DNA of 64,000 bases from an uncultured Williamsia sp. (GTDB lineage: Bacteria; Actinomycetota; Actinomycetes; Mycobacteriales; Mycobacteriaceae), in the NCBI RefSeq assembly GCF_947494875.1, contig NZ_CANLWM010000008.1, positions 1 through 64,000 of the forward strand, read 5' to 3'. The position numbers and the translations under genes were made by a program. Each line of letters begins with the position of its first letter. Within the stretch, counting starts at the first letter, position 1. Shown piece after piece: positions 1 through 64,000 of the stretch. Below the pieces are notes generated by a model. It was not told the DNA's origin, searched no databases, and saw only the letters and a program-made list of their open reading frames with translations.

Positions 1-248
1 GTGTAGTAGTCGGCGTTGATCTGCAGGTACCGCTCGCCCTTCTCGTCGAGCTGATCGTCGGGGAAAATCGCCTCCACAGGACACTCGTCGATACACGCGC
101 CACAATCGATGCAGGTGTCGGGATCGATGTACAACATCTCCGCGGTCAGGAACTCCGGCTCATCCGGCGTCGGATGAATGCAATTCACCGGACACACAGC
201 AATACAACTCGCATCGTTGCAACACGGCTGGGTGATCACATGCGCCAT
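1..248 (-). CDS. fprB: FprB-type ferredoxin/ferredoxin-NADP reductase, N-terminal part (truncated by window edge)
   Basis: The first 82 codons are visible, starting MAHVITQPCCNDASC and containing two cysteine-rich clusters (CCNDASCIAVCPVNC and CIDCGACIDECPVEAI). These are the iron-sulfur ligands of a bacterial 7Fe/8Fe ferredoxin. This sequence closely resembles the ferredoxin domain that precedes the FAD/NADP reductase domain of mycobacterial FprB (family knowledge). The rest lies outside the window, so a stand-alone ferredoxin cannot be excluded. Its likely job is to pass electrons from NADPH to ferredoxin-dependent monooxygenases or P450s. The start is the ATG at 246-248. A -10-like TACAAT and a KstR-type motif lie just upstream. 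Confidence 0.75.
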   Translation of the reverse strand, partial: MAHVITQPCCNDASCIAVCPVNCIHPTPDEPEFLTAEMLYIDPDTCIDCGACIDECPVEAIFPDDQLDEKGERYLQINADYY

Positions 249-294
249 GGGTGTCAGACCTCGACTCGTCCTCGTCCACGCCCCGCCGAAAAAC

Positions 295-308
295 TGGAAC
301 GTGTTCTA
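295..308. promoter_or_regulatory. KstR-type operator motif
   Basis: The 14-mer TGGAACGTGTTCTA fits the published KstR consensus TnnAACnnGTTnnA at all eight fixed positions. KstR is the TetR-family repressor of sterol catabolism in mycobacteria and rhodococci. The site spans the expected transcription start of the fprB-type gene (its -10 box is at 310-315), a good position for repression. One such match could occur by chance in 64 kb. Confidence 0.45.
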
Positions 309-309
309 G

Positions 310-315
310 ATTGTA
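310..315 (-). promoter_or_regulatory. -10-like box for the fprB-type gene
   Basis: On the minus strand this reads TACAAT, about 60 nt before the fprB ATG. An imperfect operator-like palindrome with arms CGTTGT/ACAACG lies at 318-330 immediately upstream. Assigned by sequence only. Confidence 0.4.
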
Positions 316-411
316 AGCGTTGTCACAACGATATCTGCATCCAGTGCCACATCTCTATCCCGCCCCGGCCGGGGACGGACCGCCGTCCGGCGAGCGTGCG
401 ATGCTGTCGCC

Positions 412-1209
412 GTGACGTCGACCTATCCGTTCAGCCCGGCGCTCGAGGACCGCCTGGAGCGTGCCCGGTACTACGAGGCCTCCTACCGCGTCCGGACCGG
501 CGACGTCGACCAGCAGATGCGCGTCCGTCTCGACGGGACCGCGCGGTACCTCCAGGACATCGCCAACGACAACATCGAGGCGACGGACTTCCACGACAGC
601 GACCCGTTCTGGATCGTCCGGCGGACCGTGATCGACGTGATCGAGCCGATCACGTGGCCGGCGACCGTCACGCTGCAGCGCTGGTGCGCGGCGCTGTCGA
701 CCCGGTGGACGAACATGCGCGTGCGGATCACCGCCGAGCACGAGACGAACCGGTTCAACCCGGAGATGCGGCCGCCCGGACTGATCGAGACCGAGGCGTT
801 CTGGATCAACGTCAACGACCAGGGCATGCCGTCGCGCATCACCGACGAGGCGTTCGAGATGCTCGCCGCGATGACCGACGAGCACCGGCTTCGGTGGAAG
901 ACCATGCACCCGACGCCGCTTCCGGAGGACGACGGCACGGACCGCGCGCACGTGTTGCGCAGCACCGACTTCGACCCGTTCCGTCACCTGAACAACGCCG
1001 CCTACTGGGAGGCCGTCGAGGACGAACTCCTCGACCACACCGACATCGTCGACGCGCCCCACCGCGCCGTCATCGAGTACCTGCGGCCGATCACCCCAGG
1101 AGCGTCGATCATCCTGCGTCGCCGTCGTGTCGGTGACGAGTTGTTGCTGTGGATGATCGTCGACGAGCAGGTCGCCGCGACCGTCAGCGTCACCCGCTCG
1201 CCGCGCTGA
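412..1209 (+). CDS. Acyl-ACP thioesterase-like double hotdog protein
   Basis: A 265-residue protein with two hotdog-like halves. The first carries RVRTGDVDQQMRVRLDGTARYLQDIA and the second STDFDPFRHLNNAAYWEAVED, the typical D-x-N-x-H/HLNN region of acyl-ACP thioesterases. It probably hydrolyses an acyl-thioester (ACP or CoA) in the cytoplasm; the substrate is unknown. The start is a GTG at 412 with no clear Shine-Dalgarno, and a weak -10-like GATGCT at 400-405 may give a leaderless mRNA. It is divergent from the fprB-type gene. An inverted repeat with arms GGACGG/CCGTCC lies at 373-388 in the shared region. Confidence 0.8.
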   Translation: MTSTYPFSPALEDRLERARYYEASYRVRTGDVDQQMRVRLDGTARYLQDIANDNIEATDFHDSDPFWIVRRTVIDVIEPITWPATVTLQRWCAALSTRWTNMRVRITAEHETNRFNPEMRPPGLIETEAFWINVNDQGMPSRITDEAFEMLAAMTDEHRLRWKTMHPTPLPEDDGTDRAHVLRSTDFDPFRHLNNAAYWEAVEDELLDHTDIVDAPHRAVIEYLRPITPGASIILRRRRVGDELLLWMIVDEQVAATVSVTRSPR

Positions 1210-1221
1210 GCGACTCCGTCG

Positions 1222-1785
1222 TCAGGCGGATCCGCGCAGGACCAGCTCCATCAGCTTCGTCGGTGCCGCGCACGGATCCGCGGCGGCGCCGCCGGTCCCG
1301 CGCGGTTCCACCCACCACGTGTAGATGCCGCGGTCGGGCGACTTCGCGGTCACGCCGCAGACGCCGGGGCGTTGCGGGTCACGCGAGGTGAACGCCGACG
1401 TCCCCGAGACACGGATGGTGTCGGTCGTGTAGCCCAGCTTCTCGACGGTCTGCTTCTCGACGGCCATCGTGCCCGTCTCGAACCACGTGAACGTGACGCC
1501 GAGCGGCACCGCGCCGGACACCACCCACCGACAGATGGCCCCGTTGAACGTCGACTCCGCCGCGGTCCCGCCGACGGCCGTCGCGATCTGCTCGGGGCTG
1601 AGCAGCGTGCACTCGAGGAGCAGCTTGTCGAACTGGTTCGTGTCGACCGAGCCGTTGTCGGAGCCGTCGCCCTGTGCGGTGCCCCCGCCCAGCGGCCGGG
1701 CGTCGCCGTCGACCGATCGAGTGCAGCCGGCCACCAGAAGGACGACGGCCAGCAATGCCGTCAGTGCGGCCGCGACCCTGCGCAT
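1222..1785 (-). CDS. DUF3558 family lipoprotein (second of a pair)
   Basis: A 187-residue protein with a signal peptide ending in the lipobox LVAGC (acylated Cys21). A DUF3558-like domain follows, with conserved cysteines (LLECTLLSPEQIATAVG, AICRWV, GVCGV, DPCA). DUF3558 proteins are surface lipoproteins of mycolate bacteria with unknown function. The ATG at 1783-1785 overlaps the stop of the upstream paralogue by one nucleotide (TGATG), so the two genes are probably translationally coupled. It converges with the thioesterase gene with only 12 bp between stops. Confidence 0.85.
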   Translation of the reverse strand: MRRVAAALTALLAVVLLVAGCTRSVDGDARPLGGGTAQGDGSDNGSVDTNQFDKLLLECTLLSPEQIATAVGGTAAESTFNGAICRWVVSGAVPLGVTFTWFETGTMAVEKQTVEKLGYTTDTIRVSGTSAFTSRDPQRPGVCGVTAKSPDRGIYTWWVEPRGTGGAAADPCAAPTKLMELVLRGSA

Positions 1786-2339
1786 CACTTCGCCCGCTCG
1801 ATCGACATGGTGGACAGGGTCTTCGTGGCCTGGCAGACCTCGTCGGCGGAGCGCTGCTGTTGGCCGGGTTCGGCCGTGCCGTAGCTGACCGACCACTCGA
1901 AGAAGTCGCCGCCGAACGCGATGCCGATCTCGCAGATGCCCGCACTCGACGCGATGAACCCGCTGTGGCCGTCGATGGTGAGGTCGGAGACGGTGTCGCG
2001 TGAGAGCTGCTCGGTCGCCCGTTCCCGGGCGATCGGACTGCCGCGGTACCAGTTGAACGAGAACTGGGGACCGAGGACGTCGGCGCTCGTCACCCACTCG
2101 CATCCGGCGCTGTTGTCGCTGGCGGCGATGAGCCCCGAGGTCCCCGTCACCCGTGCGACGTCGTCGGTGCTGACCCCGCCGCACTTCCCGAAGAAGGGTC
2201 CGGAGCCCGCGGCGGCCGACTGTCCGGCCGCGCCGGTGGTCCCGCCGCCGCCCGAGGAGTCCGAGCAGGCGGTGAGCACCGCGATCACCACGACCACGAC
2301 GAGAACCCAGGTCGAGCGACGGGCGACACGGCTCTGCAC
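1785..2339 (-). CDS. DUF3558 family lipoprotein (first of a pair)
   Basis: A 184-residue protein with a hydrophobic signal and lipobox LTAC (Cys25). A Gly/Ser-rich linker follows, then a DUF3558-like domain with paired cysteines (KCGGVSTDDVARVTG, AGCEWV, AGICEIGIAFGG, DEVCQATK). It is a paralogue of the next gene, and the two form a two-gene operon with a 1-nt overlap. The chosen start is GTG 2337-2339, because a -10-like TACACT ends 7 nt before it, indicating a leaderless transcript. Function unknown; exported to the cell envelope. Confidence 0.85.
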   Translation of the reverse strand: MQSRVARRSTWVLVVVVVIAVLTACSDSSGGGGTTGAAGQSAAAGSGPFFGKCGGVSTDDVARVTGTSGLIAASDNSAGCEWVTSADVLGPQFSFNWYRGSPIARERATEQLSRDTVSDLTIDGHSGFIASSAGICEIGIAFGGDFFEWSVSYGTAEPGQQQRSADEVCQATKTLSTMSIERAK

Positions 2340-2346
2340 GCGCCCG

Positions 2347-2352
2347 AGTGTA
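2347..2352 (-). promoter_or_regulatory. -10 box, probable leaderless promoter of the DUF3558 pair
   Basis: Minus-strand TACACT followed by 7 nt and then the GTG start at 2339. This matches the TAnnnT consensus at the spacing expected for leaderless transcription in actinobacteria. Confidence 0.55.
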
Positions 2353-2391
2353 GAGAACCGACCCCTCCGTAGCGGACCGAAACACCTCGCC

Positions 2392-2452
2392 GAGCGTGCA
2401 GAAAAACGCCGTCGAGCGTGCGGTCGATCGCGTCGAGCGTGCAGTCGACCGC
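2392..2452. repeat. Tandem 21/22-bp repeat array (GAGCGTGC type)
   Basis: The core GAGCGTGC recurs at 2392, 2414 and 2435, with periods 22 and 21 bp. The array abuts the stop codon of the S4-domain gene (minus strand, stop at 2453). It belongs to the same family as the arrays at 33227, 34271, 43036 and 44063; the variant GAGCGTGC also opens the array at 43036. Function unknown. Confidence 0.7.
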
Positions 2453-2824
2453 TCAGTCGCGACCCCGGAGCCGGTCGGTCTCGCGCCGCTCGCGCTTGGT
2501 CGGGCGACCCGCTCCCCGCTCGCGGAGCGGGATCGCCGCGAGCAGTTCCTTCGGGGGCGGCGGTGGGCTGCGGTCGATCATCGCCGTCGCGGCGACCGGC
2601 GGTCCGACGCGTTTGGTCAGCACCTGCACCACCTCGACGATCCGGTCGCGGCCGGCGATCCGCAGGCGTACCTCGTCACCGACGGTGACGTGCTGTGCGG
2701 GCTTCGCCGGCGTGCCGTTCACCTTCACGTGCCCACCCCGACAGGCCGCGGCGGCCTGCGACCGCGTCTTGGTGAGCCGGACAGCCCAGATCCAGCTGTC
2801 GACGCGCACGCTGGGCTCGGCCAT
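2453..2824 (-). CDS. S4-domain RNA-binding protein (Hsp15/RqcP-like)
   Basis: A 123-residue protein beginning with an S4 RNA-binding fold: SVRVDSWIWAVRLTKTRSQA, then GGHVKVNGTPAKPAQHVTVGD. A basic tail follows (RGAGRPTKRERRETDRLRGRD). This layout is that of the Hsp15/HslR family, whose members bind large-subunit rRNA or peptidyl-tRNA on stalled 50S particles (family knowledge). The basic C-terminus fits RNA contact. The start ATG 2822-2824 has a TACCGT box 6 nt upstream and is probably leaderless. A 21-bp repeat array follows directly after its stop. Confidence 0.85.
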   Translation of the reverse strand: MAEPSVRVDSWIWAVRLTKTRSQAAAACRGGHVKVNGTPAKPAQHVTVGDEVRLRIAGRDRIVEVVQVLTKRVGPPVAATAMIDRSPPPPPKELLAAIPLRERGAGRPTKRERRETDRLRGRD

Positions 2825-2830
2825 GGCTCC

Positions 2831-2836
2831 ACGGTA
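2831..2836 (-). promoter_or_regulatory. -10 box, probable leaderless promoter of the S4-domain gene
   Basis: Minus-strand TACCGT with a 6-nt spacer to the ATG at 2824. Confidence 0.5.
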
Positions 2837-2907
2837 TCGCCGGCTCCCTGCGTGTTCACTCCTATCCCTGGCGCGGCACGGGGCCGTGGGTTAGCGTTCT
2901 CCCACCC

Positions 2908-2929
2908 AAGTGGGTCAATCGACCCACTT
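2908..2929. promoter_or_regulatory. Perfect inverted repeat, probable TetR operator
   Basis: Arms AAGTGGGTC and GACCCACTT (9 bp, perfect) flank the 4-nt centre AATC. The site lies 20 bp before the inferred tetR start and heads a five-gene overlapping operon. Size and position are typical of an autoregulatory TetR operator. Confidence 0.65.
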
Positions 2930-2949
2930 CTGGCGACGAGGAGCCGATC

Positions 2950-3558
2950 ATCCCCCGGATACCGGTCGACCAACGCCGCGAACGACTCGTCGCGGCCGCG
3001 TTCCGCGTCGTCGCCACCGACGGTGTCGAGGCCGCGACCACCCGTCGCATCTGCGCGGAGGCGGGGATGTCGCAGGCGAGCTTCCACTACGCGTTCTCCT
3101 CCCGCGACGCGCTTCTCGAGGCCCTGGTCGTCTCGGGGCTCACCAGTGAGGACACCGCGATCCACGCGGTGCTCGCCGACGTGCCCGCCGACTCCTCCGA
3201 CATCGAGTCGCTCCTGCGAGGGGGTCTGCGCGGTTACCTCGACAGCGTCGTGTCCGACCCGTCGCGCGAACACGCGTTGATCGCACTGTCGCAGTACGCC
3301 CGGCAGACGCCCGGTCTCGAGGGCTTCGCCGCCGACGTCTACCGGCGGTACTACGAACTGGCCGCCACGGCGCTCACGGCCGCGGCCGACGCGTCCGGTG
3401 CACGGTGGCGGACCAGCCCGGACACCCTCGCGCCGCTGGTGGTCGCGGCGACGGACGGGTTGACGCTGGCCTACCTCAACACCGGGGACCTCGACGTCGC
3501 CCATCGCATCGTCGACGCGTGCGTGAGCATGCTGCTGACCCATGTGGAGGTCGCATGA
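2950..3558 (+). CDS. TetR family transcriptional regulator
   Basis: A 202-residue protein if translation begins at 2950. The N-terminal helix-turn-helix is clear: QRRERLVAAAFRVVATDGVE, then TTRRICAEAGMSQASFHYAF. A helical ligand-binding domain follows. The first in-frame ATG (3067) would delete most of the DNA-binding domain, and no ATG, GTG or TTG exists in frame just upstream. The best candidate is an ATC codon at 2950, 6 nt after GAGGAG (2938-2943). That is either a rare non-canonical start or an artefact of a base-call error near the CCCCC run. The stop overlaps the MFS gene (ATGA). It probably represses this operon through the palindrome at 2908-2929. Confidence 0.75.
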   Translation: MPRIPVDQRRERLVAAAFRVVATDGVEAATTRRICAEAGMSQASFHYAFSSRDALLEALVVSGLTSEDTAIHAVLADVPADSSDIESLLRGGLRGYLDSVVSDPSREHALIALSQYARQTPGLEGFAADVYRRYYELAATALTAAADASGARWRTSPDTLAPLVVAATDGLTLAYLNTGDLDVAHRIVDACVSMLLTHVEVA

Positions 3559-4796
3559 CGACCGCGACGACGACACGGGTGAGCACCCGTTGGATCGCCC
3601 TGTTCGCCCTGGCCTGGACCGGGATCTGGCTCGCGCAGCTCACCCCCTTCCAGCTGACGCTGCCCCAGCAGGTGGTCGATCTCCTCGGCACCGACGACAC
3701 CCAGTGGCGCACCAGCGTGACGACCTTCGGTGTGGTGTCGGGGATCTCGGCGATCTGCGCACTCATCGCCTTCCCGCTCACCGGGTCGCTCTCCGACCGC
3801 ACCACCGGGCGGTTCGGCCGACGGCGCCCGTGGATCGCCGGAGGGGTCCTGGTGTTCGCCGTCGCCCTTGGGGTGCTCGGCACCCGTCACGGACTCGTCG
3901 GGCTGACGATCTGGTGGTGCGTGGCGCTGACCGGGTTCAGCGCCGCCTCGGCCGCGCTCACCGCGTTGATCGGCGACCGTGTACCCGTCGACCAGCGGGG
4001 CGTGGTGTCCAGCTGGGTGTCCGCGCCGCAGGCGATCGGGGTCATCCTCGGCGTCGCGCTCATCGCCGCGTTCGGGTTGGGCAGCGTCGGCGGGAACCTG
4101 CTCGTCGCAGCGCTTCTCGTCGTCTGCGTCCTGCCGTTCGTGCTCGTCGTCGACGACCCGCCGCACGCCGACCACGGACGAGGCGCCCTGACGATCCGCG
4201 CTGTGGTCTCGGAGTTGTGGGTGTCGCCGCGACAGCACCCCGACTTCGGGTGGACGCTGCTGGGACGGGTGCTGGTCAACCTCGGCAACGCCCTGGGCAC
4301 GTCGCTGCTGCTCTACTTCCTGCAGTTCGGTCTGCGCGTCCCCGACGCCGACGGCGACCTGCTGATCCTCACCGCCGTCTACATGGTGTTCGTCATCGGC
4401 GCGGCACTCGCCTCGGGTGTGTTGTCGGACCGGATCGCCCGTCGCAAGCCGTTCGTGCTGGCCGCCGGCGTCCTGCAGGGACTCGCGGCCCTCGTCATCG
4501 CGCTCGTCGCGTCCCTGCCCACCACCATCGTCGCCGCCGCCCTGCTCGGGGCCGGCTTCGGCAGTTTCCTCGGTGTCGACCAGGCCCTGGCCACCCAGGT
4601 CCTGCCCGACGCCGACCACACCGGAAAGGACCTCGGCATCATGAACATCGCCATGGCCGTCCCCCAGGCGCTCGGACCCCTGCTGGGCGCCGGAATCGTC
4701 GCCGCGACAGGCGGGTTCACTGCACTCTTCACCGTCTCCGCGATCCTCGGCATCGCCGGCGGGGCCTCGGTCCTGCGGGTGCGGAGCGTCCGATGA
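3555..4796 (+). CDS. Major facilitator superfamily transporter
   Basis: A 413-residue protein with about 12 hydrophobic segments. A motif-A-like loop GSLSDRTTGRFGRRRP follows TM2, and a related loop (SGVLSDRIARRKPFVL) in the second half marks the internal duplication. It should carry a small solute across the plasma membrane; the substrate is unknown. The ATG at 3555 overlaps the tetR stop by 4 nt, and its own stop overlaps the next gene in the same way. Its place in the ceramidase operon suggests import of a lipid-, sugar- or amino-alcohol-derived product, or export of a toxic one. Confidence 0.85.
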   Translation: MTTATTTRVSTRWIALFALAWTGIWLAQLTPFQLTLPQQVVDLLGTDDTQWRTSVTTFGVVSGISAICALIAFPLTGSLSDRTTGRFGRRRPWIAGGVLVFAVALGVLGTRHGLVGLTIWWCVALTGFSAASAALTALIGDRVPVDQRGVVSSWVSAPQAIGVILGVALIAAFGLGSVGGNLLVAALLVVCVLPFVLVVDDPPHADHGRGALTIRAVVSELWVSPRQHPDFGWTLLGRVLVNLGNALGTSLLLYFLQFGLRVPDADGDLLILTAVYMVFVIGAALASGVLSDRIARRKPFVLAAGVLQGLAALVIALVASLPTTIVAAALLGAGFGSFLGVDQALATQVLPDADHTGKDLGIMNIAMAVPQALGPLLGAGIVAATGGFTALFTVSAILGIAGGASVLRVRSVR

Positions 4797-6028
4797 CCGC
4801 CACGCTGCAGCGCTCACCCGCCGTCCGCGACGTCGACTGGGCGGCGATCGGTAGGGCGGTCCGGCATCTCGACGGGCCGGTCGTCGCCCTCGACCGCGCG
4901 GCCTTCGAGTCCAACGTCGCCTACCTCCGGCGCCGCGCCGGCGGTGTACCGATCCGGGTCGCGTCGAAGTCGCTGCGGGTGCGGTCGGTGATCGACGACA
5001 TCCTCTCCCGCGACGGGTTCGCCGGTGTGCTCGCCTACGACCTCGACGAGGCGATCTGGCTGGCGACGGCCTCGGGCATCACCGACGTGCTCGTCGGATA
5101 CCCCAGCGCGCGGCGGGGTTCCATCGCCGCGCTCGGCGCCGACGAGGTCGCCGCCGCGCGCGTGACACTGCTCGTCGACTCCGTCGACCACCTCGACCTC
5201 ATCGACGCGGCCGCGCCGCCGGGATCCCGCCCGCCGCTGCGGGTGGCGATCGATCTCGACGCGTCGCTCGACGCACCCGTGCTGGGGCACATCGGTGTCC
5301 GCCGCTCCCCCGTGCACTCGCTCGACGACGCGGTGGGGCTCGCGCGGGCGATCGTGGCGCGGCCGGGACTGCGCCTGGTCGGCGTCATGTCCTACGAGGC
5401 GCAGGTCGCCGGCGTCGGCGACGGCGTCGACGGCGGATGGCAGACCACGATGCGCAACAGCATGATCCGGGGGATGCAGCGGGTCTCGATGACCGAACTC
5501 CGGCGCCGCCGCGGCACCGTGATCAGCGCGCTGCGCGAGCTCGCCGACCTCGAGTTCGTCAACGCCGGCGGCACCGGATCACTGGAGGCCACCGCCAAGG
5601 ACACGTCCGTCACCGACATCGCGGCCGGTAGTGGCTTCTTCGGCGGACACCTCTTCGACACGTACTCCCACTTCCGGCCCGCGCCGGCGGTCGGGTTCGG
5701 GCTCCAGGTGGTCCGTCGCCCCGGACCCGGCGTCGTGACCTGCCACGGCGGCGGATGGATCGCGTCGGGCCCGCCCGCTCCGGACCGGCTCCCGCTACCG
5801 GTGTGGCCGTCGGGGCTGCGCTACGAGCCGCGCGAGGCCGCCGGCGAGGTGCAGACACCACTGCTCGGTGATGCCGCCGACCATCTCGTGATCGGTGACC
5901 GGGTGTGGTTCCGCCACACCAAGTCCGGGGAGGTCTCCGAGCACGCCGACCACGTCGTGATCGTCGAGGACGGGACCGTCGTCGACACCGTGCCCACCTA
6001 CCGCGGCGAAGGGAAATGCTTCCTGTGA
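4793..6028 (+). CDS. PLP-dependent fold-type III enzyme (amino acid deaminase/D-threonine aldolase-like)
   Basis: A 411-residue protein with an alanine-racemase-type TIM barrel. IRVASKSLRVR carries the probable PLP lysine (Lys59), and VNAGGTGSLEATAKD looks like a phosphate-binding region. The C-terminal beta domain has VWFRHTKSGEVSEHADHVVIV, like the metal-binding C-terminal domain of D-threonine aldolase/D-serine dehydratase relatives. It probably cleaves or deaminates a D- or beta-hydroxy amino compound. ATG 4793 overlaps the MFS stop (ATGA), and the gene ends in a 4-nt overlap with the next. The exact reaction cannot be told from sequence. Confidence 0.8.
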   Translation: MTATLQRSPAVRDVDWAAIGRAVRHLDGPVVALDRAAFESNVAYLRRRAGGVPIRVASKSLRVRSVIDDILSRDGFAGVLAYDLDEAIWLATASGITDVLVGYPSARRGSIAALGADEVAAARVTLLVDSVDHLDLIDAAAPPGSRPPLRVAIDLDASLDAPVLGHIGVRRSPVHSLDDAVGLARAIVARPGLRLVGVMSYEAQVAGVGDGVDGGWQTTMRNSMIRGMQRVSMTELRRRRGTVISALRELADLEFVNAGGTGSLEATAKDTSVTDIAAGSGFFGGHLFDTYSHFRPAPAVGFGLQVVRRPGPGVVTCHGGGWIASGPPAPDRLPLPVWPSGLRYEPREAAGEVQTPLLGDAADHLVIGDRVWFRHTKSGEVSEHADHVVIVEDGTVVDTVPTYRGEGKCFL

Positions 6029-7365
6029 CCACCACCCGACCGACAGCCACACAGGCCGACGCGTCGCCGGCTCTCTGGCGGAACTGGGGACGTACGCAGT
6101 CCGCCGTCCCCGCCGAGGTGATCGCAGTCCGCGACGCCGACGACGTCGCCGCTGCCGTCCACCGCGCGCGGCGTGACGGGATCACCGTCAAGGCAGCGGG
6201 ATCCGGCCACAGCTTCAGCGCGATCGCCGTGCCCGACGGCATCTCCCTCGACCTCGGCGCGATGACCGGCCTCGTCCACGCGGACCGGGAGCGCAGCCGC
6301 GTCACCGTCCGCGCGGGCACACCCCTGCACGCGATGCCTGCCATCCTCGAACCGCTCGGCCTCGCGATGCCGAACCTCGGTGACGTCGACGCGCAGACCC
6401 TTGCGGGCGCGACGTCGACGGGCACCCACGGAACCGGTCTCGGTTTCGGCGGTCTCGCAACCCAGATCGTCGGGGTGACCCTCGTGACGGGGACGGGCGA
6501 GGTCCTCACCGTCGGCGACGACGACCCCGCCACGCTGCAGGCCGTCGCGCTGGGACTGGGCGCGCTCGGGGTGCTCACCGAGATCACGCTGCAGTGCGTG
6601 CCCGCGTTCTGTCTCGAGGCGGTCGAGGCCGCGGTGCAGGTCGACGACGCCGCCGCCGACTTCGACGACGCCGTCCGTCGCCACGACCACCACGAGTTCT
6701 ACTGGTTCCCGCACACCGACGTCGCGCTGACCAAGACGAACACCCGGATGCCGGCGGGTACACCCGCGCAGGGCCCGGGCCGCGTCGCGCGGTTCCTCTC
6801 CGACGAGGTGCTCAGCAACGGCGTGTTCGCCGCGATGTGCGAGGCGGGCGCACGATTTCCCGGCGTCGCACCGTCTCTCGCGAAGGTGGCCGGCGCGGCA
6901 CAGTCCGGACGGAGGTTCGTCGACGCCTCCAACGCGGTCTTCGTGTCCCAGCGCCGCGTGCGGTTCCGGGAGATGGAGTACGCCATCCCACTCGAGGAGG
7001 TCCACGACGCCGTCGACGAGATCCGTTTGCTCATCGACCGCCGCGGGTGGCGGATCTCTTTCCCCATCGAGGTCCGGGCGGCCCCCGCCGACGACCTCAT
7101 GCTGTCGACGGCGTCGGGCCGGGACAGCGGCTACATCGCCGTCCACCGCTATCACCGCGACGCCCCCGACGACTACTTCACCTCCGTCGAGGAGATCCTG
7201 ACGCGACGCGGCGGTCGCCCGCACTGGGGCAAGATGCACACGCGCACCGCCGAACACCTGCGGACCGTCTACCCGCGCTTCGACGAGTTCCTCGCGGTCC
7301 GTGACAGTCTCGACCCCGACCGCGTGTTCGCGAACTCCTACCTCACCCAGGTCCTCGGCCGGTGA
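6025..7365 (+). CDS. FAD-linked sugar-lactone oxidase/dehydrogenase-like protein
   Basis: A 446-residue protein of the vanillyl-alcohol-oxidase fold. The N-terminal FAD domain has VKAAGSGHSFSAIAVPDG and LAGATSTGTHGTG. The C-terminal D-arabinono-lactone-oxidase-type domain ends with RPHWGKMHT, the W-G-K motif near the active site of L-gulono/D-arabinono-1,4-lactone oxidases. It likely oxidises an aldonolactone or polyol. Position 94 of the FAD domain was not checked for covalent flavinylation. GTG 6025 is preferred over ATG 6016: it gives the same 4-nt overlap as its neighbours, and GAAGGGA sits at a workable distance. Confidence 0.82.
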   Translation: MTTTRPTATQADASPALWRNWGRTQSAVPAEVIAVRDADDVAAAVHRARRDGITVKAAGSGHSFSAIAVPDGISLDLGAMTGLVHADRERSRVTVRAGTPLHAMPAILEPLGLAMPNLGDVDAQTLAGATSTGTHGTGLGFGGLATQIVGVTLVTGTGEVLTVGDDDPATLQAVALGLGALGVLTEITLQCVPAFCLEAVEAAVQVDDAAADFDDAVRRHDHHEFYWFPHTDVALTKTNTRMPAGTPAQGPGRVARFLSDEVLSNGVFAAMCEAGARFPGVAPSLAKVAGAAQSGRRFVDASNAVFVSQRRVRFREMEYAIPLEEVHDAVDEIRLLIDRRGWRISFPIEVRAAPADDLMLSTASGRDSGYIAVHRYHRDAPDDYFTSVEEILTRRGGRPHWGKMHTRTAEHLRTVYPRFDEFLAVRDSLDPDRVFANSYLTQVLGR

Positions 7366-9347
7366 CGGACATCTCGCGCCGGTCCGTCCTCGCCGGCGCC
7401 GCGGCGACGGCGGCCCTGGCGACCACCGTCGGAGCCCGGGCGGAGGCGGCGCCCTCGGGACTCCTGGTGGGTGCGGGCCGCGCGGACGCCACGGGAGCGG
7501 TGGCCGGCCAGGGGATGATGGGTTACTCCGAACAGGATCAGGTGTCGACGGGACTGCTCTCGCGGTGCTGGGCACGGGCGTACGTCGTCGTCGACCGCGC
7601 GACGGGCAACCGGGTCGCCTTCGTCACCGTCGACATCGCCTGCCTCTTCCAGTCGGTGCACCTGGGCGTGATGGCCGCTCTCCGTAGTCGTTTCGGTGAT
7701 CTCTACACCGAGCGCAACGTCAACCTCAACGCCACCCACAACCACAACTCGTGCGGCGGGACGGCATGGGACTACGCGTACACGCTCGCCGCATACGGGT
7801 TCAAGAAGCGGTCGTACGAGGCCGAGGTGCGCGGCATCGTCACCGCCATCGCCCGCGCCCACGACGATCTCGCCCCGGGGACGATCAGCCTGGGCCGCAG
7901 CGAACTTCACGACGCCAGCGCGAACCGCTCGCGTGTCGCCTTCGATCGGAACCCCGTCGCGGAGCGGCGAGAGTTCCCGAACGCCATCGACCCCGCCGTG
8001 ACGACGTTGCGTCTGCGACGGACGTCGACCGGCGCGGACATCGGCCAGATCAGCTGGTTCGCGACCCACGGCACGTCCCTCACCGATCGGAACACGCTGA
8101 TCTCGGGTGACAACAAGGGATACGCGAGCTACGTGGCCGAATCACGGGATCCCGGATGCATCACCGCGTTCCCGCAGACCAACGCCGGCGACATGACACC
8201 GAACCTCTGGGTTCGGCCGCTGCACCCGGGTGGGCCGACGGCCGACAACCGCACCAACTGTCTGATCATCGGCGACCGCCAGTTCCACGCGGGCGCACGC
8301 GCCGCCGACGACGCACGCCCGATGCGCCGCAGCGGCGTCGACGCGATGGTCCGCTACGTCGACTTCTCCGCCGTGACGATCGACGGCCGCTGGACCCCCG
8401 AGGGTCGGACGGCGCGGACCGGGCCTGCCTGCATGGGCGCGGCCGCCTTCGGGACGAGCCGGGAGGACAACTGGAACCTACCGGTACCGCTGTTCGACGA
8501 GGGCCAGAAGACGCCGATCCCGCCGGGCCTGGCCGACATCCAGGCACCGAAGCTCATCGTCGCGCCGCTCGGTCTGCTCCCGCCGTGGCCGTGGATCCCC
8601 CAGGTGCTGCCGATCCAACTGATGCGCATCGGGGATCTCGTGCTCGCCGCGGCGCCTGCCGAGTTCACGGTCGTCGCCGGTCTCCGCGTCCGACGGGTCG
8701 TCGCCGATGCGTTGCGGATCAGCGTCGACGACGTCCTGCTGCAGGGGTACGCCAACGGCTACAGCCAGTACGTGACCACACCCGAGGAGTACGACGCGCA
8801 GCAGTACGAGGGCGGAGAGACGCAGTTCGGCCGGTGGACGCTGTCGGCATATCTGCAGGAGTTCGACCGTCTCGCACGGGCGTTCGCGGCAGGGTCGTCG
8901 ATCGGCCGCGGTCCCGCCCCGCTCGACAAGTCGTCGCGTCAGCCCGACCTGCTGCCGCCGGTCCCGCTGGACACGCCCGTCGTCGGACACCGGTTCGGGG
9001 ACGTCCTGCTCACCCCCCGCCCGCGGTACGAAGCCGGAGAGACGGTGCGGGTCGACTTCGTCGGTGCGCATCCGACTGTCGACTTCCGCACCGACGACAC
9101 ATATTTCCGTGTGGAGCGTCGTGGGGCGTCGGGATGGACCACGGTGTTCGACGACGACGACTGGTGCACAGAGATGCATTGGAGTCGCCCGCCGGGATCG
9201 TCGACCGCGTCGGTCATCTCGGTGCGGTGGACCGTCCCGACCGGCACGCGGGGCACGTTCCGCATCCGGTACACCGGCGACCGGCGCCGGCCCGACGGAC
9301 GCGTGGAACCCATCTCGGGGACGTCGCCGACCGTCGTCGTGGGATGA
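7362..9347 (+). CDS. Secreted neutral/alkaline ceramidase
   Basis: A 661-residue protein with a Tat-type signal (SRRSVLAGAAATAALA). It is followed by a neutral-ceramidase domain with the zinc motif ATHNHNSCGG near residue 126, WFATHGTS, SGDNKGYASY (containing the likely catalytic serine) and TNAGDMTPN. A beta-rich C-terminal domain with PRYEAGETVRVDFVGAHP follows, as in bacterial ceramidases. The family hydrolyses the amide bond of ceramide to give sphingosine and fatty acid, outside the membrane. The usual HTHSGPGG is HNHNSCGG here, so the zinc histidines are kept but neighbours differ. GTG 7362 overlaps the upstream stop (GTGA). It is the last gene of the tetR operon. Confidence 0.88.
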   Translation: MTDISRRSVLAGAAATAALATTVGARAEAAPSGLLVGAGRADATGAVAGQGMMGYSEQDQVSTGLLSRCWARAYVVVDRATGNRVAFVTVDIACLFQSVHLGVMAALRSRFGDLYTERNVNLNATHNHNSCGGTAWDYAYTLAAYGFKKRSYEAEVRGIVTAIARAHDDLAPGTISLGRSELHDASANRSRVAFDRNPVAERREFPNAIDPAVTTLRLRRTSTGADIGQISWFATHGTSLTDRNTLISGDNKGYASYVAESRDPGCITAFPQTNAGDMTPNLWVRPLHPGGPTADNRTNCLIIGDRQFHAGARAADDARPMRRSGVDAMVRYVDFSAVTIDGRWTPEGRTARTGPACMGAAAFGTSREDNWNLPVPLFDEGQKTPIPPGLADIQAPKLIVAPLGLLPPWPWIPQVLPIQLMRIGDLVLAAAPAEFTVVAGLRVRRVVADALRISVDDVLLQGYANGYSQYVTTPEEYDAQQYEGGETQFGRWTLSAYLQEFDRLARAFAAGSSIGRGPAPLDKSSRQPDLLPPVPLDTPVVGHRFGDVLLTPRPRYEAGETVRVDFVGAHPTVDFRTDDTYFRVERRGASGWTTVFDDDDWCTEMHWSRPPGSSTASVISVRWTVPTGTRGTFRIRYTGDRRRPDGRVEPISGTSPTVVVG

Positions 9348-9352
9348 CCGTT

Positions 9353-9372
9353 CACCACACGGCAGTGTGGTG
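9353..9372. terminator. Perfect hairpin after the ceramidase operon (terminator or operator)
   Basis: Arms CACCACAC and GTGTGGTG (8 bp, perfect) flank the loop GGCA, 6 bp after the ceramidase stop. No T-tract follows, as is common for actinobacterial terminators. It also lies 16 bp upstream of the -10 of the next gene, so an operator role is possible. Confidence 0.5.
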
Positions 9373-9387
9373 TTCGCCTACCGCGCC

Positions 9388-9393
9388 TAGCAT
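9388..9393 (+). promoter_or_regulatory. -10 box, probable leaderless promoter
   Basis: TAGCAT with a 6-nt spacer to the ATG at 9400. Confidence 0.5.
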
Positions 9394-9399
9394 CGCGGG

Positions 9400-10602
9400 A
9401 TGCTCACGCGAGGTCTGCGCATCCTGCTGGTCGCGGCGGTGGTGATGGGCGCCGCCGTCTCCGGGGCGACCGCGGCGCCGGGGTTCGGCTCACCCGGTTT
9501 CGGCTCGTCCGGTGAGCCGTCGGTGGTGCGCGTGGCCACCTTCAACGCCAGCCTGAACCGGCCGACGCAGGGACAGCTGCTCACCGACCTCCAGTCGGAC
9601 ACGAACGCGCAGGCGAAGGTGATCGCCGAGATCGTCCAGCGCAACCGTCCGGACATCCTGCTGCTCAACGAGTTCGACCACGTCGCCGGCGGCGCCGCGG
9701 TCCGCGCGTTCTCCGATCGGTATCTGAAGGTCGGCCAGCGCGGGCAGCCGTCGATCGACTACCCGTACTCGTTCACCGCCCCGGTCAACACCGGCGTACC
9801 CACCGGCCGGGACCTGAACCGGGACGGGTCGACCACCGGCCCCGACGACGCATACGGGTTCGGAGCGTTCCCCGGGCAGTACGGGATGGTGGTCTACTCG
9901 CGCTTCCCCATCGACACCGCCCGGGTCCGCACGTTCCAGAAGCTGCTGTGGAAGGACCAGCCCGGCAACCTCATCCCCCGCGACTACTACGGCGCGAACG
10001 CCGACATCCTCCGGTTGTCGAGCAAGTCGCACTGGGACGTCCCCATCTCCGTTCGCGGTCGCACCGTCCACCTGCTCGCGTCGCACCCGACCCCGCCGAG
10101 CTTCGACGGCCCCGAGGACCGCAACGGTCGCCGCAACCACGACGAGGTGCGGTTGTCCGCCGACTACATCGCGGGCGGTCCACGTGCGTCCTACATCGTC
10201 GACGACTCCGGCCGACGCGGCGGTCTCGCACCAGGCTCGTCCTTCGTGATGGTCGGTGACCAGAACAGCGACCCCGCCGACGGCGGACCGCCCGGACCCG
10301 GGGTGGGTGCGATCAACCAGGTGCTGTCGTTGCCGCAGGTGACCGACACCCGTCCGACCTCGCGCGGCGCGGCGGTCGACAGCACAGGAGACGGGCACCG
10401 CACACTGCCGGAGCTGCGCACCGCCGACTTCTCGAAGCCGGACCCCGGGAACCTCCGCGTCGACTACGTGCTGCCGTCGCGCGGACTGCCGGTCGCCGGT
10501 GCGGGCGTCTTCTGGCCCGCGCCCGGCGAGTCCGGCCGCGACCTCATCCCCCCGACGGTCAGCAGCGACCACCGATTGGTGTGGGTGGATCTGCGCTTCT
10601 GA
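9400..10602 (+). CDS. Secreted endonuclease/exonuclease/phosphatase-fold protein
   Basis: A 400-residue protein with a Sec signal peptide (residues 1-27, ending ATAAP). The EEP superfamily domain shows RVATFNASLN, DILLLNEFDH (metal-binding Glu), YGMVVYSRFPI, LLASHPTPP, VMVGDQNSDP and VSSDHRLVWVDL (catalytic His). EEP proteins cleave phosphodiesters in nucleic acids, phospholipids or inositol phosphates. This extracellular, stand-alone form is likely a phosphodiesterase, but the substrate is not evident. It is a separate transcription unit with a leaderless-type promoter and is not overlapped with the ceramidase gene. Confidence 0.82.
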   Translation: MLTRGLRILLVAAVVMGAAVSGATAAPGFGSPGFGSSGEPSVVRVATFNASLNRPTQGQLLTDLQSDTNAQAKVIAEIVQRNRPDILLLNEFDHVAGGAAVRAFSDRYLKVGQRGQPSIDYPYSFTAPVNTGVPTGRDLNRDGSTTGPDDAYGFGAFPGQYGMVVYSRFPIDTARVRTFQKLLWKDQPGNLIPRDYYGANADILRLSSKSHWDVPISVRGRTVHLLASHPTPPSFDGPEDRNGRRNHDEVRLSADYIAGGPRASYIVDDSGRRGGLAPGSSFVMVGDQNSDPADGGPPGPGVGAINQVLSLPQVTDTRPTSRGAAVDSTGDGHRTLPELRTADFSKPDPGNLRVDYVLPSRGLPVAGAGVFWPAPGESGRDLIPPTVSSDHRLVWVDLRF

Positions 10603-10633
10603 TCGTGTCGGAGGAATACGGAACAGTACGGGC

Positions 10634-11119
10634 GTGACCACTTCCGACCCGACCATGGACCGCATCGTCGCCGCGGTGGGTGCCAGGGATCGCGACGACC
10701 TCGTCGAGCTCTGGTCGTCCCTCACCACGGGCGGGGATCCGCTCCATCGCTGCGTCGCAGCCCACCACCTCGCCGACATGTACGACGACCCCGCCGACGC
10801 GCTCGTGTGGGACGAACGCGCGTTGTCCGCGGCCGACGGCATCGATGCCAGGAGCCTCGAACAGAGCGCCCCGGGCGTGCAGGTCACCGCGCTGTACCCG
10901 TCGCTGCATCTGAACATCGCCGACGACCTGCGGCAGCTCGCGTCGTTCGACAACGCCGCTGCACACCTCGAGAAGGCGCGTGCCGCGTTGTCGTCGCTGG
11001 ACGAACTCGACCCCGACCACGCGCCCTACGTCGCGATGCTGCGCGACCTCGTCGACGAGATCGACGTGATGGTGCGCGCGCGGTCGACCGAAGTGCGTAC
11101 GTCGCGACCTAGCGGATGA
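10634..11119 (+). CDS. Conserved hypothetical protein, TPR-like helical
   Basis: A 161-residue, largely helical protein. Segments CVAAHHLADMYDDPADALVWDERALSAAD and LHLNIADDLRQLASFDNAAAHLEKARAAL resemble degenerate tetratricopeptide repeats, suggesting a scaffold or regulatory protein. There is no signal or membrane segment. The start is taken as GTG 10634; GGAGGAA lies 18 nt upstream, rather far. A 10-codon ORF (10605-10637) ends in a GTGA overlap with it. The 3' end overlaps the convergent vapC-like gene by 11 bp. I do not recognise a specific function. Confidence 0.65.
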   Translation: MTTSDPTMDRIVAAVGARDRDDLVELWSSLTTGGDPLHRCVAAHHLADMYDDPADALVWDERALSAADGIDARSLEQSAPGVQVTALYPSLHLNIADDLRQLASFDNAAAHLEKARAALSSLDELDPDHAPYVAMLRDLVDEIDVMVRARSTEVRTSRPSG

Positions 11120-11489
11120 GCACCGTCCTGAGCGGCAGGTCGAGCATCGCCCACGCACGGTCGGCGGTGTAGACCTCCGCGTTCGGCTCGCGGAGAGCGA
11201 CTGCCAGACAACACCTGTCACCCAGCGACAGCGCGGTCCCGCCCGGCGACCGGCGAAGCCCAGCTGCCATCACCGCATCGGTCGGGGTCAGTTCGGTGAC
11301 CACGACTCCTGCGGCGGCGAGCCGAGCCTGCACCGTCCGCGGGTCCACTCCGACGTCGACAGCCTTGCCGAGCACCTCTGCGAGAGTGACCGTGCTGAGC
11401 ACTCCGCCGTCGATCACCGTGCTCACGACATCCGCGCCCTGCTCGTCGTTGAGGAGCGCGAGGAGTGCGGATGCGTCGAGAACTCTCAC
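11109..11489 (-). CDS. vapC: VapC-type PIN-domain toxin
   Basis: A 126-residue PIN domain with the acidic residues of the family: Asp5 in MRVLDAS, Glu38 in TLAEVLGK, Asp in LSLGDRCCLAVA and Asp in VYTADRAW. VapC toxins are Mg-dependent ribonucleases that cut tRNA or rRNA until neutralised by their antitoxin. The start is GTG 11487-11489, overlapping the antitoxin stop by 4 nt (GTGA), the normal antitoxin-first order. Its 3' end overlaps the convergent gene by 11 bp. Confidence 0.88.
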   Translation of the reverse strand: MRVLDASALLALLNDEQGADVVSTVIDGGVLSTVTLAEVLGKAVDVGVDPRTVQARLAAAGVVVTELTPTDAVMAAGLRRSPGGTALSLGDRCCLAVALREPNAEVYTADRAWAMLDLPLRTVLIR

Positions 11490-11734
11490 CGCGCCCCGTC
11501 GTCGACCTCGGCGCGCCGTTCGGCGAGGAGCTCCTCGACGAGCGAACGGCCCTGCGTGGCGGCGCTCAACACACCTCGGAGGTCGGACACCGCGTCGTCG
11601 GGTCGTTCGATCACCAGTCGACGACCGTCACGCACGACTCGGACCGTTTCGCCGGCATGCAGTCCGAGCTCATCGCGGAGATGCGCAGGGATGACGATGC
11701 GGCCCTGCCGACCGACCACGATCGTGTCACTCAT
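11486..11734 (-). CDS. vapB: AbrB/MazE-type antitoxin paired with the PIN toxin
   Basis: An 82-residue protein. The N-terminal swapped-hairpin AbrB domain reads MSDTIVVGRQGRIVIPAHLR then DELGLHAGETVRVVRDGRRL. A C-terminal acidic/helical tail (residues 50-82) should wrap the toxin. It binds DNA as a dimer and represses its own operon (family knowledge). The ATG at 11732-11734 is chosen because it is where the AbrB homology begins; an upstream extension to 11845 adds unrelated sequence. Confidence 0.85.
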   Translation of the reverse strand: MSDTIVVGRQGRIVIPAHLRDELGLHAGETVRVVRDGRRLVIERPDDAVSDLRGVLSAATQGRSLVEELLAERRAEVDDGAR

Positions 11735-11815
11735 GCGCCGATCGTGCCACGAATCACCGAACAGTGCCACGAAGGGATAGGGCCGTGCGCCTGCCGAAGG
11801 CGGTGGCGTCACCGT

Positions 11816-11821
11816 TATCGT
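11816..11821 (+). promoter_or_regulatory. -10 box, probable leaderless promoter
   Basis: TATCGT with a 7-nt spacer to the ATG at 11829. Confidence 0.5.
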
Positions 11822-11828
11822 CCGAGGC

Positions 11829-13241
11829 ATGGTGACCCATACCACTCCCGGAGCGCCGGGGCCCGAGTCCGACCCGGACGACGGCTACCAGCGCGGTCTG
11901 TCCGCCCGAACCGTCCAGATGATCGCCCTCGGTGGCGCGATCGGCACCGGCCTCTTCTACGGCGCCGGCGGCGCGATCGAACAGGCAGGACCCGCACTGA
12001 TCCTCGCCTACCTCGTGGCGGGGCTCGCGATCTTCGTCGTGATGCGCGCGCTCGGCGAACTGTTGATCTACCGACCGGTCGCCGGGTCGATCTCGGAGTA
12101 CGCCCACGAGTTCCTCGGGCGTTTCCTGGGTTTCACGAACGGCTGGACCTACTGGGCCGTCTGGACAACCACCTGCATGGCCGAGATCACCGTCGCCGGG
12201 AAGTACGTCAACTACTGGCTGCCGTCGATCCCCGTGTGGGTCACCGCGCTCGTCGTGCTGATCGTCCTGTTCGGTGTCAACCTGATCTCCGTCGGCGTCT
12301 TCGGCGAGGCCGAGTTCTGGTTCTCCATGATCAAGGTGACCGCGATCGTCGGCATGATCATCGTCGGCGCCCTGGTGCTGCTGCCGATCACCGGTCTCGG
12401 CCCGGACACGGACCCGTCGGTGACGAACCTGTGGAACGACGGCGGCTTCTTCGCCACCGGGTTCGACTCCGCTCTGCTGAGTCTGCAGATCGTGCTGTTC
12501 GCCTATGTCGGTGTGGAACTCGTCGGCGTCACCGCCGGCGAGGCCGCCAACCCGAAGGTGACGCTGCGCAAGGCGATCAACACGCTTCCCTTCCGCATCG
12601 GACTGTTCTACGTCGGAGCACTGTTCGTCATCCTGTCGGTGCGCGGTTGGAGGAACTTCTCCGACGGCAACAGCCCCTTCGTGGAGGTGTTCTCCTACAT
12701 CAACATCCCCGCCGCCGCGGGCATCGTGAACTTCATCCTGCTGACGGCTGCGCTCTCGTCGTGCAACTCCGGCATCTACTCGACCGGCCGCATGGTCCGC
12801 AGCCTCGCGCAGCGCGGTGAAGCCCCGCGTCGGCTCACCGCACTCTCCGGTCGCCACGTGCCGATCGGGGGCATCCTGCTGTCGGCCGGCGTGATGGTCA
12901 TCGGTGTCATCGTGAACATCGTCAGTCCCGACAAGGCGTTCGCTTACATCACCTCCGTCTCGACCATCGGGATCATCTTCGTGTGGAGTTCGATCCTCGT
13001 CGCACACACGGTGTATCGCCGTCGTGTCGCGCGCGGTGAGGTCGAGGCGTCGGATTACCGGCTGCCGTGGGCGCCCTGGTCGACGGCGATCGCCCTCGCC
13101 TTCTTCGCTCTGGTCGTGGTGCTGCTGTTCTTCAGCGACTCCGGCCGCACCGCGATCGTCGTCGGTGTCGTGTGGTTTGCCGGCGTCACCGCGGCGTACT
13201 TCCTCCGCGGACGAAAGGCCGTTGCGCACAGTTCACGCTGA
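11829..13241 (+). CDS. Amino acid permease (APC superfamily, AAT-like)
   Basis: A 470-residue protein with about 12 membrane segments. The N-terminus has the family signature LSARTVQMIALGGAIGTGLF (TM1, substrate/Na or H coordination), followed by AYLVAGLAIFVVMRALGELL. GVELVGVTAGEAANPKVTLRKAIN is the AAT-family loop, and a cytoplasmic stretch GIYSTGRMVRSLAQRGEAPR is also typical. It is a proton-coupled importer of an amino acid (GABA, Ser/Ala/Gly or aromatic types are possible). Single gene, probably leaderless; divergent from the vapBC-like pair. Confidence 0.88.
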   Translation: MVTHTTPGAPGPESDPDDGYQRGLSARTVQMIALGGAIGTGLFYGAGGAIEQAGPALILAYLVAGLAIFVVMRALGELLIYRPVAGSISEYAHEFLGRFLGFTNGWTYWAVWTTTCMAEITVAGKYVNYWLPSIPVWVTALVVLIVLFGVNLISVGVFGEAEFWFSMIKVTAIVGMIIVGALVLLPITGLGPDTDPSVTNLWNDGGFFATGFDSALLSLQIVLFAYVGVELVGVTAGEAANPKVTLRKAINTLPFRIGLFYVGALFVILSVRGWRNFSDGNSPFVEVFSYINIPAAAGIVNFILLTAALSSCNSGIYSTGRMVRSLAQRGEAPRRLTALSGRHVPIGGILLSAGVMVIGVIVNIVSPDKAFAYITSVSTIGIIFVWSSILVAHTVYRRRVARGEVEASDYRLPWAPWSTAIALAFFALVVVLLFFSDSGRTAIVVGVVWFAGVTAAYFLRGRKAVAHSSR

Positions 13242-13297
13242 TCCCACAGATCCTCGGGTCGCGAACCGAGTTCGTGGGCCGTGTCGGTGGGCCTGGC

Positions 13298-13303
13298 TAG
13301 TGT
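13298..13303 (+). promoter_or_regulatory. -10 box, probable leaderless promoter
   Basis: TAGTGT with a 7-nt spacer to ATG 13311 of the HNH gene. Confidence 0.5.
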
Positions 13304-13310
13304 CGTACAC

Positions 13311-14601
13311 ATGTTCGACGACGTGCTCGAGGCGGCTGACCGCCTCGCCGATACCGTCCGCGAGTGCGAGGTGCCTGCCGACGATGATGTGTTGCTGGCG
13401 GGAGTGCGTGCCGCGGTGGCCGCGCGTAACGCCGCGGACGGATTGCTGGCCCGGGTGACCGGGGAGATCGAGTGCCGGGGCACTGCTAAGCGCCTGGGGT
13501 TCTCGGTGCGGGAACTGCTGCGCCGCAACGGTTGCGTCCCGGTGGTGGCGTCGCGGGCGATCCGACTCGGGCGGGCGATCGGGCACCTGCCCGCACTGGC
13601 CCGACACCTGCGGGACGGGTCACTGTCGGCGGAGTTCGCCGACGCCGTCGCCCGCGGAGTCCGCCACGTCGCCCTGCGCACCCGCTCACCGCTGGGATCG
13701 GAGGTGGCGGTCGAGACCGAGGCGGCGTTGATCGGACACGCCCTCGCCGGCCGGACACCGGTCGAGATCGACGACCGGGCCCGGGCCATCGCACTCGCGC
13801 ACGAACCCGAGATGGTCGACGGCGATGAGCCGGCCACCCCGGTCGCGGAGGACACCACGCTGAATGAGGTGTCGTGGGCGCAACGCGACGACGGCCGACT
13901 GGCAGGATACATTCGACCTCGACGTCGTCACCGGGGAACGCCTCATCGCGAGCCTGGATGTGGCATCGCGTCCACGACCACTGCCGGATGGTTCACCAGA
14001 TCCGCGGTCGGCGCCGCAACGCCGAGCCGACGCGTTCGCACAAGTCGTCGAAGCTGCGTCCCGCGCGCTGGGCGTCGACGGGCTGGTGGGGTCGGCGAAG
14101 ACCGAGATCCTGCTGACCGTGCCCGCGACCACCACCGACTGCTGCGGAATTTCACCGGCGGGACCGGCGCATCTGCAGTGGATGGGCACCGTCACGGATC
14201 AGGCGGTGTCGCTGCTGTCGTGCGACGCCTCGGTCACCCGCATCGCCGTCGACGTCGACGCAGCACCCGTCGACATCTCCCCGACGGCGCGGTTGTTCAC
14301 CGGCCGCACCCGAAAGGCGATCGTGGCCCGCGATCAGTCGTGCGTCATGTGCGGCAACCCCGCATCGTGGACCGACGTCCACCACATCGTCTTCCACTCC
14401 GACGGCGGACCCACCACCTGCGACAACGGGTGCCTGCTCTGCCGAACCTGTCACATCGCGGTCCACCAACACGGCTGGGACATCGTCATGGGCCCCGACC
14501 GCCACCCCTGGATCCGACCACCAGCATCGGTCGACCCACGACGCGAACTGCAACCCGCCTACAACCGCCGCACCCTGCGACTCGACACCATCGCCGCCTG
14601 A
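13311..14601 (+). pseudogene. DUF222/13E12-family HNH endonuclease, single frameshift
   Basis: The N-terminal half (from ATG 13311) encodes the DUF222 domain up to AQRDDGRLAG. The homologous reading then continues one frame over with TFDLDVVTGERLIASLDVA through to the C-terminal HNH motif (CVMCGNPASWTDVHHIVFHSDGG, CLLCRTCHIAVHQHGWDI). The shift lies at about 13905-13911 and is explained by one extra base in AGGATACATTC. Without it the product would be about 429 aa, a normal length. 13E12 proteins are multicopy in mycolate bacteria and contain phage attachment sites in M. tuberculosis (family knowledge). It could be a true pseudogene or a sequencing error, since the downstream frame is intact. 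Nothing is recognised in the 103 bp after it (14602-14704). Confidence 0.8.
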
Positions 14602-14704
14602 GAACCCATCAGCGACAGCACATTCCCCGCACCTGACCACCCGCCAGGACCGCAACAGAACCTTGACAACTCCACAGTGTGAGCCCTCCGTCGGCCCCAA
14701 CGTC

Positions 14705-15898
14705 TCACGACGGCCGGACGCCGACGTAGACACCCTCGGGTCGGAATCGCAGGGGCGTCTCCGCGTACTCCTCGAGCGCGTGGGCGACCCATCCGACGAT
14801 GCGCGCAAGCGCGAACATCGTCATCGCGGCGTCATCGCCCATGCGATAGCGGACGGCCAGGGCGGCCAGTGCGAGGTCGGACGTCACGGGAAGGGACCGT
14901 CGCGTGGCCTCGGCATGGACCGCGTCGAGAACCGCGCGGAGGCCGGCGGGCATCCCCTCCTCCTCGAGCGCCGAGAACAGCGCTTCGGCGCGGGGGTCGT
15001 GGTCGCGATAGACCACATGGCCACACCCCGGTAGTTGACTCGACGAGGAGACAGCCGTGGCGGGGTCGTCGGTCGACCGGTGGAGTTCGCGGAGGAAGTC
15101 CTGCGCGGCCTGCGCAGCGCCGCCGTGCAGGGGACCGTCGAAGGCTCCGAGCCCGGCAGACACGACGGCGTAGATGCTCCCCCGGGCGCTCGCGGCCACG
15201 CGAGCCGCCACGGCGCCCGAGGACAGGTCGTGATCCGCGAGCAGGATGAGTGCGGCGTTCAGCATCGCCACGCGCGTGGGCGTGCCGGCCATCGGCGACA
15301 GGCGCGGCCAGAGGCGACGGGCCAGGGTTCCGTCGTCCGGCGGGGCAGGTCCCCGCAACGGGAGCACCTCGACCACAGTGTCGATGATCCCGGCGGCGGC
15401 AGCGCTCACGACCGCGCGAGCGGTGTCGTGGCGCAGTGCGTCGTTCGCACCGAGTGCGTCGACCACCGCGCGGATGGTGTCGACGCCTCGCGGAGCTGCG
15501 GTCACCTCAGGCGCACCCCATCGCGTCTCCGGCCACGGACTGTCCCACAGCAGACCCGCGACCTCGGTGACGTCCATCTGCCATGCCAGGTCGACCGCTC
15601 GCCGTCCGCGGTAATACAACTCGTCCCGCTCGAGGAGGGTCAGCTCGGTGCGGATGCGTTCCACCACGCCGGCCGGTGGTCGCCGCTCGGTCCGGCGGGC
15701 GAACGCCTCGATCTCGGCGACGGCGAACAGGCTGCCCCGCAGGCCGTCGATCCGGACGCTCGTGAGCTGTCCCCGGCTGACGTAGGCGTACAGCGTGGCC
15801 GGGCGCACGCCGAGTACCCGCGCCGCCTGCGCGGTCGTCAGGTACTCCCTGCCGTCGTGGTGGATCGCGGCGGGCCACCGCCGTGTGTGGCGACGCAT
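14705..15898 (-). CDS. Citrate synthase-like protein with N-terminal DNA-binding (excisionase/MerR-like) domain
   Basis: A 397-residue protein. Residues about 1-60 form a winged HTH (YLTTAQAARVLGVRPATLYA, YVSRGQLTSVRIDG); the rest is a citrate/2-methylcitrate synthase fold. The three catalytic positions appear kept: His in GPLHGGA, His in GCGHVVYRDHDPR, and an Asp (VTSDLALA) that aligns with the acidic residue of the neighbouring synthase when counted back from F-A-x-x-R-x-V-G-W. It could be an active condensing enzyme, a metabolite-sensing repressor, or both. The start ATG 15896-15898 has a strong AGGAGG 6 nt upstream. It is divergent from a classical synthase across a perfect palindrome. 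Confidence 0.85.
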   Translation of the reverse strand: MRRHTRRWPAAIHHDGREYLTTAQAARVLGVRPATLYAYVSRGQLTSVRIDGLRGSLFAVAEIEAFARRTERRPPAGVVERIRTELTLLERDELYYRGRRAVDLAWQMDVTEVAGLLWDSPWPETRWGAPEVTAAPRGVDTIRAVVDALGANDALRHDTARAVVSAAAAGIIDTVVEVLPLRGPAPPDDGTLARRLWPRLSPMAGTPTRVAMLNAALILLADHDLSSGAVAARVAASARGSIYAVVSAGLGAFDGPLHGGAAQAAQDFLRELHRSTDDPATAVSSSSQLPGCGHVVYRDHDPRAEALFSALEEEGMPAGLRAVLDAVHAEATRRSLPVTSDLALAALAVRYRMGDDAAMTMFALARIVGWVAHALEEYAETPLRFRPEGVYVGVRPS

Positions 15899-15909
15899 GA
15901 GTCCTCCTG

Positions 15910-15928
15910 ATGTTGATCCGATCAACAT
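15910..15928. promoter_or_regulatory. Perfect 19-bp palindrome between the divergent citrate synthases
   Basis: Arms ATGTTGATC and GATCAACAT (9 bp, perfect) around one central C. It lies 12 bp upstream of the HTH-synthase start codon, partly over its ribosome-binding region, and 64 bp upstream of the other synthase. It is the obvious candidate operator for the HTH-synthase itself. Confidence 0.65.
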
Positions 15929-15992
15929 TGACGATGCATCCGTACGCGCCGAACGTAGTCGCCATGACCATGATTCGTGACGGGAAGCCGAC

Positions 15993-17159
15993 ATGACACT
16001 GATCGACGCCGCACCCGGCCTGTCCGATGTCTCCGTCGCCGAGACCACCATCGGGGACGTCCGCGGCGACGAGGGCTTTTACCACTACAACCGGTACCCG
16101 GCGACGGACCTCGCGCGGTCGTCGACGTTCGAGCGGGTGTGGTTCCTGTTCGTCCACGGCCACCTGCCGGAGGCTGCGGAACTCGACGCCTTCACCGCCC
16201 GCGTCCGGGCCGAACGGGTGGTCCCGCAGGATCTCCTGTCGCTGGCGCGGACGATCGGTGCGACACCCGGGACCCACCGGGCACTCGTCGACCTGCGCAC
16301 CGTCCTGTCTGCAGCGGCCCAGTACACGGGGATGCGACCGCTGTGGGACTCCGACGCCGACACCCGCCGCGAGGACGGTGTCCGTCTCTGCGCGATGGTC
16401 CCCACGTTGCTCGGGGCGGTGCATCGAGCCGCACACGGCCTCGAGCCCGTCACCCCTCGCGACGACCTCGACACCGCCGGTCACTGGCTGCATGCGGTGA
16501 CCGGTGAGGTGGCAGGGCCCGACGAGACGCGCGCGATCGAGCAGTATCTCATCGCCACCGTCGAACACGGCTTCAACGCCTCGACGTTCACCGCCCGCGT
16601 GATCGCGTCCACGGGCGCGGATCTGCCGTCGGCGATCTGCGGCGCCATCGGAGCGTTCTCCGGTCCCCTGCACGGCGGCGCACCCGACCGGGCACTCGAC
16701 GCCCTCGACGCCATCGTGACCCGCGGCGGGCCGGCGATGACGGTCGCCGACGCCGGTGACGTCGCCCGCCGCTGGGCGCAGGACGAGCTCGCCGCGGGGC
16801 GGCGCCTCATGGGCTTCGGGCACGCCGTCTACCGCACGCGCGATCCTCGGTCCGACCTCCTCCGGGAGGTCGCGACCCGCCTCGGTGGCCGGACGGCCGC
16901 GGTGGCCGTCGAGGTCGAACGCGCCGTCGTCGACGTCCTCGCTCAGGCGCGTCCCGATCGCCCGCGGTACGCCAACGTCGAGTTCTACGCGGGCGTCGTC
17001 ATGGACCGCTGCGGACTGCCCCGCGACATGTTCACCCCCACCTTCGCGGTAAGCCGTGTCGTCGGGTGGACGGCCAACGTCCTCGAGCAGGCCCTCGACC
17101 GCCACATCATCCGGCCACGCGCCACGTACGTCGGCCCACCGGTGGACCAGCCGGTCTGA
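15993..17159 (+). CDS. Citrate/2-methylcitrate synthase
   Basis: A 388-residue synthase with all hallmark motifs: DEGFYHYNRYPATDLA at the N-terminus, GPLHGGAPDRAL (His), MGFGHAVYRTRDPRSDLL (His and CoA/oxaloacetate-binding Arg), NVEFYAGVVMDRCGLP (acidic catalytic residue, here Glu) and FAVSRVVGWTANVLEQ. It condenses acetyl-CoA or propionyl-CoA with oxaloacetate. Sequence alone does not separate citrate from methylcitrate synthase; no prpB/prpD neighbour supports the latter. ATG 15993 is preceded by GGGAAG. It is probably controlled with its divergent HTH-bearing partner. Confidence 0.88.
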   Translation: MTLIDAAPGLSDVSVAETTIGDVRGDEGFYHYNRYPATDLARSSTFERVWFLFVHGHLPEAAELDAFTARVRAERVVPQDLLSLARTIGATPGTHRALVDLRTVLSAAAQYTGMRPLWDSDADTRREDGVRLCAMVPTLLGAVHRAAHGLEPVTPRDDLDTAGHWLHAVTGEVAGPDETRAIEQYLIATVEHGFNASTFTARVIASTGADLPSAICGAIGAFSGPLHGGAPDRALDALDAIVTRGGPAMTVADAGDVARRWAQDELAAGRRLMGFGHAVYRTRDPRSDLLREVATRLGGRTAAVAVEVERAVVDVLAQARPDRPRYANVEFYAGVVMDRCGLPRDMFTPTFAVSRVVGWTANVLEQALDRHIIRPRATYVGPPVDQPV

Positions 17160-17248
17160 CGGTTTCGTCCGGATCGCGGGAGATCCGATCCTGCCGGATG
17201 CGGCAAACCCGGTGGGCGGGGCGTCCGCGGCCTGCCATCGTCGTCGAC

Positions 17249-17800
17249 ATGCAGGAGGTACCGCCCCATGACCATCCCGACGACGCTCCGTCGGCTCGCA
17301 GGTACGGCGAGCCCGGCGACGCGGACCTGACAGCGAGTCGCGCGCGGGCGCATCGCCTGCGTCGGGCATGGCGCCGCTCGCTCGATCCGGGACAGCAGTC
17401 GGCGCTGCTCTCGTGGACGTCGTTCACGGTCACGTTCGCGTTCGTGCGCGCACTGACCCACTGGATCAAGGCCGGGCACGGTCCCGCGGGCGGCGGGATG
17501 AGCCTCAACGGGAAGCACTTCCACCACTACAACATCGGGATCGCCATGCTCGGCGGCGTCGGCGCGATCGCCGTCCGCGGCGCCGAGCACCACCGTCGCC
17601 ACCCGCTCACCGCGATCAGCTACGGGGTGGGGACGGCGCTCATCGTCGACGAGCTCGCGCTTCTCCTCGACCTCGAGGACGTCTACTGGTCCAGCCAGGG
17701 CCGGGAGAGCGTCGACGCCGCGGTGACGATCATCGGCGCCGGCGGCGTGGCGATCGCGGGCACCGCGTTCTGGCCGGAGGCGCGGCGGGCCCTGCGCTGA
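17249..17800 (+). CDS. Integral membrane protein of unknown function
   Basis: A 183-residue protein. A basic N-terminal 60 residues precedes about four hydrophobic segments: SWTSFTVTFAFVRALTHWI, YNIGIAMLGGVGAIAVRG, ISYGVGTALIVDELALLLDL and VDAAVTIIGAGGVAIAGTAF. A His-rich motif KHFHHYNIG lies before TM2. The family is common in mycolate bacteria, but I know no function. ATG 17249 is the only sensible in-frame start and has a weak -10-like CATCGT 7 nt upstream. AGGAGGT inside its first codons would serve ATG 17268 in another frame. In the gap before it (17160-17248), an inverted repeat CGGATC/GATCCG lies at 17170-17187. Confidence 0.7.
   Translation: MQEVPPHDHPDDAPSARRYGEPGDADLTASRARAHRLRRAWRRSLDPGQQSALLSWTSFTVTFAFVRALTHWIKAGHGPAGGGMSLNGKHFHHYNIGIAMLGGVGAIAVRGAEHHRRHPLTAISYGVGTALIVDELALLLDLEDVYWSSQGRESVDAAVTIIGAGGVAIAGTAFWPEARRALR
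17268..17330 (+). other. Possible 20-codon ORF nested in the membrane-protein gene
   Basis: ATG 17268 sits 8 nt after a near-perfect Shine-Dalgarno AGGAGGT and encodes MTIPTTLRRLAGTASPATRT before a TGA. It is out of frame with the membrane-protein gene. It may be a regulatory decoy, the true N-terminus followed by a frameshift, or coincidence. Confidence 0.25.
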
Positions 17801-17857
17801 CCTCGACCCCGGACGGCCGTGACACCCTGAGTAGCCAGGACCCGACACGAGCGTGAG

Positions 17858-18364
17858 GTGAGGGTGGACGCGCCCCGTACGACCGACCGCGACCGCGACG
17901 ACGACGGGCGCGCCCACAACGCCCGGCCACGCGACCGCCTGGGCCGCCCCCTGGCGCGCGGCTCCGTCGGGGTGACGCCACCCGGCCCCGGCGACGACGT
18001 CGTCCTCACGCCCGCGGAGTCGCTCGCCCTCGCGCAGCAACTGCTCGACACCGGCTGGCCGTTCCGCGCCCACGAGATCCTCGAGGCGACGTGGAAGCGG
18101 ACGGACGGCGCCGAGCGCGCGGTGTGGAAGGGACTCGCCCAGCTCGCGGTCGGCGTCACCCACGCCGAACGGGGCAACCCGGCCGGCGCCCGACGACTGA
18201 TCGAGCGCGGCCGCGACGCCATCTCCGACGGGGCGGGTGCCGCACCCGACGGCATCGACGTCCCGGGTCTGCGCACCTGGGCCGACGAGTGCCTGGACGC
18301 ACTCCGCGACGCGCACGGCCCGCTCGCCCTGAGGACGCCGACCCTGGGCAGGATGGACCCGTGA
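17858..18364 (+). CDS. DUF309-family protein
   Basis: A 168-residue protein. After an acidic/basic, probably disordered N-terminus (1-45) comes a helical DUF309 domain with LLDTGWPFRAHEILEATWKR, the H-E-x-L-E-x-x-W motif of the family, then GLAQLAVGVTHAERGNPAGA. DUF309 proteins are small helical proteins of unknown function, sometimes grouped with phosphate- or metal-binding proteins. GTG 17858 or 17864 could be the start; GAGGTGAGG favours neither clearly. Its stop overlaps a 12-codon ORF (18361-18399) that in turn overlaps the glycosylase start. Confidence 0.75.
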   Translation: MRVDAPRTTDRDRDDDGRAHNARPRDRLGRPLARGSVGVTPPGPGDDVVLTPAESLALAQQLLDTGWPFRAHEILEATWKRTDGAERAVWKGLAQLAVGVTHAERGNPAGARRLIERGRDAISDGAGAAPDGIDVPGLRTWADECLDALRDAHGPLALRTPTLGRMDP

Positions 18365-18395
18365 CCGAGCTGCACATCCCGGGGCGTTGGTCGCG

Positions 18396-19130
18396 ATGAC
18401 GCTGCCGATCGACCCCGCCACCGCGCCGGACATCGCCGCCCTCGACGCCGCAGTGGTCGACTGCCGCGCCTGCCCGCGTCTCGTCGAGTGGCGGGAACGC
18501 GTCGCGCGGGAGAAGCGACGCGCCTACGCCGACGAGACCTACTGGGGCAGGCCCGTTCCCGGCCTGGGGCCCGCCGACGCCCGGCTCATCATCGTGGGCC
18601 TCGCCCCGGCCGCACACGGCGCCAACCGGACCGGACGGATGTTCACCGGCGACCGCAGCGGCGACGTCCTGTTCGCGGCACTGCACGCCGTCGGCGTCGC
18701 GAGCCGGCCGACAGCCGTCAGCGCCGACGACGGACTCACGCTGCGCGGCGTCCGCATCACCGCACCGGTGCACTGCGCCCCGCCCGACAACAAGCCGACG
18801 ACCGACGAGCGGGACACGTGCAGTCGGTGGCTCGACCGCGAGCTCACCCTGCTCGCACCGACCACCCGCGCCGTGCTGACTCTGGGCGGATTCGGGTGGC
18901 AGGCCGCCCTCACCGCGCTGCGTGGCCACGGGTACGCCGTCCCGGTACCCCGCCCGAAGTTCGGTCATGGCGCGCACGTCGACCTCGTCGCAGCTCCCGG
19001 GTACGACGTCCCGCCGATCCGCCTCTTCGGCTGCTACCACGTCAGTCAGCAGAACACCTTCACCGGGCGCCTGACCCCGGCGATGCTCGAGGAGGTCCTC
19101 TCGACGGCTGTTGAGTTCACGGGGTTGTGA
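18396..19130 (+). CDS. udgB: Family 5 uracil-DNA glycosylase (UdgB-like)
   Basis: A 244-residue enzyme with an Fe-S cluster region starting Cys23-x2-Cys26 and further cysteines at APVHCAPP and RDTCSRWL. The active-site motif is GLAPAAHGANRTGRMFTGD (A-H in place of the Asn/Asp water activator of other families) and the C-terminal motif is CYHVSQQNTFTGRLT. UdgB removes uracil, hypoxanthine and other deaminated bases from DNA, which matters in high-GC genomes prone to cytosine deamination. ATG 18396 overlaps the stop of a 12-codon ORF that begins at the end of the DUF309 gene, so expression may be coupled. Confidence 0.88.
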   Translation: MTLPIDPATAPDIAALDAAVVDCRACPRLVEWRERVAREKRRAYADETYWGRPVPGLGPADARLIIVGLAPAAHGANRTGRMFTGDRSGDVLFAALHAVGVASRPTAVSADDGLTLRGVRITAPVHCAPPDNKPTTDERDTCSRWLDRELTLLAPTTRAVLTLGGFGWQAALTALRGHGYAVPVPRPKFGHGAHVDLVAAPGYDVPPIRLFGCYHVSQQNTFTGRLTPAMLEEVLSTAVEFTGL

Positions 19131-19164
19131 GCAGTCGTCGTCGTACATCGGTGAGAATGTGGCG

Positions 19165-19203
19165 ATGACCTCCGTGCGACATCTCCCGTTGCGACGCGCA
19201 TGA
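19165..19203 (+). other. Possible 12-codon leader ORF before the MarR gene
   Basis: ATG 19165 encodes MTSVRHLPLRRA and stops at 19201-19203, overlapping ATG 19200 of the regulator (ATGA). A -10-like GAGAAT (19153-19158) lies 6 nt before it, so the mRNA could begin at this codon. Confidence 0.3.
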
Positions 19204-19700
19204 CCGACGGCCCCGGGTTCGACCCGATCGCCCGTGCACGCGAGAACTGGGTCGCGGCCGGGTGGGGCGACGTCGTCCCGGGGATGGTCGCCGTCACGTC
19301 GGTCATGCGTGCGCACCAGATCCTGCTCGCCCGGGTCGAATCCGCACTGCGCCCCTTCGATCTCAGTTTCTCCCGATTCGAGTTGCTTCGCCTGCTCGCC
19401 TTCAGCCGGACAGGCGCACTGCCGATCACGAAAGCCAGTGTGCGACTCCAGGTCCACGTCACCAGCGTGACCCACGCGATCCGTCGACTCGAGTCCGTCG
19501 GGCTGGTCCACCGGACACCGCACCCCACCGACGGTCGCACCACACTCGTCGCCATCACCGACATCGGCCGGTCGACGGTGGAGGAGGCGACCACCGTCCT
19601 CAACCGAGACGTGTTCGCCGACATCGGCATCTCGCCCGACGACGCCACGCATCTCGCCGAGATCATCGAGTCACTGCGCCGCAGCGCCGGCGACTTCTGA
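19200..19700 (+). CDS. MarR family transcriptional regulator
   Basis: A 166-residue protein with a MarR winged helix: LRPFDLSFSRFELLRLLAFS, LPITKASVRLQVHVTSVTHA (recognition helix), RRLESVGLVHRTPHPTDGRT (wing) and LVAITDIGRSTVEEAT. It is likely a dimeric repressor of an unknown target. No clear palindrome is seen at its own promoter. The last residues lie 25 bp before the convergent VOC gene. Confidence 0.85.
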   Translation: MTDGPGFDPIARARENWVAAGWGDVVPGMVAVTSVMRAHQILLARVESALRPFDLSFSRFELLRLLAFSRTGALPITKASVRLQVHVTSVTHAIRRLESVGLVHRTPHPTDGRTTLVAITDIGRSTVEEATTVLNRDVFADIGISPDDATHLAEIIESLRRSAGDF

Positions 19701-19724
19701 CCCCACGACGACGTGGCGTGCGCG

Positions 19725-20093
19725 TCACGCGCGGTCGTGCAGGGTGACGTGATAGCCGTCCGGGTCGGCGAAGGTGAACGTACGCCCGAACGGTCCGTCG
19801 AACGGGTCGACGACGATCGTCGCGCCGTCGGCGACCAGCGAGTCGTGGATGTCCTGCACATCGGTCGCGTGCAGCCACAGTGCCATCCCGACACCCGGCT
19901 GCGCGGCGGCGTCGAGGTCGGTCCCCGGCGCGATGTCGCGCAGGGCGAACGCGATCGGCGTCGTGTCGAAGACGACGGCGTGGGGCGGCCCTGCCGGCGA
20001 CCGCACGACGCCGAGGTGCCGCTCGTAGAACGCCTGCGACGCAACGAGGTCGCGCACCTGGACGGAGATGAAATCGGGACCGGTCACGGCCAT
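19725..20093 (-). CDS. VOC-superfamily protein (glyoxalase/bleomycin-resistance-like)
   Basis: A 122-residue single VOC module with two beta-alpha-beta-beta-beta halves: FISVQVRDLVASQAFYERHL, then GMALWLHATDVQDIHDSLVADGA ending GRTFTFADPDGYHVTLHD. The Glu/His metal ligands of glyoxalase are only partly evident, so a binding protein or dioxygenase-like enzyme are alternatives. ATG 20091-20093 follows AAGGAG at 8 nt. It is divergent from a MarR regulator over two operators and is the likely target of that regulator. Confidence 0.82.
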   Translation of the reverse strand: MAVTGPDFISVQVRDLVASQAFYERHLGVVRSPAGPPHAVVFDTTPIAFALRDIAPGTDLDAAAQPGVGMALWLHATDVQDIHDSLVADGATIVVDPFDGPFGRTFTFADPDGYHVTLHDRA

Positions 20094-20110
20094 CGCTGAG
20101 CTCCTTCGTT

Positions 20111-20132
20111 GGATGTCAGTTTTCTGACATCC
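20111..20132. promoter_or_regulatory. MarR operator 1
   Basis: Perfect 9-bp arms GGATGTCAG and CTGACATCC around TTTT, in the VOC/MarR intergenic region. It shares the ATGTCAG/CTGACAT core with a second site 28 bp away. Confidence 0.75.
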
Positions 20133-20140
20133 AGAACCGT

Positions 20141-20158
20141 ATGTCAGGATACTGACAT
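20141..20158. promoter_or_regulatory. MarR operator 2
   Basis: Perfect 7-bp arms ATGTCAG and CTGACAT around GATA. It overlaps the start codon of the MarR gene (ATG 20157), so binding would block its transcription start. Centre-to-centre distance to operator 1 is 28 bp. Confidence 0.75.
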
Positions 20159-20639
20159 GAGTCAAGGCGAGGAGCAGATCGATCTGTCGGTGTCGGTGGG
20201 CTACCTGCTCAAGGAGGCGTCCGCCGCGCTGCGGACGGCGATGGAGGACGTCCTGCGCCCCCTCGGGATGACCATCACCCAGTACTCGTGCATGGAACTG
20301 CTCGCCCAGCGACCGGGCCTGTCGAACTCCGAGCTGGCGCGGGGGGCGTTCGTCACCCGCCAGTCCATGAACGTGCTGTTGCAGGCCCTCGACCGCGACG
20401 GCCTCGTCACGCGCGCCGATGCGCCCGCCTCGGGCAGGGCCCTCCCCACACGTCTCACGCCCGCCGGTCGTCGCCGACTCGACAAGGCCAGCGCAGCAGT
20501 GCGATCGGTCGAGGTGCGCATGCTCGGCGACCTCACCGACACCGACCGCGCGCAGGTGGGACGACTGCTACGGACCATGGTCCGGTCGCTCTCCGCAGAT
20601 CGGACACCCGGCGAGGACGGCGACCGCACCCCGTCCTGA
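20157..20639 (+). CDS. MarR family transcriptional regulator controlling the divergent VOC gene
   Basis: A 160-residue MarR protein: VGYLLKEASAALRTAMEDVL, TITQYSCMELLAQRPGLSNS, RGAFVTRQSMNVLLQALDRD (recognition helix) and a wing with LVTRADAPASGRALPTRLTP. ATG 20157 is used because the upstream extension to 20109 would run through the operators. Two perfect operators in the 63-bp gap to the VOC gene indicate autoregulation and control of that gene. Confidence 0.88.
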   Translation: MSQGEEQIDLSVSVGYLLKEASAALRTAMEDVLRPLGMTITQYSCMELLAQRPGLSNSELARGAFVTRQSMNVLLQALDRDGLVTRADAPASGRALPTRLTPAGRRRLDKASAAVRSVEVRMLGDLTDTDRAQVGRLLRTMVRSLSADRTPGEDGDRTPS

Positions 20640-20660
20640 GGGGCTACTGTCCGAGAGTTC

Positions 20661-20757
20661 GGACGACGTCGTGGAAGCCGGTGGGAACCCGGCGCGGTCG
20701 CGCCACTGTGTCCGGCGCCGTCACGGCGTCGGGAGTCAGACCTGCGGCGTCGTCGTC
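20661..20757 (+). ncRNA. Cobalamin riboswitch
   Basis: The region carries the B12-riboswitch landmarks in order: GGAAGCCGGTGGGAACCCGG (20673-20692, usually GGAAnCCGGTGnAAnCCGG), GCCACTGTG (20702-20710), and GGGAGTCAGACCTGC (20731-20745, like GCCAGGAGACC). The ends (GACGACG near 20662, CGTCGTC near 20749) can pair as P1. It precedes a cobalt/nickel permease, so adenosylcobalamin would switch off cobalt uptake. The 67 nt to the gene start presumably hold the expression platform. Confidence 0.85.
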
Positions 20758-20824
20758 ACCTCGACGGGGACGCGATGCTCCCAGAAGCGAGACGCTCGTG
20801 CCGGTGCCCACCACGCCGCCCTCC

Positions 20825-21889
20825 ATGACCTCCATCCTGTCCTCCTGGACCCGCCGCGACTGGTGGCAGGCGTCCGGCCTGCTCGGTGTCGTCGCGCTCA
20901 TGCATCTCGTCGGGTTCGGCGTTCTGGTCATCGCCATCGCACCGCACCACTACACGGCCGGCACCGCCGTGTTCGGGGTCGGCCTCGGGTTGACCGCCTA
21001 CGTGTTCGGCATGCGGCACGCGTTCGACGCCGACCACATCGCGGCGATCGACAACACCACCCGAAAGCTGATGGCGGACGGCGAGAAACCGAAATCGGTC
21101 GGCTTCTGGTTCGCGATGGGGCACTCCACCATCGTGTTCGTCCTCGCCGTCCTCGTGGTCGCCGGAGCCCACGCAGCCAACGCACTTCTCGACGGGGACT
21201 CGCCCCTACGACACGGGCTGGGCGTCGCGGGCACCCTCGCCTCGGGCGGGTTCCTCTACGTCATCGGCGCGATCAACATCGTCGCGCTGATCGGCATCTG
21301 GCGTGTCTTCCGGCGCCTGCGCGCCGGTTCGTTCTCGGCGTCCGAACTCGACGAGGCACTTGACGGACGCGGGTTCCTGGCCCGGATCCTGCGGCCGATC
21401 ATGCGGCGCATCACCCACGCCGCGCAGATGTACCCCGTCGGGATCCTGTTCGGCCTCGGCTTCGACACCGCCACCGAGGTCGCGCTGCTCGCCCTGGCCG
21501 GGACCGGCGCCGCAGCAGGCCTCCCCTGGTACGCGATCCTGGTGCTGCCGTTGCTGTTCGCGTCCGGCATGAGCCTCATGGACACCCTCGACGGCCTGTT
21601 CATGAACGTCGCCTACGACTGGGCGTTCGCCCACCCGATCCGCAAGATCTACTACAACCTGACCATCACCGTGCTCTCGATCGCGGTCGCGGTGGTCATC
21701 GGGTCGATCGAGCTGATCTCGGTGCTGCACGACGACCTCGGCCTGGTCGACCCGGTGACCGACTGGATCAGCGGGATCGACCTGAACACCGTGGGCATCG
21801 GTGTGGTCGTCATGTTCGCGGTGGCGTGGGCGTCGGCGGTGGCCTACTGGAAGCTCGCCCGGGTCGAGGAGCGCTACACCGCGAGGTAG
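20825..21889 (+). CDS. NiCoT-family nickel/cobalt permease
   Basis: A 354-residue membrane protein with the NiCoT signature in TM2, RHAFDADHIAAIDNTTRK (H-x4-D-H), and further motifs FAMGHSTIVFVLA and LGFDTATEVALLALAG plus GMSLMDTLDGLFM. It imports Co2+ or Ni2+. The cobalamin riboswitch upstream argues for cobalt. The start is uncertain: ATG 20825 has no visible Shine-Dalgarno, and GTG 20798 or 20804 would add 7-9 residues. It converges with mmsB; only one base separates the two stop codons. Confidence 0.88.
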   Translation: MTSILSSWTRRDWWQASGLLGVVALMHLVGFGVLVIAIAPHHYTAGTAVFGVGLGLTAYVFGMRHAFDADHIAAIDNTTRKLMADGEKPKSVGFWFAMGHSTIVFVLAVLVVAGAHAANALLDGDSPLRHGLGVAGTLASGGFLYVIGAINIVALIGIWRVFRRLRAGSFSASELDEALDGRGFLARILRPIMRRITHAAQMYPVGILFGLGFDTATEVALLALAGTGAAAGLPWYAILVLPLLFASGMSLMDTLDGLFMNVAYDWAFAHPIRKIYYNLTITVLSIAVAVVIGSIELISVLHDDLGLVDPVTDWISGIDLNTVGIGVVVMFAVAWASAVAYWKLARVEERYTAR

Positions 21890-21890
21890 C

Positions 21891-22775
21891 TCAGCGCAGT
21901 GTCTCGATGATCGCGCTGAAGTCGCGACCGCCGTTCTCCCGGGCGAACTCCGCGTAGATCTCGGCGGCGTGGGCACCGATGGGCGCGTGTGCCCCGGTGG
22001 ACTCGACCGCGGCCATCGCGAGACCGAGATCCTTGGCCATCAGAGCGGTCGCGAAACCGGGCCGGAAGTCGTTCGACGAGGGCGAGCCGGGGACGGGCCC
22101 CGGGACAGGGCAGTTCGTGTGCACCGACCAGCAGTTCCCCGTGGCCCCGGTGACGACGTCGAACAGCGACTGCGCCGAAAGTCCGAGCTTCTCGGCGAGC
22201 ACGAACGCCTCACCCACGACGATCTGCTGTGCGGCGAGGATCATGTTGTTGCAGACCTTGGCGGCCTGCCCGCTGCCGGTGTCGCCGCAGTGGATGACCT
22301 TGCCGGCCATGGGGTCCAACACCGGCTGCGCGGCGGCGAACGCCGCGTCGGTGCCGCCGACCATGAACGCCAACGTGCCTGCGGTGGCGCCCTTCACCCC
22401 GCCGGACACCGGCGCGTCGATCTGCAGCATGCCGGCGTCGGTGGCGCGGGCATTGACCGCGCGGGCGTCGTCGACGGAGATGGTGGAGCTGTCGACGAGA
22501 AGGGTGCCGGGCTCGACGACACCGAGGATCTCCTCGTAACAGGCCGACACCAGAGCGCCGTTGGGCAGCATCGTCACGACGACGTCGGCGCCGCGCGCCG
22601 CGTCGACGACCGATGCCTCGACGGTCACGCCGGCCTCCCGCGCACGGGACACCGCGTCGGCCACGGGGTCGTACCCATGGACCGTGTGGCCGGCCGCGAC
22701 GAGGTTGGCCGCCATCGGGCCGCCCATGTTGCCCAGTCCCAGGAACGCGACGGTGACAGCGGGGTTCGGGGTCAT
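21891..22775 (-). CDS. mmsB: 3-hydroxyisobutyrate dehydrogenase
   Basis: A 294-residue enzyme with the Rossmann motif VAFLGLGNMGGPMAANLVAA, substrate motif DAPVSGGVKGATAGTLAFMV, and the catalytic Lys in GSGQAAKVCNNMILA. It oxidises 3-hydroxyisobutyrate to methylmalonate semialdehyde with NAD in valine degradation. Its start overlaps the dehydrogenase stop by ATGA, making an operon mmsA - acyl-CoA dehydrogenase - mmsB. The enoyl-CoA hydratase and the 3-hydroxyisobutyryl-CoA hydrolase of the pathway are not in this window. Confidence 0.92.
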   Translation of the reverse strand: MTPNPAVTVAFLGLGNMGGPMAANLVAAGHTVHGYDPVADAVSRAREAGVTVEASVVDAARGADVVVTMLPNGALVSACYEEILGVVEPGTLLVDSSTISVDDARAVNARATDAGMLQIDAPVSGGVKGATAGTLAFMVGGTDAAFAAAQPVLDPMAGKVIHCGDTGSGQAAKVCNNMILAAQQIVVGEAFVLAEKLGLSAQSLFDVVTGATGNCWSVHTNCPVPGPVPGSPSSNDFRPGFATALMAKDLGLAMAAVESTGAHAPIGAHAAEIYAEFARENGGRDFSAIIETLR

Positions 22776-23950
22776 GGTGTCCCTCCGGTTGCGGCGTCCT
22801 TGGCGATGGCCCGTCCGACGACCATCCGCATGATCTCGTTGGTGCCCTCGAGGATCCGGTGGACCCGCAGGTCGCGAACGATCTTCTCGATACCGTAGTC
22901 GTGCAGGTAGCCGTACCCGCCGTGCAGTTGCAGCGCCCGGTCGGCGATCTCCGAGCAGCGGTCGGTGACGAACAGCTTGGCCATGGCGCAGGCGGTCACC
23001 TTGTCGGGCGCGTCCGCGTCGAGCGCCGAGGCGGCGTGGGTGAGCATCAGCCGCGAGGCCTCGAGATCGGTGGCCATGTCGGCCAGGGTGAACCGGATGG
23101 TCGGCTCGTCGATGAGCTTGCCGCCGAACGCCTCCCGCTCGGCGAGATAACTGCGTGCACGGTCCAGCGCGGAACGGGCGCCCCCGAGCGAGCAGGCCGC
23201 GATGTTGATGCGGCCACCGTTGAGGCCGTTCATCGCGATCCGGAACCCGGTGCCCTCACCCGCATCACCGCCGAGCATGTTCGCCACCGGGACCCGGACG
23301 TCGTCGAAGATCACCGCGGCCGTCGGCTGGGCGTTCCACCCCATCTTCTTCTCCTGCGCACCGAACGACAGACCGGGCGTGCCGTTCTCGACGACGAACG
23401 TCGAGATCCCGCCCGGCCCGTCGCCACCGGTCCGCGCCATCACGACGTACACGTCGGAGACGCCGCCACCGGAGATGAACTGCTTCACTCCGTTCAGGAC
23501 GAACTCGTCGCCCTCGCGGACCGCGCGGGTCCGCAGCGCGGCCGCGTCCGAGCCGGCCGAGGGTTCGGTCAGGCAGTAGCTCGCGACCAGCTCCATCGTC
23601 GCCATCCGCGGGATCCACCGTGCCCGTTGCTCATCGGTCCCGTAGGCGTCCACCATCCAGGTCGCCATGTTGTGGATCGACAGGAACGCCGCGGTGGTCG
23701 GGTCGGCGGCAGCGAGTTCGGTGAAGATGCGCACACCGTCGAGACGGGTCAGGCCGCTGCCGCCGAACTCCTCACGGCAGTAGATCGCCGCCATGCCCAG
23801 CTCCGCGGCCGCACGCAACTCCTCGACCGGGAAGTGCTTGTCCTCGTCCCACCGCGCGGCGTGCGGCGCGATCCGTTTGGCCGCGAACGCCGCTGCGGTG
23901 TCGACGATCACGCGCTCCTCGTCAGAGAGGGGATCGGCGACGGCTGTCAT
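22772..23950 (-). CDS. Acyl-CoA dehydrogenase, isobutyryl-CoA type
   Basis: A 392-residue flavoprotein: YCLTEPSAGSDAAALRT (FAD/substrate region), GVKQFISGGGVSDVYVVMAR, and the C-terminal LRVHRILEGTNEIMRMVVGR with the catalytic Glu in EGTNE. Its position between mmsA and mmsB, with ATGA overlaps on both sides, points to the isobutyryl-CoA dehydrogenase step of valine catabolism (isobutyryl-CoA to methacrylyl-CoA), although short-chain acyl-CoA specificity cannot be proven. The ATG at 23948-23950 is used; the longer reading would run into mmsA. Confidence 0.88.
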   Translation of the reverse strand: MTAVADPLSDEERVIVDTAAAFAAKRIAPHAARWDEDKHFPVEELRAAAELGMAAIYCREEFGGSGLTRLDGVRIFTELAAADPTTAAFLSIHNMATWMVDAYGTDEQRARWIPRMATMELVASYCLTEPSAGSDAAALRTRAVREGDEFVLNGVKQFISGGGVSDVYVVMARTGGDGPGGISTFVVENGTPGLSFGAQEKKMGWNAQPTAAVIFDDVRVPVANMLGGDAGEGTGFRIAMNGLNGGRINIAACSLGGARSALDRARSYLAEREAFGGKLIDEPTIRFTLADMATDLEASRLMLTHAASALDADAPDKVTACAMAKLFVTDRCSEIADRALQLHGGYGYLHDYGIEKIVRDLRVHRILEGTNEIMRMVVGRAIAKDAATGGTP

Positions 23951-25467
23951 TGCATCGTGGGGATGACGAACTCGGCGCCGTCCTTGATGCCCGACGGCCA
24001 CCGCGTCGTGATCGTCTTGACCTTGGTGTAGAACTGGATCGCCGCGGGCCCGTGCTGGTTGAGATCACCGAATCCGGACCGCTTCCAGCCACCGAAGGTG
24101 TGGTAGGCCACCGGAACCGGGATCGGGACGTTCACGCCCACCATGCCGACCTGCACCCGTGCGCAGAAGTCGCGGGCGGCGTCACCGTCCTGGGTGAAGA
24201 TCGCGACACCGTTGCCGTACTGGTGATCCGAGGCCAGCGCGAGGGCCTCCTCGTAGTCGTCGGCACGCACCATGCACAGGACGGGACCGAAGATCTCATC
24301 GGTGTAGATCGACATGTCCTTCGACACGTGGTCGAACAGTGTGGGACCGATGAAGTACCCGTCCTGCAGCGCCGCGTCGCCGTAGGTGAGGTCGTCGGCG
24401 GCCCGGTCGCGTCCGTCGACGACGAGCTCCGCACCGGCGTCGACGCCCTGGACGATGTAGTCCCGGACCCGCTCGAGCGCGGCGGCGCTGACGAGTGGGC
24501 CGTAATCGGCCTTCGGGTCGTGGCTGTGACCGACGCGCAGCGCGGTGACCCGCTCGACGAGCCGATCGCGCAACCGGTTCGCGGTCTGCTCGCCGACGGG
24601 CACGGCCACGCTGATCGCCATGCACCGTTCGCCGGCGCTGCCGTAGCCCGCGCCGATCAACGCGTCGACGGCCTGGTCCATGTCGGCGTCGGGAAGGATG
24701 ATCATGTGGTTCTTGGCGCCACCGAAGCACTGCGAGCGCTTCCCGTGGGCCGCGGCGGTGGAGTAGATGTACTGCGCGATGTCGGAGGACCCGACGAACC
24801 CGAGCGCCTGCACATCGGGGTGTTCGAGCAACGCGTCGACGGCCTCCTTGTCGCCGTGGACCACCTGGAACACCCCTGCGGGCAGACCCGCCTCGAGGAA
24901 CAGCTCGGCCAGCCGCACCGGCACCGACGGATCCCGCTCGCTGGGCTTGAGGATGAACGCGTTGCCGCACGCCAACGCCGGACCGGCCTTCCACAGCGGG
25001 ATCATCGCGGGGAAATTGAACGGGGTGATCCCCGCGACGACGCCGAGCGGCTGACGCACAGAGTGCACGTCGATGCCGGTGCCGGCACCCTCGGTGAACT
25101 CTCCCTTGAGCAGGTGCGGGATGCCGATCGCGAACTCGATGACCTCGACGCCGCGCTGGATGTCGCCGTGGGCGTCGGCGATGGTCTTGCCGTGCTCGAT
25201 CGAGAGCAGTTCGGCGAGGTCGTCGGCGTTCTGGTTCACCAGGTCGACGAAGCGCATCATCACCCGCGCCCGCTTCTGCGGGTTCCACGCCGCCCACACC
25301 TGCTGCGCGGCGACCGACGACGCGACGACCTCGGCGACCTCCGCCGCCGACGCCAGCGGCACCGTCGCCTGCACCTCACCGGTGCTCGGGTTCATCACGT
25401 CGGCACTGCGCCCCGACGTCCCGGGCGTGCGGACACCGTCGACGAAGTGGGGGATCTCGGAGGTCAT
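23947..25467 (-). CDS. mmsA: Methylmalonate-semialdehyde dehydrogenase (CoA-acylating)
   Basis: A 506-residue aldehyde dehydrogenase: GITPFNFPAMIPLWKAGPAL (cofactor domain), ILKPSERDPS, GFVGSSDIAQYIY, and the catalytic Cys in GSAGERCMAISVAVPVG, the MMSDH-specific neighbourhood. The enzyme converts methylmalonate semialdehyde to propionyl-CoA. Start ATG 25465-25467 follows AAGGA. It is the first gene of the valine operon, divergent from an acyl-CoA synthetase over a palindromic site. Confidence 0.92.
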   Translation of the reverse strand: MTSEIPHFVDGVRTPGTSGRSADVMNPSTGEVQATVPLASAAEVAEVVASSVAAQQVWAAWNPQKRARVMMRFVDLVNQNADDLAELLSIEHGKTIADAHGDIQRGVEVIEFAIGIPHLLKGEFTEGAGTGIDVHSVRQPLGVVAGITPFNFPAMIPLWKAGPALACGNAFILKPSERDPSVPVRLAELFLEAGLPAGVFQVVHGDKEAVDALLEHPDVQALGFVGSSDIAQYIYSTAAAHGKRSQCFGGAKNHMIILPDADMDQAVDALIGAGYGSAGERCMAISVAVPVGEQTANRLRDRLVERVTALRVGHSHDPKADYGPLVSAAALERVRDYIVQGVDAGAELVVDGRDRAADDLTYGDAALQDGYFIGPTLFDHVSKDMSIYTDEIFGPVLCMVRADDYEEALALASDHQYGNGVAIFTQDGDAARDFCARVQVGMVGVNVPIPVPVAYHTFGGWKRSGFGDLNQHGPAAIQFYTKVKTITTRWPSGIKDGAEFVIPTMQ

Positions 25468-25534
25468 GCGTGGGTCCTTCTCGCGTGGATGGGAACCGGC
25501 GAACCGGCACCGGGAGTGACGCGCTTCACCGTAC

Positions 25535-25550
25535 ACTAGGAACTCCTAGT
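25535..25550. promoter_or_regulatory. Palindromic operator between mmsA and the acyl-CoA synthetase
   Basis: Perfect 7-bp arms ACTAGGA and TCCTAGT around AC. A rightward -10 (TAGTAT, 25547-25552, with TTCACC 16 nt upstream) and a leftward -10 (TAGTGT on the minus strand, 25535-25540) overlap the two edges, so one bound regulator could control both promoters. A GC hairpin GCCGGC/GCCGGC lies at 25555-25570 in the 5' leader of the synthetase. No regulator gene is adjacent. Confidence 0.6.
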
Positions 25551-25601
25551 ATTAGCCGGCGAAGGCCGGCACGTGCTTGTCGAGACGAGGCGGAGGTTCC
25601 G

Positions 25602-27376
<1,775 letters not shown>

Positions 27377-27380
<4 letters not shown>

Positions 27381-28741
27381 CAGCCGCTCTCGACGACCTG
27401 ATCGCCGCGCTGCCCGACGGCACCGTGGTCACCGACCCCGACATCGTCGCCGGGTACCGGCAGGACAGGGCGCTCGACCCGCACGCCGGGACCCCGCTGG
27501 CGGTTGTCCGCGCGACCAGCACCGACGACGTCGCCACCGCGGTCCGCTGGTGCGCGACGAACCGGGTGGCCGTGGTGCCGCGCGGCGCCGGTACCGGCCT
27601 GTCGGGCGGGTCCAGCGCCGTCGACGGCGCCATCGTGCTGACCACCGAGAAGATGCGGCACATCCACGTCGACCCGGTGATGCGAACGGCCACCGCGCAA
27701 CCCGGCCTGCTCAACGCCGAGGTGAAGGCGGCCGTCGCCGAACACGGCCTCTGGTACCCGCCGGACCCGTCGTCGTTCGAGATCTGCTCCATCGGCGGCA
27801 ACGCTGCCACCAACGCCGGCGGCCTGTGCTGCGTGAAGTACGGCGTCACCACCGACTACGTCCTCGGGATGGAGGTGGTCCTCGCCGACGGGCGCGTCGT
27901 GAAACTGGGAGGGCCGCGCCTGAAGGACTCCGCGGGCCTGTCATTGGTGAAGCTGTTCGTCGGCAGTGAGGGGACGCTCGGCATCATCACCGAGCTGACG
28001 CTGCGCCTGCTGCCACCGCAGCCGCCCGCGTGCACCGTCGTCGGCAGCTTCGCCTCCGTCCACGACGCGACCGAGGCCGTCCTGTCGATCACGAACCGCA
28101 TCCGTCCCGCGATGCTCGAGTTCATGGACTCCGTCGCGATCAACGCCGTCGAGGACCAGTTGAAGATGGGTCTCGACCGCGACGCCGGCGCGCTGCTCGT
28201 CGCGCAGAGCGACGCACCCGGCGCCGCGGCCGCCGAGGAGATCGCGATCATCGTCGAGGCGTTCGAATCCCACCGTGCGGCCGACGTGTTCTCCACCGAC
28301 GACCCGGAGGAGGGCGAGGCGTTCACCGTCGCACGCCGCATGGCCATACCGGCGGTCGAGAAGAAGGGCACGCTGCTGCTCGAGGACGTCGGCGTGCCGC
28401 TTCCGAGCTTGCCCGCCCTCGTCGACGGGATCGCCGCCATCGCCGAGAACCGGGACGTGATGATCTCCGTCATCGCGCACGCCGGTGACGGCAACACCCA
28501 CCCGCTGATCGTCGTCGACCCCGACGATCCCGAGCAGCGCGCCCGGGGTGACCTCGCGTTCGGCGAGATCATGGACCTCGCGATCGCGTTGGGCGGCACC
28601 ATCACCGGCGAGCACGGCACCGGCCGCATGAAGAAGGCGTGGCTACCGAACCAGGTCGGCGAGGACGTCATGGACATCTCCCGCAAGGTCAAGGCCGCAC
28701 TCGACCCCGACGGCATCCTCAACCCGGGCGCGATGTTCTGA
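27377..28741 (+). CDS. FAD-binding hydroxyacid dehydrogenase (GlcD/D-lactate dehydrogenase family)
   Basis: A 454-residue VAO-fold protein: [20 protein letters not shown] (FAD binding), [40 protein letters not shown]-type segment, [15 protein letters not shown] (metal/substrate His) and [20 protein letters not shown]. These are hallmarks of the glycolate oxidase subunit GlcD and D-lactate/D-2-hydroxyacid dehydrogenases. ATG 27377 overlaps the synthetase stop. It likely oxidises a 2-hydroxyacid in the membrane respiratory pathway; the substrate is not set by sequence. Confidence 0.87.
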
Positions 28742-28865
28742 CCCCTCCTGGCGCCGCCGCGACTGCGTATTCCGATCCGATCACGCCGCGGCAAAGCGAG
28801 GTGGTGGGCGTCGGGCCCGCATAGCGTCGACGGGACCACGCCTCACCACGAGTCAGGAGACACCC

Positions 28866-29081
28866 ATGAGCGCCGGCGACAACGTCTACCGCATCACCGA
28901 GATCGTCGGTTCGTCCACGACGAGCATCGACGACGCCATCCGCACCGCGATCTCGCGGGCGAACGAGACGCTGCGCAACCTCGAGTGGTTCGAGGTCGTC
29001 GAGACCCGCGGACACATCGAGAACGGCGAGATCGGCCATTTCCAGGTCACACTCAAGGTCGGGTTCCGCTTCGGCGAGTGA
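28866..29081 (+). CDS. Dodecin flavin-binding protein
   Basis: A 71-residue dodecin: [20 protein letters not shown], then [15 protein letters not shown] and [13 protein letters not shown]. Trp41 in LEWFEV is the residue that stacks on the flavin isoalloxazine in dodecins, and TRG and FRFGE match the family core. Dodecins form dodecameric hollow spheres that store FMN, FAD or CoA. A -10-like TAGCGT lies at 28822-28827, and GGAG precedes ATG 28866. The rest of the 124 bp before it shows nothing. Confidence 0.92.
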
Positions 29082-29102
29082 CCGACTGAGGCGCTCGCCG
29101 GC

Positions 29103-30539
29103 TCAGTAGCCGAAGTACCCCTCGAGCAGTCGTAGGTAGATCTCGGCGGGGGTCGGGTAGCTGGGCACGGCATGCCACAGGTCGTCGACGGTGACCCTGC
29201 CGACGATCGCGACGGTGGCGGCGTGGATCAACTCACCCGCCTCGGGCCCGACGAACGTCGCACCGACGAGCGTGCGGGTGGCGTCGTCGACGACGATCTG
29301 TGCGGTCCCCGACGCGTCGTCCCGCAGCAGTCCGATGCCCGCCGCCGCGGTGATCGGTCTGCTGATCACGGTGACGCTGTCGTACTTCTCGCGCGCCTCC
29401 TTCTCGGACAGCCCGCTCGACGCGACCTCCGGGTCGGTGAACACCACCTGCGGCACCGGCGGGTCGGCCGGGACCGTCGGCGGGGTACGACCCTCGGCGA
29501 TCGCGGCGATGCGCTGCCCGACGATCCGCGACTGGTATTTGCCCCAGTGGGTCAGCATGGGGCCGAACGACGCGTCGCCGACCGAGTACAGCCAGTCGAC
29601 GCCGTCGTAGCCGTCGGGCGCGGACACCTGCGACGGATCGGTGATCCCGACGGTGTCGAGCCCGATGTCGTCGACGGTGCGGTGACGGCCGGCGGCGACG
29701 AGGATCTCCGCCGCGGTGATCTCGTCGCCGTCGACGGTCACGGTGACCGGTCCGCCGTGCGGCACGCCGGTGGCGCCGCCCGCCTCGTCCACCGACTCAC
29801 GGTGCGCGGCGGTGATGTCGACGCCGAGGCGGATCTCGACGCCCGCATCGCGCAGGGCCTCGGCCACGGCCTCACCGGCGAAGTCGTCGAGGGAGCCCAG
29901 CAGCCCGCTGCGGACCAGCATGGTGACGGTGCTGCCCAGGGCGTTCATCCACGTCGCCGCCTCGCACGCGACGACACCCCCGCCGACGATGATCAGCGAC
30001 TCCGGCACCTGACGGACACCGGTGGCGTCGCGCGAGGTCCACGGTGCGACGTCGGCGAACAGCGCGGGGACCGACGCGGTGCTGCCGGTCGCCACGATCA
30101 CCGCGTGGCGGGCGTGCAGCGTGCGCGGCCCGTCGCCGGTCTCGACGGTGACGGTCTTCTCCCCCGCGAGTCGGCCGGTGCCGGTGATGACGTCGATCCC
30201 GGTGTCCTGTGCCCACTTCCGCTGTGAGCTGTCCGAGTAGTGGCTGACCCAGGTGTCGCGTCGGGCCAGCAGCGCGGTCACGTCGGTGCCGCCGGCGACG
30301 GTGATGCCGTCGAGGTGTCGCGCGGTGTTCGCGACCTCGAGCGGCCGCAGCAGCGCCTTGCTGGGCATGCACGCCCAGTACGAGCACTCGCCGCCGAGCA
30401 ACTGGTTCTCGACGATCGCGGCACGGCGATCGGAGTTCGCCACGGCGAACTGCGCGGCCACCTCACCGACGGCACCACCGCCGAGGACGATCACGTCGTA
30501 GGTGTCGGGCGCGGTGTTCTGGGGATCGGTCACCCTCAC
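29103..30539 (-). CDS. Pyridine nucleotide-disulfide oxidoreductase family protein (SYWAC type)
   Basis: A 478-residue flavoprotein: DVIVLGGGAVGEVAAQFAVA (FAD Rossmann), redox motif LLGGECSYWACMPSKALLRP (two Cys with 4 between), ESLIIVGGGVVACEAATWMN (NAD), and VVFTDPEVASSGLSEKEARE in the dimerisation domain. The C-terminus carries HAVPSYPTPAEIY in place of the HxxHAHPTxxE of lipoamide dehydrogenase. It is a lipoamide-dehydrogenase/mercuric-reductase relative of unknown substrate. The GTG start at 30537-30539 overlaps the DMT stop by 4 nt (GTGA), so they are co-transcribed. Confidence 0.85.
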   Translation of the reverse strand: MRVTDPQNTAPDTYDVIVLGGGAVGEVAAQFAVANSDRRAAIVENQLLGGECSYWACMPSKALLRPLEVANTARHLDGITVAGGTDVTALLARRDTWVSHYSDSSQRKWAQDTGIDVITGTGRLAGEKTVTVETGDGPRTLHARHAVIVATGSTASVPALFADVAPWTSRDATGVRQVPESLIIVGGGVVACEAATWMNALGSTVTMLVRSGLLGSLDDFAGEAVAEALRDAGVEIRLGVDITAAHRESVDEAGGATGVPHGGPVTVTVDGDEITAAEILVAAGRHRTVDDIGLDTVGITDPSQVSAPDGYDGVDWLYSVGDASFGPMLTHWGKYQSRIVGQRIAAIAEGRTPPTVPADPPVPQVVFTDPEVASSGLSEKEAREKYDSVTVISRPITAAAGIGLLRDDASGTAQIVVDDATRTLVGATFVGPEAGELIHAATVAIVGRVTVDDLWHAVPSYPTPAEIYLRLLEGYFGY

Positions 30540-31405
30540 ACAGTGCTACGGACGCGCGGGCTTGTCATCGGGTCGGGCGTGTCCGTGGCACCGGTGCCGC
30601 GGATCGCGGAGATGCGAGCGAGCACCACGACGGCGACCACCATCACGGCCAGCGCGATCACCATGAGTCCGTTCTGCCACCAGCCGACCCGCACCGACTC
30701 ACCGAGCAGGGTGACGCCCAGCGCCATCGAGACGGCCGGCTCCATGACGGTCATGGCGGGGAACGACGTCTGGAGCTCGCCGGCGACGAAGCTGCGCTGC
30801 TGCGCGACGATGCCACCGACGGCCACCACCGCGAAGAGGTACGCCTCCGGCCGTGACCAGAGGTGCAGCGGGTCGTGAACGGCCTGGTAGACGACCGCCT
30901 TGACCAGCAGGGCGCCGATGCCGAACAAGGTCCCGGCGACGAGTCCGTAACAGAGGGCGCGGTAGTGGTCGTCGGCCCTCTCCGCGACGACGACGAGACC
31001 GACCAGCAGCGCGATCGCCGCGACGACGGTGCCCGCGATCAACAGGTGATCGGGGCGGCGGTCGACCTCTTTCGGGTCGGCCAGCAGCAGGAACAGCCCG
31101 ACGCAGAGGACGAGCACGCCGCCCCACCCCCACTCGTGGCGGGTCGGGCGCCGGTGGTCGAGGACGGCCTCCATGGGCAGGGCGAACAGCACCGCGAGCA
31201 CCACGATCGGCTGGACCAGCAGGATGGATCCGAGGCCCAGCGCACCGGCCTGCAACCCGAATCCGAGCAAGGCCACCGCGGCACCCACCGTCCACATGAC
31301 GGAGACGGCCCCGCCAATGCAGGAGGCCCGTTGTCGGAGCACGGTGCCCAGCGCGATGAGCGCGGCGGCGCCGATCGCGAGGACTGCGGGGATCCACGTG
31401 TGCAC
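30536..31405 (-). CDS. DMT superfamily transporter (paralogue 2)
   Basis: A 289-residue membrane protein of 9-10 TMs with internal similarity to the adjacent gene: LRQRAS near the N-terminus, LQAGALGLGSILLVQPIVVL, ALPMEAVLDHRRPTRHEWGWG, and LQTSFPAMTVMEPAVSMALG. It probably exports a small solute. The GTG start at 31403-31405 is 7 nt after TAGCCT, which is also the stop of the neighbour. It forms an overlapping pair with the disulfide reductase downstream. Confidence 0.85.
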   Translation of the reverse strand: MHTWIPAVLAIGAAALIALGTVLRQRASCIGGAVSVMWTVGAAVALLGFGLQAGALGLGSILLVQPIVVLAVLFALPMEAVLDHRRPTRHEWGWGGVLVLCVGLFLLLADPKEVDRRPDHLLIAGTVVAAIALLVGLVVVAERADDHYRALCYGLVAGTLFGIGALLVKAVVYQAVHDPLHLWSRPEAYLFAVVAVGGIVAQQRSFVAGELQTSFPAMTVMEPAVSMALGVTLLGESVRVGWWQNGLMVIALAVMVVAVVVLARISAIRGTGATDTPDPMTSPRVRSTV

Positions 31406-31412
31406 TGGGTCG

Positions 31413-31418
31413 AGGCTA
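31413..31418 (-). promoter_or_regulatory. -10 box overlapping the stop codon of the upstream DMT gene
   Basis: Minus-strand TAGCCT ends 7 nt before GTG 31405; its TAG is the stop codon of the DMT paralogue ending at 31416-31418. Confidence 0.5.
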
Positions 31419-32303
31419 ACGGTCCGGCGCGCGTGCGGCAGGGCTCAGCGCGGGTGACGGCGCGTCGTGGTCGGAGTGGATCTCGAACTCGGTCTCCCGC
31501 TCGGCGGCGAACTTGGCCAGCACCACCACGGCGTAGCCCATGATCAGCAACACGATCCCGACGACGATGCCCTCGACGAGGTCCACGTTCGCGCGTTCAC
31601 CCAGCAGCAACACGCCCAGCGCCATCGCGACCGCGGGTTCCATCACCGTCATGGCGGGGAAGGACGTCTGGAGGTCGTGGGCGGCGAACGCGAGTTGCTG
31701 TGTGATCACCGACCCCGTCGCGACCACGAGGATCAGGTACAGCTCCGGATGCGTGAACGGTCGGGCCAGGCCCTCACCGAACTGCGTCATCACCGACTTC
31801 ACCAGGAACGACTGCACGCCCGTGAGCAGGCCCGAGGCGGATCCGAAGAGCAACGCGCGGTGATGCAGCGAGACGAGTCGGGCCGCGATCACCAGGCCCG
31901 CGAGCACCACCACGACGGTGACGATGGTCCCGGCGAGAACACCCGCGTCGAGCCGGTGCTTCGCCGGCGTCGGCATGGTGATCAACACGAACGCCGCGAT
32001 GCACAGGGTGAGGACGATGCCCCACTTCCACTCCGGGAAGCTCAGGCGTCGGTGGTCGAGGTGTGCCTCCATCGGCAACGCGAACAGCACCGAGAGCACG
32101 ATGAGCGGCTGCACCAGCAGCAGCGTCCCGAGCGACAGCGCGGCCGCCTGCAGGACGAACCCGACGGCCGCGACCGCGACCCCCAGCCACCAGCGCCGGG
32201 TGATGCCGCCGGACGGTGTGGAGGACCGCTGCCGGATCAGCGTGCCGGTGGCCACCAGCAGCGCCGACGCCACGGCCAGGACCGCGGGCAGGATCAGGTG
32301 CAT
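31416..32303 (-). CDS. DMT superfamily transporter (paralogue 1)
   Basis: A 295-residue paralogue of the next gene, with LIRQRSSTP, LQAAALSLGTLLLVQPLIVL, ALPMEAHLDHRRLSFPEWKW and LQTSFPAMTVMEPAVAMALG. Nine to ten TM segments are likely. Both proteins lack a recognised substrate motif. Start ATG 32301-32303 has a TACCGT box 7 nt upstream (leaderless). Tandem duplication with separate promoters is the simplest explanation for the pair. Confidence 0.85.
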   Translation of the reverse strand: MHLILPAVLAVASALLVATGTLIRQRSSTPSGGITRRWWLGVAVAAVGFVLQAAALSLGTLLLVQPLIVLSVLFALPMEAHLDHRRLSFPEWKWGIVLTLCIAAFVLITMPTPAKHRLDAGVLAGTIVTVVVVLAGLVIAARLVSLHHRALLFGSASGLLTGVQSFLVKSVMTQFGEGLARPFTHPELYLILVVATGSVITQQLAFAAHDLQTSFPAMTVMEPAVAMALGVLLLGERANVDLVEGIVVGIVLLIMGYAVVVLAKFAAERETEFEIHSDHDAPSPALSPAARAPDR

Positions 32304-32310
32304 CAGGCCA

Positions 32311-32316
32311 ACGGTA
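32311..32316 (-). promoter_or_regulatory. -10 box, probable leaderless promoter
   Basis: Minus-strand TACCGT with a 7-nt spacer to ATG 32303. Confidence 0.5.
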
Positions 32317-32437
32317 CTGGCCGCGACCAACGGTCGACAGTCGATGAGCGGCGCCCTGGGGAATCCTCACGCAACTCACAGACGCCGAGTTCGCGCCGCG
32401 CCGTGCCAGGTGTTTCCCACGTGTCGGACCGGCGTCC

Positions 32438-32443
32438 TACCGT
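32438..32443 (+). promoter_or_regulatory. -10 box, probable leaderless promoter
   Basis: TACCGT with a 7-nt spacer to ATG 32451. Confidence 0.5.
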
Positions 32444-32450
32444 GGTCGAC

Positions 32451-32738
32451 ATGTCTGATGACGGTGCGCTGATCCGCGAGCTGGAACTGCTCGCGACGCT
32501 GTCGCAGTCGCAGATCCGCTCCGCCCTCGACAGCGTCCCCGCCCGTGCCGAGTTGGTCGCCCTCGCCCTCGACGAGGATGTCGAGCTGCGCCGCGAGGCC
32601 GACCTCGCCCGTGATGTCGACGACGAGGAGACGGCCTGCCACCTCGAGCAGGAGGCCGCCGCATGGCGCGCGACAGCGACCGCGCTGCGGCGCGCCGGGC
32701 GCGGGGCCGCAGCGGAGTCGGGGCGTCGCTCGGCATGA
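32451..32738 (+). CDS. Small hypothetical helical protein
   Basis: A 95-residue, charged, helix-rich protein (ALIRELELLATLSQSQIRSA, DEETACHLEQEAAAWRATAT) with no signal or membrane segment. It could form a coiled coil. It is co-transcribed with sixA by an ATGA overlap. Not recognised. The 147 bp before it hold only the two divergent leaderless-type promoters. Confidence 0.6.
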   Translation: MSDDGALIRELELLATLSQSQIRSALDSVPARAELVALALDEDVELRREADLARDVDDEETACHLEQEAAAWRATATALRRAGRGAAAESGRRSA

Positions 32739-33220
32739 CCCGCACCCTGGTGCTGATGCGTCACGGCAAGTCCGGCTATCCCGACGGCGTGTCCGATCAC
32801 GACCGCCCCCTGGCCGACCGCGGCCGACGTGAGGCCGCACTCGCGGGCGACTGGATGCGCCGCGACGGGATCGTCGCCGACGCCGTCGTCTGCTCGACGG
32901 CGACCCGCACCCGCCAGACCCTCGACCGGACGGGCGTCGAGGCGTCGAGCGTGGCCTTCGTCGACGACGTCTACGGCGGCATGCCCGAGGACGTCCTCGC
33001 GGCCGTCCGGTCGCACGTGCCCGCCGATGCGTCGACCGTCCTCGTCGTCGGACACGAACCTGGCATGCCGATGACCGCCCGCGCCCTCGACCCGTCGGCC
33101 GAGATCGGCCACTTCCCGACCTCCGCCTACGCGGTGCTGTCGGTGACCGCCCCCTGGGACCGCGTCGGGCTGTCCGCCGACGACCCCGCGACCTTCCAGG
33201 GGCTGTTCATCCCCCGCTGA
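32735..33220 (+). CDS. sixA: SixA-like histidine phosphatase
   Basis: A 161-residue single-domain phosphatase of the RHG family: LVLMRHGKSGYPDGVSDHDRPLADRGRREA gives the catalytic His and two Arg, and STVLVVGHEPGMP the second His. It probably dephosphorylates a phospho-histidine protein. ATG 32735 overlaps the stop of the small upstream gene (ATGA). A 4-unit 21-bp repeat array begins 6 nt after its stop. Confidence 0.85.
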   Translation: MTRTLVLMRHGKSGYPDGVSDHDRPLADRGRREAALAGDWMRRDGIVADAVVCSTATRTRQTLDRTGVEASSVAFVDDVYGGMPEDVLAAVRSHVPADASTVLVVGHEPGMPMTARALDPSAEIGHFPTSAYAVLSVTAPWDRVGLSADDPATFQGLFIPR

Positions 33221-33226
33221 CCGCCT

Positions 33227-33310
33227 GGACCCGTTCGTCGGGCGCTTGGAACCGTTCGTTGGGCGCTTGGACCCGTCGAGTGGGCAGTTGGAGCCGCCGA
33301 GTGGGCGGTT
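33227..33310. repeat. Exact 4 x 21-bp tandem repeat array after sixA
   Basis: Four units begin at 33227, 33248, 33269 and 33290. Cores are CCGTTCGTCGGGCG, CCGTTCGTTGGGCG, CCGTCGAGTGGGCA and CCGCCGAGTGGGCG. The array begins 6 nt after the sixA stop and ends at the first base of the stop codon of the convergent FAD gene. It is inverted relative to the array at 34271-34396 on the other side of that gene. No frame contains a stop codon. Confidence 0.85.
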
Positions 33311-34224
33311 CAGAGGCGCGGGAGCAGTGCCGCGGCGAGGTCGACGCCCGATCGCCACGCACTCTCGACGCGCGGCGCACCCTCGGGGCACCACTGGTCG
33401 CCGGCGAGTCCGACGACGCGATCGCCGTCGACGGCGACGTGACACGAGACATCGTGCTGCGCGGCCGGTTTCGCGAATGTCCATCGATGCGCGTGCGTCC
33501 ACGCGGGATCGCCGGTCCCGAGTAGTCGCCGCAGCGCGTCGACGACAGGCACGATCACGGCGTCCGGGTCGTCGAGATGCTGTCGCGCACGGTCGGGGGT
33601 GGTGTGGACGACGAGCACCGGCGCGTCGTCGCCGCGCCGCGAGCCGTCGTCGGCGAGGAAGGCCACGTCGGGGTGATCGTTGACGAATGCGGCGTGGTCG
33701 AAGGGCAGGTCCGGTCGACCGTCGAACCCGACGACGACGGCGATGACCGGCTCGTATTCGACGGGGTCCGGCACCTCGGCGAGACGCGCGGCCTGCGGAT
33801 CGGGCATGGCGACGACGACGTGGCCGGCGGGGAGGGCGTCGAGCGACGCGGTCTCGACCGGGATGTCGCCGAGGACGTCGCGGACCAGCGACCGCAGGCC
33901 ACCGTCCGTCGCCCAGCGTGTGGGTCCGGACTTCGTCGAGGGGGGCCCGTCGGGCGAGAGCACCCCGAACGTGTCGGTCCACGGCCGCGTCAGTCCCCGG
34001 TCGTGCCAATCATCGACGACAGCCTGGAAGCCGCTGTCGCGCACGGTGAAGTAGCCGGCTCCGGTGTCGACGCGGCGGTCGTGCAACGTCGGCGACGCCA
34101 TCCGACCGCCGGGCGCCCGCCCCCGGTCGACGACACGCACCTCGACCCCCGCGCGGACGAGTTCCGCGGCGCACGCCGCCCCCGACATGCCGGCTCCGAC
34201 GACGGTCACCCCTGCGCTGCTCAT
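33310..34224 (-). CDS. Renalase-like FAD/NAD(P)-binding oxidoreductase
   Basis: A 304-residue flavoprotein: VTVVGAGMSGAACAAELVRA (FAD Rossmann), VRVVDRGRAPGGRMA and a C-terminal VVGLAGDQW-CPEG with ESAWRSGVDLAAALL (second FAD contact). Small members of this amine-oxidase group include renalase and related NAD(P)H oxidases. The substrate is unknown. Probably leaderless (TACCGT, 34230-34235). It is flanked on both sides by inverted 21-bp repeat arrays. Confidence 0.8.
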   Translation of the reverse strand: MSSAGVTVVGAGMSGAACAAELVRAGVEVRVVDRGRAPGGRMASPTLHDRRVDTGAGYFTVRDSGFQAVVDDWHDRGLTRPWTDTFGVLSPDGPPSTKSGPTRWATDGGLRSLVRDVLGDIPVETASLDALPAGHVVVAMPDPQAARLAEVPDPVEYEPVIAVVVGFDGRPDLPFDHAAFVNDHPDVAFLADDGSRRGDDAPVLVVHTTPDRARQHLDDPDAVIVPVVDALRRLLGTGDPAWTHAHRWTFAKPAAQHDVSCHVAVDGDRVVGLAGDQWCPEGAPRVESAWRSGVDLAAALLPRL

Positions 34225-34229
34225 GTCAC

Positions 34230-34235
34230 ACGGTA
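34230..34235 (-). promoter_or_regulatory. -10 box, probable leaderless promoter
   Basis: Minus-strand TACCGT with a 5-nt spacer to ATG 34224. Confidence 0.45.
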
Positions 34236-34270
34236 ACCGCGCGCCCGCAACGACTTGCCGACGCCGCGAG

Positions 34271-34396
34271 CGCCCACTCGACGTCTCCAACCGCCCACTC
34301 GACGGTTCCTGGCGCCCAACGAACGGCTCCGGGTGCCCAACGAACGGTTCCTGCCGCCCACTCGACGGCTCCGGGCGCCCAACGAACGGGGGGCGG
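34271..34396. repeat. Exact 6 x 21-bp tandem repeat array after the aidB-like gene
   Basis: Units begin at 34271, 34292, 34313, 34334, 34355 and 34376. Plus-strand cores alternate CGCCCACTCGACGG and CGCCCAACGAACGG. The array ends at 34396, immediately next to the stop codon (34397-34399) of the aidB-like gene. It is inverted with respect to the array at 33227-33310. Confidence 0.88.
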
Positions 34397-36022
34397 CTAC
34401 TTGACCAGGGCGCGCTCGAGGATCGGCGAGAGGTCGAGGCCCGGGGGCAGTGTTCCGAACGCGCTGCCCCAGTTGCGGGCGAGGCGTGTGGCCGCGAACG
34501 CCTCTGCGACCGCCGGGTGTCCGTGCCGCAGCAGCAACGAGCCCTGCAGCCCGACGCACAGCGACTCGGCCAGGCGTCGCGCACCGATCATGATGTGGTC
34601 GAGATCGCCGAGCTGCGCCTTGATGGACGCCACGTGCGCGTCGTAACGCTCGTCGAGACCCAGCGCCGAGTCGAGCTCGTCGGTGATCGCCTCCACCGAC
34701 TTCGGCGCGGTGGCCATGGCGCGCAACATGTCCAGGGCGCTGACGTTGCCGCTGCCCTCCCAGATGCCGGCGAGCGGCGACTCCCGGAACAGCCGCGCCA
34801 TCCCGAAGTCCTCGATGTAGCCGTTGCCGCCGAGGCACTCCATCGCCTCCGCCGCGAACGCGGGCGCGCGCTTGCAGGTCCAGTACTTGGTGGCGGGCAA
34901 CCCGATCCGCCGGATCAGCCCCTCGCGCTCGTCCCCGCGTTCGGCGGCGTCGGTCGCACCGGCCATCCGCATCGACACCGCGATCGCCGCCTCGGCCTCG
35001 ATCGCGAGGTCCGCCAACACGTTCCGCATGAGCGGCTGGTCGATGAGGTAGTCGCCGAACGCGCTGCGGTGCTGCGCGTGGTGCATTGCCCGCGACAGGC
35101 CCGTCATCATCACCGACGCGCTGGCGACGGCGCAGTCGAGCCGGGTGAGGCTGACCATCTCGATGATCGTCTTGACGCCGCGACCCTCGTCGCCGACCAA
35201 CCAGCCTGTGGCGTCGTCGTATTCGATCTCCGACGAGGCGTTGCCGTGGTTGCCGAGCTTGTCCTTCAGCCGCTGCAGGCGCAGTCGATTGCGGGTGCCG
35301 TCGGGCAGGACGCGCGGGACGAAGAAACACGACAGCCCGCCGGGCGCCTGCGCCAGGGTGAGGAAGAAGTCGCTCATCGGCGCCGAGGTGAACCACTTGT
35401 GGCCGACGATCGTGTACGACCCGTCGCCGTTCGGCGTCGCCGCGGTCTGGTTGGCGCGGACGTCGGACCCGCCCTGCTTCTCCGTCATCGACATGCCGGC
35501 GGTCAGTGCGCGCTTGCCGGCCGGGACGGCGAGCACCGGGTCGTAGTCACGCGCGGTCAGCAGCGGCTCGTAGACGGCCGCGAGATCCGGCGCGTGCCGC
35601 AGTGCGGGCACCACCGCGTAGGTCATCGAGACAGGGCACAGGTGACCGGCCTCGACGTTCCACACGGCCAGCTTCGCCGACCGCACCGCGTGCGCACCGG
35701 GTCGGTGATCGGTCCACGGGCCCGAGTGCAGTCCGTGCTCGGTCGCCGTCTGCATGAGGCGGTGGTAGGCGGGGTCGTACTCGACCTCGTCGACGCGGTG
35801 GCCGAACTTGTCGTGGGTGTGCAGCACCGGGCGGTTGCGGTCGGCGAGCTCGCCCCAGCGCATCGCCTCCTCGGTGCCCGCGAGCGCCCCGAGCGCCTGA
35901 ACCTCGCCGAGCCCCCACTCGCCGCCCTCGCGGACGAGGGCCTCGGTGAGCGCAGGATGATCGGCGGGGTTGTGCCCGACGAACGGCGGGACCTGGTTGA
36001 ACACGGAGTGGGTGTCTGCCAT
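34397..36022 (-). CDS. aidB: AidB-like acyl-CoA dehydrogenase family protein
   Basis: A 541-residue protein, longer than ordinary acyl-CoA dehydrogenases. It has the AidB layout: N-terminal NQVPPFVGHNPADHPALTEA, flavin region AGMSMTEKQGGSDVRANQT and GHKWFTSAPMSDFF, ECLGGNGYIEDFGMARLF, and IWEGSGNVSALDMLRAM with a Glu in the EGSGN position. E. coli AidB protects DNA from alkylation as part of the Ada response (family knowledge); many actinobacterial members act in fatty-acid or amino-acid metabolism. Start ATG 36020-36022. Its stop abuts the 6-unit repeat array. Confidence 0.82.
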   Translation of the reverse strand: MADTHSVFNQVPPFVGHNPADHPALTEALVREGGEWGLGEVQALGALAGTEEAMRWGELADRNRPVLHTHDKFGHRVDEVEYDPAYHRLMQTATEHGLHSGPWTDHRPGAHAVRSAKLAVWNVEAGHLCPVSMTYAVVPALRHAPDLAAVYEPLLTARDYDPVLAVPAGKRALTAGMSMTEKQGGSDVRANQTAATPNGDGSYTIVGHKWFTSAPMSDFFLTLAQAPGGLSCFFVPRVLPDGTRNRLRLQRLKDKLGNHGNASSEIEYDDATGWLVGDEGRGVKTIIEMVSLTRLDCAVASASVMMTGLSRAMHHAQHRSAFGDYLIDQPLMRNVLADLAIEAEAAIAVSMRMAGATDAAERGDEREGLIRRIGLPATKYWTCKRAPAFAAEAMECLGGNGYIEDFGMARLFRESPLAGIWEGSGNVSALDMLRAMATAPKSVEAITDELDSALGLDERYDAHVASIKAQLGDLDHIMIGARRLAESLCVGLQGSLLLRHGHPAVAEAFAATRLARNWGSAFGTLPPGLDLSPILERALVK

Positions 36023-36094
36023 GACCGTCAGTGTCCTCCATCACAGCCGAGGTCACCAGCACCCACCCGATCGGCCGTACGGGGTCATCCGTCC

Positions 36095-36100
36095 TACCCT
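36095..36100 (+). promoter_or_regulatory. -10 box, probable leaderless promoter
   Basis: TACCCT with 5 nt to GTG 36106 or 8 nt to ATG 36109 of the GATase gene. Confidence 0.4.
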
Positions 36101-36108
36101 CGCCGGTG

Positions 36109-36828
36109 ATGACGCGTCCACATTCCAGCACCGCCCTGGTCCTGGCTCACGAGGACGACCGCGAGCGCGGCCGCACCGAGGCCGGGTCGCTCGCCGACGC
36201 GATCCGCGCCCGCGGGCTCACGCCGGTCGTCGTCCATCCCGCCGACGACCTCCCCGACCCGGCGACGGTCGAGGCCGTCGTGGTGCTGGGGTCGGTCGAC
36301 TCCGCCTACGACGACTCGCTGTCCTGGCTGCGCGCCGAGCGCGCCTACCTCGACCGCGTCGTCGAAGCCGGGACACCCACCCTCGGGGTGTGCTTCGGCG
36401 GGCAGATCATCAGCCGCGTGCTCGGCGGCGTCGTCGAACGCTCACCGCACCCCGAGATCGGTTTCGTCGATGTCACCCCCGAGGACGCGGCCGCGTCGTG
36501 GATCGACGACGGACCGTGGATGGAATGGCACTTCGACCACTTCTCCCTCCCGCCGGGAGCCCGACGCCTGGCCCACAACGACGCGGGCCTGCAGGCGTTC
36601 GTGCGGGGACGCGTCGTCGGGACGCAGTTCCACCCGGAGATCACCGCGGCGTCGTTCGCTGCGTGGCGGCTGGGCTGGTCACGTGAGTCGGAACGGGAGG
36701 TGCAGCGCGACTTCGGCATCGACGTCGACGACCTCGCCGCCCGGATCGAGGCCGATCGGGCATCCCTCGCCGCCCGCTGCGCCCGGCTGCTCGACGGCGT
36801 CCTCGACGGCGGGCTGCTGCAGGACTGA
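36109..36828 (+). CDS. Class I glutamine amidotransferase domain protein
   Basis: A 239-residue protein with the triad of class I GATases: nucleophile Cys in GTPTLGVCFGGQIIS, and His/Glu in RVVGTQFHPEIT. GWMEWHFDHF-like and PPGARRLAHND segments are typical of stand-alone GATases related to GMP synthase/YfeJ. It hydrolyses glutamine or a gamma-glutamyl compound; the acceptor is unknown. ATG 36109 or GTG 36106 are both compatible with a leaderless start. It converges with uppP, the stops 8 bp apart. Confidence 0.82.
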   Translation: MTRPHSSTALVLAHEDDRERGRTEAGSLADAIRARGLTPVVVHPADDLPDPATVEAVVVLGSVDSAYDDSLSWLRAERAYLDRVVEAGTPTLGVCFGGQIISRVLGGVVERSPHPEIGFVDVTPEDAAASWIDDGPWMEWHFDHFSLPPGARRLAHNDAGLQAFVRGRVVGTQFHPEITAASFAAWRLGWSRESEREVQRDFGIDVDDLAARIEADRASLAARCARLLDGVLDGGLLQD

Positions 36829-36836
36829 CCCGACGG

Positions 36837-37730
36837 TCAGGCGAAGGCCACGACGCTGACGACGCCCGCGGCGAGGCAGTAGACGACGAACGGGTACATC
36901 GTCCGGGTCCGGAAGAAGCGCTCCAGGAACGCGACCGCCACGAGCGCCGCGACGAACGCGCAGATCGCACCGACGATCACCTGTCCACCGATGCCCTGCC
37001 CCTCCGGCCCGAACAGCTCGGGGATCTTCAGCACGCCGGCGGCGAGGATGACCGGCGTCGCCAACAGGAACGCGAACTTCGCCGACGACTCGTGGTTCAT
37101 CCCGCGCAGCAGTCCCGCCGAGATCGTCGCCCCCGACCGCGAGATCCCCGGCAGCAGCGCAAGGATCTGCGCGGCACCGATCACGACGGCGTCGCGGTAC
37201 CGCAGGTCGTCGATCTCGGCGTCGGGATCACCCGACGCGACGGCGACCGCGTGCGCGCCCGTCGCCGCGTGACGTCGGAGGAGTTCCGCGGCCAGCAGCA
37301 CGAACCCGTTGGCGACGAGGAACACCGCCGACGCGAGCGGCGTCGCGAACACCTGGCGCAACGGCTTCTCCGCCACGAGTCCGACGATCCCGACCAGCAC
37401 CGTGCCGGCGATGAGCAGCCAGGCGAGCTTCGCCTCCCGGGTGTCGATGCGCCGGCGGACCACGCTGTGCACGAACCCGCGGACGATGGCGACCCAGTCG
37501 CGCCGGTACCAGACGACCAGGGCCAGGGCCGTGGCGACGTGCAGCGCCACGAGGAACGCGAGGAACGGTGTGTGTCCCCTGCTGTTCGACTGGGTCACGA
37601 GTGTCTCCCAGCTGCCGCCGATCCACGCCGGGACCAGTAGCGAGTGCCCGAGGCTCGACACCGGGAACAACTCGGTCACGCCCTGCAGCAGGCCCATCAC
37701 CACCGACTGGGTGTAGGTCAGCGAGCTCAC
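36837..37730 (-). CDS. uppP: Undecaprenyl-diphosphatase
   Basis: A 297-residue membrane protein with about eight TMs: GLLQGVTELFPVSSLGHSLL (Glu and Ser/His of the active site), LLPGISRSGATISAGLLRGM (second conserved motif with Arg-Ser) and FLVALHVATALALVVWYRR. It removes a phosphate from undecaprenyl-PP to recycle the carrier lipid for peptidoglycan and arabinogalactan synthesis. GTG 37728-37730 follows GAGAGGAT. Distance to dinP: 31 bp. Confidence 0.9.
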   Translation of the reverse strand: MSSLTYTQSVVMGLLQGVTELFPVSSLGHSLLVPAWIGGSWETLVTQSNSRGHTPFLAFLVALHVATALALVVWYRRDWVAIVRGFVHSVVRRRIDTREAKLAWLLIAGTVLVGIVGLVAEKPLRQVFATPLASAVFLVANGFVLLAAELLRRHAATGAHAVAVASGDPDAEIDDLRYRDAVVIGAAQILALLPGISRSGATISAGLLRGMNHESSAKFAFLLATPVILAAGVLKIPELFGPEGQGIGGQVIVGAICAFVAALVAVAFLERFFRTRTMYPFVVYCLAAGVVSVVAFA

Positions 37731-37761
37731 GGGAGATCCTCTCGTCGCAGACCCACGGTGC

Positions 37762-38871
37762 TCAGTCGTCGAGCACCAGGTCCAGGCGTACACCGAGCAG
37801 CCGGACGGGCCGGTCGAGCTCGAAGCGGTCGAGAAGAGTGTGCACCGACGGCTCGATGTCGGTGAGGTGGGTTGTCGGGGTGGGCAGTTTGCGCGATTTG
37901 GTGCGGGTGAAGAACGTCGACGTCCGCACGGTCACCGCGACGTGGGACACCACCCGACCCTCGGCGCGCACCAGGGCCAGCACGTCCGCCGCGAGGTCGG
38001 ACGCCCGGCGGTGCAGTTCCTCGACGTCGGTGACATCGGTGGGGAACGTCTGCACCTTCGAATGCGACCGCGCGACGTGCGGCGCCTCGGTGATCGTCGA
38101 GTCCCCACCGCCGCGCGCCAGGACGTAGAGCCACGTCCCCTGGTGGTTGCCGAACCGCTCGACGAGGGTGTCCCGCGGTGTCGCGATCAACTCGGCGACG
38201 GTGTGCACGTCCATGGCGGTGAGCTTCTGCGCCGTCTTCGGCCCGACGCTCCACAGGTCCCGGCAGGGCCGATCCCCCATCCGCGGCAGCCAGCTGTCGG
38301 CGGTGAGGATGTCGACCCGGTCGGCGCCGGGCGGCTGCTGCTTGGCGAAGTTCGTCGCCATCTTCGCGCGCTGCTTGTTGTCGCTGATGCCGACGGCGCA
38401 GGTCAGGCCGGTCTCGTCGCGGATGCGACGGATGATGGTCGCGGCGAGGGCGTGGGGGTCGTCGACATCGGCCCCGACGTAGGCCTCGTCCCACCCCCAC
38501 ACCTCGACCGGGTGACCGAGGCCCCGCAGCACCGTCATCACCTCGTCGGACGCGATGTCATATGTCTCGTGGTCGGTGGGCAGGTAGACGGCGTCGGGCA
38601 ACTTCCGGTGCACGGCCCGCAGAGGCATGCCCGCGCGGATCCCGACGTCGCGCGCCTCATAGGACGCACAGGTCACCACGGTCCGCGGCGCCTGCGGATC
38701 ACCCGTCCCGCCCACGATGACCGGGATCCCGACGAGTTCGGGGGCGCGCTGCCGCTCCACCGACACCTGGAACTGGTCGAGGTCGACGTGCAGGATCCAC
38801 CGGTGCCTGTGCGTCGCGGGCGATTCGACGCGTTCGGGTGTGACCTGGCCCTCGCCCGCCTTCGTCGACAT
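37762..38871 (-). CDS. dinP: DNA polymerase IV, DinP/DinB2 type
   Basis: A 369-residue Y-family polymerase closely matching mycobacterial DinP: ILHVDLDQFQVSVERQRAPE (catalytic Asp, steric-gate region), VTCASYEARDVGIRAGMPL, VEVWGWDEAYVGADV (catalytic Asp-Glu), CAVGISDNKQRAKMATNFAK and RPVRLLGVRLDLVLDD. The steric-gate residue after DQF is Gln35, unlike the Tyr/Phe of classical enzymes and the Leu of DinB2. No beta-clamp motif is obvious at the C-terminus. It bypasses damaged templates with low fidelity. ATG 38869-38871 is 6 nt after GACAAT, so probably leaderless. Confidence 0.88.
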   Translation of the reverse strand: MSTKAGEGQVTPERVESPATHRHRWILHVDLDQFQVSVERQRAPELVGIPVIVGGTGDPQAPRTVVTCASYEARDVGIRAGMPLRAVHRKLPDAVYLPTDHETYDIASDEVMTVLRGLGHPVEVWGWDEAYVGADVDDPHALAATIIRRIRDETGLTCAVGISDNKQRAKMATNFAKQQPPGADRVDILTADSWLPRMGDRPCRDLWSVGPKTAQKLTAMDVHTVAELIATPRDTLVERFGNHQGTWLYVLARGGGDSTITEAPHVARSHSKVQTFPTDVTDVEELHRRASDLAADVLALVRAEGRVVSHVAVTVRTSTFFTRTKSRKLPTPTTHLTDIEPSVHTLLDRFELDRPVRLLGVRLDLVLDD

Positions 38872-38877
38872 TGAGCC

Positions 38878-38883
38878 ATTGTC
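38878..38883 (-). promoter_or_regulatory. -10 box, probable leaderless promoter of dinP
   Basis: Minus-strand GACAAT, close to TATAAT, with a 6-nt spacer to ATG 38871. Confidence 0.5.
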
Positions 38884-38939
38884 CCGCGTGTGGGAAGGTG
38901 TCGGGTGCCGCACAGACACAGGGCGTCAGGGGACGTGAC

Positions 38940-38966
38940 CACGCGTGTCTGCGCAGCTCACGCGTG
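38940..38966. promoter_or_regulatory. Twin CACGCGTG palindromes upstream of the mycolyltransferase
   Basis: The 8-bp palindrome CACGCGTG occurs at 38940-38947 and 38959-38966, spaced 19 bp (about two helix turns), in the 155-bp gap between dinP and the mycolyltransferase. A dimeric regulator pair could bind here. A -10 for the right-hand gene was not assigned. Confidence 0.4.
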
Positions 38967-39026
38967 CTGTGTGGTGCGCCGGCACGACGAGTCGCCCTCC
39001 CGGGCCCGAGACGAAGTGGTATCCGC

Positions 39027-40004
39027 ATGACCTACGCGAGCCGACGTGCGCCCCACGTACGCGCAGCCCTGTCCACCCTGATCGTCGCCATGATCGCGGC
39101 GTTCGGGCTGGTCACCGTGGGCACCGGGGCGGCGAACGCGTGGGGCCCTCGCCCCGCGCCGACCTTCAAGTCCGCGCAGATCAACGGCTACGGGATGCCG
39201 AACCCGGTGATCCGCACCTGGGCGTCGACCACGACGAACCCGGCGCAGGCGCCGACGGTCATCTTCCTCGACGGGCTGCGGGCCACCAACGACGTGAACG
39301 GCTGGGAGAAGGAGACGAACGTCCCGTTCCTCTCGCAGCACGGCTACAACGTGGTCATGCCCGTCGGCGGCCAGTCGAGCTTCTACGCCGACTGGGACGC
39401 CCCGAGCCCCTCGGCCGGCCAGACCCGCCCGTACCGCTGGAACAGCGTCCTCACCGGCAGCCTGCCCGCCTACCTGAACAGCCTCGGGTTCTCCCGTAAC
39501 CGCACGCTCGTCGGTCTGTCGATGTCGGCGGCGCCCGCGATCATGCTCGCCACCACCCGCCCGGACCTCTACACCCGCGCGGTGTCGATGTCGGGCTTCC
39601 CGCACCCGACGGCACCCGGCATGCAGACCATGCTGCGTGCGGCCGCGTTCGATTCCGGTCGCTACGACCTGAACGACATGTGGGGCATCTTCCCGAACGT
39701 GAAGGCGTTCCAGAACGACCCGTGGCTCAACCTCGGCGCCATGCGCGGCAAGCACCTCTGGGTGTACGCGGCGGCCGGAATCTGGAACGGCCCGCCGACC
39801 AACATCGCGACCTTCGGCACCGGCCTGTCGGGGTCGGCGCTCGAGGTCGTGTCGCAGGAGCAGTCGCAGACCTTCGCCCTCGCCGCGCGCGCCGCCGGCG
39901 CGAACGTCCGCTCGAGCTTCTGGCCCGTCGGCATCCACGCCTGGCAGTTCTGGCAGGACGAGATCTGGCGCATCGATCGCGCCGGCTGGTTCCGCAACGG
40001 CTGA
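39027..40004 (+). CDS. Antigen-85-like mycolyltransferase (esterase D fold)
   Basis: A 325-residue secreted protein. The Sec signal covers residues 1-37 (ALSTLIVAMIAAFGLVTVGT, ending AANAW). The alpha/beta-hydrolase core has VIFLDGLRATNDVNGWEKET, VVMPVGGQSSFYADWDAPS and the nucleophile Ser in VGLSMSAAPAIML, with His in FWPVGIHAWQFWQDE. Antigen 85 proteins transfer mycolates between trehalose monomycolates and to arabinogalactan. This supports a mycolic-acid cell envelope. The start ATG 39027 follows GAAGTGG. Confidence 0.88.
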   Translation: MTYASRRAPHVRAALSTLIVAMIAAFGLVTVGTGAANAWGPRPAPTFKSAQINGYGMPNPVIRTWASTTTNPAQAPTVIFLDGLRATNDVNGWEKETNVPFLSQHGYNVVMPVGGQSSFYADWDAPSPSAGQTRPYRWNSVLTGSLPAYLNSLGFSRNRTLVGLSMSAAPAIMLATTRPDLYTRAVSMSGFPHPTAPGMQTMLRAAAFDSGRYDLNDMWGIFPNVKAFQNDPWLNLGAMRGKHLWVYAAAGIWNGPPTNIATFGTGLSGSALEVVSQEQSQTFALAARAAGANVRSSFWPVGIHAWQFWQDEIWRIDRAGWFRNG

Positions 40005-40005
40005 T

Positions 40006-40031
40006 CGGACAATGCGGACCGTCATTGTCCG
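40006..40031. terminator. Hairpin after the mycolyltransferase gene
   Basis: Perfect 9-bp arms CGGACAATG and CATTGTCCG around an 8-nt loop, beginning 1 bp after the stop. It may serve as a terminator or attenuator; no T-tract follows. Confidence 0.5.
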
Positions 40032-40083
40032 CGTTGGGTGACATCGTCCTTCTCGTCACACACCCGACGAGAGGAACGAACCG

Positions 40084-40530
40084 ATGACCAGCACCGAGAC
40101 CTCCACGACCACCGCCGGCACGATCCCGGGCGGCCCCTGGACGCTCGAGGTCGTCATGCTCCCCGTGAGCGACGCCGAGCGCGCCAAGGAGTTCTACGCG
40201 CGGATCGGCTTCACTCCTGACCACGACCACGTCGTGCCGCCGGGCGCACCCGGCAACGACGGCGACACCCCGATCCGCTTCGTGCAGATGACGCCGGTCG
40301 GCTCGAACTGCTCCATCGCGTTCGGTGACGGTCTCGTCGACGGTGAGCCCGGGTCGGTCAAGGGCCTGATGATCTGCGTGACCGACATCGAGGCTGCGCG
40401 CGAGCACCTGCTGTCCGCCGGGGTCGAGGTCGGTCCGGTCGACGTGCAGCCGTGGGGCCACTTCGTGTACTTCGCCGACCCCGACGGCAACGAGTGGTCG
40501 GTGCAGTACCTGCCCTATCGCCACGCCTGA
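40084..40530 (+). CDS. VOC-superfamily protein
   Basis: A 148-residue protein with a disordered N-terminus (TSTETSTTTAG) and one VOC module: LEVVMLPVSDAERAKEFYAR, then CSIAFGDGLVDGEPGSVKGL and GHFVYFADPDGNEWSVQYLP (Glu-rich final strand). It resembles glyoxalase/dioxygenase-like proteins of mycobacteria. Substrate unknown. The 79 bp before it hold the hairpin at 40006-40031 and GAGAGGAACGAACC, a good ribosome site, before ATG 40084. Confidence 0.82.
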   Translation: MTSTETSTTTAGTIPGGPWTLEVVMLPVSDAERAKEFYARIGFTPDHDHVVPPGAPGNDGDTPIRFVQMTPVGSNCSIAFGDGLVDGEPGSVKGLMICVTDIEAAREHLLSAGVEVGPVDVQPWGHFVYFADPDGNEWSVQYLPYRHA

Positions 40531-40559
40531 GCAACCCCGGTGGGGCACACTGTGTCCCC

Positions 40560-41906
40560 ATGGCCACCATCCGCACCGACGTCCTGGGTCACCTGCAGAG
40601 CGCGGGGGTCGAGATGCTCGTGGGCACCGTTGTCAACCCCGCCGGACTGATCCACGCGAAGGTCGTCGACGTCGCCCGCGTCCCCGCGTTCGCCGACGCC
40701 GGTCTCGGCGTGAGCCCGGTGTGGCACGTCTTCACCATCGACCGGACCGGGATCGCCTACACCGACCGCTTCGGCGCCGTCGGTGACCAGCGCATCCGGG
40801 TCGACCTCGAGGCCGTCCGCATCATCGGTGACCACATCGCCTGGGCCCCGGCCGATTTCGTGGACCAGTCCTTCGAGGCCGTCGGTGCGTGCACCCGGAC
40901 GACCCTGCGAGGGGTCGAGGAGCGGCTCCGCGCGGCCGGGCTGACCGCGCTCGTCGGGCACGAGCTGGAGTTCACCCTCCTCGACGACGCTGCCGAGCCG
41001 GTGCCGTCGACGATGTGGGCGCAGTACGGACTGGCGGGCGTGCTGGAGCACGAGGGGTTCGTGCGCGACGTGATCGCGGCCGCACGGCGTGCCGGGGTCG
41101 AGGTCGCGCAGATGCACCCCGAGTACGGCAGCAACCAGTTCGAGGTGTCGCTGGCACCGCTGTCCCCGGTGGCCGCCGCCGACCAGCTCGTCGCTGCGCG
41201 GATGGTGATCGGGCGCGCCGCCCGCCGACACGGTCTGCGCGCCTGCTTCTCTCCGAAGCCGTTCCACGACGGCGTCGGCAACGGTGCGCACCAGCACTTC
41301 TCGTTGTCCGGTGGTGACGGTCCGCTCTTCTCCGGCGGTGACGGGCCGCGCGGTCTGACCGCGGCCGGTGGCGCCGCGATCGGCGGCGTGGTCGCCGGAC
41401 TGCCCGAGGTGCAGGCCCTGCTGTGCGGGTCGATCCTGTCGGGACTGCGCGTGCTGCCGGGCTTCTGGGCCGGCGCCTACGCGTGCTGGGGCACCGAGAA
41501 CCGCGAGGCATCGGTGCGCTTCATCGAGGGTGGGCCTGCGAACCCGCTGGGCGCCAACGTCGAGGTGAAGATCGTCGACCCCTCGGCCAACCCGTACCTC
41601 GCGTCCGCGGCGATCCTGGGCCTGGCGGCCGAGGGGATCGAACGCGGCACAGCGCTGCCGCCCGAGACCACCGTCGACCCGGCGTCGCTGTCGGATGCGG
41701 AGCTGGACGCCGCCGGCACCGTGCTCCTGACCGGCGACCAGACGGCGATGCTCGACGCGCTGGAGGCGTCGTCGACGGCGCGATCGGTGCTGGGTGACGA
41801 GGTGGTGGAGGCGACGCTCGCGGTCCGCCGGTACGAGGCGTCGACCTACGGTGACCGCTCCCCCGCCGAGCTCGCCGAGATGTTCCGGATGGCATGGAGT
41901 ATCTGA
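40560..41906 (+). CDS. Glutamine synthetase-like ATP-dependent ligase
   Basis: A 448-residue protein with a beta-grasp N-domain (GVEMLVGTVVNPAGLIHAKV) and the catalytic barrel: VGHELEFTLLDD, MHPEYGSNQFEVSLAPL, GNGAHQHFSLSGGDGPLF (the H-x-H-F motif binding Mg), ASVRFIEGG and GANVEVKIVDPSANPYLASA. Divergence from GlnA suggests a different amine acceptor than ammonia, such as a polyamine or ethanolamine. Next to an amidohydrolase it resembles a split FluG arrangement (fungal FluG fuses an amidohydrolase to a GS domain). ATG 40560 is 8 nt after CACACT. Confidence 0.85.
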   Translation: MATIRTDVLGHLQSAGVEMLVGTVVNPAGLIHAKVVDVARVPAFADAGLGVSPVWHVFTIDRTGIAYTDRFGAVGDQRIRVDLEAVRIIGDHIAWAPADFVDQSFEAVGACTRTTLRGVEERLRAAGLTALVGHELEFTLLDDAAEPVPSTMWAQYGLAGVLEHEGFVRDVIAAARRAGVEVAQMHPEYGSNQFEVSLAPLSPVAAADQLVAARMVIGRAARRHGLRACFSPKPFHDGVGNGAHQHFSLSGGDGPLFSGGDGPRGLTAAGGAAIGGVVAGLPEVQALLCGSILSGLRVLPGFWAGAYACWGTENREASVRFIEGGPANPLGANVEVKIVDPSANPYLASAAILGLAAEGIERGTALPPETTVDPASLSDAELDAAGTVLLTGDQTAMLDALEASSTARSVLGDEVVEATLAVRRYEASTYGDRSPAELAEMFRMAWSI

Positions 41907-41919
41907 GCGCGTGTGTCCT

Positions 41920-43020
41920 GTGACGCTGCGGGAGCATGTCTCCCGGGTCGAGCTCGTCGACCACCACGTCCACGGGCGGTGGGTTGCCGACGGTGACGCC
42001 GCGCGGCTCGCCGCCGCGCTGAACGAGGCGGACCCCGACCCGGTCACCGCCGCCACGTCGGGCTGGGACACCCAACTCGGGTTCGCGGTCCGCGCCCGGT
42101 GTGCACCTCTGCTGGACCTTCCCCGCCACGCGTCACCGTCGGACTACTGTGCCCGCCGCGCCGAACTCGGTGAGGACGAGGTGTCGCGGCGGTTCCTGAC
42201 CGCGGCCGGCGTCTCGACGTGGCTGGTGGACACCGGGTTCCACGCCGGACTCACCGATCCGGACGACCTCGCCGCCCTCGGTGGCGGCGCCGCGCACGAG
42301 GTGGTTCGGCTCGAGGAGATCGCCGAGCAGGCCGCCGCCGCCCCGCGGAACTATGCCGACGAATTCGTCGAGATCCTGCGCCGCAGAACGGGTGCCGCCG
42401 TGGCGACGAAGTCGGTTCTGGCCTACCGCGGCGGGTTCGGCGGGGACCTGTCGGACCCGCCGGAACGACTCGTCGATCTCGCTGCCGACCGGTGGCGATC
42501 GGAGGGCGGCACCCGTCTGACCGATCGCGTGCTGCTGCGCTTCGGGCTGCACCGCGCGCTCGACGTCGGGCTGCCGCTGCAGTTCCACGTCGGGTTCGGT
42601 GACCGCGACGCGCGGTTGTCGCAGACCGATCCCCTGCTGCTCGACGAGTTCCTCCGTGGCGCAGGCGATGTGCCGATCATGCTGCTGCACTGCTACCCCT
42701 GGGAACGGCAGGCCGGCTACCTCGCCCAGGCGTTCCCGTCTGTCCATCTCGACGGCGGCTTGTCGATCCACCACCTCGGCGCGCGGTCGGGACCGTTCGT
42801 CGGGCGACTGCTGGAGATGGCGCCGTTCACGAAGGTGCTCTACTCCTCCGACGGCTGCGGCCCGGCCGAGTTCCACTACCTCGGCGCCGCGCTGTGGCGG
42901 GACGGGATGGCGTCGGTGCTGTCGGGTTTCGTCGACGCAGACGAGTGGTCGCTCGACGACGCCGTCGGTGTCGCCGACATGATCGCCCACGGCAACGCCC
43001 GCCGCGTCTACCGCCTCTGA
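41920..43020 (+). CDS. Amidohydrolase-2 family hydrolase, partner of the GS-like ligase
   Basis: A 366-residue TIM-barrel hydrolase: VELVDHHVHGRWVAD (metal HxH), QFHVGFGDRDARL (metal His), IMLLHCYPWERQAGYLAQAF and VLYSSDGCGPAEFHYLG (acidic metal ligand). It likely cleaves a gamma-glutamyl or related amide made by the neighbouring ligase, or acts in the reverse direction in catabolism. The start is GTG 41920 or 41911. It is 13 bp from the ligase stop, so co-transcribed. A 5-unit repeat array begins 15 bp after its stop. Confidence 0.8.
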   Translation: MTLREHVSRVELVDHHVHGRWVADGDAARLAAALNEADPDPVTAATSGWDTQLGFAVRARCAPLLDLPRHASPSDYCARRAELGEDEVSRRFLTAAGVSTWLVDTGFHAGLTDPDDLAALGGGAAHEVVRLEEIAEQAAAAPRNYADEFVEILRRRTGAAVATKSVLAYRGGFGGDLSDPPERLVDLAADRWRSEGGTRLTDRVLLRFGLHRALDVGLPLQFHVGFGDRDARLSQTDPLLLDEFLRGAGDVPIMLLHCYPWERQAGYLAQAFPSVHLDGGLSIHHLGARSGPFVGRLLEMAPFTKVLYSSDGCGPAEFHYLGAALWRDGMASVLSGFVDADEWSLDDAVGVADMIAHGNARRVYRL

Positions 43021-43035
43021 CCCCGCGCGACACTC

Positions 43036-43140
43036 CCCGAGCGTGCATCAGATCCCGCCCAACGTGCGGTCCATCCCGCCCACCGTGCGGTAGATCCCGC
43101 CCACCGTGCGGTAGATCCCACCCACCGTGCAGTCCAAACC
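43036..43140. repeat. Exact 5 x 21-bp tandem repeat array upstream of the AbiEi/DUF559-like gene
   Basis: Units begin at 43036, 43057, 43078, 43099 and 43120. Cores read CCCGAGCGTGCATCAGATC, GCCCAACGTGCGG and GCCCACCGTGCGGTAGATC. Orientation is opposite to the array at 44063-44280. Confidence 0.87.
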
Positions 43141-43178
43141 CGAGTGAACCGTTCGACGACCACGTGCGTCCAACAAAC

Positions 43179-44060
43179 ATGAGCATCGACAACCGGCCGT
43201 TCGCACTTGGCGACCACAGCCTGCCGGGCCACATCCGTCCGCGCGACATCCGCAGAGACTTCCGCATGGTGCATCGAGGTGTGTACGCGGAGGCGGCGGT
43301 CCCGCTGTCCCCCGTCGAGACGATTCGCGCTGCGTGGCTGCGGGCCGGACCCGACTCCGTGGTCGGGGGCATCAGTGCAGCAGTCCTTCACGGCGCGACC
43401 TTCTTCGATCATGGTGCGACCGTCGAGCTGATCCGGCCGCCGACCGGTCAGGCACGGCGATTCAACGATGTCCGCGTCCATCGCACAGAGCTGAACCCGG
43501 CCGATGTGGTCGTCGTCGACGGCATGCCGGTGACGTCGCCGATCAGGACTGCGTTCGATCTCGGACGGCGCTCGCCCGCCTGGATTGCCCTGGCGCATCT
43601 CGACGATCTCACACGCGCGACCGACCTCGATCACATGGAACTGTGGCGGTTCGTCGTCGCCCATCCCGCGGTGCGCAACATCCGACAGCTTCGTGGGCTC
43701 GTGCCGTGGATCGACGCCGGCGCGGAGTCATCCGGCGAGAGCTGGACTCGCCACCTCATCCTCGCCGACGGACTGCCCAGGCCCGAGACGCAGGTGAAGG
43801 TCTACGACGAACACGGAACCATCATCGCGAAGTTCGACCTGGCATACCGCCGGGAGAAGATCGGCGTCGAGTTCGACGGCTTCGAATACCACTACAGCGA
43901 CGACCAACGGCTCTCCAACGCCACACGTGACCGACAGACCTCCGGCCTCGGGTGGCACACCGAGCGACGGAACAGCGTGCAATTGTCGGGTGACCCGATC
44001 GGCTTTCTCTCCTGTCTTCGCGGTCTGCTCGACTCCCGCGGGCGCCGACGAGGGCGCTGA
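43179..44060 (+). CDS. AbiEi-like winged-helix protein with DUF559/Vsr-like nuclease C-terminus
   Basis: A 293-residue protein. The N-terminal half (IRRDFRMVHRGVYAEAAVPL, GGISAAVLHGATFFDHGATV, RVHRTELNPADVVVVDGMPV) resembles AbiEi-type antitoxin/transcriptional proteins. The C-terminal half has IAKFDLAYRREKIGVEFDGFEYHY, a PD-(D/E)xK-type active site of Vsr/DUF559 nucleases with Asp and Glu in the right spacing. It might be a defence-associated nuclease or a DNA-repair protein. Start ATG 43179. Flanked on both sides by inverted 21-bp arrays. Confidence 0.7.
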   Translation: MSIDNRPFALGDHSLPGHIRPRDIRRDFRMVHRGVYAEAAVPLSPVETIRAAWLRAGPDSVVGGISAAVLHGATFFDHGATVELIRPPTGQARRFNDVRVHRTELNPADVVVVDGMPVTSPIRTAFDLGRRSPAWIALAHLDDLTRATDLDHMELWRFVVAHPAVRNIRQLRGLVPWIDAGAESSGESWTRHLILADGLPRPETQVKVYDEHGTIIAKFDLAYRREKIGVEFDGFEYHYSDDQRLSNATRDRQTSGLGWHTERRNSVQLSGDPIGFLSCLRGLLDSRGRRRGR

Positions 44061-44062
44061 GT

Positions 44063-44280
44063 GCACACTCGGCAGGATCCACCGCACGGTGGGCGATATC
44101 TGGTGCACGGTCTCCTGCATCTACCGCACGGTGGGCGAGATCTGGTGCACGGTGGGCGAGATCTGGTGCACGGTGGGCGAGATCTGGTGCACGGTGGGCG
44201 ATATCTGGTGCACGGTCGGCGGGTTCACGCGGGACGGGATCTGGTGCACGGTGGGCGGGTTCACGCGAGATGGGTCGGGT
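44063..44280. repeat. Tandem 21-bp repeat array after the AbiEi/DUF559-like gene
   Basis: GCAC cores recur at 44063, 44084, 44105, 44126, 44147, 44168, 44189 and 44210 (exactly 21 bp apart), then at 44246. The typical core is GCACGGTGGGCGAGATCTGG. The array starts 2 nt after the stop codon (44058-44060) and is inverted relative to the array at 43036-43140. It shows no stop codon in the main frames and fills most of the 379-bp gap to rpoC. Confidence 0.88.
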
Positions 44281-44339
44281 CGGCGGACCGGGCGGGCTCG
44301 GGTGAGCGAGCGGCTGGTTTTGGCACGGTCGCCGGTTAA

Positions 44340-44385
44340 TTTCGGCCCACTCGGCGGCGGGTTTCGGCCCACTCGGCGAGTTGGC
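44340..44385. repeat. Two copies of a TTTCGGCCCACTCGGCG repeat after rpoC
   Basis: Two copies begin at 44340 and 44362 (22-bp period), just beyond the rpoC terminator. The minus-strand core CCGAGTGGGCC is the same motif as CCGNNGAGTGGGCG in the arrays at 33227 and 34271. Confidence 0.65.
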
Positions 44386-44392
44386 ACGGACG

Positions 44393-44428
44393 CAGAACGG
44401 CCCCCACCTTCCGGTGGGGGCCGTTCTG
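44393..44428 (-). terminator. rpoC terminator hairpin
   Basis: A perfect 16-bp stem with a 4-nt loop: arms CAGAACGGCCCCCACC and GGTGGGGGCCGTTCTG around TTCC. It begins 11 bp after the rpoC stop. There is no U-tract, typical of actinobacterial intrinsic terminators. Confidence 0.88.
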
Positions 44429-44439
44429 TCGATCAGTTG

Positions 44440-48396
<3,957 letters not shown>

Positions 48397-48418
48397 GTGG
48401 TTACCTTCCTAGCTCTTG

Positions 48419-51400
48419 TCAGTTGGCGAGATCGTCGACGGTGGCGGACTCGTTGCGGGACAGGTTGATCCCGAGGTTGGCCGCTGCGCGCTCCAGGTCC
48501 TCGTCGTCACCGTCACGCATCTCGATCGCCGCGCCGTCGGAGCTGAGCACCTCGACGTTCAGGCACAGGGACTGCAGCTCCTTGAGCAGCACCTTGAACG
48601 ACTCGGGGATGCCGGGCTCGGGGATGTTCTCGCCCTTGACGATCGCCTCGTACACCTTGACGCGTCCGACGACGTCGTCGGACTTGATGGTGAGCAGCTC
48701 CTGCAGCGTGTACGCCGCACCGTAGGCCTGCATCGCCCAGCACTCCATCTCACCGAAGCGCTGTCCACCGAACTGTGCCTTACCGCCCAGCGGCTGCTGC
48801 GTGATCATCGAGTACGGACCCGTCGACCGCGCGTGGATCTTGTCGTCCACGAGGTGGTGCAGCTTGATGATGTACATGTAGCCGACCGACACGGGGTACG
48901 GGAACGGCTCGCCGGAGCGACCGTCGTACAGAGTCGCCTTGCCGTCGCCGTTGACCATCACCTCGCCGTCGCGGTTGGGCAGCGTCGAGGACAGCAGTCC
49001 GGTCAGCTCCTCCTCGCGCGCGCCGTCGAACACCGGGGTCGCGGTGCGGGTGTCGGGGCCGGCCGAGAGCATGCTCTCGTCCAGACGCGACGCCCACTCC
49101 GGCGTCCCACCCGCGACGTCGATGTTCCAGCCGGTCTTGGCGATCCACCCGAGGTGGGTCTCCAGGATCTGACCGATGTTCATACGACGCGGGACACCGT
49201 GGGTGTTCAAGATGATGTCGACCGGTGTGCCGTCGGGCATGAACGGCATGTCCTCCGCGGGGAGGATCTTGCCGATGACGCCCTTGTTGCCGTGGCGGCC
49301 GGCCAGCTTGTCGCCGTCCTGGATCTTGCGCTTCTGCGCGACGTAGACGCGGACGAGCTCGTTGACGCCCGGGGGCAGGTCGTCGTCGTCCTCGCGGCTG
49401 AACACGCGGATGCCGATCACCTTGCCGGTCTCACCGTGCGGCACCTTCAGCGAGGTGTCGCGGACCTCCCGCGCCTTCTCACCGAAGATGGCGCGCAGCA
49501 GGCGCTCCTCGGGGGTCAACTCGGTCTCGCCCTTCGGCGTGACCTTGCCGACGAGGATGTCGCCGTCACGGACCTCGGCACCGATGCGGATGATGCCGCG
49601 CTCGTCGAGGTCGGCGAGGACCTCGTCGGAGACGTTCGGGATGTCCCGGGTGATCTCCTCGGCACCGAGCTTGGTGTCGCGGGCGTCGATCTCGTGCTCC
49701 TCGATGTGGATCGAGGTGAGGACGTCCTCCTCCACGAGGCGCTGCGACAGGATGATCGCGTCCTCGTAGTTGTGACCCTCCCACGGCATGATCGCGACGA
49801 GCAGGTTCTTGCCCAGCGCCATCTCACCGCTGTCGGTGCAGGGGCCGTCGGCCAGGACCTGGCCCTCCTCGACACGCTGCCCCTCGTCCACGATCGGACG
49901 CTGGTTGGCGCAGGTGCCGTGGTTCGACCGGGCGAACTTGCGCATCCGGAACGTGTCCCGGGTGCCGTCGTCGGCCATGACGGTGACGTAGTCGGCCGAG
50001 ACCTCCTCCACCACGCCGGCCTTGGCCGAGGTGATGACATCGCCGGCGTCGACGGCGGCACGCAGCTCCATGCCGGTGCCGACCAGCGGCGCCTCGCTGC
50101 GGACCAGCGGCACCGCCTGACGCTGCATGTTCGCACCCATCAGGGCACGGTTGGCGTCGTCGTGCTCGAGGAACGGGATCATCGCGGTCGCGACGGAGAC
50201 CATCTGTCGCGGCGAGACGTCCATGTAGTCGATCGCGTCCGGTCCGACGAACTCGACCTCGCCGCCCTTGCGGCGGACGAGGATGCGGTCCTCGGTGAAA
50301 CGGTTGTCGGAGTCGAGCTCGGCGTTGGCCTGGGCCTTGACGAAGCGCTCCTCCTCGTCGGCGGTCAGGTAGTCGATCTGGTCGGTCACCTGGCCGTCGA
50401 CGACCTTGCGGTAGGGCGTCTCGATGAAGCCGAAGGGGTTGACCCGCGCGTACACCGACAGCGAACCGATGAGGCCGATGTTCGGACCCTCGGGGGTCTC
50501 GATCGGGCACATGCGGCCGTAGTGCGACGGGTGCACGTCGCGGACCTCGAGGCCGGCGCGCTCACGGGACAGACCACCCGGGCCCAGCGCCGAGAGACGA
50601 CGCTTATGGGTCAGACCCGACAGCGGGTTGTTCTGGTCCATGAACTGCGACAGCTGGCTGGTCCCGAAGAACTCCTTGATCGCCGCCACGACGGGACGGA
50701 TGTTGATCAGGGTCTGCGGGGTGATCGCCTCGACGTCCTGGGTCGTCATGCGCTCGCGCACGACGCGCTCCATGCGGGACAGGCCCACGCGGATCTGGTT
50801 CTGGATCAGCTCGCCCACGGTGCGCAGACGACGGTTGCCGAAGTGGTCGATGTCGTCGACCTCGACCGGGACCTCGACGCCACCGGGGACGGTCATGTAC
50901 GAGGTGACGTTCTGTTCCGACTCGTGCAGGCGCACCAGGTACTCGACGGTGGCGACGATGTCGTCCTCGGTGAGCACCGAGGCACCCGTCATCGGGTTGT
51001 CGGTGAGGCCGAGCTTCTTGTTGAACTTGTAGCGACCGACGCGCGCGAGGTCGTACCGCTTCTCCTTGAAGAAGAGGTTCTCGAGCAGGGTCTGCGCCGA
51101 CTCCTTCGTCGGGGGCTCGCCCGGACGCAGCTTGCGGTAGACCTCGAGGAGGGCCTCGTCGGTGCCGGCGGTGTTGTCCTTCTCCAGCGTCGACATCATG
51201 ATCTCGGAGAAGCCGAACCGCTCGGTGATCTGCTCGGTGGTCCAGCCGAGCGCCTTGAGCAGCACGGTCACCGACTGGCGGCGCTTGCGGTCGATGCGGA
51301 CACCGACGGTGTCGCGCTTGTCGATGTCGAACTCGAGCCACGCACCGCGACCGGGGATCACCTTGACGCTGTGCAGCGTCTTCTCGGTGGTCTTGTCGAT

Positions 51401-51931
51401 GGTGGAGTCGAAGTAGACGCCGGGGCTGCGGACGAGCTGGCTCACGACGACACGCTCGGTGCCGTTGATGATGAAGCTGCCCTTGTCGGTCATGATCGGG
51501 AAGTCGCCCATGAAGACGGTCTGCGACTTGATCTCACCGGTGTTGTTGTTGATGAACTCCGCGGTGACGAACAGCGGCGCCGCGTAGGTCATGTCCTTGT
51601 CCTTGCACTCCTCGACGGAGGCCTTCACCTCGTCGAAGCGAGGGTCGGAGAAGGACAGGGACATCGACCCGGAGAAGTCCTCGATCGGCGACAGCTCGGC
51701 GAGGATGTCGTCGAGACCACCGGAGGGGTGCTCGTCGCCACGGGCCTTCGCCCGCTCACGCCACTCGGGCGACCCGATCAGCCACTCGAACGACTCGAGC
51801 TGGACGTCGAGGAGGCCGGGGACCTCCAGGGGCTCGGTGAGCTTGGCGAAGGAGGCGCGGTGCGGCGCTCCCGGGATGGTCCGGCGCGGCGCGCCGTCGG
51901 TTGTTGAGGTGGACTGGCGGGTGGCTGCCAA
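48419..51931 (-). CDS. rpoB: DNA-directed RNA polymerase beta subunit
   Basis: A 1170-residue subunit beginning at TTG 51929-51931, which follows GGAAGGA; a GTG at 51949 would add six residues and lacks such a site. TTG matches the mycobacterial rpoB convention. The rifampicin pocket is wild type ([30 protein letters not shown]), so no resistance mutation is present. Later signatures include [20 protein letters not shown] and [20 protein letters not shown]. It is co-transcribed with rpoC from a promoter near 52133-52161. A large ORF antisense to it is a shadow. Confidence 0.98.
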
Positions 51932-52132
51932 GATACGTCCTTCCAACACGGATCTCTGTGTGCCCGACGAGGAGCGTCATCCGCGGGAAGACGGAGGACA
52001 CCGTGGGCGTTGTTGTCGGCGGCGCTGAGACTTCCCTCGAGGTCGTCCCACGCGATCGCCACCGACGGGCACAGATGTGGCCCGCGTGGGAGATCGTGAA
52101 GTGGACAGAAGGCAGCCAGCGCAACGTCCAAC

Positions 52133-52161
52133 TGTATCAGAAAAAACCGGTCCGATGTCAA
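52133..52161 (-). promoter_or_regulatory. Candidate rpoBC promoter
   Basis: Minus-strand TTGACA (52156-52161) and a 17-nt spacer to GATACA (52133-52138), giving about 195 nt of leader before rpoB. A perfect palindrome with arms CCGATGT/ACATCGG (52152-52167) covers the -35. A GC hairpin GAGGCC/GGCCTC (52171-52189) just upstream may end the upstream mas transcript. The rest of the 379-bp gap (51932-52310) holds no gene I can support. Confidence 0.65.
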
Positions 52162-52310
52162 CATCGGTCCGAGGCCGTCAGAGGGCCTCCGCGCCTGGGT
52201 GCGACCACCAGTGGCTGCCGGTGTCCGTCGCTGGGAACAGCGTGCAACCACCGGGCGTGCGAGTCAAGAGGAACGCGCAGGTCGATGCGTGGAGATTCCG
52301 TACAGACGGC

Positions 52311-53216
52311 TCAGAAGTCGGCGAAGTCCGCGACCAGCCACTGACCGTTCACCCGTTGCATGGCCACCTGGTAGCGCTTCGTGCCGCTGCCGGAAGCCTG
52401 CTGTCCCTCGGTCTGGCTGAGGATGAGGTTCACCACGAGCGTCGCGGAATCGCCCTGGATCGAGCGGACACCGACGGTGTCGACCCGGCAGTCGACCCCG
52501 CCTTCGGTGAGACCCGTCTGCCCGAGCGCGTCGCGGACGGCGCCCGCGTACTGGGTGAAGCGGGCGGACGCCTGACCTGTGACGTTGGCCTTCGCCGTGC
52601 GCTCCCAGTCGTCGAGCTTGGCGTAGTTGACCGCGAACACCGAGCAGATCCGCGACTTCGCCTGCGCAGCGACCTGGCTGGTCAGCGACGGGTCGACGAA
52701 GGCCTGGTTGTCGGAGAGGTCCACACCCGGCTTCGCTGCGGCGACACCGGCGACCACGCCGATGACCACGGCGATCGCGGCGAGGACCCCGACCGTCCGC
52801 CAGCCGAGGAACCGACGGCGACGCGACGGCCGGGTCGCGCTGTCGGTGACGGTGGCCGACGGACGCTTCGGCGCGGGCCGTGTCGACTGCGGCTTGATGG
52901 TCGAGACCTTCACCGCGGGTCGCGACTTGCCGCGAGGGGCCGCCGGCGGCGTCGGTGCCTTGCCCAGGTCGACGGGCGACGCGGTGGCGTCCGCGTCGTC
53001 GCCTGCGGTCTCGGCTGCCTTCTCGGGAGTCGGGTCCGGGGTCGGCGTCGCCGTGGGGGCGGGTTCGGTCACCTCCGGTGTCGTCGACTCCGACGTGGTG
53101 GTCGCGTCGTCGTCACCGGGCCGCGAGGTGGGGCGATCCGGTGAGGTGGGACGGGTCACCGGACGTCCGGCGACGCGGGGGCGACGGTTGCCGCGCGGTC
53201 CGCGGGGCGTGGTCAT
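52311..53216 (-). CDS. Mce-associated membrane protein (mas)
   Basis: A 301-residue protein. A long Pro/Thr-rich and basic disordered N-terminus (1-140) is followed by one TM segment (VGVLAAIAVVIGVVAGVAAA), then an extracytoplasmic alpha/beta domain (IQGDSATLVVNLILSQTEGQ, VNGQWLVADFADF). This is the Mas layout found downstream of mce genes. The ATG at 53214-53216 overlaps the stop of the preceding mas gene by 1 nt (TGATG). It is the last gene before the rpoB promoter region. Confidence 0.82.
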   Translation of the reverse strand: MTTPRGPRGNRRPRVAGRPVTRPTSPDRPTSRPGDDDATTTSESTTPEVTEPAPTATPTPDPTPEKAAETAGDDADATASPVDLGKAPTPPAAPRGKSRPAVKVSTIKPQSTRPAPKRPSATVTDSATRPSRRRRFLGWRTVGVLAAIAVVIGVVAGVAAAKPGVDLSDNQAFVDPSLTSQVAAQAKSRICSVFAVNYAKLDDWERTAKANVTGQASARFTQYAGAVRDALGQTGLTEGGVDCRVDTVGVRSIQGDSATLVVNLILSQTEGQQASGSGTKRYQVAMQRVNGQWLVADFADF

Positions 53217-54013
53217 CAGTTCCCTCCGGGGGCGGGCGCGGAGCTCGCGGGGGCGGCGGACGGGGCCGCGCCTCCCGTCTGGCCGGCGTCGGTCGAGTCG
53301 ATGGCGACGGAGTCGAGCGGTTGGATGTTGCTCGCCTTCCAGACACCGCCGTCCTTGGTCACCGCGACCTGGAAGCCCATCGTCTGCGACGACGACGCCT
53401 GGTTCGGTCGCGACGACGTCACGTTGAGGAACACCAGCGTGGTCGCATCGCTGTTGTCGTCGTCGAGGGAGACGACGGCGCTGCGCTGCAGCTTGGCGGT
53501 CAGGGTCGCCGCGTTCGCCGGGTCGCCGGCCTGCTTCTGCAGTTCGCCGAGGCCGGTGCTGCCGAGCAGCTGGGTGCGGGCGTTGCCGGTCACCGAGTTC
53601 TGCAGGCGCTTCTGGTACTCGTCGCCGTTCTTCAGGTCGATGTTGAGGATGTTCAGCATCGCCTGCTCCGCGCCGCCGAGGGCGTCGTCGCGGGCGGTCT
53701 GGACGGAGACCTTGTTCTCGGCGTCGTCGTACCAGCGGTAGCCGTAGATGCCGGCGAACACGATCGCCGCGATCAGCCCGGCCACGACGACCACACCGGC
53801 GACCGGCAGGGCCGCGGTGCGTGCGACGCGTCGTGCGCGGTCGGCCTTCGACATCGCGTCCGCCGATTCGCCCGCGCCGGGCGGGGTGGCGGCGGGCGTC
53901 GCCGGGGTCGTCTCGGCGGTGGGAGTCGACGTCGACTCCGTGGCCGTGGGGGCGTCGGAGTCCTCGGAGGCCGGGGGTTCCGTCGCGGGATCCGTGGGGT
54001 CGGGAGTGTTCAT
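53216..54013 (-). CDS. Mce-associated membrane protein (mas)
   Basis: A 265-residue protein. An acidic, disordered N-terminus (PDPTDPATEPPASED) is followed by a TM segment (LPVAGVVVVAGLIAAIVFAG) and a C-terminal mas domain (VQTARDDALGGAEQAMLNIL, VTKDGGVWKASNIQPLDS), ending in an Ala/Pro-rich tail. Such proteins sit near MceF in mycobacteria and may help assemble the Mce transporter in the envelope. Start ATG 54011-54013 lies 9 nt after TACAGT (54023-54028), an own promoter beyond the mce terminator. Confidence 0.82.
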   Translation of the reverse strand: MNTPDPTDPATEPPASEDSDAPTATESTSTPTAETTPATPAATPPGAGESADAMSKADRARRVARTAALPVAGVVVVAGLIAAIVFAGIYGYRWYDDAENKVSVQTARDDALGGAEQAMLNILNIDLKNGDEYQKRLQNSVTGNARTQLLGSTGLGELQKQAGDPANAATLTAKLQRSAVVSLDDDNSDATTLVFLNVTSSRPNQASSSQTMGFQVAVTKDGGVWKASNIQPLDSVAIDSTDAGQTGGAAPSAAPASSAPAPGGN

Positions 54014-54072
54014 CGCCTCGTCACTGTAGTCATGGACTCTGAGAGCTCCCCCACACCGCCGGACACACGACA

Positions 54073-54100
54073 GCCGCGCACCGACAGAGCGGTGCGCGGC
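54073..54100 (-). terminator. Hairpin terminator after mceF
   Basis: A perfect 11-bp stem (arms GCCGCGCACCG and CGGTGCGCGGC, loop ACAGAG), 8 bp after the mceF stop. It should end most transcripts of the mce operon; the downstream mas genes have their own -10-like box. Confidence 0.8.
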
Positions 54101-54108
54101 CGGCGAGG

Positions 54109-55350
54109 TCAGCGCGGGGTGACGCCCAGGAGGGCACCCAGCTGGGTGGCGATGGGGTTCAGGTCCAGCTTGTCCGGATCCTTCTTGGGGATGTTGTCCC
54201 AGGGCTGCGTGGTGTACGGATCGGCGTAGACGGCGTTCTGCGCACCACGGACCCCGATCGGGCTGCCCTGCGGCAACGAACACTTCGCGTTCGTGTTGAA
54301 CGGGAAGTCGTCGTAGTTGATGTCGAAGTTCGGGTTCTTCCGCTTCTCCTCGGCGATGATCTGCTGCGTTCCCTCGTACCCGAACGTGCACGACGGCGGG
54401 TTGTTGGTCTCGAGCGTGGCACCGAAGTGGATCGTCCCGTCGCCGGGCGCCGGGGTGTAGCTCGCCGACGACACCGCCGACAGCAACGCCAGGGCCGGTG
54501 AGACCCCCGAGTACGTCCCCTTCACGTTCCGGACGTCGAGAGCGAGGTTGCGGACGGCGGTGGTGATGTCGCCCCCGCTCCGCTCGAGCAACGCCGACAG
54601 CTGCGACGCCGACGTCTGACCCGTGGTGAGCAGTCGACGCAGATCGGGGTCGCTGGTCGCGAGCTGCGCGGTGATGAGCCCGAGGTTCTGCGACCAGTTG
54701 AGGATCTCGTCCGACTGCGCCGCCTGGGTGGTGAGCACCGTGTCGGAGTTGCGGATGAGCGAGATCGTCTGCGGCAGGTTGTCGTTGCCCGACTTCGACA
54801 GGTTCGCCAGCGAGTCGACCAGCGTGCGCAGGTTCTCGCCGTTGTTGTCGAACGCCTTGCCCAGCTCGGTGACGACGGTCCGCAGGTCGTTCAGCGGCAC
54901 CGACCCGGTGAAGTCGACCGCGGACTGGATGACGTCCTGCACCGGCACCGGGATGGAGGTGTTGGTGATGACCGACCCCTCCTTGAGGTACGGCCCACCC
55001 GTCGACGACGGACGCAGGTCGACGTACTGCTCACCGATCGCCGAGCGGTTGGCCACGACGGCCTGTGCGGTCGCCGGGATCTTCGAGTCACCGGAGTTCA
55101 TCGTCAGGTTCACCCGCACGCCGTCGGGTCGCAGCTGCAGCGAGCCGACGCGACCGACCGGGGTGCCGAGGTAGGTGACCTCGGCGTTGGTGAAGATGCC
55201 ACCCGAGTCGGGGAAGTCCGCGTGGACGGTGTACGTCCCGATGCCGAACAGCTTGTCCAGGCGGGCATACGTGGCACCCACGTAGGCGACGGCGACGATG
55301 GCGATGACCGCGAACACGATCAGCTGCCACTTCGCGATCTTCGGGATCAC
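54109..55350 (-). CDS. mceF: Mce family protein, MceF position
   Basis: A 413-residue secreted protein. An N-terminal signal-anchor (IVFAVIAIVAVAYVGATYAR) is followed by the MlaD/Mce domain (YTVHADFPDSGGIFTNAEVT, YLGTPVGRVGSLQLRPDGVR) and a helical Mce region with a long C-terminal tail. It is the sixth substrate-binding subunit of the lipid importer. GTG 55348-55350 overlaps the mceE stop. A hairpin terminator follows. Confidence 0.9.
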   Translation of the reverse strand: MIPKIAKWQLIVFAVIAIVAVAYVGATYARLDKLFGIGTYTVHADFPDSGGIFTNAEVTYLGTPVGRVGSLQLRPDGVRVNLTMNSGDSKIPATAQAVVANRSAIGEQYVDLRPSSTGGPYLKEGSVITNTSIPVPVQDVIQSAVDFTGSVPLNDLRTVVTELGKAFDNNGENLRTLVDSLANLSKSGNDNLPQTISLIRNSDTVLTTQAAQSDEILNWSQNLGLITAQLATSDPDLRRLLTTGQTSASQLSALLERSGGDITTAVRNLALDVRNVKGTYSGVSPALALLSAVSSASYTPAPGDGTIHFGATLETNNPPSCTFGYEGTQQIIAEEKRKNPNFDINYDDFPFNTNAKCSLPQGSPIGVRGAQNAVYADPYTTQPWDNIPKKDPDKLDLNPIATQLGALLGVTPR

Positions 55351-56648
55351 TTGACCGCCCCCGTCGCTCCGGGCTTGAGCATGGCCGCCGGCGCGGTCAG
55401 CGCCGTCTGACCCTGCTTGGGCGAGGGAAGCAGGCTGTACTGTCCGCCCGACGGCGGGGTGTTCGGCCCCGGCCGCGAGTTGAGCAGCGGCAGCAGCGTG
55501 ATCGTCGGGAACCCGAGACGCGGCCCGTTGCCGTTGTAATACGGGTTGCGCGGGTCGATCTTCGGCGGCGGACCACCCCCGACCGGCTGGTACCGCGGTG
55601 CGGGCTGACCCACACCGAGCGCCTCGAGCTGGTTCAGCAGCCGCAGGTCGACCGAGAGGAACAGGTTGGTCGAGTCACCGCGGACACCCGGCAGCAGGTT
55701 GTCGGGGAACGGGTAGGTGAACAACAGCGGCGCCGCGGTGATGAGGTCCGGTGCGGCCCCGGCGAGCGCCGACAACGTCGGGCGCAGCGCACGGAGATCG
55801 GTGATGATCTCCTCCCGGGCGCGGCCCAGGATGTCCACACCGACCTGACCGAGCGAGTCGAGCTTCTGCAGCAGCGTCACGAACTGCGGACGCTGGTCCT
55901 CGAGCACCTTCACACCGGCGGGGAGCTGGTTGAGGATGCGGTCGATCTGCTGGGTCTGCTGCGACGTCCGGTCCGACAGTGTCGCGAGACCGTCGATGGC
56001 CCGCGTGATGTCGTTCTTCTGGTCGTCGAGCGAGGAGATCAGACGCTGCGTCTGGTTGAGCAGCGACTTGACCGTTCCCTCGCGGCCGTCGAACGCCTTG
56101 TTCAGCTCTTGGATGATCGGCGTGATCTGGGCGATCCCACCGCCGTTCAACAGCATCGACAACGCACCGAGGACCTGCTCGATCGTCGTCGCCGTCCGTG
56201 TGCGGTCGGTGGGGATGGCCACGTTCTCCGGCTGCCGCGGTGCGCCGGCATTCGACTGCGGGTCCACCAGCGCGACGAACTTCTCACCGAGGAGGTTGGT
56301 CTGCTCGACGTTGGCCTGCGCCTTGTCCGACAGGTCGATCTTGTTCTTGACCTCTACCTCGACCTGCGCCGACCACTGGTCCGGCGCGATCTCAATCTTC
56401 GTGACCTTGCCGACGTTGACGCCGTCGAGCTTGACCGCCGACTGGGGCACGAGATCGAGCACGTCGTCGAACTGGATCTTGTACGTCCGCGGGTTGTCGC
56501 CGGTGTCCGCACCACCGGGCAGCGGCACCGAGTAGATGCCCCCGGAGCACGCGGTCATCAGCATCGCGGCCGCCAGTGTCACGGCACCGGCCGCGACGGC
56601 GCGGACGCCCCGCGCACCGGACGGTCGTCTCATCGAGAGCCCCTTCAT
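55347..56648 (-). CDS. mceE: Mce family lipoprotein, MceE position
   Basis: A 433-residue lipoprotein: lipobox LMTACSGG (Cys34), then the Mce domain (YKIQFDDVLDLVPQSAVKLD, VNVGKVTKIEIAPDQWSAQV) and helical repeats with a Pro-rich end. MceE proteins of mycobacteria are lipoproteins, consistent with position five. The ATG at 56646-56648 overlaps the mceD stop (ATGA), and its own stop overlaps mceF (GTGA). MRRPSG six residues in is an alternative start. Confidence 0.9.
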   Translation of the reverse strand: MKGLSMRRPSGARGVRAVAAGAVTLAAAMLMTACSGGIYSVPLPGGADTGDNPRTYKIQFDDVLDLVPQSAVKLDGVNVGKVTKIEIAPDQWSAQVEVEVKNKIDLSDKAQANVEQTNLLGEKFVALVDPQSNAGAPRQPENVAIPTDRTRTATTIEQVLGALSMLLNGGGIAQITPIIQELNKAFDGREGTVKSLLNQTQRLISSLDDQKNDITRAIDGLATLSDRTSQQTQQIDRILNQLPAGVKVLEDQRPQFVTLLQKLDSLGQVGVDILGRAREEIITDLRALRPTLSALAGAAPDLITAAPLLFTYPFPDNLLPGVRGDSTNLFLSVDLRLLNQLEALGVGQPAPRYQPVGGGPPPKIDPRNPYYNGNGPRLGFPTITLLPLLNSRPGPNTPPSGGQYSLLPSPKQGQTALTAPAAMLKPGATGAVK

Positions 56649-57922
56649 GACGGACCGTTCGAGAGCCCCGGTGCGGGCGTGCCCGGGACGGTGCCCGGCA
56701 CGGCGCCACGACGCTGCTGGTTGTCGGTGCTGAGGATGCCGAACGGCAGGTTCAGCGTCGGCGTCTTGATGCCCTCGTCGATCTGCGACGTGATGTTCGC
56801 GCACTGGTTGAGGATCGGCCGCAACGTGTTGCTGAACTGCCGGAACGCCGGGTCGCCGGGCTTGAGCTGGCCGAGGTCGAGCAGCTTGCAGCTCGTGCCG
56901 GCCAGGCTCTGCAACTCGGGCAGCACCACGCGCAGGTCGAGGGTGCCCGACTCCGCGTTGTAGGCGTTGACCAGGTTGCTCAGCGTGACGGGGAGAACGG
57001 TGAGGATCTCCTTCTGGAAGTTCGTCGTGTCGGCCAGGGTCTGCGTGGTGGGCAGCAGCTCGCGGATCCGGTCACCGAGGGCGATCCGGTTGTCCTGCAC
57101 GAACGTGGCCACGTCGCCGAGGGCGATGGACAGCTTGTTCAGGGCCTCGCCGAGCTGTTGACGCTCGCCGGCCAGGAACTGGGAGAACGACGACAGCTGG
57201 GTGTTGAACTGCCGCACCTGGGCGTCGTTGTCGGCCAGCGCGCCGACGAAGACGTCGAGGTTCTTCACCGTGTCGACGAGATTCCCGCGCGAGTCCGACA
57301 GCGTCTGCGTTGCGGCGGACAACTTCTCGATGGTCTGGCCGAGCTTGTCACCGTTGCCGCTGAGGTTCTTCGCGCCGGTGGTGATCAGGTCGCTCAGCGC
57401 GCCCTGGCGGTTGGCGCCCTCCGGACCGAGTGACTTCGACAGCTTCTCCACGCTCGAGTAGAGCTGGTCGACCTCGACCGGGACCATCGTCTGGTTCAGG
57501 CTGAGCGTGATGTCCTTGCCGGCCTTGCGGTCGCCCTGGTGGTAGACGGGCGTCAGCTGGATGTAGCGGTCGGCGACGACGGACGGGGTGATCTGCACGG
57601 CCCGCACGTCGGCCGGCAACGGATATCCGGAATCGACGCTGAACTCGATCTTCACCTGGTCGCCCTGCGGCTCCACGGAGTCGACCGAGCCGGCCTTGAC
57701 GCCCATGATGCGGACGTCGGTGCCCTCGTAGATGCCCACACTGCTCTTGAAGTACGCGGTGACGTGCGTCTTCGAGATGGACGTGAACACCCACCAGAGG
57801 ACGCCGGCCACGATCAACGCCGCGATGACCGTGACGACGAGGACCGCGATGTGGCGCGGGGTGAACCACCGACCGGGACCGGAGGTGTCCCGGAGGTCGT
57901 TGGCGGACTGGTCGGACATCAT
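56645..57922 (-). CDS. mceD: Mce family protein, MceD position
   Basis: A 425-residue protein. Signal-anchor (RHIAVLVVTVIAALIVAGVL), then Mce domain (VTAYFKSSVGIYEGTDVRIM, VKAGSVDSVEPQGDQVKIEF) and long helical region with repeated heptad-like LSDSRGNLVDTVKNL segments, ending in a Pro-rich tail. It is one of six tunnel-forming or shuttle subunits. It begins MMSD, with the first ATG overlapping the mceC stop, and it ends in an ATGA overlap with mceE. Confidence 0.9.
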   Translation of the reverse strand: MMSDQSANDLRDTSGPGRWFTPRHIAVLVVTVIAALIVAGVLWWVFTSISKTHVTAYFKSSVGIYEGTDVRIMGVKAGSVDSVEPQGDQVKIEFSVDSGYPLPADVRAVQITPSVVADRYIQLTPVYHQGDRKAGKDITLSLNQTMVPVEVDQLYSSVEKLSKSLGPEGANRQGALSDLITTGAKNLSGNGDKLGQTIEKLSAATQTLSDSRGNLVDTVKNLDVFVGALADNDAQVRQFNTQLSSFSQFLAGERQQLGEALNKLSIALGDVATFVQDNRIALGDRIRELLPTTQTLADTTNFQKEILTVLPVTLSNLVNAYNAESGTLDLRVVLPELQSLAGTSCKLLDLGQLKPGDPAFRQFSNTLRPILNQCANITSQIDEGIKTPTLNLPFGILSTDNQQRRGAVPGTVPGTPAPGLSNGPS

Positions 57923-58962
57923 CCGGTCGCCTCCGTTCCGCCGTTGTTGAGCAGCCGGTACTTGTTCGGCGGCCGCGTCGTGTTCTGCGCCGGCAGGCCG
58001 GGCGGCAGAAGGTTCTTGATCACCGAGTCGAACCAGCGGCCGTTGCCGAGCACGTTGGCGTAGAGCCGGTAGAAGGGTGCGAGGTAGGTGATGGAGTCGC
58101 GCAGATTCTTGTCCTGGCGCTGCAGGAGGTCGGTGACACCCTTCAGCGACTCCAGCGCCGGCCCGATCTGCTGCTCGTTGTCGCGGACGATGCCGGTCAA
58201 CGTGACCGACAGCGTCGTCGTCGACTGCAGCAGCCGACTGATGTCCTGCTGACGGTTGTTCAACTCGTCGAGCAGGTCACCGGCACCGGCGATGAGCCGG
58301 GTGAACTCGCGGTTGCGGTCGGCCAGGATCTTGCTGGTGCCCTTCGTCGCCTCGAGGAGTCGACGGACCTCCTGGTCACGCGAGGCGATGGTCTGCGACA
58401 ACCGGCTCAGCCCGTCGAGTGAGTTGCCGATCTCGCTCGGTGTCCCCGCGAACGCCGACGACAACGTCCGGAAGCTCGTGGCGAGCTGGTCGGTGTCGAC
58501 GTTCGTGATCTGCCGCGACGCGTCCTGGAACGCCTCGATCACGTCGTAGGGGGAGGTGGTCGCGGTGATGACCTTCTTCGGGTCGGCCAGCTTGTCGCCG
58601 CGGGGGTCGATCTGCAGGAACTTCTGCCCCAGGATCGTCTTGATCTGGATCGACGCGGTGGTCTGGTCCCCGACCCAGGTGTTGTTGACCTGGAACGCGA
58701 TCCGCACCTTGTCGCCGTGGATCTTCACGGACTGGATCTTGCCCACCTTCACGCCGGCCACACGGACCTCGGCGTTGGCCTTGATGCCCGCGCCTTCGGT
58801 GAAGTCGGCCTGATAGACCGTGCCCGCACCGACCAGCGGGAGGCTGCCGAGGAAGAACGCCGACAGCGTCACCATGATGAGCAGGAGCAGGCCGAGACCA
58901 CCGACGGTGATCGGGCTGCGACGAGGGGCGTCGGGACGACGGTTCTCGTTCTTGGGTGCCAT
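57919..58962 (-). CDS. mceC: Mce family protein, MceC position
   Basis: A 347-residue protein: signal-anchor (LGLLLLIMVTLSAFFLGSLP), Mce domain (YQADFTEGAGIKANAEVRVA, VKVGKIQSVKIHGDKVRIAF) and helical domain ending with YRLLNNGGTEATG. ATG 58960-58962 is chosen because it follows AAGGAGG at 6 nt; an earlier ATG in frame lacks one. Fourteen bp separate it from the mceB stop. Confidence 0.9.
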   Translation of the reverse strand: MAPKNENRRPDAPRRSPITVGGLGLLLLIMVTLSAFFLGSLPLVGAGTVYQADFTEGAGIKANAEVRVAGVKVGKIQSVKIHGDKVRIAFQVNNTWVGDQTTASIQIKTILGQKFLQIDPRGDKLADPKKVITATTSPYDVIEAFQDASRQITNVDTDQLATSFRTLSSAFAGTPSEIGNSLDGLSRLSQTIASRDQEVRRLLEATKGTSKILADRNREFTRLIAGAGDLLDELNNRQQDISRLLQSTTTLSVTLTGIVRDNEQQIGPALESLKGVTDLLQRQDKNLRDSITYLAPFYRLYANVLGNGRWFDSVIKNLLPPGLPAQNTTRPPNKYRLLNNGGTEATG

Positions 58963-58976
58963 GTCTGCCTCCTTCC

Positions 58977-60050
58977 CTAGCTCGGTGGCTTGTCGTCGGC
59001 CCAGCATCGCGTCGCGACGTTGGTGTACAGGACGTGGTTGATGTCGGGCAGCGGGATGAGCGGCTGGCTCAGCAGCGTGCTCTTGCCGTTGCCGGCGACG
59101 ATGTCGATGCCGCACAGATAGAACTGGAACCAGGAGCCGAAGGTGGCGGCCCGGCCGATCTTCTGCGCCTTGATCGGCAGCGTCTCGAGCGTCTTCTCCA
59201 CCTCACCGCGGCGGTCGGTGATGATCTTCGACAGGTCGTTGATCGACGCGATGCTGCCCTGCAGGGCCGGGCGGGTCGGCGTCAGGATCGAACTGGTCAC
59301 CGCGGTCAGGTTCGCGACCGAGGTGATCGCCGACCCGACCGAGTTCCGCTGCGCGGCGAGCCCGGTGACGAACTTCTCGGTCGTCGTGAGCAGGTCCGTC
59401 AGCTGATCGTCGTTGCGGTTGACCGTGTCGAGCACCTTGGTCAGGTTGGTGATCAGGTCACCGATCACCTGGTCCTTGTCGGCGATCGTGTTGGTCAGGT
59501 CCGCGGTGTCGGAGACGAGCTGGGTGATGGTGCCGCCCTCGCCCTGGAAGACCTTGATGATCTCCTCCGACAGCTTGTTCACGTCGTCGGCGCTGAGTTC
59601 CTGGAAGAGCGGCCGGAAACCGTTGAACAGGTCGGTCAGGTTCACCGCGGGGTGCGTGTTCGCCTGGCTGATAGTCGTGCCCGTGCCGATGGTCTGGGTC
59701 GGGTCGCCGGGGCCCTTCTCCAGGGCCAGGTAGCGGACGCCGGTCAGGGTGCGGAACCGGATGTAGAGCTGCACGCCGTCGGGCAGGCGCCCACGGTTGA
59801 TCGAGAAGTCGACCTTGGCGAGGGTGTGGTCGTGCACCTGCACCGACTGCACCGTCCCGACGCGGACGCCGGCGATGCGGACGTCGTCGCCGGGGTTGAG
59901 CAGCGCGGCGTCGGTGAAGATCGCCGAGAACTTGTTGTCACCCGACGTGCCGGAGTTGGCGATCGTCAGACCCAGCGCACCGGTCGCGAGAACGGTGACG
60001 ACAGCGAAGATCACGAGCCGGATGAGCGGCCCGAGGAACCCACCTCTCAT
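58977..60050 (-). CDS. mceB: Mce family protein, MceB position
   Basis: A 357-residue protein: signal-anchor (RLVIFAVVTVLATGALGLTI), Mce domain (FSAIFTDAALLNPGDDVRIA, VRVGTVQSVQVHDHTLAKVD) and coiled-coil-like helices with repeats (NLTKVLDTVNRNDDQLTDLL). The C-terminus has a Cys-rich end (FYLCGIDIV, TRCWADDK). ATG 60048-60050 overlaps the mceA stop (ATGA). Confidence 0.9.
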   Translation of the reverse strand: MRGGFLGPLIRLVIFAVVTVLATGALGLTIANSGTSGDNKFSAIFTDAALLNPGDDVRIAGVRVGTVQSVQVHDHTLAKVDFSINRGRLPDGVQLYIRFRTLTGVRYLALEKGPGDPTQTIGTGTTISQANTHPAVNLTDLFNGFRPLFQELSADDVNKLSEEIIKVFQGEGGTITQLVSDTADLTNTIADKDQVIGDLITNLTKVLDTVNRNDDQLTDLLTTTEKFVTGLAAQRNSVGSAITSVANLTAVTSSILTPTRPALQGSIASINDLSKIITDRRGEVEKTLETLPIKAQKIGRAATFGSWFQFYLCGIDIVAGNGKSTLLSQPLIPLPDINHVLYTNVATRCWADDKPPS

Positions 60051-61381
60051 TTGACCGTCACCTGCGCTCCCTGCAGTCCGGGGGCGACGATCTGCGCGAT
60101 CCAGCCGGGGACGTCAGAGGGGTCGGTGCCGGCCTCGGCGGCCATGATCGCCTTGAGGGCGACCTTGTTCTGCGGGTCGTCGTAGACGCTCGGCGCTATG
60201 GTGCCGGCCGGGGTGGTCGAGAAGTCCGGGATCGGCAACTGGGTGACCTGCCTCGGGCCGGGGTTCCGCGACGGCGGCTGGTACGAACCGTCGTTGATCG
60301 AGCCGCCCGGGTACTGCGGGAAGGGACGTCCCTGCTCGTAGTGCTTCGGGTAGCACCGCGGCCCGCGGTCGTCGAGCAGACGGGGCTCGTCCTGGTTCGG
60401 CAGATACCGACCCTTCGGGTTGGAGAACGTCAGGGTGACGCGCACACCGGGGTTCTTCGTGCCCTTGCCGACGATGTTGTTGACCTCCGGGATCAGACCG
60501 GCGAAGTTCTTGAACGTGCACCCGAACGCCGGGGACTGCGTGGCCAGTGCGGTGAGCAGCGGCTCGGACTCGATCGACAGGTCCAGCAGGTCCCGACGGT
60601 TGGTGGTCAGGAAGTCGGTGGTCTCCACCGTCGCCTTCTGCACCGTCGAGATGAAGGCCCGCAGATCACCCTGCTTCTCCACCAGCGTGTTCGAGGTGGT
60701 GCGCAACGTGTCGAGCGCGTCGATCACGTCGGGGAGGGCCTGCGAATAGGTCTGCGAGAACGTCGCGAGGCCGCGGATGGTGCCCTGCAGCTCCGGCATG
60801 TTCGCGTTGATCTGGGAGAAGATGTTGTTGAGCTCGTCGAACGTCGCGCCGAGGCGATCGCCGTTGCCCTGCAACGCCTTCGACAGCGAGCCGAGCGTGA
60901 CCGACAGGTCCTGCGGCGGGATCGCGTCGAGGACGGGCAGCAGCCTGTCGAACAGGGTCTGCAGCTCGAGGGCGTTGCCGCTGGAGTCGGTGCGGATGGT
61001 GTCGCCGTTCTCCAGCGTCTTGTTCTCCGCGTCCTGCGGGAGCTGCAGCGACACGTACCGCTCGCCGAACAGCGTCTTCGGCAGGATGCGGGCCGTGGTG
61101 TTGGCGGGCAGCATCTTCGCCTTGTCGGGCTCGAGGCCCAGCACCACCGTGACGCGACCGTTGTCGGAGGCCTTGACGTTGCGGACCTGACCGACGATCA
61201 GACCGCGGACCTTCACGTCGGCGTTCGGCGGCAGGTTGTTGCCCGCCGAGTCCGTCGTGAGGTCGACGTCGGTGAAGCTCGTGAACGTCTCGTTGAACTT
61301 CAGGATCGTGCCGCCGACGAACAACGCGACGACGACGAAGAACACGAGACCGAGCAGACGGATACGCACTTTCCCGCCCAT
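60047..61381 (-). CDS. mceA: Mce family protein, MceA position
   Basis: A 444-residue protein: signal-anchor (LLGLVFFVVVALFVGGTILK), Mce domain (TSFTDVDLTTDSAGNNLPPN, DVKVRGLIVGQVRNVKASDN) and a long C-terminal helical and Pro-rich tail. First Mce subunit; one base separates its start from the yrbEB stop. The set of six Mce proteins supports substrate import (lipids or sterols). Confidence 0.9.
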   Translation of the reverse strand: MGGKVRIRLLGLVFFVVVALFVGGTILKFNETFTSFTDVDLTTDSAGNNLPPNADVKVRGLIVGQVRNVKASDNGRVTVVLGLEPDKAKMLPANTTARILPKTLFGERYVSLQLPQDAENKTLENGDTIRTDSSGNALELQTLFDRLLPVLDAIPPQDLSVTLGSLSKALQGNGDRLGATFDELNNIFSQINANMPELQGTIRGLATFSQTYSQALPDVIDALDTLRTTSNTLVEKQGDLRAFISTVQKATVETTDFLTTNRRDLLDLSIESEPLLTALATQSPAFGCTFKNFAGLIPEVNNIVGKGTKNPGVRVTLTFSNPKGRYLPNQDEPRLLDDRGPRCYPKHYEQGRPFPQYPGGSINDGSYQPPSRNPGPRQVTQLPIPDFSTTPAGTIAPSVYDDPQNKVALKAIMAAEAGTDPSDVPGWIAQIVAPGLQGAQVTVK

Positions 61382-61382
61382 G

Positions 61383-62243
61383 TCAGCCCGCCACCCTCAC
61401 CGACGTGCTGGTGCCCCAGATGGCGAGGCCCAGGAAGAAGTCGAGCACGGCCAGCAGCACGAGTGCCGCACGGACGGCACGTCCGACTGCCACGCCGACG
61501 CCCGCGGGGCCGCCGGAGGCGTAGTAGCCGTAGTAGCAGTGCACCAGGATGATGACGAACGCGAATATGAGGACCTTGCCGAAGGACCACAACACGTCGA
61601 CCGGTGGCAGGAACAGGTTGAAGTAGTGGTCGTACGACCCCGTCGACTGTCCGTTGAAGACGGTCGTCACGGTTCTCGTCGCCAGGTAGGACGCCAACAA
61701 CCCGAGGACGTAGAGCGGGATGACGGCGATGAAGCCGGCGAGCACGCGGGTGGTCACCAGGAACGGCACCGACGGGACCGCCATGACCTCGAGGGCGTCG
61801 ATCTCCTCCGAGATGCGCATCGCGCCGAGCTGCGCGGTGAAGCCGCAGCCGACGGTCGCCGAGAGGGCGAGCCCCGCGACCAGCGGCGCCACCTCACGCG
61901 TGTTGACGTAGGCGGAGAGGAACCCGGTGAGGGCCTGCGAACCGATCTGGTCGAGTGCGGCGTAGCCCTGCAGGCCGACGACGACACCGGTGAAGCCGGT
62001 GAGCAGCACCATGACGCCGATCGTGCCGCCGATGACGGCGAGGCCGCCCGCACCGAAGGCGACCTCGGCGAGGAGACGGAGCATCTCCTTCGGGTAGTGG
62101 GTGATGGTGCGCGGCGCCCAGCCCACGGCGCGGCCGTAGAAGGACATCTGCTCGCCGGCGCCGTCGAGCACCTTCAGTGGTGCGTTGGCGCCCTGGCGGA
62201 GGCGGTAGTTGAGCAGGTCTGCCCTGCTCTTGGCGATGGTCAT
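61383..62243 (-). CDS. yrbEB: YrbE-type permease, second subunit
   Basis: A 286-residue MlaE-family permease with five to six TMs: IGGTIGVMVLLTGFTGVVVG, GLALSATVGCGFTAQLGAMRISEEIDAL (ABC-transporter coupling region, E-E-I-D-A-L motif) and VIPLYVLGLLASYLATRTV. It forms the membrane channel with YrbEA and is energised by MceG. ATG 62241-62243. Confidence 0.92.
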   Translation of the reverse strand: MTIAKSRADLLNYRLRQGANAPLKVLDGAGEQMSFYGRAVGWAPRTITHYPKEMLRLLAEVAFGAGGLAVIGGTIGVMVLLTGFTGVVVGLQGYAALDQIGSQALTGFLSAYVNTREVAPLVAGLALSATVGCGFTAQLGAMRISEEIDALEVMAVPSVPFLVTTRVLAGFIAVIPLYVLGLLASYLATRTVTTVFNGQSTGSYDHYFNLFLPPVDVLWSFGKVLIFAFVIILVHCYYGYYASGGPAGVGVAVGRAVRAALVLLAVLDFFLGLAIWGTSTSVRVAG

Positions 62244-62255
62244 CGTCGATCCCCT

Positions 62256-63062
62256 CTACGAGCCCCGAGGAGGGACGATCTGCAGGTACACGGCGGTGAG
62301 GATCAGGTTGGCGAAGAACAGGAGCAGGAAGGTGATGACCACGCTCTGGTTCACCGCCTCGCCGACACCCTTCGGGCCGGACGCGGGGTTGAGGCCCTTG
62401 TAGGAGGCGACCACACCGGCGAGGAGACCGAAGATCGCGGCCTTGACCTCGGCGATGTACAGGTCGGGCAGCTGCGCCAGCGTCGAGAACGACGCGAGGT
62501 AGGCGCCGGGCGTACCGCCCTGGACGATCACGTTGAAGAAGTAGCCGCCTCCGATGCCGACGACACAGACCAGGCCGTTGAGCAGGACGGCGACGAGCAC
62601 CATGCCGAGGACGCGCGGAACGACGAGGCGCTGCACCGGGTTGATGCCGAGCACCCGCATCGCGTCGATCTCCTCGCGAATCGTCCGCGAACCGAGGTCG
62701 GCGGCGACGGCCGAGCCGGCCGCACCCGCGACGAGGAGCGTCGTGATGACAGGGGCGGCCTGCTGCACCACCACCAGCACGCTGGTGGCACCGGTGAACG
62801 ACTCGGCGCCGAGCTGACGGATCAGCGAACTGGTCTGCAACGAGACGACGGCACCGAACGGGATCGCGATCAACGCGGTCGGCAGGATCGTCACGCTGGC
62901 GATGAACCACGCCTGTTGGACGAACTCACGCAGCTGGAACGGGCGGACGAAGATGTTCCGGATGACGTCGGCGAACAGCTGGACGATGTTGCCCGTCTGT
63001 GTCAACGCCGCGCTACCGGCCTGGTTCACCCGTTCGACGCCACGCGTGGTGGCTGAGCTCAT
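62256..63062 (-). CDS. yrbEA: YrbE-type permease, first subunit
   Basis: A 268-residue MlaE-family permease: ASVTILPTALIAIPFGAVVS, TTLLVAGAAGSAVAADLGSR, TIREEIDAMRVLGINPVQRL (coupling helix) and VVITFLLLFFANLILTAVYL. It starts ATG 63060-63062 after AAGGGCATCTCG; 76 bp separate it from mceG, so it is probably in the same transcript. It heads the import channel of the Mce system. Confidence 0.92.
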   Translation of the reverse strand: MSSATTRGVERVNQAGSAALTQTGNIVQLFADVIRNIFVRPFQLREFVQQAWFIASVTILPTALIAIPFGAVVSLQTSSLIRQLGAESFTGATSVLVVVQQAAPVITTLLVAGAAGSAVAADLGSRTIREEIDAMRVLGINPVQRLVVPRVLGMVLVAVLLNGLVCVVGIGGGYFFNVIVQGGTPGAYLASFSTLAQLPDLYIAEVKAAIFGLLAGVVASYKGLNPASGPKGVGEAVNQSVVITFLLLFFANLILTAVYLQIVPPRGS

Positions 63063-63138
63063 CGAGATGCCCTTGTCGTCGTGCTGTCGGTGGGGATGGT
63101 GCTGTGGGAGAGGGTCGTGCTGGGAGCGAAGGTCTCGC

Positions 63139-64000
63139 TCACGCGTTGCCGGCCCGGTACGCCGGGAACTGCTCGGTGTTCGCCTCGGACCCGGCGAACT
63201 GCTCCTGACGGTCGTCCGACCGGTTCTGGTCGCCGTTGCCGTTGCCGTTATCGGAGGTGACCCTGGCGCGTTCCTCGCGGATCTCGTCCTCGGCCTGCTG
63301 CGACTCGCGGATCGCCTTCTGGGCGCTCTCCGGCAGCTCGTGCATCATCTCCTCGACGCGCTGGCGGTGACGCTCGGCCGCCTTCCGCTCGGGCATGCCG
63401 GGGTTGGGCTGCACCTGCGGGATGATCTCGGAGAAGTCGTCCTTCGTACCGCCACCACCGATACCGGCGTCGGCGAGCTCCTGCTCCTGCGCCGCGGTCG
63501 CGTCGTCCTTCTCCTCGGACATGCCGATCGGACCGAAACGGTCACCGGAGAGGAACTGCTTGACCGCCGGCTCCTCGGAGGTGAGCAGCACCTCACGCGG
63601 CCCGAACATGACCAGTTCCTTGCGGAACAGCATGCCGATGTTGTCCGGGATGGTCCGGGCGATGTTGATGTTGTGCGTGACGATGAGGATCGTCGCGTCG
63701 ATCTCGGCGTTGATGTCGATCAGCAGCTGCGAGATGTAGGCGGTGCGGACCGGGTCGAGACCGGAGTCGGGCTCGTCGCACAGGATGATCTGCGGGTCGA
63801 GCACCAGCGCGCGGGCCAGTCCGGCACGCTTGCGCATACCGCCGGAGATCTCGCCGGGGAGCTTCTCCCCCGCGTCGGCCAGTCCGACGAGGTCGAGCTT
63901 CTCCATGACGATGTCACGGATCTCGCTCTCGCCCTTCTTGGTGTGCTCGCGCAGCGGGAAGGCGGTGTTGTCGAACAGGCTCATCGACCCGAACAGTGCG
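63139..64000 (-). CDS. mceG: MceG (Mkl) ATPase, truncated at the window edge
   Basis: The C-terminal 287 codons are visible: ABC signature EISGGMRKRAGLARALVLDP, Walker B IILCDEPDSGLDPVRT and H-loop LIVTHNINIART, then a MceG-specific extension (SSEE-like acidic and RQRVEEMMHEL). Walker A lies beyond the window. In M. tuberculosis mceG (Rv0655) is an orphan near rpoB, but here it sits at the head of a complete mce operon. It supplies energy to all Mce transporters. Confidence 0.92.
   Translation of the reverse strand, partial: ALFGSMSLFDNTAFPLREHTKKGESEIRDIVMEKLDLVGLADAGEKLPGEISGGMRKRAGLARALVLDPQIILCDEPDSGLDPVRTAYISQLLIDINAEIDATILIVTHNINIARTIPDNIGMLFRKELVMFGPREVLLTSEEPAVKQFLSGDRFGPIGMSEEKDDATAAQEQELADAGIGGGGTKDDFSEIIPQVQPNPGMPERKAAERHRQRVEEMMHELPESAQKAIRESQQAEDEIREERARVTSDNGNGNGDQNRSDDRQEQFAGSEANTEQFPAYRAGNA

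Follow-up and report, generated by a model that had tools for sequence, protein, structure and literature searches.

Why should a single Williamsia gene stand between two arrays of the same short repeat that face each other in opposite orientation? The question is raised by the window, a 64,000-nucleotide stretch that forms part of contig C8 in a genome of 4.77 Mb and 17 contigs. An initial annotation had described arrays of five and eight units with a common core round a 293-residue gene, and both were found (Table 1); the core common to the two is CACCGTGCGG / ACCGTGC. The exact register claimed for the right array applies to seven units (44072–44218), the eighth (44234–44254) following after a 36-bp step. 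The locus runs from an amidohydrolase gene (ending at 43020) through left array, gene and right array to rpoC, which ends at 44440 on the strand opposite to the nuclease-like gene. At a lag of 21 bp, 31/32 and 32/32 letters of the two arrays are identical, whereas 2000 letter shuffles of each reach no more than 22 and 21. No right partner was found for the class A array near the start of the window.

Table 1. Arrays and enclosed genes in the window, with the loci of other genera that carry paired palindromes. The strand of an array is the one on which its unit reads in the left orientation.
Feature	Position or locus	Strand
Left-type class A array, three units	2391..2454	+
Left-type array, classes B and C mixed, four units, in the convergent gap before the FAD oxidase gene	33222..33307	+
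FAD-dependent amine-oxidase-like gene between left and right array	33310..34224	-
Right-type array, classes B and C mixed, six units	34270..34389	-
Left array, class A, five 21-bp units (CGAGCGTGCATCAGATCCCGC ... CCACCGTGCAGTCCAAACCCG)	43038..43142	+
AbiEi-type gene, Vsr/PD-(D/E)xK-like C-terminal domain, 293 aa	43179..44060	+
Right array, class A, eight units, inverted	44072..44254	-
Loci with paired palindromes	L145, L147, L149-L151, L153, L182, L184	

Among named relatives, Williamsia deligens and W. serinedens come closest when judged by the window protein (88% identity). Pfam returns two matches and nothing else: AbiEi_1 (PF09407), with an E-value of 2.4e-8 and 34.7 bits against a cut-off of 22.2, and, at the C-terminus, the MTES_1575 nuclease family at E 7e-5, which is below the cut-off. 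The PD-(D/E)xK-like C-terminus of the initial annotation is thus matched at a sub-threshold level, behind a clear AbiEi match that is also made by the PADLOC AbiEi profile (E 5e-18). An NCBIfam search assigned no family, and the profile of the clade, defined as AbiEi-type nuclease genes at least 47% identical to the window gene, matched no solved structure in the PDB by sequence. A structure was modelled with AlphaFold2 from 18 clade sequences (pLDDT 81). In Foldseek this model matches Rv2827c (1zel; E 1e-4), and in a stretch of about 100 columns its C-terminal part resembles the catalytic domain of the homing endonuclease I-Bth0305I (3r3p; E 0.078, Foldseek probability 1.00, TM-score on target 0.76, rmsd 3.1). 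Eight residues, E183, E187, Q205, D220, K227, D233, H238 and D251, are invariant across the 18 sequences, and those of catalytic type among them (E183, E187, D220, K227, D233, H238) count in favour of a predicted nuclease; the usual PD-(D/E)xK lysine is missing from its expected place. The model suggests a protein in which an AbiEi part is joined to a Vsr/homing-endonuclease-like domain predicted to cut DNA.

The window genome has three clade genes, each with its own class of unit: class A in the window, class B at C2:52753-53598 and class C at C4:302867-303676. When their translations were inspected by eye, no AbiEii-like toxin gene was seen within two genes on either side of the three. In 8 Williamsia genomes every one of the 19 clade genes adjoins an array that scores at least 26/32, with a period of 21 (22 in three). 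On the other flank the inverted partner is recognisable in 18 of the 19, being weaker (20–21/32) in four, and the remaining flank is masked. The same picture was obtained from 80 loci of named genomes, a set that overlaps the 19 and was grouped by genus. Both flanks reach at least 23/32 in 24 of the 28 Williamsia and Gordonia loci, or 27 of 28 with a threshold of at least 21, and at 23/32 in none of the 52 more distant relatives. Among 903 sampled genes of 600–1300 bp, from a control in which some stretches had been chosen for holding clade genes, 10 are flanked on both sides: five clade genes, three FAD oxidase orthologs, an oxidoreductase between arrays that are next to an AbiEi gene, and a single other gene. 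The data support the view that an inverted pair of arrays round a clade gene is no accident.

The FAD oxidase gene at 33 kb is a counterexample to an exclusive link between arrays and AbiEi-type genes. In the window genome, G001 and G005 alike it has a left array on one side and a right array on the other, with a different unit class in each genome (mixed B/C, C and B, respectively). Together with its orthologs and a TetR-like gene of Gordonia oryzae that is likewise enclosed, it shows that the arrays are not private to one gene. The geometry said to recur at 33–34 kb with another sequence variant does recur, as an enclosed gene, but these arrays are mixtures of classes (the one at 34 kb has three B cores and three C cores). 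Nor do the data support arrays kept as a unit round a single gene, since the same units recur in dozens of other gaps, often as inverted pairs with no gene inside. The telling unit is the gene together with its genome-wide class of repeat.

Some neighbouring observations may be recorded here. Arrays also occur at 3 of 14 loci of distant AbiEi-nuclease paralogs, with lags of 19–20. More distant paralogs at G001 C1 (about 2443048-2443995), L032 and L053 have flanking arrays of period 19 with a different core, of the GTGCGAAC type in two, and one of them had surfaced as a control gene. An earlier impression of paralogous genes without arrays came from scans with the class A matrix alone and was overturned by the class-free lag scan. 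One of the 28 Williamsia and Gordonia loci, L125, is labelled Kitasatospora arboriphila and is syntenic with Williamsia muralis and W. limnetica round the clade gene; the record may be a contamination or a mislabelling.

In left-array orientation the class A unit is CGAGCGTGCAGTAGATCCCGC, and the units of classes B, C, D and E are of the types GTTCGTTGGGCGGTCGGAACC, GTCGAGTGGGCGGTTGGAGAC, CAGTTGGGCACGTAAACCCGT and GCGTTGGGCCGTTGTTCCCGC, respectively. By eye, the letters GTAG are present in class A units and absent from the printed B, C, D and E units. Over 400 kb of contig C1, the class A matrix finds four opposed pairs without a gene and one single array; in the pairs, the first inverted unit begins 25 or 46 bp (25 + 21) after the last forward unit. 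A class-free lag scan covered the intergenic gaps, by our own simple gene caller, in 704 kb of the window genome, 214 kb of G001, 134 kb of G003 and 94 kb of G002. Strong 21-bp repeats were found in 15/53 convergent gaps, in 9/115 and 4/103 tandem gaps, and in 1/140 divergent gaps. The control lags of 16, 17 and 23–27 never mark more than one gap of a given type, and lag 22 up to three. An enlarged sample, in which lags 21 and 22 were taken, two copies of a class core were required and gaps beside clade genes were included, gave 24/110, 11/249 and 10/185, and 2/271 gaps with arrays, respectively. Left-only and right-only arrays occur too. The first 80 kb of G002 yielded no array in the class-free scan, and a 200-kb sample of G007 no clear array of that genome's own gene classes. 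Only one of 1768 called genes contains an array, which is of class C and lies in a very long called gene (49630-67383 in the G001 C1 sample from 2355000); this may be an error of gene calling or a true in-frame array.

This distribution bears on whether the protein is a regulator or chromosome organiser of benefit to the host, with the arrays as clustered binding sites at gene ends, those beside the gene as its operator, and the nuclease domain secondary or inactive. According to PMC7319586, the promoters of AbiEi genes contain 23-bp inverted repeats to which the AbiEi protein itself binds, and through such repeats of about 23 bp the known AbiEi proteins regulate themselves. The upstream array here would be well placed for that, since it stops 36 bp before the start codon, and genes of the same class tend to share one locus in several species. 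The scarcity of arrays inside genes and in divergent gaps would also suit such a role. However, autoregulation leaves the downstream array unexplained; arrays are commonest in convergent gaps rather than at promoters; the nuclease-type residues are invariant in all 18 sequences; and several classes exist side by side in one genome. We regard such a role in regulation or chromosome organisation as unlikely, at perhaps one chance in five. The preference for convergent gaps, with an inverted layout that is able to fold, is also what would be expected if the arrays acted in RNA, as the paired arms of hairpins that terminate or stabilise transcripts, the nuclease gene lying between the arms by chance. 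This is very improbable: left-only and right-only arrays exist, the two arms at a clade locus have a gene of about 0.9 kb between them, a hairpin belonging to rpoC and distinct from the arrays is seen by eye ahead of them, and the class of the arrays follows the gene.

That last point was quantified by counting exact pattern matches to classes A–E on both strands of 8 whole genomes. The patterns were picked from arrays of these same genomes; being exact 13–14-mers, they leave variants uncounted, for example the CTGTTGGGC form in G001. In what follows G000 is the window genome; we take G005 to be W. serinedens, G001 W. deligens, G003 W. maris, G002 W. herbipolensis, G006 a Williamsia metagenome-assembled genome (MAG) and G007 strain CHRR-6. 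Class A has 51, 61 and 20 matches in G000, G005 and G001, all of which have a class A gene, and 10, 5, 7, 4 and 4 in the five genomes that lack one; none of these latter 30 lies 21 bp from another, so that all are single. For class B the numbers with the gene are 57, 74 and 11 (G000, G005, G001), and without it 1 in G003 and 0 in the other four. Class D reaches 53, 70, 49 and 25 in G002, G003, G004 and G006, which have a class D gene, and 0 in the other four. Class E reaches 29, 19 and 10 with its gene (G003, G004, G006), and without it 2 in G002 and 0 in four others.

Class C departs from this pattern. The three genomes with a class C gene have 80, 92 and 73 copies, but G005 has 50, although a protein search found no class C gene there and the counterpart of locus II, the class C gene locus, was not found in ten G005 stretches. 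A further 24, 25 and 12 copies occur in three genomes with a class D gene at that locus, and 2 elsewhere. The copies outside genomes with a class C gene are presumably leftovers. The correspondence between class and gene across genomes holds for classes A, B, D and E, and in part for C. This correspondence already speaks against replication slippage in G+C-rich spacers as a full account. Slippage, with the gene link a coincidence, would explain why unit number differs between species at the same position; it would not explain how one unit comes to occupy dozens of unlinked places while sister genomes have zero copies, why lag 21 should mark so many more gaps than the control lags, or the strong association with the gene, and we give it next to no credence.

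Comparison of flanks shows how the units have changed at fixed positions. One syntenic locus holds a class C gene in the window genome and in W. deligens, and a class D gene in W. maris, W. herbipolensis, G004 and the MAG (that is, G003, G002, G004 and G006); the genes of W. sterculiae and CHRR-6, with 22-bp units, are at the same locus with one flank matched. Array similarity at this locus is 0.74–0.93 among the class D members and 0.45–0.50 between these and the class C arrays of the window genome. Since an orthologous gene has other units at one and the same locus, the flanking units have changed by lineage, and the C and D counts indicate that the genome-wide copies differ by lineage likewise. 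In the nearest relative the positions of arrays are mostly kept and the units altered, with mixed arrays present: of nine conserved array gaps, seven have an array in both the window genome and G005. With G001 the threshold is passed in both genomes at two of six array gaps, weaker arrays being readable in the other genome's gap. A single array of G004 (C1 93104-93238) has cores of two classes, three of D and two of C, as though one class were replacing the other.

The flanked gene is itself variable at the rpoC locus, where the lag scan detects arrays in seven genomes (in G003 on the rpoC side only). Between the arrays there are an AbiEi gene and a Pyr_redox_2 oxidoreductase in G005 and G001, the AbiEi gene alone in the window genome, the oxidoreductase alone in G003, G004 and G006 (54–56% identical to that of G005), and no gene between the opposed class D arrays of G002. 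In G005 and G001 (L069, L070) the oxidoreductase, absent from the window genome, is situated between the amidohydrolase and AbiEi genes. The arrays on either side of it in G005 face the same way, and recombination between two such arrays would explain its deletion simply.

Variation of this kind is what would be expected if the arrays were sites for the exchange of single genes and the enclosed genes were cassettes, a reading close to that of the initial annotation. The likeness of the two arrays of a pair was measured as well. In gaps without a gene, opposed arrays have a similarity of 0.711 (11 pairs), the same as the 0.711 of 202 other pairs of their class, so that no excess likeness is seen there; the suggested duplication of the pair as a unit is supported in part only. 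By comparison, the value is 0.70 for the same gap in another species, 0.76 within one array and 0.547 between different classes; 40 of the 106 arrays were dropped from this test for lack of two copies of a known core, and longer arrays score higher by construction. Gene-enclosing pairs did not enter it as pairs, and seven were measured separately. In all seven the left–right similarity is above the class mean of the genome, by 0.01–0.09 (0.767 against 0.675 for the window pair), which raises the probability of gene exchange slightly. The homogeneity attributed to the pair is therefore present to a small degree, but some array elsewhere is more alike in four of the seven cases and ties in one. 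Over all pairs, protein identity and array similarity give a Spearman coefficient of 0.176 (18/2000 permutations as high); between different loci it is 0.063 and not significant (351/2000). Two observations count against exchange: in gaps conserved with G005 or G001, the relative has extra genes at 1/15 array gaps and 13/292 array-less gaps, and a single family makes up half of the control-sample genes that have arrays on both sides. We consider such exchange improbable, more so than a regulatory role.

We think it somewhat better than an even bet that the gene and its repeats form a two-part system, in which each class consists of one resident predicted nuclease gene and a dependent population of non-coding arrays whose unit is a putative binding site. 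In outline, the AbiEi part would bind each unit of about 21 bp, opposed arrays would present a two-sided site, and the Vsr-like domain would nick or cut the array. Repair from another copy of the array could then spread the class, alter the number of units and overwrite older classes, leaving mixed arrays, while the gene would persist as the copy that carries the enzyme. The linkage of genes with arrays, the correspondence of class and gene (for class C in part), the turnover of units at fixed positions and the invariance of catalytic-type residues are observed directly; the binding, cutting and repair-driven spread, and any gain for the host, are inferred. That known AbiEi proteins bind 23-bp repeats (PMC7319586) counts in favour of this reading. 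Whether selfish or regulatory in its effect, the gene probably acts together with its repeats. We count against the two-part system the class C exceptions, the other enclosed genes, the G007 and G002 samples without arrays, the two-in-six agreement with G001, the failure of protein identity to predict array similarity between different loci, the displaced PD-(D/E)xK lysine, the scarcity of arrays at distant paralogs (3 of 14 loci) and the choice of patterns from the very genomes counted.

The closest parallel in logic is the REPtron. According to PMC8266576 and PMC3733652, REP, BIME and REPIN repeats are short, extragenic, in opposed pairs and present in many copies, and gene and repeat presence are often correlated; the TnpA-REP (RAYT) gene, which mostly occurs once per genome, lies close to its repeats (PMC8266576). 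Here, too, an enzyme gene is flanked by its own repeats at most Williamsia and Gordonia loci, and the repeats are dispersed and correlated with the gene over five classes in 8 genomes, with class C in part. The enzyme, by Pfam and fold, is a predicted AbiEi and Vsr-like nuclease in place of an HUH tyrosine transposase, and the repeats are head-to-tail units of 21–22 bp where a REP is a 20–50-nt palindrome preceded by a GTAG-type tetranucleotide. Since neither enzyme nor repeats are related to those of a REPtron, the system is not a member of that group, though its logic is alike.

Three other kinds of element share some of these features. Like MITEs, which are miniature derivatives of transposons, the system may be seen as a gene-bearing element with inverted ends plus many gene-less copies of those ends, but here the ends are tandem arrays. 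From homing endonucleases there is the catalytic fold of I-Bth0305I, a Vsr-like enzyme, and a gene that may lie inside a split recognition region. The gene differs in being free-standing and intergenic, not seen in an intron or intein, and in that many putative sites are empty with one gene per class; the gene-less opposed pair of G002 at the rpoC locus is a candidate empty site, but of class D. With AbiE type IV toxin–antitoxin systems the window protein shares the AbiEi domain, by profile and by fold (Rv2827c), and the length of its units is near the 23 bp of the repeats bound by AbiEi proteins (PMC7319586); 21-bp units, as putative binding sites, lie upstream of its start codon. It differs by the missing AbiEii toxin gene beside the clade genes of the window genome, by the extra nuclease domain, and by repeats that flank the gene and recur throughout the genome, where AbiE has them at the promoter only. 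From CRISPR arrays the arrays are distinguished by contiguous 21-mers without unique spacers. Among the papers listed by searches of the open PMC library, none, judged by title and opening of the abstract, dealt with these arrays or with AbiEi/DUF559 genes accompanied by dispersed repeats.

If true, the two-part system would give a function to stand-alone actinobacterial genes of AbiEi/DUF559 type, which are named after toxin–antitoxin parts and here adjoin no toxin gene, and would account for repeats that are numerous between genes. A further implication would be more than one origin for the REPtron principle, in which many repeats depend on a single resident enzyme. One genome can hold several classes, each with its enzyme, and species differ in class at equivalent positions, so that the co-evolution of nuclease and site could be tested directly.

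Does the association extend beyond Williamsia? Beside the genes of Mycobacterium, Nocardia, Rhodococcus and other relatives we found no tandem arrays, but often an imperfect palindrome of about 57–65 bp on one or both sides. A palindrome score of at least 13 is reached at 61/104 flanks, compared with 1/104 after shuffling and 30/300 flanks of Williamsia control genes, and palindromes are present on both sides at 21/52 loci, compared with 2/150 controls. The two flanks align with a score above 50 at 19/52 loci (15/912 for Williamsia control genes), and at 12/52 the alignment is above the 99% point of mismatched loci. Extra copies of the palindromes inside short Mycobacteriales loci were not beyond chance (1/60 against 1/240). 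In Mycobacterium, Nocardia, Rhodococcus, Aldersonia and Antrihabitans, loci were seen where palindromes flank the gene on the left and on the right; the two resemble each other at a given locus but differ from species to species. A phage link of the arrays and their genes, sought in viral contigs, gave 31 candidate stretches, none confirmed. Taken at its broadest, the reading would be that AbiEi-Vsr-type predicted nucleases each drive private extragenic repeats across Mycobacteriales by cutting them so that repair copies the repeat, as a counterpart of REPIN/RAYT with an unrelated enzyme, the specificity of the protein and its sites, scores of them per genome, changing together; we put this at just short of an even chance. 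We hold with the same reserve that the repeats of such a family would take the form of palindromes in Mycobacterium, Nocardia and Rhodococcus, of 21–22-bp arrays in Williamsia and Gordonia, and of 19-bp arrays in a sister family.

Gordonia oryzae has arrays of its own. In 300 kb of this genome lag 21 marks 8 gaps and other lags between 17 and 26 mark 0–2; all eight printed arrays share, by eye, a core of the CCGACAGCGC type or close variants, and two of them flank the clade gene. An exact 14-mer of the class has 0 copies in four other Gordonia genomes and G000, and 8 in G. oryzae, six beside the gene and two on other contigs. The G. oryzae gene that appears TetR-like by eye (G008 C18 97521-98153) has a left array on one side and a right array on the other, both of the class found in that genome.
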